A stretch of 20,390 nt of DNA. It comes from a virus. Positions 1 to 20,390 of this stretch are shown here, piece by piece. The notes under the pieces were generated by a model that was not told the DNA's origin, made no database searches, and saw only the letters and a list, made by a program, of their open reading frames with translations. Both the position numbers and the translations under genes were made by a program. The stretch lies in IMG/VR virus record IMGVR_UViG_3300027971_001851, positions 1 to 20,390 of that record; one strand, written 5' to 3'. Numbering within the stretch: the stretch's first letter is position 1; each line of letters opens with the position of its first letter.

Positions 1-510
1 AAGGGCGATGTGATAGACCTTGAGATTTGGCCTAACAAATACCAAGAATATCGTTTCTCAAATAAGACTTGGACAGAGTTTGTCTACTCACACCCAGCCA
101 TTAACAAGGCCGACCCGACCAACATCCTTTTTGATAAGCTAGACGATAAACCCGCCAAGGGATTACCCGCAGAATACAATATGGTTGCCCCCTTTGGGAT
201 AAGCCAAGGCCATAAGCGTGACCCTCTCCAAATCGTCGTTGAGGCAAGAAAGAAGTGCGGGGAAAACAATTTCTTTGTGCTTTGTCCTCCGGGTATGGAG
301 ATTAATGGACTGCAGACCTACACAGCTCCCAATATACCAGATATGGCTAGGGCGATAAGAGGGGCTGGTGAGTTTTGGTCAATAGATAGTGGGCAAATGG
401 CAATCGCCGCTGGGGTAAGAAAAGAAAGTAAAGTTGTCTATTTTCCCCAAACAAATGCACCATTCGACAAGGACAATATCTTCATCTGGGACAGCGTAGA
501 GTTAAATTGA
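1..510 (+). CDS. GT9-like glycosyltransferase, C-terminal part (5' end outside window)
   Basis: The reading frame is already open at base 1 and has no convincing start, so this is probably the 3' part of a longer gene. A GTG at 10 is in frame but has no ribosome site. The visible part resembles the C-terminal nucleotide-sugar domain of GT-B fold enzymes such as ADP-heptose:LPS heptosyltransferases (GT9). A strand 'NMVAPFGIS' is followed by a basic stretch (GHKRDP), a strand 'FFVLCPPG', and then 'FWSIDSGQMAIAAGV' leading to 'VVYFP'. That last block matches the family's donor-binding signature (DSG..H/AAA.G.P.V.LFG). Members transfer activated sugars to lipopolysaccharide or other acceptors. 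In a phage such an enzyme could modify host surface glycans or a virion component, but the substrate cannot be read here. It lies just upstream of connector-like genes. The fold assignment is moderately firm and the function is inferred. Confidence 0.55.
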   Translation, partial: KGDVIDLEIWPNKYQEYRFSNKTWTEFVYSHPAINKADPTNILFDKLDDKPAKGLPAEYNMVAPFGISQGHKRDPLQIVVEARKKCGENNFFVLCPPGMEINGLQTYTAPNIPDMARAIRGAGEFWSIDSGQMAIAAGVRKESKVVYFPQTNAPFDKDNIFIWDSVELN

Positions 511-526
511 CATAAGGGGTGGGTTT

Positions 527-847
527 ATGGCGGGGACTATCGACACCACTTATTTCTCCAATGATCTAACCTATATGATTGGAGATATGTTCACGGTTGT
601 TACAGGGCTAGGCTCATCAGCCGTCTCGGCATCAGTAACAGATTTAACCGTTGCTTCAGAGTTAGATATTGGGGGCGAGGTAATTAAAGTGACGCAAAGC
701 CTAACTGTCCCTGCCTCGGCCATCTCCTCACCTGTAACCATCGGGGCGTTAATTACAGTTGGGACTGCCGAAAGAATGATTGCTGGCTATCAACAGAGCG
801 TGGACGGCGTTAGCTTTACTATCGAAGTGGCTGACCCGACAACCTAA
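527..847 (+). CDS. Small virion protein, possible head-tail connector
   Basis: A 106-residue protein starting at an ATG preceded by AAGGGGTG. It is rich in Ser, Thr, Val and Ala, with alternating hydrophobic residues that predict an all-beta protein, and it has no signal peptide or membrane segment. Its stop overlaps the next start by one base (TAATG), so the two genes are translationally coupled. No family is recognised with certainty. Its place directly before two terminator-like proteins suggests a head-completion, head-tail joining or decoration role. That role rests on gene order alone. Confidence 0.6.
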   Translation: MAGTIDTTYFSNDLTYMIGDMFTVVTGLGSSAVSASVTDLTVASELDIGGEVIKVTQSLTVPASAISSPVTIGALITVGTAERMIAGYQQSVDGVSFTIEVADPTT

Positions 848-1257
848 TGACCTCGATTGAGAGGCAGTTAGAAGAAAGCCTAGCGACTGCCTTGGCGGGG
901 GTTAGTGGGGTTAATATATACAAAAGCGATACCGAGGGAGCAAGATTACTGCCTAGCCTTGTCATCCAAGCCTCAATCGGCTCGGAGGAGATCATACCTT
1001 ATTCTGGCGTGTTTCGTTGCCCTGCAACCATCATCTATGCAACAAGAGCAGACACAACAACCCGGACAACCTTTGATTCTAAGTTTCAAGACATTTTGCA
1101 AGTGATGTATCAAAGCCCAAGTCTAGCAAGCGTTTTAACCACAGCCACCCTCAAGGTCTTTCTTGCCAATGTAACCTCGGAAAGCCCAGAGATTAAATCA
1201 GAAAATAGGACTTGGTCAAAAAGCCTCTCCCTAGACATTTCCTGCACCAGCATATGA
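847..1257 (+). CDS. Putative tail terminator/tail-completion protein, copy 1
   Basis: A 136-residue protein. It begins with a helix (IERQLEESLATALAG), continues with beta strands, and carries the block 'LLPSLVIQASIGSEEIIPYS'. The size, the N-terminal helix and the mixed alpha/beta pattern fit the gpU/tail-terminator type of small proteins that cap the tail tube and join it to the head. The next gene encodes a clear paralogue: SGV.I, the R.LP..I.AS.G...I.PYSGVF block, an FD....D....Y block and a C-terminal S.SP.I....R.W...L.L motif recur in order. The stop overlaps the next start (ATGA). The terminator role is inferred from position and size. Confidence 0.6.
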   Translation: MTSIERQLEESLATALAGVSGVNIYKSDTEGARLLPSLVIQASIGSEEIIPYSGVFRCPATIIYATRADTTTRTTFDSKFQDILQVMYQSPSLASVLTTATLKVFLANVTSESPEIKSENRTWSKSLSLDISCTSI

Positions 1258-1742
1258 TTACACCCCAATTTAAGGTTGAGGACGCTCTGGCAAGGCTTTT
1301 AACGCCAATTTCAGGGCTTAATGTGCTTGTTTCAAATAGGACTGGGTCGAGATTGTTTCCATTTGTTACAATTAAGGCTTCCTTGGGCAAGCAATATATT
1401 GTCCCTTATTCTGGGGTATTTGAGGTATCCGTTGAAATCAACTATTCAGACTCGGCGGCCAAGACAACTCAAGCCGACTTTGATGCGACCTATTACGATG
1501 TTTTCTCAAGCCTATATTCCCCGACCTTTACCCTAGCCGAAAAGGTGCAAGATAGGGTAACTGATTTGAAGATATTTATGGGTAGAATCACAAGCCAAAG
1601 TCCTACAATTCGAGCCGACAAAAGAGCTTGGCAAAGGGGTCTAACTCTTTCATTTGTAGTAACACCAGACACAACTGCTGACGGAACAAGAAATTATGAC
1701 TTCTCTGACTTCTTAAACAGCTTCTACCTCGGCACGATTTAA
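1254..1742 (+). CDS. Putative tail terminator/tail-completion protein, copy 2 (paralogue of the upstream gene)
   Basis: A 162-residue protein. The ATG at 1254 is chosen because it forms a 4-nt ATGA overlap with the preceding stop; an upstream GTG in frame at 1212 would add 14 residues inside the previous gene. It aligns throughout with the upstream protein, sharing SGLNV, SRLFPFVTIKASLG, YIVPYSGVF, the FDATYYDVFSSLY region and SQSPTIRADKRAWQRGLTLS. It has an extra C-terminal tail of about 20 residues (TTADGTRNYDFSDF and on) that the first copy lacks. Tandem copies of a completion protein suggest two related ring proteins, or one terminator and one neck protein. Virion role inferred from context. 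Confidence 0.62.
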   Translation: MITPQFKVEDALARLLTPISGLNVLVSNRTGSRLFPFVTIKASLGKQYIVPYSGVFEVSVEINYSDSAAKTTQADFDATYYDVFSSLYSPTFTLAEKVQDRVTDLKIFMGRITSQSPTIRADKRAWQRGLTLSFVVTPDTTADGTRNYDFSDFLNSFYLGTI

Positions 1743-1758
1743 CAAGGAGTAAGGCTAT

Positions 1759-2922
1759 ATGGCACTTTCTATTTTAGACGGAAACCAGTCAGCAACCACG
1801 CTCTCGACCATAGTTTCAAGTGGGCAACACATACCCTCACACACGGTTGTCTCTTTGGGCAGTCAAGCGATCTCTAATATCACAAGTGCAATCAGCGGGA
1901 CAAGCGTATGCGTTGGCAATCTGGGATTATTGCAATCTACTGTTGGAACAGAGGGAATTACAGCTAATACAAATTTCATTAAAATTGGTGGACATACCGG
2001 AACATCTACCACAGGCAATATAGCTCACGTTTCTGCGGTTGGTGCAATTCGTGTCGATGGCTCTAACTATACCCAACCAGTCTCCCTCGCCTCCGTCCCC
2101 ACCCACGGCGTTACGCTTGCGAGCACTACAGTCACCATCTCCTCCCTCCCCGCCATCTCTGGGACGGTGACGGCGAATGTAGCTAACAATATTAATGTTG
2201 AAAATATATTTAGCTCATTAGAATATTATGCAAGTAATTATAATGAAAACTGGCCTGTTGTAATAAATAATGCCCTACCTACTGGAGACAATAACATTGG
2301 CTATGTTGGGATTATTACAGCCATCCCTACAGGCAACAACCGTATTGGCTTTGTAACGGTTGCTACTGGCACTTCACAAATCGGAAGCGTCACAGCGAGC
2401 ATATCTAACTTTCCAGCCACGCAGGCTGTTTCACTAACTACGCTACCAGCGTTAGTCGCAGGCACGGCACAGATTGGGTCTGTCACCGCATCAATTTCCA
2501 ACACGGTCACCGCATCCATCAGCGGGACGGTTCCGGTCAGCATCTCTTCTGTTACGGTAGGTAACAGCGTCACCATCGCTTCGCTTCCCGCTTTGGCGGC
2601 TGGCACAGCCCAGATTGGTTCTGTTACGGCATCAATTTCAGCAAATCCATCGGGAGCATTAACAACACGATTTGGTTCTGTAACAACTGCAAACACGGCA
2701 CAGATTACCACCGCAGTCACCAACACCTCCCGCAAATATCTTTTTGCTCAAAATATTTCAATCGGAGGCGTGACGATGGGCATCGGTTTTTCTCCAACAA
2801 CCACGCAAGGAATACAACTATCCGCTGGGTCTGGCATTGTATTTGATTCGTTCTGCCCGACAGGTGCAGTTTATTGGCTAGGGGCAACAACTGGGGCGGC
2901 TTGGTCAATCCTTGAGGGATAA
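1759..2922 (+). CDS. Repeat-containing virion protein, fibre or decoration-like
   Basis: A 387-residue protein preceded by a good ribosome site (AAGGAG). Composition is dominated by Ser, Thr, Ala, Val, Ile and Gly with almost no charged residues. The core holds degenerate repeats of the type L-PAL-x-AGTAQIGSVTASIS, seen around residues 204-215, 235-246 and 282-294, with looser versions such as GNNRIGFVTVATG and GDNNIGYVGIIT before them. Such 'AGT..IG.V..S' repeats are common in tail-fibre-like and appendage proteins of environmental phages and suggest an extended beta structure. The C-terminal 90 residues (from about residue 300) look globular and end in a G/W-containing region (YWLGATTGAAWSILEG). 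It is followed two bases later by another structural protein. The precise position in the virion is unknown. Confidence 0.6.
   Translation: MALSILDGNQSATTLSTIVSSGQHIPSHTVVSLGSQAISNITSAISGTSVCVGNLGLLQSTVGTEGITANTNFIKIGGHTGTSTTGNIAHVSAVGAIRVDGSNYTQPVSLASVPTHGVTLASTTVTISSLPAISGTVTANVANNINVENIFSSLEYYASNYNENWPVVINNALPTGDNNIGYVGIITAIPTGNNRIGFVTVATGTSQIGSVTASISNFPATQAVSLTTLPALVAGTAQIGSVTASISNTVTASISGTVPVSISSVTVGNSVTIASLPALAAGTAQIGSVTASISANPSGALTTRFGSVTTANTAQITTAVTNTSRKYLFAQNISIGGVTMGIGFSPTTTQGIQLSAGSGIVFDSFCPTGAVYWLGATTGAAWSILEG
2368..2640 (+). repeat. Degenerate in-frame repeats coding for AGTAQIGSVTASIS units
   Basis: Three clear copies of a roughly 39-nt unit begin at about 2368, 2461 and 2602, and all encode G-T-(S/A)-QIGSVTASIS. 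The copies differ mainly at third codon positions (for example tcggaagcgtc, ttgggtctgtc and ttggttctgtt). They therefore look like old duplications held by protein-level selection rather than recent DNA slippage. Confidence 0.6.
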
Positions 2923-2924
2923 CA

Positions 2925-3710
2925 ATGGGCAACCTTTTTACAGGACCGATTAGCACGGCAGATCAAAAACTATTTAACATAGGTAGGAGTATTGCGGGAA
3001 GATTAGGTTTTGGTGGAATGTATGCACTTGCGTCTGGAACTGGAACAACTAACGATGCTTCACAGGCTCAAGGCTCGTTTAACTTAAATATGAGAAGCGG
3101 AACATCTGCCGCTGGATATGTAAAACAAGGATATTACGACCCGCTAGAAACAGATTTTCAATATGGTGCTTCTACCATAGATTATTCAAAAAGGATACGG
3201 TTTGCTGTTCAAGGAATGATGTATCTTGCATCAACAAATTGTCGCATTCGTTTTGTATTTGGAGGGACTGGCAATAGCGTAGCTCCTCCCGCCGCTGATT
3301 CAAATGGACTCACAGTAAAAGGGTTTGGGGTTGAGTTTTTTGTGGTTAGTGGAGTTGTTCAAGCACGACTCATTGGGTTTAACTCGGCTTATCTTACCCC
3401 ATCATCATACACCACGCTCACAAATGGTTTTGCTATTGTGGCAAATTCAAATCGATATTTTGCGTGTATGATCGAAAGCGATGGCACTGGCAACATTAAT
3501 TTATACGGAGCAGAATCATCAACAGTAAGAAACATTGTAATAAGCCCAACTCCCTTGCTTACTCTGACTGGAGGACCGACTAACTCCACAAGCTCCAATC
3601 GTTTCGGACCAGAAATTCAAGTCGTTAATCATTCAACCATAGTTCCTACGGCATCTCCGAATGGTTTGTTGTTTTCTACTAATGACAACTGGATTATGGA
3701 CATCCAGTAA
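2925..3710 (+). CDS. Virion structural protein, possibly lectin-like
   Basis: A 261-residue protein starting two bases after the previous stop. It opens with a short linker (GPISTADQKLFNIGRSIAG) and continues as a beta-rich, Gly/Ser/Asn/Tyr-rich domain with blocks such as 'RIRFAVQGMMYL', 'CRIRFVFGGTG', 'GFGVEFFVVSGVVQARLIG' and 'RYFACMIESDGTGNINLYG'. Alternating strands with G and N turns resemble concanavalin-like or carbohydrate-binding jelly-roll domains, but no signature settles it. There is no membrane segment. Neighbouring a repeat-rich fibre-like protein, it may be a receptor-binding or decoration protein. The function is a guess. Confidence 0.55.
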   Translation: MGNLFTGPISTADQKLFNIGRSIAGRLGFGGMYALASGTGTTNDASQAQGSFNLNMRSGTSAAGYVKQGYYDPLETDFQYGASTIDYSKRIRFAVQGMMYLASTNCRIRFVFGGTGNSVAPPAADSNGLTVKGFGVEFFVVSGVVQARLIGFNSAYLTPSSYTTLTNGFAIVANSNRYFACMIESDGTGNINLYGAESSTVRNIVISPTPLLTLTGGPTNSTSSNRFGPEIQVVNHSTIVPTASPNGLLFSTNDNWIMDIQ

Positions 3711-3835
3711 TGCCCCTCCTGCTCCTCACCCTCTTGCTCTGCTCCTGCTCGCCACGGCCAGCCGAGAACACCGGCCTGCCGAACTATGATATGATGCAAG
3801 CCGCCGAGGACGCAGGCCAAACGCCTAGCAAATAG
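3710..3835 (+). CDS. Tiny lipoprotein candidate, 41 aa
   Basis: The ATG overlaps the previous stop by one base (TAATG) and the frame runs 41 codons. The N-terminus is MPLLLLTLLLCSCS, a very hydrophobic run ending in a lipobox-like L-C-S-C. A short polar tail follows (PRPAENTGLPNYDMMQAAED). This is what a phage outer-membrane lipoprotein looks like, although the n-region lacks a positive charge. The segment is more G+C-rich than its surroundings. Possible roles include an Rz1-like o-spanin or a superinfection-exclusion lipoprotein. It sits two genes before a coiled-coil membrane-anchored protein. Function unknown. Confidence 0.5.
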   Translation: MPLLLLTLLLCSCSPRPAENTGLPNYDMMQAAEDAGQTPSK

Positions 3836-3842
3836 AGCCGGT

Positions 3843-3983
3843 ATGACGCACCAATATACTTATGAGGATTTTATGTCCTCGCTCAAATGGCTTGAGGCCG
3901 AGGGCTACATAGAGAAGTTCTACGATACTAACGGCGATCTATGCGTTCGTGTGTGTGAGGGGGCAGAGGATTGTGAAGTATGA
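3843..3983 (+). CDS. Small acidic hypothetical protein, 46 aa
   Basis: The ATG lies seven bases after the preceding stop, and the stop overlaps the next start in ATGA, which supports real translation. The product reads MTHQYTYEDFMSSLKWLEAE and then GYIEKFYDTNGDLCVRVCEG. A helix followed by a strand pair resembles small winged-helix or phage accessory proteins with the pattern 'L..L...G.I......G....'. It has three cysteines, all in the C-terminal third. No family is recognised. Confidence 0.5.
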   Translation: MTHQYTYEDFMSSLKWLEAEGYIEKFYDTNGDLCVRVCEGAEDCEV

Positions 3984-4234
3984 GTGCAGACCAAGTAGCG
4001 GATTTGAGGGAGAGACTTGCCCGGATTGAAGAAAGGCAGACAAGTATAATTCAGATTTTAGAGAGGCACACTAGCGAGTTGGCTCAATGGACAAGCAAGA
4101 TTAACAGCAAGGTGGACACCCTAGAGAGGGAGTCGCACACCATCAAAACAAAGCTCTGGTTGGTTGCGCTAGTGTCGGGGGCGGTGTTCAGCACGATCTG
4201 GGAACTGATTAAAGTGCGGGTGTTCCCACGATAA
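3980..4234 (+). CDS. Coiled-coil protein with C-terminal membrane anchor (XhlA-like)
   Basis: An 84-residue protein. Residues 5-57 form a charged amphipathic helix or coiled coil (LRERLARIEERQTSIIQILERH, TSELAQWTSKINSKVDTLERE). Residues 60-77 form one membrane segment (LWLVALVSGAVFSTIWEL) with a basic end (KVRVFPR). This layout is that of XhlA/holin-accessory or haemolysin-XhlA-type phage proteins. It starts by ATGA overlap with the 46-aa gene. With the lipoprotein candidate upstream it could form a membrane pair, but the lysis cassette proper lies about 9 kb downstream, so a structural or exclusion role is also possible. Confidence 0.65.
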   Translation: MSADQVADLRERLARIEERQTSIIQILERHTSELAQWTSKINSKVDTLERESHTIKTKLWLVALVSGAVFSTIWELIKVRVFPR

Positions 4235-4255
4235 TTTGACACAAAGGAATATCAA

Positions 4256-4612
4256 ATGGCCGCTACAAGTATAGGACTTTCTACCGTTGCCTTTGGATTA
4301 ACCGCTGAAACTGGCGTTGTTATTCAGAGCTTTTCACTCACTCAAACCGCCGAGACAACAGAAGTCTCAAAGCACGATGGCACACATTCAGCGGTTGCGT
4401 TCTCTGGCTTCAAACGGAATGTCAGCCTTTCTGGTAATTGTAGCGGTGCTGTTGCCTCCTCTGGAATTGGTCAGACCCTCGTTCTAACTGGAAATACAGC
4501 CGCAGTATCAAGCGGGACTTACTATGTCACCGACACCTCATTCACGGAAGCCTCTGATGGATTTAAGAGTTTTGACCTTTCCGCAACATCCTACACGGGG
4601 TTAAGCACCTAA
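4256..4612 (+). CDS. Tail-tube-like protein, copy 1
   Basis: A 118-residue all-beta protein with a ribosome site (AAAGGA) before the ATG. It is rich in Ser, Thr, Val, Ala and Gly and low in charge, as in small major tail proteins. It shares with the next gene the N-terminal MAAT.IG.ST..AFG, then TG.VIQS.S, a block around E.....G...AV.F...K...S..G, and a C-terminal DGF..F..SAT.Y.G. Directly followed by its paralogue and then by tail-chaperone-position genes, it sits where siphoviruses encode the major tail (tube) protein. The role is inferred from this order. Confidence 0.6.
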   Translation: MAATSIGLSTVAFGLTAETGVVIQSFSLTQTAETTEVSKHDGTHSAVAFSGFKRNVSLSGNCSGAVASSGIGQTLVLTGNTAAVSSGTYYVTDTSFTEASDGFKSFDLSATSYTGLST

Positions 4613-4617
4613 ACTTT

Positions 4618-4971
4618 ATGGCCGCAACAATCATCGGAAATAGCACAGATTTAGCCTTTGGCATTGCCTCTGCACAGACTGGAATGGTGATTCAATCCAT
4701 TTCATCTTCGGCCTCGGCTGATGCGGTTGAATTAAAGAACAAGGGCGGGGATGTGACTGCGGTTGTATTCCGCAACAAGAAAGTTACTTATTCGGTTGAG
4801 GGTGCATACACGACTTTTAGCGGAAGCGTTGGGGCGACAATCACAGTATCTAACGGAAGCAACTATGATCTTTCTGGTGCGGCTTATGTTACAGAAATCT
4901 CAAGGAATCGTAGCGCAGACAACTTTGAGACGGTATCTTTCACGGCAGTTCGATACGATGGCATAAGTTAG
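4618..4971 (+). CDS. Tail-tube-like protein, copy 2 (paralogue of the upstream gene)
   Basis: A 117-residue all-beta protein starting five bases after the previous stop. Its similarity to copy 1 is visible by eye: MAATIIGNSTDLAFG at the start, TGMVIQSISSSASADAVELK, the TAVVFRNKKVTYSVEG block and the FTAVRYDGIS ending. The 'VVF..KKVTYSVEG' element resembles the strand-loop-strand seen in small tail-tube or tube-like phage proteins. Two related tube proteins may build a heteromeric tube, or one may be a distal or neck variant. It immediately precedes the chaperone-position genes. Confidence 0.62.
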   Translation: MAATIIGNSTDLAFGIASAQTGMVIQSISSSASADAVELKNKGGDVTAVVFRNKKVTYSVEGAYTTFSGSVGATITVSNGSNYDLSGAAYVTEISRNRSADNFETVSFTAVRYDGIS

Positions 4972-4990
4972 TTTTTACCTAGAAATCCTT

Positions 4991-5377
4991 ATGCAAGAAA
5001 AAATCCTTTATACTCGCAACATTAAACTAGCCTCGGTTCTTGCCACATTTGGCATACCCTTTAGAGACAAAGAGCCGATGGCGGTAGTTGAGGATGCTGA
5101 TGATGGTAATAAGAGAAGCGTCACCTTTTTCTTTACCGATCTTCCCAATGGCCTCGGAGGGCGGTTGGTTGAGTTATGGGAGAAGGGCTGGTCAGCAATC
5201 ACAAACTATGATGACCCCCTAGCCTACTGCCGAGCCGTGCTAGAGAATCGTGAGCGTCTCCTAGACGCAATCAACAACGCCACCCCGCTAGTAAAAAAGC
5301 AGTTTGGGAAAGCTACTTTGCTTGTTAGCAAGAACGCATCCCCAGAACTACGAAAGAAACTGAGCAAATACCTATGA
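4991..5377 (+). CDS. Small protein in the tail-assembly chaperone position (possibly DUF5659-like)
   Basis: A 128-residue alpha/beta protein. Its N-terminal half (YTRNIKLASVLATFGIPF, then VTFFFTD, then LWEKGW and CRAVLENRERLLDAI) resembles the DUF5659 pattern, in which a strand 'T.dl.lAs.L...G' is followed by 'v.F.F.d' and a helical C-terminus. This is recognition by pattern and only moderately secure. The C-terminus is basic (KKQFGKATLLVSKN, RKKLSKYL). It is joined by an ATGA overlap to the next gene, which carries the frameshift signal. Its place between the tube proteins and the tape measure suggests a part in tail assembly. Confidence 0.55.
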   Translation: MQEKILYTRNIKLASVLATFGIPFRDKEPMAVVEDADDGNKRSVTFFFTDLPNGLGGRLVELWEKGWSAITNYDDPLAYCRAVLENRERLLDAINNATPLVKKQFGKATLLVSKNASPELRKKLSKYL

Positions 5378-5754
5378 ACCTCGACCTCCAAAAAGACGAA
5401 GAAATCCTGAACAAATCCCTCGACAAATCCTTTGTGATTACCGAGAGGGCTTTCAAGGGGAGCAAGCTGAATAAGTTTAGCTTGGGGACAAGAATCATCA
5501 TCAACCAGATTCGGGAGGATAGCGACACAACGGAGTTCTTCATTTGGTCTACCCTTTACTGCCTAACCCGCCAACGAGCCGACCTTGTAAAATTAGCGTG
5601 GGACAAGGCCAAGTTCCGAGAGGCGGTCTTGGATTGGTCTGATGAGTTTGTAGAAGCAGACTTTATGGAGGGCGTTAAGATTGTAGATGAGATTTTCAAT
5701 GAGCTTGCCGATGCGAGGGTGCAAACTAGCGGAGGAAACGAACCCCCAAAATAG
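5374..5754 (+). CDS. Tail assembly chaperone, short (G-type) product
   Basis: A 126-residue, mostly helical, charged protein (FKGSKLNKFSLGTR, TTEFFIWSTLYCLTRQRADL, FREAVLDWSDEFVEADFMEG, IVDEIFNELADARV). Size, helical content and location between tail-tube-like genes and the tape-measure gene match the gpG-type tail assembly chaperones of siphoviruses. These bind the tape measure protein and are made in a short and a frameshift-extended form. Its last codons are GAA CCC CCA AAA TAG, which place a slippery heptamer directly at the stop codon. Sequence similarity to a named family is not claimed. The assignment rests on context and on the recoding signal. Confidence 0.7.
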   Translation: MNLDLQKDEEILNKSLDKSFVITERAFKGSKLNKFSLGTRIIINQIREDSDTTEFFIWSTLYCLTRQRADLVKLAWDKAKFREAVLDWSDEFVEADFMEGVKIVDEIFNELADARVQTSGGNEPPK

Positions 5755-5788
5755 TTCAGCCAGCCGGGATTGCTTCGCTCGTCTGGCT
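5745..5788 (+). promoter_or_regulatory. Programmed -1 ribosomal frameshift signal (slippery heptamer plus stem-loop)
   Basis: The slippery heptamer C CCA AAA (5745-5751) has the canonical X XXY YYZ form in the zero frame and abuts the TAG stop. After a 6-nt spacer (5752-5757) comes a stem: AGCCAG (5758-5763) pairs with CTGGCT (5783-5788). After one C-T mismatch, C5765-G5768 pair with C5778-G5781 (one G-U). The loop is about 9 nt. Spacer length and stem placement are those expected for -1 frameshifting. Confidence 0.72.
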
Positions 5789-5957
5789 ATTCGCAAAGGA
5801 GTTTGGTTGGACGACAGATCAAATAGTTTGGGAGATGGCAGAGGTGCAACTCGTTCAGCTTGAACACGCTATAATGATAAACAGGGGAATCAGCGTGCGT
5901 AGGCACAACAAGAACGCCACAAACATTATCGACAGCCTCCTTGACGAAGGACAATAG
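5751..5957 (+). CDS. Tail assembly chaperone, -1 frame extension (T-type domain)
   Basis: Reading from A5751 in the -1 frame gives 68 codons (IVQPAGIASLVWLFAKEFGW and onward, ending in DSLLDEGQ) before TAG. There is no ATG or GTG near the frame's beginning; the first ATG lies about 28 codons in. A separate gene is therefore unlikely and fusion to the 126-residue upstream protein (194 residues in all) is the better reading. The pattern 'A..FGWT.DQI..M...QL..L' resembles the T-type extensions and the small downstream reading frames of many siphovirus chaperones, which form a helical tape-measure-binding domain. The extension ends five bases before the next gene. Confidence 0.68.
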   Translation: MVQPAGIASLVWLFAKEFGWTTDQIVWEMAEVQLVQLEHAIMINRGISVRRHNKNATNIIDSLLDEGQ

Positions 5958-5961
5958 ATTT

Positions 5962-6666
5962 ATGCTTACGAAGTTCAAGCTAGACACAACCGACTTCAAC
6001 AAAACGATTGATCGATATGTGCAAGAGAGAAATGTGGACTTTGTAAAAGAAGCAAACAAAAGAGCCGCTAACATTATAATGAATGCGATGAAATATACCA
6101 AGAGAACAAACCCGGCTAGGGTAGTTGCAGAGCTTGGGGCGATTGAGAAAGTTCGGCTCTTAAAAAGCGGAAAGGAAACCAAGGCAAAAAAGAATCGTGA
6201 GTTTTACAAGGGAACACCGGCAGGATTTAAGATATTTAATTGGAGGCGAAAGTTTAGGCCAGAAAGTCTGCCCCCTAAACTGCGAGGCGATGGGTTAGGC
6301 GGTAAAAAGATGGGCGTTCTTTATAATAGTTTCGTTAAATCCGTTAGACGATCTTGCAATTATGTAAGAGCCGGATGGTTGCCAGCATTAAACGCATACA
6401 AGAGAATTGGTGTTCGCCCAACTGTTGAAGAGGAAGGGGGACAGCAAAAAAAATCACCATCCCCAAGAACATCGGCAGGCGAGGGGTATGCAAGGCCAGC
6501 CTTTGCGGCCAAGGATTTTATTAAGACAACATTTGCCAACGCAGTCAATGGGATTGACAAAATTGGGCGTGCCCCACTTCGCCTCGCCATAAGGCTAGAA
6601 GAACTTGATATGAAGCAATATATAGAGAAGAAGGAGCAGGAAAGGCTTAACAAGCTCCGAAGGTAA
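5962..6666 (+). CDS. Basic tail-module protein of unknown function
   Basis: The ATG at 5962 is preferred because AAGGA lies about ten bases upstream; an earlier in-frame TTG at 5941 lies inside the chaperone extension. The 234-residue product is strongly basic. It begins with a helical segment (FNKTIDRYVQERNVDFVKEA, then NKRAANIIMNAM) and has a Gly/Lys-rich middle (KLRGDGLGGKKMG). It ends in a charged helix (MKQYIEKKEQERLNKLRR). The N-terminal helix recalls HK97-gp10-like head-tail proteins, but this is weak. It lies between the chaperones and the tape measure, so a tail assembly or tail-tip role is likely. Confidence 0.55.
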   Translation: MLTKFKLDTTDFNKTIDRYVQERNVDFVKEANKRAANIIMNAMKYTKRTNPARVVAELGAIEKVRLLKSGKETKAKKNREFYKGTPAGFKIFNWRRKFRPESLPPKLRGDGLGGKKMGVLYNSFVKSVRRSCNYVRAGWLPALNAYKRIGVRPTVEEEGGQQKKSPSPRTSAGEGYARPAFAAKDFIKTTFANAVNGIDKIGRAPLRLAIRLEELDMKQYIEKKEQERLNKLRR

Positions 6667-6667
6667 T

Positions 6668-7960
6668 ATGTCGTTCATTCTCCAAGGCGAAGTAGTTATT
6701 GACGGACGCAAGGGGACGACCGCCCTCAAAGATGTCCAGAGAGAAGCGAACCGAACTGCCGATACATTCCGCAAGGCGGGTGGTTCTACCGAGAGACTAG
6801 GCAAGAGCCTTTTATCTCTTGGCCTTAACGCTGGCAGAGCAGGAACATCCCTTGGGGCTTTGTCTAGGCTCGGGGCTGGGGGTCTGTTTGGTGCGGCGGT
6901 TCTTGGCTCAATCAATAAGTTTGGAGAAACCGTAAAACAAGCATCAACGGATTATTATGAATCTCAAAAATCACTTGCGGACGCATTTGAGACATCATTC
7001 AAAAGCACATCGGTTGAACAAGCACAAGCGGGGCTAGAAAAAACAGAGAATACTATCGAATCCTTACGAGGTAAGATCACTCAGCTTGGGGCATTAGGAG
7101 GATTTTTAGAGGGGCTTGAAAAGTTTTCTGGTATTAACCTAGGAGTTGGAGACACCAAAAGGGCATTAGATGACGCAAGGAATCAGCTTGCCGCACAAGA
7201 GGGAATTGTGGCGGCTAGAATTAAAGAGAGGGACGCACTCAAAGGAACAGAGGACTCTCTAAAAACACTAGAGAAAGTTTCTGCCCTTAATAAAATAGAC
7301 ATCAAACTGGCCGCCCTTCGGGGTGAGGCACAAGATGAGAATGTTGCGCTCGCCCTAGAAGAGTTGAGAACGCTAGAGACAACCATTTTAGCGGAAAAGG
7401 ATTTACTTAAAACCCTTGAGTCGATTACTGGGGCAAAGAAAAACCAAGAGGCAATAGACAATACCTTAAATACTCTTCAAGATTTAAGAGTTAAGAAAGC
7501 ACAATCAGAATATAATCTTGCCAAAGCAACAAAAGATCAAGGCGCAAAATCCTTTGGTCAAGCCCAACAAGCAGGGGGCGGCCTCCTCGGAGCAAGCAGA
7601 TCGGGGCAACAAGCCCTCGACACGGCAAGGAAAGTGAGAGCTAGGGAAAACAAGACAGCCGATTTTAAGACACAAGAGAAGGTTTTTGGGGGGATGCAAG
7701 AAGAAGAAAACAAGAAAAGAGCAAAGCAAGGGTTGCCCCCGATTAGTCGTATGGGGATTATGGAAAGAGAGGCCGCCAAACAAGCCGCCGGTGAAGCCCC
7801 CAGCCTATCAGAGAAATTGCTTGGGGGACAGACAGGACAGAACCCAGCACAGATAGCCGCAGAACAAGCAAAGGGCGGTGGGGGCAAGGATTCACAAACT
7901 CTGCTCCTTAAAGCGATTGAAGAATTGAACATGAAACTACCAGCCGCCGTGGCTCAATAA
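6668..7960 (+). CDS. Tape measure protein (short)
   Basis: A 430-residue protein that starts two bases after the previous gene. The N-terminus (LQGEVVIDGRKGTTALKDVQ, REANRTADTFRKAGGSTERL) is typical of tape measure proteins. A Gly/Ala-rich hydrophobic patch (GALSRLGAGGLFGAAVLG, about residues 63-80) follows. Long Glu/Lys/Gln/Leu-rich helices fill residues 110-300 (EKTENTIESLRGKIT, DDARNQLAAQEGIVAARIKE). The C-terminal part is Gly/Gln/Lys-rich and low in complexity. Tape measure proteins set tail length and span the tube lumen. By the usual relation of about 1.5 angstrom per residue this one would suit a tail of only about 60-65 nm, which is an estimate. No lytic or peptidase domain is visible. 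Confidence 0.7.
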   Translation: MSFILQGEVVIDGRKGTTALKDVQREANRTADTFRKAGGSTERLGKSLLSLGLNAGRAGTSLGALSRLGAGGLFGAAVLGSINKFGETVKQASTDYYESQKSLADAFETSFKSTSVEQAQAGLEKTENTIESLRGKITQLGALGGFLEGLEKFSGINLGVGDTKRALDDARNQLAAQEGIVAARIKERDALKGTEDSLKTLEKVSALNKIDIKLAALRGEAQDENVALALEELRTLETTILAEKDLLKTLESITGAKKNQEAIDNTLNTLQDLRVKKAQSEYNLAKATKDQGAKSFGQAQQAGGGLLGASRSGQQALDTARKVRARENKTADFKTQEKVFGGMQEEENKKRAKQGLPPISRMGIMEREAAKQAAGEAPSLSEKLLGGQTGQNPAQIAAEQAKGGGGKDSQTLLLKAIEELNMKLPAAVAQ

Positions 7961-7969
7961 GGATAATCT

Positions 7970-8638
7970 ATGTCAGCTACAATCATATCTAATATTAGCT
8001 CGTTTGATTACGAGCCAGATATTCAAACAGATAATAGTCGTGATGGAATTACGGTCTTTCAGTTTTCTATTGTGGGTTCGTTTAGTGCGTTAAATTCTAG
8101 TTTTTTATTAGATGAAGATGTGTCCGGAGTTCCAGATCAGCCACCCGGTAGCTTTCGTGTTGTGCGGAGAAATATGACGCATATTGCGGGGGACACGGCA
8201 AATGGACTTTATCGGCTTCAAGTATCGGCAGAGGGCGGGACTGGGAACAATTCTCTTTTTGTCCTAGAAACAAGCTATCAATATCAAAAAGAGGCCGTAA
8301 GCGGGATTGTTCAAGTTCCAACCATAGATATTGCTATTACCTATATTTGCGAGTGGCTATCCCCAACAGCAACTATCACAACCAACAGCCAATCTGCTGA
8401 TGTAACTGATGTTCAGAATAGAGTTAAGGCTCTTGTTGGTAATCTTGATGTTCAAATTATCAGAAATAAACCAAACAGAATTGCTCCTATTGGGACGGTG
8501 CTTTATCCTGTATATGGGTTTGGAATAAATAAAGATGCAATTATTATTACAGGCTCGTCAGTTGAAAATGCCGGGGGTTTATATAGAGTAAGGGCATCAG
8601 CAACTAAAGGACAAATGCAGAACGAATTTGATTTATGA
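7970..8638 (+). CDS. Minor tail protein of unknown type
   Basis: A 222-residue protein with AAGGAT before the ATG. It is beta-rich with blocks 'GITVFQFSIVGSFSALNSSF', 'GLYRLQVSAEGG' and 'GGLYRVRASATKG'. The two 'GLYR.......' elements (around residues 82 and 205) suggest two related beta domains or strands at similar positions. The protein lies directly after the tape measure, where distal tail or baseplate-hub proteins are usual. No signature identifies Dit or Tal. It ends by ATGA overlap with the next gene. Confidence 0.55.
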   Translation: MSATIISNISSFDYEPDIQTDNSRDGITVFQFSIVGSFSALNSSFLLDEDVSGVPDQPPGSFRVVRRNMTHIAGDTANGLYRLQVSAEGGTGNNSLFVLETSYQYQKEAVSGIVQVPTIDIAITYICEWLSPTATITTNSQSADVTDVQNRVKALVGNLDVQIIRNKPNRIAPIGTVLYPVYGFGINKDAIIITGSSVENAGGLYRVRASATKGQMQNEFDL

Positions 8639-8919
8639 AAAATGGGAATGGTTCGGCTTTTGTTGGTGTGCCTGTATTAGCTGATAACGGCATTATTACC
8701 AAGACCTACCTCCACGACCTAGAGGCCGCCGTAAGGCAAAGAACCCCAATAGGCGGCGCAAATATCGACATTAAGGTGACTGACGGAAGTTATGTAATAT
8801 CTGCCACGGCTGGAATCAATGTTGGGGGCGGGGGAGGAGTGCCTGCTGGCTTTACAGCCGTCACGCTCACAGTCTGTTCTAATGGCACGCCCTCAACAAT
8901 TATGGTCTTGGGCAAGTAA
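8635..8919 (+). CDS. Small tail-module protein, 94 aa
   Basis: The ATG overlaps the previous stop in ATGA. The product has a short helix (HDLEAAVRQRT), beta segments (NIDIKVTDGSYVISATAG), a Gly run (INVGGGGGVP) and a final strand pair. The Gly-rich hinge suggests a linker or a fibre-attachment piece. Nothing in it identifies a family. It is followed 21 bases later by the giant repeat protein and may belong to the same appendage. Confidence 0.5.
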   Translation: MKNGNGSAFVGVPVLADNGIITKTYLHDLEAAVRQRTPIGGANIDIKVTDGSYVISATAGINVGGGGGVPAGFTAVTLTVCSNGTPSTIMVLGK

Positions 8920-8940
8920 TTGACAAGGGCATAGACTAAA

Positions 8941-11900
8941 GTGAACTATCAAGAGCTATTTCTGGATGTTTCTAGTGGAAGATTTTTGGATGGGCAAAGC
9001 GCTGTCCCAGCCGGCAAGCCAACAATATTTTCTGATGAGCAGAGGAATCTAAAAATCAATGTTCTTCAAGTCAATAAAAATGTTGTTAGCTCTAAACAGC
9101 CAGCAGACGACAGCTCCTTCAAGGCTCGACTTGGAACTTCGACATTAAAATTAGCAGATGGTCAAGTCGCCAGCACACAGCCAATCAACACAATTAGAGC
9201 TACTGCGACAATAGTAACATCGCCAGCATCGAGGACAGTTGGGTCGGCACGGATATTTACTTACACGCCAGTTACGGCAAATCTGATTTCTTCCATAGCA
9301 ACTTTCCCAATAGTAACAGGAGTCTTTAGATTGAATGTGGATTATGTTGCGCCAGTTACAGCAAGCATCACAGCGGGGTTTGTAATACCAACGCCTAGTA
9401 TTATTACTAGGCCGCTTGCATATATAGATTCTGGTCTTGGGGGCGTTAATATTGCCAATAGCTACGAGTTTTTGGAAAACCAAATATTGATTAACCCAGA
9501 TTTATCACAAGGACTACGAACCACGGTAACGGCAACATTTTCCTCAACTATACTTGGCGGTCAAGTTGTTGATTTAGATATTATAAATAGAGGCTCTGGG
9601 TATCCAAACGGAAGTTACAGCCTAAACATCGCATCACCCACAACTGCGGGGGCTACTTTTACTGCGACAGTATCGGGCGGGGTGGTTACAACAATATCAA
9701 TCGTGACTGGCGGTTTTGGTTACGGAGTCGGGCCGTTCAATTTGGTATTTAGTGCAACAACCGGAACCCCAGCGGCGGCAACCGCATCTTCCCTTAATGG
9801 CTCAATCAACAAAATAACTATTACCGACGGAGGAACTGGTTACTCAACCGCACCTAGCGTCACTCTTGATGCGCCAACACCGGGAACTGCCTCTGCAACT
9901 GTCGTAGCAAGCGGTGGATTTATCCAGTCAGCAACAATTACAAGCGGAGGGTTTGGTTATCTTTCTGCTCCCGCTGTAACGCTTTTTAGACCAACAAGAT
10001 CATTATATGCAACCGGAACAGCGATTGTTGATCTAGGGTGTAAGGGAGTAAACACAAATGAAACTCCTCTTATATTTAGCGACCCAGATGGCTCAGAAAC
10101 ACCTCCGACATCCAAAAGACCAGTTGCTTCAATAGCATATACTGGGTCGGGTACTTTATGGAGAACCACGATTACTGATGTGGGATATGGATATTCTACA
10201 TCGACCACCCCAACCGTATCGCACGACGATATCCTAGCATTCTTGCCTGTTGCAAGGGCTGGGTTTGGTCAAGGGGGCGATGCAAATTCTTGGTACTCTA
10301 GAGTTGTTAATAAGAATGTTGTAGGAGGTGGCGAATTTGGGAGAATGACCATAAACTCAGTAGTCGGCTTTTCTGAAACCGCAACAAAGATCAATCTTGG
10401 CGGCCTTAATGTTAGGTTTGGGGTTGGGTCGGGCATTTTCCCCGATATGTGCAAATTTATTACTGGTGGGATGGGTCAGACTTCTGGCATATTCAAGGGA
10501 TTTAATACAAGTGGTTCGGAATTTGAAGCACTAAGGGATGGGGTTGATGGTAGTGGCACTATTGGGTATGGCGCAAAATTATTAAATTCTATTGGGGTTG
10601 TTGTAACTGGGTCAATATTTGATCCTCAGCAAACTAGAGTATTTAGACCAGCAGAAAATAAAGGCGGCCTAACTGGTTCTGGCAATATTTCAGCAGAGGC
10701 ATACGCCACATATTTCCCCCGAGGAACGCCTGTGCTTATATATGGCGTTGCAATTATTGGGCAAATAAATCCCAAAAGACTCTATGAAGCGCCAGCAACA
10801 ATTTCTACGCCGTTCGTTAGAAACACTATTAGAAATACTCCAGATCAATTCGCAAGCCCACAACACGAAAAATTTGCTGGCAAAAGCGTCCGAGTTGCGA
10901 TTGTTCCCAAAAATAGGAATTTTGTTCCGACCCGATACGCAGTTATGGAAATTGTAATCCCGCCTAGAGATACATCGTATCAAGTAGCTGTTGTAGACAA
11001 AGGCGAGAACGGCTCAAAATTTGGCTTTCAAGACTTTGGAGGAGGCAGATTTACGCCAGAGTTTAGGCTATTAGATGCAGGGGCGGGGTATCCATCCACA
11101 TATAGAGAGGGGTTTGATATTGTTGAGTTAGGCACACTAACCAGCGACCCAGTTATCTTTGAGTATAGTGGGGCAACTGTCTATACTATGCCAGCTACTT
11201 TCAATCTTGGATTTATTGATTCGCCCTTCTCGCAACCCGCCTCTATTACAACTCGACCCGGCCCAGCCTCTGTTCAATATCTGCTAGGAAGCGGTGGAGT
11301 TGGATACACAAAAAGCGTAAACATTGGATTTCAAACCGTTCAAACTCTTGGCCTAGTTCGTTCTGCCACCCTGCTTAATGCGCCAGCCTCGTATTCAGAT
11401 GGGACATATAGCTGTTCTGTGCAAGCCCCCGCCTCCGGAACGGCGGCACAAATAGATTTAATTGTTAGTAGGGGGGGAGCAAAATCTACAATTATGGTTG
11501 TAAATGGTGGTAGCGGATATACCTCTGCTCCTATTGTAACTGCCCCAGCACCAAACTTCATTAGTGGGCAAGTAAAAAGTGTTTCTGTTTTAACTCAACC
11601 TCAAGGATATTCCATTGGTCGATCATTTTCTCTTTCTGTTCCAACCAGCCCAATAGACGGAGGACAAGCATCTGTTCTGTTCACACAATCTAGCTCTGGG
11701 TCTGTCGGCGTAATTATTGAAAACCCGGGCTTTGGCTATCAAACAGCGCAAGTTGCCACAGCACCAGACCCAGACAGAAGATTAGAGTCTGGATTCTTAA
11801 ATACCCTTGAATTGCAAAATAGTCCTAACGGATACAAAGTTGGACAAGCCTACTCATTGCAAATCCAACAAAGCCCACAATCGGGGGGTAACGCAGTTGC

Positions 11901-12615
11901 AAATCTCATTAAAGAATCAGAATCTAAATATGTATTTCAGATAGTCAATGCTGGTGCTGGATATACCTCTGCGCCCATTGTGACAGCACCAAGCCCAGAC
12001 GCACCTAATGGTCTGCTTTCGTCAGTAGCCATAACAACTATGGGGGCTGGTTATGCACCGGGAACATACGAGGCCACGGTTGGCACAGCCGCCGCTGGGG
12101 GGCAGACTGCCAAGGTAAATTATATTGTTGATAACAACCTTAGTGGTGAATATGTAATTGTCGAAAGTGGCACAGGGTATACCTCCGCACCGGCTATTTC
12201 TGTCCCAACACCGGCGGGGTCTGTCATTTCCTCTATTTCAATTACTTGTGCTGGCTCTTATTATACCTCTGATAATTATACCGCAACAATACAAGACGCA
12301 ACTGGACTAGGTGTTAGATTAGATAATCCGACAATACAGAATGGGCAGTTGCAAAATATCAATGTTTTAGCTAGGGGCTTTGGATTTACGGATAACCCTG
12401 CAATTATTTTCTCCAAGCCTCCTATCCCACAGACTCCACAGCTACAAAGAAATCAGCTAGATTTAACCTTTAACATTACAACCGCCTCGGCCAACGCCAT
12501 CCTATCTACATCCACCCAAAAGGATATTCTTATGGAAGTGTTTGAGACTGACGGAACGAACGAACAGGTCGTGGCTCAAGCCACAGTCAGCCTAGCCAAG
12601 AGAGTTTTAGAATAG
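8941..12615 (+). CDS. Giant GxGY-repeat tail fibre/tip protein, 1224 aa
   Basis: The start is a GTG 21 bases after the preceding stop, with no clear ribosome site. The N-terminal 80 residues (LFLDVSSGRFLDGQ and so on) look like an attachment domain. From about residue 213 onward come many copies of a unit around I-x-x-G-G-x-GY-x-x-AP-x-V-x-x-x-xP. Examples are ITDGGTGYSTAPSVT, ITSGGFGYLSAPAVT, VVNGGSGYTSAPIVTAPAP and IVNAGAGYTSAPIVTAPSP. The array is split by a non-repeat domain, roughly residues 425-707, rich in Gly/Phe/Arg. The last 70 residues (QLDLTFNITTASANAILST and on) form a distinct beta domain. Such Gly-Tyr repeats are common in fibre-like proteins of aquatic phages. A host-binding appendage is likely. 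No catalytic motif is visible. Confidence 0.72.
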   Translation: MNYQELFLDVSSGRFLDGQSAVPAGKPTIFSDEQRNLKINVLQVNKNVVSSKQPADDSSFKARLGTSTLKLADGQVASTQPINTIRATATIVTSPASRTVGSARIFTYTPVTANLISSIATFPIVTGVFRLNVDYVAPVTASITAGFVIPTPSIITRPLAYIDSGLGGVNIANSYEFLENQILINPDLSQGLRTTVTATFSSTILGGQVVDLDIINRGSGYPNGSYSLNIASPTTAGATFTATVSGGVVTTISIVTGGFGYGVGPFNLVFSATTGTPAAATASSLNGSINKITITDGGTGYSTAPSVTLDAPTPGTASATVVASGGFIQSATITSGGFGYLSAPAVTLFRPTRSLYATGTAIVDLGCKGVNTNETPLIFSDPDGSETPPTSKRPVASIAYTGSGTLWRTTITDVGYGYSTSTTPTVSHDDILAFLPVARAGFGQGGDANSWYSRVVNKNVVGGGEFGRMTINSVVGFSETATKINLGGLNVRFGVGSGIFPDMCKFITGGMGQTSGIFKGFNTSGSEFEALRDGVDGSGTIGYGAKLLNSIGVVVTGSIFDPQQTRVFRPAENKGGLTGSGNISAEAYATYFPRGTPVLIYGVAIIGQINPKRLYEAPATISTPFVRNTIRNTPDQFASPQHEKFAGKSVRVAIVPKNRNFVPTRYAVMEIVIPPRDTSYQVAVVDKGENGSKFGFQDFGGGRFTPEFRLLDAGAGYPSTYREGFDIVELGTLTSDPVIFEYSGATVYTMPATFNLGFIDSPFSQPASITTRPGPASVQYLLGSGGVGYTKSVNIGFQTVQTLGLVRSATLLNAPASYSDGTYSCSVQAPASGTAAQIDLIVSRGGAKSTIMVVNGGSGYTSAPIVTAPAPNFISGQVKSVSVLTQPQGYSIGRSFSLSVPTSPIDGGQASVLFTQSSSGSVGVIIENPGFGYQTAQVATAPDPDRRLESGFLNTLELQNSPNGYKVGQAYSLQIQQSPQSGGNAVANLIKESESKYVFQIVNAGAGYTSAPIVTAPSPDAPNGLLSSVAITTMGAGYAPGTYEATVGTAAAGGQTAKVNYIVDNNLSGEYVIVESGTGYTSAPAISVPTPAGSVISSISITCAGSYYTSDNYTATIQDATGLGVRLDNPTIQNGQLQNINVLARGFGFTDNPAIIFSKPPIPQTPQLQRNQLDLTFNITTASANAILSTSTQKDILMEVFETDGTNEQVVAQATVSLAKRVLE
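9577..12420 (+). repeat. Array of about 14 degenerate GxGY protein repeats
   Basis: Repeat cores fall near 9589, 9709, 9832, 9947, 10180, 11078, 11290, 11505, 11725, 11949, 12040, 12168, 12249 and 12373. Five copies lie before and nine after a gap of about 850 bases without repeats. Copies in the second block alternate between a GY.SAPIV form and a GY..G.Y...V form, which suggests a two-part structural unit. Codon choices differ between copies, so these are old repeats. Confidence 0.6.
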
Positions 12616-12644
12616 CCTCGGGGCTGATGCCCTAACGAAATCCT

Positions 12645-13292
12645 ATGGGCAAGGTTCTTCACGCTAGTTACAGCGGGTATTTCCCATTTTGTGTTCAGAA
12701 AGGAAAGATTACTTCTGGGTCATTTATTGAAGTTACGCTCAAAGAGGCAATGAGCATATATTGGAAAATACAAACAATGTCTTATGAATGGTTCACGCCA
12801 CTGGGGACTAACTTTTCTGAAAAACAAGAAGGCAAAATACAAAGATCATTATTTAGTTACGAATTTTCCCCACTCCCTGACGAACAAAACTTGGTCTGCG
12901 GAGGTGTTTATTGGAGTTATGACGCACAAATAACCGATATAGTTTCTTCTGGAACTTTCGTTTATCCTATATCAAATTATGCTTTTACCGATGAAGCTGG
13001 AGTTATATTTAACTGGGGAAATATGGTTCAATCCGATGGTATTTTTTATATCCCAATAGATTTATTTTTAAGTTTAGGCGATAACGAACCAGCAACATAT
13101 ACGCTAAATTATGCCGGCACAAATGATAATGAGGAACTAACCACAATAAATATACTTGATAACTCTGTTCAGGCTCTTTATTGGAAGCGTGCTGATATTA
13201 ACCCATATTACCCAACACAAATGACAATATCTCCACTAGAATACTGGTCTTATGGTAGCACTTACAACACCTCGACTGGACAGCCCCTTTGA
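12645..13292 (+). CDS. Aromatic-rich tail-module accessory protein
   Basis: A 215-residue protein with unusually many Tyr, Trp and Phe residues (SGYFPFCVQKGKITSGSF, MSIYWKIQTMSYEWFTPLG, VYWSYDAQITD, ALYWKRADINPYYPTQ). It is beta-rich, without a signal peptide or membrane helix. Surface aromatics are common in carbohydrate-binding domains. Being the last gene before the lysis cassette and directly after the giant fibre-like protein, it could be a receptor-binding or fibre-assembly protein. No family is recognised. It is noticeably richer in A+T than the lysis genes that follow. Confidence 0.55.
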   Translation: MGKVLHASYSGYFPFCVQKGKITSGSFIEVTLKEAMSIYWKIQTMSYEWFTPLGTNFSEKQEGKIQRSLFSYEFSPLPDEQNLVCGGVYWSYDAQITDIVSSGTFVYPISNYAFTDEAGVIFNWGNMVQSDGIFYIPIDLFLSLGDNEPATYTLNYAGTNDNEELTTINILDNSVQALYWKRADINPYYPTQMTISPLEYWSYGSTYNTSTGQPL

Positions 13293-13308
13293 CACTCACC
13301 CCCTTCTT

Positions 13309-13479
13309 ATGAACACACTCCTATCCTTCGTTCAAACACAAGACTTGTTTGCTTGGCTTGGAGCATTGACCGCCCTTCTGACTGCGGCGATTGCTATTTG
13401 TGCATTGATACCCGGTGACGAGCCGGAGGCCACGCTAACCAAGATCGTTTCGTTTCTCTCCAAGTTTTCTAGGAAATAA
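13309..13479 (+). CDS. Holin-like small membrane protein, 56 aa
   Basis: The ATG at 13309 is chosen over an in-frame GTG at 13252 that lies within the previous gene. The product has one long hydrophobic segment (LFAWLGALTALLTAAIAICAL, about residues 13-33), a short acidic turn (GDEPEATL) and a basic amphipathic C-terminus (KIVSFLSKFSRK). Phage-encoded small proteins of the type 'alTAataI.aL.P...dd....K....L..L' are common next to endolysins and are usually taken as holins or holin-like proteins. It starts a run of two membrane proteins, a lipoprotein and an endolysin. Topology is inferred. Confidence 0.6.
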   Translation: MNTLLSFVQTQDLFAWLGALTALLTAAIAICALIPGDEPEATLTKIVSFLSKFSRK

Positions 13480-13481
13480 CA

Positions 13482-13643
13482 ATGTGGGAGGCCATTCTCG
13501 CCTCGCTCGCTGGACTAATTGGAATCATCGCTTGGTGGACAAAGAACCGAGCCAAGACAAGAAAAGAACGAGACGATGAAGAGATTGCTTACAACCGCCG
13601 TCTACGAGATGCGGAAGTGGATTCTTGGATTCATCGCAACTAG
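13482..13643 (+). CDS. Short membrane protein, candidate i-spanin (Rz-like), 53 aa
   Basis: The ATG lies two bases after the holin-like gene's stop. The N-terminus (ILASLAGLIGIIAWW, residues 4-18) is one membrane segment. The rest is highly charged and helical (KNRAKTRKERDDEEIAYNRR, LRDAEVDSW). An N-terminal anchor followed by a charged helix, with the next lipoprotein gene starting inside its 3' end in another frame, is the arrangement of Rz/Rz1 spanins. At 53 residues it is much shorter than a typical Rz of about 150, so it might instead be an antiholin or other accessory protein. Confidence 0.5.
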   Translation: MWEAILASLAGLIGIIAWWTKNRAKTRKERDDEEIAYNRRLRDAEVDSWIHRN

Positions 13644-13857
13644 CTTTCTCCTTTGTGGGTGCGTAACCACCCGCCCTTACGACCTTGGCGAAGTCCCGAA
13701 CCAAGATTCAATTACCGACTACATTATGCGGTGGGACAAGCTCGACCGAAACAAATCAACCCCAGAAGAATACAGACAGCTTTTTGGGCAATCGCTCAAA
13801 ACGATTTCTCGACTCGTGGAGGAGAATGAACGACTCCGAAAGAGGCTCGATCAATGA
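13609..13857 (+). CDS. Lipoprotein, candidate o-spanin (Rz1-like)
   Basis: The preferred ATG at 13609 gives an 82-residue protein with a classic lipoprotein signal: MRK, then WILGFIATSFLL and the lipobox-like L-C-G-C with the modified Cys at 18. An in-frame ATG at 13576 would add 11 residues. The first 35 bases overlap the preceding membrane-protein gene in a different frame. The mature part has a polar stretch (VTTRPYDLGEVPNQDS) and a C-terminal helix or coiled coil (LKTISRLVEENERLRKRLDQ). Proline enrichment, usual in Rz1, is weak. Overlap, lipobox and the neighbouring endolysin support an outer-membrane spanin subunit, with the coiled coil pairing with the inner-membrane partner. It ends by ATGA overlap with the endolysin gene. 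Confidence 0.55.
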   Translation: MRKWILGFIATSFLLCGCVTTRPYDLGEVPNQDSITDYIMRWDKLDRNKSTPEEYRQLFGQSLKTISRLVEENERLRKRLDQ

Positions 13858-14360
13858 CGATTCGGGAGGCGGTGGAAAGGTCAAGAGGCCACATAGAAAA
13901 GTGTGAGCCTAGTTTTGGCAAGAGGGTGGGAGCTTGGTATAGCGAGTTGATGAGCAAAAAGATTCCGGTGCTGATCTATTGTTCGGTGCGTACCCCTCAA
14001 GAGCAAGAGGAGCTTTACGCCCAAGGACGGACAAAGGCTGGGAGAAAAGTCACAAACGCTCGTGGAATACCCCCGCAATCGCTCCACATTGACCAAGGTA
14101 AAGGCTCTCACGCCATTGACTATGTTCCCCTTGCCCGCACTCCGAGTGGCGATCTGGTGACCTCGTGGGATGATGACCAAGGCTATTCAATCACACGCAA
14201 GATTGCGGAGAAGCACGGCCTCCGAGGATTGGATTGGGAACAGCCCCACCTTGAAGATGCAAATATCTCTGGATGGCGGGAGCTTGTCTCGCCACAAAAG
14301 CAAGAGGTGAACAAGCAAAAGATTTCTCTAGTAAGTAAGCGTCCGTGGTCTAGCAGATAA
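13854..14360 (+). CDS. Endolysin, M15-type zinc peptidase (L-Ala-D-Glu/D-Ala-D-Ala peptidase family)
   Basis: A 168-residue protein. It has the M15 hallmark 'YCSVRTPQEQEELYAQGRT' (residues 42-60), then KVTNARG, then 'SLHIDQGKGSHAIDYVPL' (76-93), and finally 'GLDWEQPHLED' (125-135). In M15 endolysins such as the T5 enzyme the zinc ligands are H and D of an SxHxxGxAxD-type motif and the H of a W..PH motif. Here they would be H78 or H86, D89 and H132. The spacing between H78 and D89 is about five residues longer than in the standard motif. The enzyme would cut peptidoglycan stem peptides for host lysis. No signal peptide is seen, consistent with holin-dependent export. ATGA overlap with the lipoprotein gene places it in the lysis cassette. 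Confidence 0.82.
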   Translation: MTIREAVERSRGHIEKCEPSFGKRVGAWYSELMSKKIPVLIYCSVRTPQEQEELYAQGRTKAGRKVTNARGIPPQSLHIDQGKGSHAIDYVPLARTPSGDLVTSWDDDQGYSITRKIAEKHGLRGLDWEQPHLEDANISGWRELVSPQKQEVNKQKISLVSKRPWSSR

Positions 14361-14363
14361 AGG

Positions 14364-14723
14364 ATGACATCAGAGCAGGGCGTGGAGAAAACCAGCGAGG
14401 AAGTTTTTACAAAGAAGCACGATCTCCATCTCACCACCTTGCAAATGGCGGCGGTCGAGTCGATGGAGAGAAAATATAAAAAGGGAGTCGTAGAAAATTG
14501 TGGAACTAAATTGTGGGAGATGCCCACTGCCCGCTTGGTTGAAGAAGCCATAGCCGAGGCGACAGATCAAATGGTATATCTCCTCACCCTACGCCAGCAA
14601 ATGCACATTGTAATGGAGCTTGCTAGGGATGGATGCACAGACGAAACATTGACAAACCCACGAGCTAGAGAGTGTTGCAATCTTATTTACACAACTCTTA
14701 CAGGCCAATCTAAACCCTTATGA
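14364..14723 (+). CDS. Helical protein, possibly MazG-like nucleotide pyrophosphohydrolase
   Basis: A 119-residue, largely helical protein. The centre has 'KYKKGVVENCGTKLWEM' followed by 'LVEEAIAEATDQMVYLLTL'. The E-E-x-x-x-E-x-x-D-type helix with a following Y-L resembles the metal-binding helix of all-alpha NTP pyrophosphohydrolases (MazG/dUTPase type), which many phages carry. The second half lacks an obvious partner motif, so this is tentative. The AAAGG before the ATG is too close to be an ideal ribosome site. The gene is joined to the phosphoesterase gene by ATGA overlap. Confidence 0.5.
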   Translation: MTSEQGVEKTSEEVFTKKHDLHLTTLQMAAVESMERKYKKGVVENCGTKLWEMPTARLVEEAIAEATDQMVYLLTLRQQMHIVMELARDGCTDETLTNPRARECCNLIYTTLTGQSKPL

Positions 14724-15460
14724 AGCCCTTAAAGTTCGTCGCTTGTGGAGACATCCACGGCGATGAACAAGACGCTCCTTCGGTGAAAGCCCTGCTCGCT
14801 TTCACGAAAGAATACAAACCCGATCTCGTAGTTTGCATCGGTGACCTCTGGGATTTTAGGGCAATCAGAAAAGGGGCGGGCGATGAGGAGCAAGCATCGA
14901 GCTTGCAAAAGGATTGGGACGCAGGGGAGGAGTTCATTCGAGAGTTCTTTAAGTTCGGCGATGAGAGAATCTTTTTAAGAGGCAACCACGATGAACGGAT
15001 TTTTGATATGGCTAGTAACAGCCGAAGCGGAGTAGCTCGTGATTATGCCAATGATGGGATTGAGAATATCGAATTGATAATGAAGGAAACCAAGGCGAGG
15101 ATGTTCCCTTATGATTCAGTCGGCGGGATTTACAAGTGTGGCTCGCTCTCATTCGCACACGGTTACGGCCACGCAATGCACTCTGCCAAACAACACAGCG
15201 ATGCCTATGGGGATGTTATCTTCGGCCACACCCACGCCATTGACTATTTCCGTAGCGTCTCGATCGACCCCCGGACTGGCTACAATATCGGATGCCTATG
15301 CAACAAGACCCCAGAATATAATCGAGGCCAACTCCGTAGACTCCGCTGGCAACACGGCTGGGCGTTTGGGGCGATCTACCCAGACAAGACACACGAAGTT
15401 TTTCAAGCAAGGCAACGAGGCAACAAGTTTTATTTACCCACGGACATAAAGGCATTTTAA
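14720..15460 (+). CDS. Calcineurin-like metallophosphoesterase
   Basis: A 246-residue protein with all the metal-binding blocks of the calcineurin-like phosphoesterase superfamily in order: GDIHG (10-14), GDLWD (41-45), GNHDE (88-92), a histidine in 'FAHGYGH' (145-151) and GHTH (169-172). These ligate two metal ions and hydrolyse phosphoester bonds. Phage members include nucleases, protein phosphatases and cyclic-nucleotide phosphodiesterases; the substrate cannot be told here. The length is normal for a stand-alone domain, and there is no signal peptide. It begins by ATGA overlap with the MazG-like gene, so the two may act together in nucleotide or nucleic-acid metabolism (inference). Confidence 0.88.
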   Translation: MKPLKFVACGDIHGDEQDAPSVKALLAFTKEYKPDLVVCIGDLWDFRAIRKGAGDEEQASSLQKDWDAGEEFIREFFKFGDERIFLRGNHDERIFDMASNSRSGVARDYANDGIENIELIMKETKARMFPYDSVGGIYKCGSLSFAHGYGHAMHSAKQHSDAYGDVIFGHTHAIDYFRSVSIDPRTGYNIGCLCNKTPEYNRGQLRRLRWQHGWAFGAIYPDKTHEVFQARQRGNKFYLPTDIKAF

Positions 15461-15462
15461 TT

Positions 15463-15732
15463 ATGAAATCAAATCCTTGGCAGAAACTTTTACAAGAACA
15501 CATCAAAGACAAGTTTGCTCCACCCCAGCCAGAGGGATATTATACGAGGGAACAAGTCAGTAAGTTGTGGCAGAAATCAATGAACACAACCTCACGGATG
15601 CTCAATCAAATGCTCGAACAAAAGAAAGTGGAGATGAAAAGACATCCCTTTATTATTGCCAGAAAAGATCATCGTGTAATTCGCAACCTTAAAATCTTCA
15701 AGATTCTCCCTATAAAGCACCCCCACAAGTAG
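15463..15732 (+). CDS. Small winged-helix-like DNA-binding candidate, 89 aa
   Basis: It starts three bases after the phosphoesterase stop. The middle, 'YYTREQVSKLWQKSMNTTSR' then 'MLNQMLEQKKVEMKRHPFII', reads as helix, turn, recognition helix, wing, which matches small winged helix proteins ('yt..ela...g.s..tv...L..L...g.v......'). The C-terminus is strongly basic (KDHRVIRNLKIFKILPIKHP). It could be a transcription factor for the modules on either side, especially as an inverted repeat lies over its 3' end. The assignment is from pattern only. Confidence 0.55.
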   Translation: MKSNPWQKLLQEHIKDKFAPPQPEGYYTREQVSKLWQKSMNTTSRMLNQMLEQKKVEMKRHPFIIARKDHRVIRNLKIFKILPIKHPHK

Positions 15733-15745
15733 CGTGTTTATAGGG
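15708..15745 (+). repeat. Perfect 9-bp inverted repeat at a module boundary
   Basis: CCCTATAAA (15708-15716) and TTTATAGGG (15737-15745) are exact reverse complements with a 20-nt loop. Inside the loop CAC and GTG can pair after one bulged base. The stop codon of the winged-helix-like gene lies in the loop. No run of T follows, so a simple intrinsic terminator is doubtful; a factor-dependent terminator, mRNA-stabilising hairpin or operator remains possible. Confidence 0.55.
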
Positions 15746-15772
15746 ACTTACAAACAATCGTTAAAATAAGAC

Positions 15773-15810
15773 AAATAAACCCTTTACAAGTTGGGGGAGT
15801 GTGATAGGGT
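15773..15810 (+). promoter_or_regulatory. Candidate promoter with conserved AAATAAACCCTTTACAAGTT motif (copy 1)
   Basis: The motif at 15773-15792 contains TTTACA (15783-15788), five of six matches to a sigma70 -35 box. A weak -10-like TAGGGT (15805-15810) follows after 16 nt. The ATG at 15817 lies 34 bases after the start of TTTACA. A near-identical copy precedes the gene at 16249, which raises confidence in a regulatory role. Confidence 0.4.
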
Positions 15811-15816
15811 GTGGGT

Positions 15817-16095
15817 ATGCAAACAACCACAGCAAACACAAGATACTCAAAACAAGTCCACTCATTCACCGATGAAGATGGGGAAACAATAAATGCAATC
15901 GTTTATGGAGGACTAGATCATCCGAGCGATATCAACGGAAATATACACATCGTTGATCTTGGTGAGGGCCACGAGGGAGGACGCTATATGCTGACCCTTG
16001 AAAATGATGGATGGCTTTCTGATGATTTGAAAGACCTTGAGCCCCGCCTCTTTGAATGGATGAAAGCCGAAGGATACGAAGAAGATTCCCAATAA
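15817..16095 (+). CDS. Hypothetical acidic protein, 92 aa
   Basis: The ATG at 15817 is preferred to the in-frame GTG six bases earlier, because AGGGTG then lies a few bases upstream. The product is acidic and compact (FTDEDGETINAIVYGGLDHP, GNIHIVDLGEGHEGGRYMLT, LKDLEPRLFEWMKAEGYEED), probably alpha/beta. It opens the right-hand gene module just after the first conserved TTTACA motif, so it may be expressed early. No family is recognised and it has no membrane segment. Confidence 0.55.
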   Translation: MQTTTANTRYSKQVHSFTDEDGETINAIVYGGLDHPSDINGNIHIVDLGEGHEGGRYMLTLENDGWLSDDLKDLEPRLFEWMKAEGYEEDSQ

Positions 16096-16122
16096 CCCCC
16101 AACCAAGAAAGAACCCAATCAA

Positions 16123-16209
16123 ATGAACAAACTCCTCATATCCTACATCGCTGGCCTCGTGATCGGGGCTGGCTCGGTGCTGGTAATAGTTGAACATCTA
16201 CTTAAATAA
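16123..16209 (+). CDS. Very small membrane protein, 28 aa
   Basis: The ATG, with context ATCAAATGA, opens a frame of 28 codons reading MNKLLISYIAGLVIGAGSVL then VIVEHLLK. Nearly the whole product is one membrane helix with a GxxxG-like motif (G15xG17). It lies between two supported genes without overlap, and its stop falls inside the second conserved TTTACA motif region. Such mini membrane proteins are frequent among phage early genes. Function unknown. Confidence 0.45.
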   Translation: MNKLLISYIAGLVIGAGSVLVIVEHLLK

Positions 16210-16241
16210 ACCTTTACAACTTAAAATCGAAATCCTAGAAC
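16204..16241 (+). promoter_or_regulatory. Candidate promoter with conserved AAATAAACCTTTACAACTT motif (copy 2)
   Basis: The motif at 16204-16222 differs from copy 1 by one missing C and one substitution. TTTACA (16213-16218), then 17 nt, then TAGAAC (16236-16241) gives five of six and four of six matches to sigma70 -35 and -10 boxes. Transcription would begin close to the ATG at 16249, so the transcript could be nearly leaderless. Confidence 0.42.
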
Positions 16242-16248
16242 AAATCAA

Positions 16249-16818
16249 ATGACATCCTTCCCCCTCCCCGCCAGACCGCAAGCCTCCGCAGTTCCAGCGC
16301 GGCACATCGAGTTCAAAAAAGATACAGCTATCGAAGGTAAGGCAAATGGCTGGCGGGGCTTGTTCGATCAAGAAACCAAGCAAGGCTACAACCGCCACGG
16401 CAAGTTCGCCTCGAACCACAACCTAATGGCCGAGAGGATTCTTGGTGCTGGAATCAAATCACGCTTTGTCGATTGTGAAATTATGGGGCAAAGGACAAAG
16501 ACTGGCAAAGGAACAATCGTAGTGATGGATGCGTTCGACCCAGCCAATCCGAAGCCTTATGCAGAACGGATGAAAGAGATTGAACACTTGGAGGCCGTCA
16601 CCTTTGATATCCCAAACAACAAGCTCCTCCGCTTTGTCCGTCTCGCACACCATAAGATCAATTCGATATGGGAAGAGATGAACTTCCAAAACAATAAGGC
16701 GGGGGAAGTAATCTGGGAGGGCTTCGTGATGAAAGCCCTTGATGACGGCAAATATCCCTACATCACCAACCCCTCTTACTGTTCCCCCGCTTGGCAGAAG
16801 CAACGGATACGCTGGTGA
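16249..16818 (+). CDS. ATP-dependent ligase-like nucleotidyltransferase domain without OB domain
   Basis: A 189-residue protein carrying the covalent nucleotidyltransferase motifs in order. Motif I is K31-A-N-G-W-R36, with K31 the expected adenylated lysine. An R-x-G-K element follows (R49-H-G-K52), as in DNA ligases. Motif III is FVDCEIMG with E77, motif IIIa is near VVMDAFD (91-97), motif IV is EGFVMK (157-162) and motif V is W182-Q-K-Q-R186. The 'YAERMKEIEHL' helix between them is also ligase-like. The protein stops three residues after motif V, so the OB-fold domain with motif VI is absent, and the usual KxDG aspartate is Asn. It could be a minimal DNA or RNA ligase helped by a partner, or an adenylyltransferase with another target. 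Known ATP ligases of the small classes are about 250-300 residues. The stop overlaps the next start (GTGA). Confidence 0.7.
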   Translation: MTSFPLPARPQASAVPARHIEFKKDTAIEGKANGWRGLFDQETKQGYNRHGKFASNHNLMAERILGAGIKSRFVDCEIMGQRTKTGKGTIVVMDAFDPANPKPYAERMKEIEHLEAVTFDIPNNKLLRFVRLAHHKINSIWEEMNFQNNKAGEVIWEGFVMKALDDGKYPYITNPSYCSPAWQKQRIRW

Positions 16819-17039
16819 TTATTTTCCTCGTAGTTTTCTTTGGGCTTCTGATTCTGCAGGGCGTGAGGATATTTGCAAAGCACATCGACCAGCAGAATTA
16901 TGAACGCAGGAAGTTTTATTTATTTGTGGCCGCCGAGCTAGACAAGATGGACAAGATTGTTGCCGAGGGCAACCAGCCAAAAGAACCAAAGCAACCAGAG
17001 CTAGTCCTGCCTAGCAAGAACTGGGTGGGGCGAAACTAA
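16815..17039 (+). CDS. Small single-pass membrane protein, 74 aa
   Basis: The GTG at 16815 is chosen for its 4-nt GTGA overlap with the ligase-like gene; an in-frame TTG lies 24 bases earlier. Residues 2-16 form a membrane helix (IIFLVVFFGLLILQG). A basic helical stretch follows (RIFAKHIDQQNYERRKFY), then an acidic helix (AAELDKMDKIVAEG) and a Pro/Lys-rich tail. The positive residues after the helix predict a cytoplasmic C-terminus. It sits between a ligase-like gene and a nuclease-like gene with no gap. Function unknown. Confidence 0.5.
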   Translation: MIIFLVVFFGLLILQGVRIFAKHIDQQNYERRKFYLFVAAELDKMDKIVAEGNQPKEPKQPELVLPSKNWVGRN

Positions 17040-17360
17040 ATGAAGCTCTCCCCATCAGCCAAGTTCGAGATTCTTTGGAAGAGTCTGGGCGGGTGGGGGC
17101 TGATAAGGGAATACAAGTTTGCCGATGGCAGAAGGTTTCGTTTTGATTACTATCACATCGACGGCGTAGCCATTGAATTGGAGGGCGGGGTGTGGGTGCG
17201 TGGCAGGCATACCAGACCCTCCGGATTCCTCAACGATATGGAAAAATACAACCTTGCCGCATCGATGGGCATCCTAGTTTTCCGAATACCCTCTCACGAT
17301 ATCTCTGCCAAGTGGCTTTCCCCGATAATAAAAACCATAAAAGAAAGGACAACCAAATGA
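17040..17360 (+). CDS. PD-(D/E)XK-type nuclease-like protein, 106 aa
   Basis: It starts directly after the previous stop. 'RFRFDYYHIDGVAIELEGGV' (residues 32-51) and 'GRHTRPSGFLNDMEKYNLAA' (55-74), ending in 'GILVFRIP', match a compact family of phage endonucleases of the restriction-endonuclease fold. In that family an Asp (D36), an E-x-E pair (E46/E48) and a D..KYN helix (D66-K69) surround the metal site. An N-terminal helix with E10 fits the fold. Such proteins act as Vsr-like, resolvase-like or other structure-specific nucleases; the exact substrate is unknown. The ligase-like gene nearby suggests DNA processing. The stop overlaps the next start (ATGA). Confidence 0.65.
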   Translation: MKLSPSAKFEILWKSLGGWGLIREYKFADGRRFRFDYYHIDGVAIELEGGVWVRGRHTRPSGFLNDMEKYNLAASMGILVFRIPSHDISAKWLSPIIKTIKERTTK

Positions 17361-17572
17361 GTGAAGAACTGCCCACATTCTGGCATCAAGAACCAGCCAA
17401 GAAAAAATTACCAAATGAAACTACGGATGAATGGATAGTAAGAGTGTTTGGAGCTTTCCCCGATACAGAGTTCGACAGCCGGAATGACTTTAGATTTTTG
17501 AACTTACCCAAGACACAGAAAGAAAACGCCGAAGGCTTTGGCGTATTCGACGACGGACAACACAAACAATAA
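17357..17572 (+). CDS. Hypothetical protein, 71 aa
   Basis: The ATG at 17357 overlaps the nuclease-like stop in ATGA; a much longer in-frame extension upstream lies wholly inside that gene and is not needed. The product is polar and rich in charged and aromatic residues (LPTFWHQEPAKKKLPNETTD, EWIVRVFGAFPDTEFDSR, NDFRFLNLP). It has no membrane segment and no recognised family. It ends 20 bases before the ssDNA-handling candidate, which has its own ribosome site. Confidence 0.5.
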   Translation: MSEELPTFWHQEPAKKKLPNETTDEWIVRVFGAFPDTEFDSRNDFRFLNLPKTQKENAEGFGVFDDGQHKQ

Positions 17573-17592
17573 ACAATAGGAGAAATAACCAA

Positions 17593-18423
17593 ATGAATGA
17601 ACAGATAGTATTAAAGAATGACCACGGCCTAGGCCACTCCAACGGAGTGCAAAACTATATGCGACAAGCTACCGATGTAGCCGGCGTGTGTAGGGCAATC
17701 GTAATGGAAACAGCCCAGCAGATAGGCAAAGGCGATAAGAAGTATGTGCGTGTCGAGGGCTGGCAATCCATCGCAGTAGCTCACGGATGCGTTGCGAGTG
17801 CTAGAGATGTTGAGCGTCTCGAAGATGGCTATCGTTGCATCGGTGAGGTGAAGCGAATGGACAACGGCCAAGTAATATCAAGTGCCGAGGGGTTCTTGGG
17901 TGACGATGAGCCGATGTGGGCAAGCCGCCCGACCTACGCGAAGCGAGCGATGTGCCAGACTCGTGCAATCAGTCGGGCTTGTCGCTCTGCATTTGCTCAT
18001 ATCGTAGTCCTAATCGACAAGAGCCTATCCACCACACCAGCCGAGGAAGTTCCTTATGGTGGATTCCAAGACATAAACACGGACAAGTTTGAGGAAGCAC
18101 CCAAGCCCGAACCCGCAAAGATCAGCAAGGCAGACTTGGCAGACATCACGGCTAAACTAAACGCCCCCAATAAAACCAACGGAGCAGAGCCAAGGGATAT
18201 GGAATTAAAGTTTGGTAAGTATAAAGGCTCAACCCTTCGACAGATCGCCGCCTTCGGTGAGAAGGGCTTGGACTACTTGGACTGGTTGAGCAAACAAGAA
18301 CTCAAACCCGGCAAGGACGGCCAACCATATAAGAACGACATCATACGCAACGAAATCATCCAAGAGATTCTTTTGGAGAGCGAGGCGTTAAGTAAAGGAA
18401 CACCCGATGAAATCCCATTCTGA
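17593..18423 (+). CDS. Putative ssDNA-handling protein with exonuclease X-like C-terminal domain and SSB-like tip
   Basis: A 276-residue protein with a clear ribosome site (AGGAG). Residues 15-145 form a conserved-looking domain (YVRVEGWQSIAVAHGCVASA, then YAKRAMCQTRAISRACRSAF). It resembles phage proteins often placed with recombination or annealing genes of the ERF/Rad52-like type, but this link is tentative. A Pro/Lys/Glu linker (165-200) leads to 'LKFGKYKGSTLRQIA' and 'LDYLDWLSKQ' (about 205-236). That block matches the small DUF3820/exodeoxyribonuclease X C-terminal domain. The last residues are TPDEIPF, close to the DDDIPF tip by which bacterial SSB recruits repair proteins. Together these features suggest a replication or recombination mediator. 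The family assignment of the N-terminal domain is the weak point. Confidence 0.62.
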   Translation: MNEQIVLKNDHGLGHSNGVQNYMRQATDVAGVCRAIVMETAQQIGKGDKKYVRVEGWQSIAVAHGCVASARDVERLEDGYRCIGEVKRMDNGQVISSAEGFLGDDEPMWASRPTYAKRAMCQTRAISRACRSAFAHIVVLIDKSLSTTPAEEVPYGGFQDINTDKFEEAPKPEPAKISKADLADITAKLNAPNKTNGAEPRDMELKFGKYKGSTLRQIAAFGEKGLDYLDWLSKQELKPGKDGQPYKNDIIRNEIIQEILLESEALSKGTPDEIPF

Positions 18424-18595
18424 ACTCATCCAAGATATTCTTAACGATGTGAGGAATAAGGCCGCCGACCTCGAAAGAGAACGATGTGCCGACCTCGTGC
18501 AACAACTGGCAGACGGAACGGAAGATGCAGTCATCACCGGAATCTTAAATGAGGTCGTGCTTGCGATTAGGAGGCTAGGAGATGTCAGCCGTTGA
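18407..18595 (+). CDS. Small helical hypothetical protein, 62 aa
   Basis: The ATG lies inside the 3' end of the previous gene (17-nt overlap), and the stop overlaps the following gene by 14 nt. The product is helical and charged (ELIQDILNDVRNKAADLERE, RCADLVQQLADGTEDAVITG, ILNEVVLAIRRL). The 'E.eRCA.......A......A..IR' pattern is common among unnamed small phage proteins encoded in early operons. No function is known. Confidence 0.5.
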   Translation: MKSHSELIQDILNDVRNKAADLERERCADLVQQLADGTEDAVITGILNEVVLAIRRLGDVSR

Positions 18596-18803
18596 TGTTG
18601 AAGTTCCAGAAACCAAATGGTCAATGCTTGTTTGGAAAACAATAAAGGAGAAACCATATAACGATGAAAGAGTTCTTATGGATATCGGCGGTGAAGTTGT
18701 TGTCGGTCGTTTCATTGATGGCTCGTTTGTCTCTCGAAGCTGGGGACATTCTGAAAATGATGTTCGGCTTTGGGCAAGCTGGCCGAAAGCACCCAAATGG
18801 TAA
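18582..18803 (+). CDS. Small DUF551-like protein, 73 aa
   Basis: A 73-residue beta-rich protein. 'KTIKEKPYNDERVLMDIGG', 'VVVGRFIDGSFVSRSWG' and the final 'VRLWASWPKAPKW' fit the pattern of DUF551 and similar phage proteins (e.g. 'W..l.e.Pp....Vl....g....g...dg.F.......v..W..lP..P'). These small proteins of unknown function are common in phage accessory regions. A competing frame at 18664-18939 is less convincing because it would cover most of two better-supported genes. Confidence 0.5.
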   Translation: MSAVDVEVPETKWSMLVWKTIKEKPYNDERVLMDIGGEVVVGRFIDGSFVSRSWGHSENDVRLWASWPKAPKW

Positions 18804-18946
18804 CTTTCCTTTCATCCATCGGGAAAGTTTTGTGGGAGTTATTCGTGGTCGGTATAGGATGCTTGAGTCTGTTTCTCACCATTCTATTTGCGAGCGAAAT
18901 GTTGTGGGATTTAATAAAAGATATATGGAGGAGAATTAAAAAATGA
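18797..18946 (+). CDS. Small single-pass membrane protein, 49 aa
   Basis: The ATG (context CCCAAATGG) overlaps the previous stop by seven bases, and the stop forms ATGA with the next gene. Both junctions support translation. Residues 14-33 (LFVVGIGCLSLFLTILFASE) form one membrane helix, followed by an amphipathic basic end (LWDLIKDIWRRIKK). It is the third tiny membrane protein in the early module. Function unknown; membrane targeting of replication or host takeover are possibilities. Confidence 0.55.
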   Translation: MVTFLSSIGKVLWELFVVGIGCLSLFLTILFASEMLWDLIKDIWRRIKK

Positions 18947-19149
18947 GCGTCAAAAGATTGAGCCTTGTTGATGAGTTTCACGGACTAGTTAGCAGAAGAT
19001 TGAAAGACTTGTTTAAGAGATTGAACCACGCAGAAGTGGAAAACTTTAAGGACATCATCAGCCACCTCGACTACTCTCATCGTATTACTAAAGAACTACT
19101 GGAACGAGCGAAGAAGTATCAGAAGCGAGATGCGGAGAAGAAAAAGTGA
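18943..19149 (+). CDS. Small basic helical protein, 68 aa
   Basis: It has ATGA overlap upstream and GTGA overlap with the initiator-like gene downstream. GGAGGAGA lies about ten bases before the start and is the strongest ribosome site in this stretch. The product is a charged, all-helical protein (LVDEFHGLVSRRLKDLFKRL, NHAEVENFKDIISHLDYSHR, KELLERAKKYQKRDAEKKK). Being coupled to the replication initiator candidate it might assist it, but no family is recognised. Confidence 0.5.
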   Translation: MSVKRLSLVDEFHGLVSRRLKDLFKRLNHAEVENFKDIISHLDYSHRITKELLERAKKYQKRDAEKKK

Positions 19150-19910
19150 AGCGAGATTCTTTCTGGTTTCCCTTTGAACCTAATCGCTGGCTTGCGAATG
19201 AGAAGCTGGCCTTGGTGAGCCTTGAGGCCAAGGGACTATGGATTCACCTATTATGCCTTATGTATAAGGCTAACGCCGGCGGGAAGCTAACGATCAACGG
19301 CAACTCCCCAAGCCCAGAGCAGATCAGTCGGATGGTTGGGCAAGATGCCAAGCCACTCCTTCAAGAGCTTGAGGTTGCAGGGGTTTATGAAATTAAAGAT
19401 GGGGCAATTTATCACGGAGGAGTGGCCTCTGGACTGGCAAAGATGGAGGAAAGATCGGCTGGATATGCTCGAAGGATAACCCATAGATGCGCCATAGATG
19501 CACCATCTATGAACCATCTATCGTCCATAGATGAACCATCTATCGTATATAATAATAGTAATAGTAAGAGTAAGAGTTATAGTAATAAGGATAACAAGAA
19601 AGAGAGAGAGGTCTTACGCCCTACGCACGCTGAATGGATTGCCTTTGCAAATGAGATCGGATGGAGGCTTACGGATGCAGAGTCGGCTTTTGATTACTAC
19701 CAGAGCAACGGATGGAAGGTTGGGGGAAGGGCATCGGTTAAGGATTGGCGAGCGTGTGCGAGAAATTGTCAGCGTAGGAGCAACCAACAACCAATGAAAG
19801 GAAATCAACCAATGAAAAAACCAATCAAGTCGGGGTGTGAATCCCCACCAACCTACAAAATTATGGGCTTTCATACGCTCGAAGCGTGGGAAAAGGCGGG
19901 TTGTCCGTGA
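19146..19910 (+). CDS. Phage replication initiator-like protein (winged-helix N-terminus)
   Basis: The GTG at 19146 overlaps the previous stop (GTGA). The 254-residue product opens with 'SFWFPFEPNRWLANEKLALV' followed by 'SLEAKGLWIHLLCLMYKANA', 'SPEQISRMVGQDAKPLLQEL' and 'VAGVYEIKDGAIY' (residues 5-90). This is the winged-helix pattern of phage replisome organiser/initiator proteins. A low-complexity polar linker (about residues 112-150; SSIDEPSIV, then NSNSKSKSYSNKD) joins it to a C-terminal region (AFDYYQSNGWKVGGRASVKD, WRACARNCQRR). The Y..Y...GW.......DW.....R.C block is typical of DnaD-like or initiator C-termini that recruit the helicase loader or helicase. The linker coincides with an 11-bp iteron array and an AT-rich tract. 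Like lambda O, the gene may carry the origin it acts on. Confidence 0.68.
   Translation: MKRDSFWFPFEPNRWLANEKLALVSLEAKGLWIHLLCLMYKANAGGKLTINGNSPSPEQISRMVGQDAKPLLQELEVAGVYEIKDGAIYHGGVASGLAKMEERSAGYARRITHRCAIDAPSMNHLSSIDEPSIVYNNSNSKSKSYSNKDNKKEREVLRPTHAEWIAFANEIGWRLTDAESAFDYYQSNGWKVGGRASVKDWRACARNCQRRSNQQPMKGNQPMKKPIKSGCESPPTYKIMGFHTLEAWEKAGCP
19481..19610 (+). other. Candidate replication origin: six 9-bp sites at 11-bp spacing plus AT-rich hexamer tract
   Basis: The 9-mers begin at 19481, 19492, 19503, 19514, 19525 and 19536, exactly 11 bp apart. They read CCATAGATG, CCATAGATG, CCATCTATG, CCATCTATC, CCATAGATG and CCATCTATC. The cores CATAGATG and CATCTATG are reverse complements, so the array mixes both orientations. 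From 19545 a TA-rich tract follows, with hexamers AATAGT, AATAGT, AAGAGT, AAGAGT, TATAGT from 19554 to 19583. An 11-bp period is not a multiple of three, so the amino-acid sequence cannot explain it. Sites once per helical turn next to easily melted DNA inside an initiator gene match a phage origin. Confidence 0.65.
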
Positions 19911-20302
19911 ACGACCTAGTTTTAGCGGCCACAATCCATCGGGTGAAGTGTTGCGAGGACAAAATTGCCCAATTTGAACAACTCATAAGCACACTCACCG
20001 CACAGATGGCTCAAAATCGCACGGAATTGGCCTCTAAAGGGCTTGCAAACCTAGTTATGGGTACAACCACCCCCCTAGACATCCCAAGGGAGTTACGGCC
20101 AACCTTCGGGCGTTATCGGGCAAGGGGAAATCGTTCCCACAATACAGTTCAGAAGCGATGGGGCATTTGGAAGGCTCAATATGAGTCGGGACTGACGGTA
20201 AAAGAGATTGCGAGCGCTTGGGGATGTCATCACTCCTCAATCGTGAACGCAAAAAGCAAAAACTTCACGGCTCGGAAGTCAAGCGGAAGGGGAATCAAAT
20301 GA
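19907..20302 (+). CDS. Helix-turn-helix protein with DnaA-domain-IV-like motif
   Basis: The GTG at 19907 gives GTGA overlap with the initiator stop; an in-frame GTG 21 bases earlier is the alternative. The 131-residue product has an N-terminal helical or coiled-coil segment (EDKIAQFEQLISTLTAQMAQ) and a basic C-terminal domain. There, 'SGLTVKEIASAWGCHHSSIV' followed by NAKSK reads as helix-turn-helix. The 'G.HHSSIVNA' element resembles the DnaA domain IV signature (RDHSTVxxA), and is also compatible with a homeodomain-like HTH. The tail is basic (KNFTARKSSGRGIK). Next to the candidate origin, it may bind the origin or regulate early genes. Confidence 0.58.
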   Translation: MNDLVLAATIHRVKCCEDKIAQFEQLISTLTAQMAQNRTELASKGLANLVMGTTTPLDIPRELRPTFGRYRARGNRSHNTVQKRWGIWKAQYESGLTVKEIASAWGCHHSSIVNAKSKNFTARKSSGRGIK

Positions 20303-20390
20303 TCGCATTATTAGAAGCCGAGCAGTTCGAGCTTCCATTTATGAGAACCACGCATCCAGTCAAGACGGAAGGCCACGACCAGAACGCTCG
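20299..20390 (+). CDS. Partial gene cut by the window end
   Basis: The ATG (context ATCAAATGA) overlaps the previous stop, and the frame stays open to the last base. The first 30 residues begin MIALLEAEQFELPFMRTTHP and continue polar. That is too short to assign a family. The junction style supports membership of the same operon. Confidence 0.45.
   Translation, partial: MIALLEAEQFELPFMRTTHPVKTEGHDQNA

Follow-up and report, generated by a model that had tools for sequence, protein, structure and literature searches.

In phage lambda, the N- and C-terminal halves of the initiator O have separable roles. The lambda O gene carries iterons and an AT-rich tract in its middle (PMC7466680), and the four iterons are bound by O dimers (PMC5043065). 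In phage SPP1, the origin oriL, with direct repeats and an AT-rich unwinding region, lies within the replisome organizer gene 38 (PMC6316719). The rep gene of plasmid pSK41 likewise has its origin in the centre of the gene: the N-terminal winged helix of Rep binds the sites, the origin DNA encodes the linker, the C-terminal domain contacts the replication machinery, and both domains are DnaD-like (PMC5703833). In the pPR9 chimera, the N domain and the origin have been exchanged as a block (PMC5703833). DnaD, for which Bacillus subtilis oriC has a recognition element, prefers TnnT words (PMC10201434).

Here, we describe a 20,390-bp stretch of viral DNA (the window), in which an array of short sites runs into an A-rich tract in the middle of one gene. 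Judged from the sequences and from predicted structure, the array and the tract very probably constitute a phage replication origin that lies within the linker-coding part of its own initiator gene. An initial annotation of the window had proposed a putative origin in an initiator gene under DNA-level selection, and this proposal survives those of its suggested tests that were run, among them the search of homologues and the conservation of the site cores; the tract next to the array is, in addition, of low duplex stability.

Six 9-bp sites at an 11-bp pitch adjoin the least stable duplex of the window

The locus comprises the following features, all on the plus strand:

19146–19910, + strand: initiator gene, open reading frame of 254 aa with a GTG start (AlphaFold model of the product, mean pLDDT 74)
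19146–19910, + strand: predicted order of the protein (AlphaFold), N-terminal winged helix, disordered linker, C-terminal helical domain, tail
19179–19412, + strand: winged-helix domain, residues 12–89 (AlphaFold pLDDT mostly >90)
19437–19456, + strand: two weaker words that resemble the sites and share their 11-bp phase, GCAAAGATG at 19437 and GGAAAGATC at 19448, with similar in-phase words in relatives
19481–19544, + strand: iteron array of six 9-bp CCAT(AG/CT)AT(G/C) sites at 11-bp pitch, found in the sequence and kept in relatives
19497–19610, + strand: disordered linker, residues 118–155 (pLDDT <50)
19545–19610, + strand: A-rich, C-poor tract, defined by duplex stability and C content
19554–19583, + strand: five hexamers, AATAGT AATAGT AAGAGT AAGAGT TATAGT, inside the tract
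19626–19784, + strand: C-terminal helical domain, residues 161–213 (AlphaFold), swapped independently of the array
19886–20302, + strand: next gene, helix-turn-helix-like (HTH-like), 138 aa, with weak HTH matches and conserved downstream in relatives

The array reads CCATAGATG-CG-CCATAGATG-CA-CCATCTATG-AA-CCATCTATC-GT-CCATAGATG-AA-CCATCTATC-GT. Its sites start at 19481, 19492, 19503, 19514, 19525 and 19536, and all six fit CCAT(AG/CT)AT(G/C) exactly, in agreement with the six sites at exact 11-bp spacing of the initial annotation. The mixed orientation also described there holds in part: the centre, AG or CT, differs between sites, but there is no strict alternation, and every site begins with CC and ends in AT(G/C). 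The lag-11 self-identity of 38 of 53 positions is the strongest repeat of period 7–30 in the window, and the same type of score reached at most 32 in 200 Markov-shuffled windows. The array was chosen for analysis after it had been noticed, but as it is also the top repeat of the whole window, the choice of place does not account for the strength of the repeat. The array may start further upstream, given the words at 19437 and 19448; both words overlap conserved coding sequence, and coding alone could explain them. A further word, AAGGATAAC at 19472 and 19587, resembles a degenerate DnaA box and was discarded as a candidate box, as it is not preserved in relatives.

Among all 48-bp stretches of the 20,390 bp, the one from 19546 onward, adjoining the array, has the lowest duplex stability, and the 60-nt segment with the fewest C in the window starts at 19545. 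Duplex DNA of low stability, a mark of the origin-in-initiator-gene architecture, is thereby found next to the sites, and the tract at 19545–19610 is probably the DNA unwinding element. The AT-rich tract of five AGT-ending hexamers into which the array had been said to run is present at 19554–19583, and the hexamer number differs between relatives. AGT serves for all five Ser codons of the tract and for 40 of the 417 Ser codons (~10%) in the other genes of the window. We also considered a DnaA-trio reading of the tract; TAA and TAG triplets are present, but with the iterons in the role of DnaA boxes they would be on the other strand from that used in B. subtilis, and the reading was dropped. 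Just past the tract, a AAGAAAGAGAGAGAGG stretch at 19587–19616 is the apparent point at which N- and C-terminal modules have been exchanged between relatives.

The array and tract encode chiefly a disordered linker

In the AlphaFold model of the window protein, a long helix runs from the winged helix to residue 117, and disorder is predicted at residues 118–155, so that the array and the tract (19481–19610) encode chiefly the disordered linker. For the N-terminal domain, the model predicts a winged helix, which is closest to DnaD and the initiators of RepA_N plasmids. Its top four solved-structure neighbours are the RepA_N initiators 4pql, 5kbj, 4pt7 and 4pta (Z 7.5, 7.2, 7.0 and 6.8, respectively), below which rank DnaD and winged helices of a generic kind. 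All of these matches are of middling strength (best Z 7.5, best Foldseek E 0.29), with unrelated winged helices reaching Z 6.5 and the DnaD N-terminal domain 2vn2 standing at Z 6.3. When solved structures were searched by sequence, the matches were generic, mostly winged helices.

Family searches including Pfam (E up to 1) gave no named family for the window protein, and the families of phage replication protein O were likewise unmatched by it. PF09681 (Phage_rep_org_N) is matched by 13 of 63 relatives at E up to 0.05 (best 5e-5) and not by the window protein. Among the same 63 relatives, some match PHROG families of replisome organizers or replication initiation proteins, and one matches an O-like PHROG. 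Pfam scans did not detect the RepA_N family in the window protein (E up to 1) or in the 63 relatives (E up to 0.05).

The array is inherited together with the N-terminal domain

A scan of viral contigs yielded 71 usable relatives, most of them 44–98% identical, and scanning in turn for the C-terminal domain and for a second type of N-terminal domain added further relatives, leaving 143 ORFs after removal of duplicates. The best linker period is 11 bp in 83 of these 143 initiator ORFs and 22 bp in 13, while a best period of 12 or 14 mostly reflects a 6- or 7-bp tract 3′ of the array. The array at the same place in homologous initiator genes, which the initial annotation had named as a check, was found. 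Specifically, 58 of 60 genes with the N-terminal domain of the window (type A, window counted) carry three or more sites in a chain, L052 and L120 being the two without, and array length ranges from 3 to 9 units. Genes with the second domain (type B) provide 51 distinct arrays with other words (TGTCCAG, TGTCACG, TGTAACG) at unchanged place and pitch; three type-B genes yielded no chain. The 11-bp pitch is not universal in cultured homologues, Pam1 having CCTAATAGG words about 12 bp apart, and bacterial relatives (L213–L222) are mostly without an 11-bp array. In bacterial or prophage contigs L214, L217, L219 and L241–L248, the linker has GGGGTTAACCCC-like and GGATAA words and no 11-bp array.

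Across 113 genes, sharing of array words follows the identity of the N-terminal domain, with a partial correlation of 0.81 for N given C, versus 0.43 for C given N. In particular, L044–L046 are 98% identical to the window in the N domain and 49% in the C domain and carry the array of the window, while L060, L064–L067 and L070–L073 are 79–98% identical in the C domain and 36–39% in the N domain and carry type-B words. The array and the N-terminal domain thus travel together through swaps in both directions, and the C-terminal domain does not. The winged-helix domain (residues 12–89), which the iteron type tracks, is probably the iteron binder.

The same observations bear on a reading of the array as an operator, through which the initiator or the neighbouring HTH protein controls transcription of the replication genes, with the true origin elsewhere. 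The near-palindromic sites and the HTH-like gene directly downstream would suit an operator, but the array lies mid-gene, the stretch right after it has the lowest stability in the window, it is inherited with the initiator's own N-terminal domain, and relatives have no second array among the matches listed. Specifically, a second array elsewhere in the genome was sought in 19 relatives and rejected, each genome having one array among the matches listed and other matches lying near the control rate. We consider it unlikely that the array is an operator instead of an origin; the two roles are compatible and could coexist.

Selection acts on the DNA of the sites, and stop-codon avoidance shapes them

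The initial annotation had argued that coding needs could not produce the period. In 20,000 synonymous codon re-draws that preserve the protein, the repeat score averaged 23.8 (sd 3.4) with a maximum of 38, and at most three of the six sites ever formed, so that the re-draws fail to rebuild the array. In 25 close relatives, unit positions 1–8 are nearly invariant and positions 9–11 variable, whatever the codon position. Mean variation at third codon positions in these relatives is 0.056 in the 9-bp cores versus 0.160 in the N domain, and when third positions were drawn at random from the N and C domains, about 0.1% of draws were as conserved (P about 0.001). The proposed comparison of synonymous sites therefore comes out as expected, with third codon positions in the site cores more conserved than third positions drawn at random from the rest of the gene. 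Repeated sites are thus present within the initiator coding sequence and are conserved at the DNA level.

Because 11 is not a multiple of 3, the array passes through all three frames, the peptide differs at each unit, and the linker must read in each frame. In the distinct type-A arrays, two of the three frames can take the TAG form without harm, and 98 of the 200 units in these frames have it; in the stop frame (CCA-TAG-ATG) it is seen in 0 of 110 units, where the centres are TCT (80), AAG (27) and TCC (3). The type-B arrays have 73 GTAA words in the two frames that tolerate them and none among the 52 units of the third, 22 of which read GAAAC. In neither type are the unit counts independent events, as the sequences are related. 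An open frame lacks stops by definition, and the informative part is the nearly fixed replacement at every third unit: in almost every case, either the centre is reverse-complemented or a single set variant stands in its place. Since a TAG-form site would spell a stop in one frame, the mixed polarity is largely imposed by coding on a near-palindromic site. Sites that would place a stop in frame are swapped for tolerated forms, TAG giving way to CT (the reverse complement) or AAG, and GTAAC to GAAAC.

These data also weigh on the possibility that the repeats are a by-product of protein selection on the linker or of minisatellite-like slippage, to which the variation between relatives in array length (3 to 9 units) and in hexamer number lends some colour. 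However, the peptide changes at each unit, the pitch of 11 is not a multiple of 3, synonymous re-draws do not give the array, third positions of the site cores are conserved, and relatives have wholly different words at unchanged pitch, which makes a by-product very unlikely.

Loader genes and genome context

The C-terminal tail of the protein is short at eight loci (L027, L036, L041, L044, L048, L050, L051, L154), and in all eight a gene for an IstB/DnaC-like ATPase lies directly downstream, seven of these loader genes being recognized by pattern and that of L154 read directly, with three confirmed against Pfam. A DnaC-like loader is next door at none of 87 loci with the usual tail. The tails of L113, L115, L116, L118, L119 and L198 are variants of this usual tail, and four remoter tails are likewise without a loader. 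Among 12 relatives searched, none had a replicative helicase (DnaB_C) and only one had a loader; with no DnaB found in these 12, the phages probably use the helicase of the host, on which the later steps of initiation would then depend. Helicase or helicase-loader genes adjoin more distant homologues in the cultured phages Pam1, Bacteroides phage Versailles and one Vibrio phage.

A change of GC skew at the array, for which the initial annotation had proposed to look, was not seen in six relatives of 37–38 kb. The test says little, since skew in these genomes is positive nearly everywhere and their long ORFs are mostly on the same strand, and GC skew was dropped as an origin marker.

Integrase and ParA-type ATPase were not found in the 12 relatives searched, the records of which may be incomplete, and this suggests that the relatives are virulent, with no plasmid or prophage stage. 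Arrays of repeats about one turn long are known from ParR/parC-type systems, and the one-turn direct repeats here resemble such centromeres, but the lack of both genes in the 12 relatives, the location in the initiator gene and the low-stability tract next to the array make a centromere-like segregation site most improbable.

Other genes nearby were noted as well. In L069, a protein of the Mom family (4423–5025, Pfam E 2e-33) is encoded a little downstream of the HTH gene, which suggests DNA base modification, and some other relatives have methyltransferase-like genes at about the same place. In the window, a gene for a calcineurin-like phosphoesterase lies at 14720–15460, upstream of the replication region.

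A model for initiation and the possible meaning of the pitch

The array, the conservation of unit positions, the co-inheritance with the N domain and the frame rule are computed results, as are the low stability of the duplex and the pairing of tail type with loader gene; alongside these we infer steps of binding, melting and loading at the putative origin. N-terminal winged-helix domains would occupy the sites along a single face of the DNA, with one domain for each helical turn, and neighbouring subunits would pack into a regular nucleoprotein array. Strain in this nucleoprotein would then melt the adjoining A-rich tract, and the C-terminal domain and tail would recruit the replicative helicase, with the DnaC-like loader encoded next door in some relatives and presumably a loader of the host in others.

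A 7-bp repeat, CAGAAGC, is found in further initiator genes. An exact 24-base run of it occurs in 64 viral contigs (L249–L312), mostly mid-ORF, and 46 of its 75 match places (overlaps counted apart) lie in ORFs that match initiator N-terminal profiles. The run falls in two or more codon phases, and it looks like a DNA element common to otherwise different initiator genes. The words upstream of the run vary, and include GTTCAACGG, GGATAAGGG, CCTAATAGG and TGTCACG. We put forward, as a tentative idea that may well prove wrong, that selection keeps the pitch and not the word, with one subunit per helical turn, with any word serving that the N domain recognises and that recurs every 11 bp, and with frame edits at every third, would-be-stop word, and that the shared CAGAAGC tract is a general melting or loading signal.

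The analysis assigns a likely origin and initiator to an uncultivated freshwater phage group, in which the gene matches only PHROG families of unknown function. The many natural pairs of an initiator domain and a DNA word at fixed geometry could make a recognition code and the one-turn spacing testable. The locus is also a clean example of bases that serve at once as DNA signal and as protein code, with stop-codon avoidance visibly shaping putative binding sites.

Comparison with known initiator-gene origins

The arrangement at this locus resembles that of lambda O, where iterons and an AT-rich tract likewise lie at the centre of the initiator gene. The iterons of lambda are longer than the sites of the window, which are short and one helical turn apart, and the window protein has no O-family match. 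The analogy to lambda O drawn in the initial annotation holds for a mid-gene array and tract, but the RepA_N plan, whose initiators are the top four fold matches, is at least as near. SPP1 gene 38 shares repeats and an AT-rich region inside a phage initiator gene; SPP1 differs in having a second origin, oriR, whereas the relatives here have one array per genome among the matches listed. As for DnaD and B. subtilis oriC, the strand complementary to the tract has TnnT words, a likeness of T-rich strands that was noted by reading alone and is weak evidence.

With RepA_N plasmids, the locus shares the mid-gene position of its putative origin, the coding of the linker by that DNA, and exchange of the N domain and the sites as a block. 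Unlike pSK41, a plasmid with four Rep boxes, the genomes here are phages, in which the nine-bp sites number 3 to 9 and keep strictly to an 11-bp pitch, and neither the window protein nor the 63 relatives match the RepA_N family by sequence. In the open-access text that we searched, no paper was found that describes the 11-bp arrangement. The plan of the putative origin, inside the gene of its own initiator, is that of RepA_N, lambda O and SPP1 gp38 and is already known; what we would cautiously call new is the strict one-turn pitch across unrelated words, together with the frame-dependent editing of the sites.
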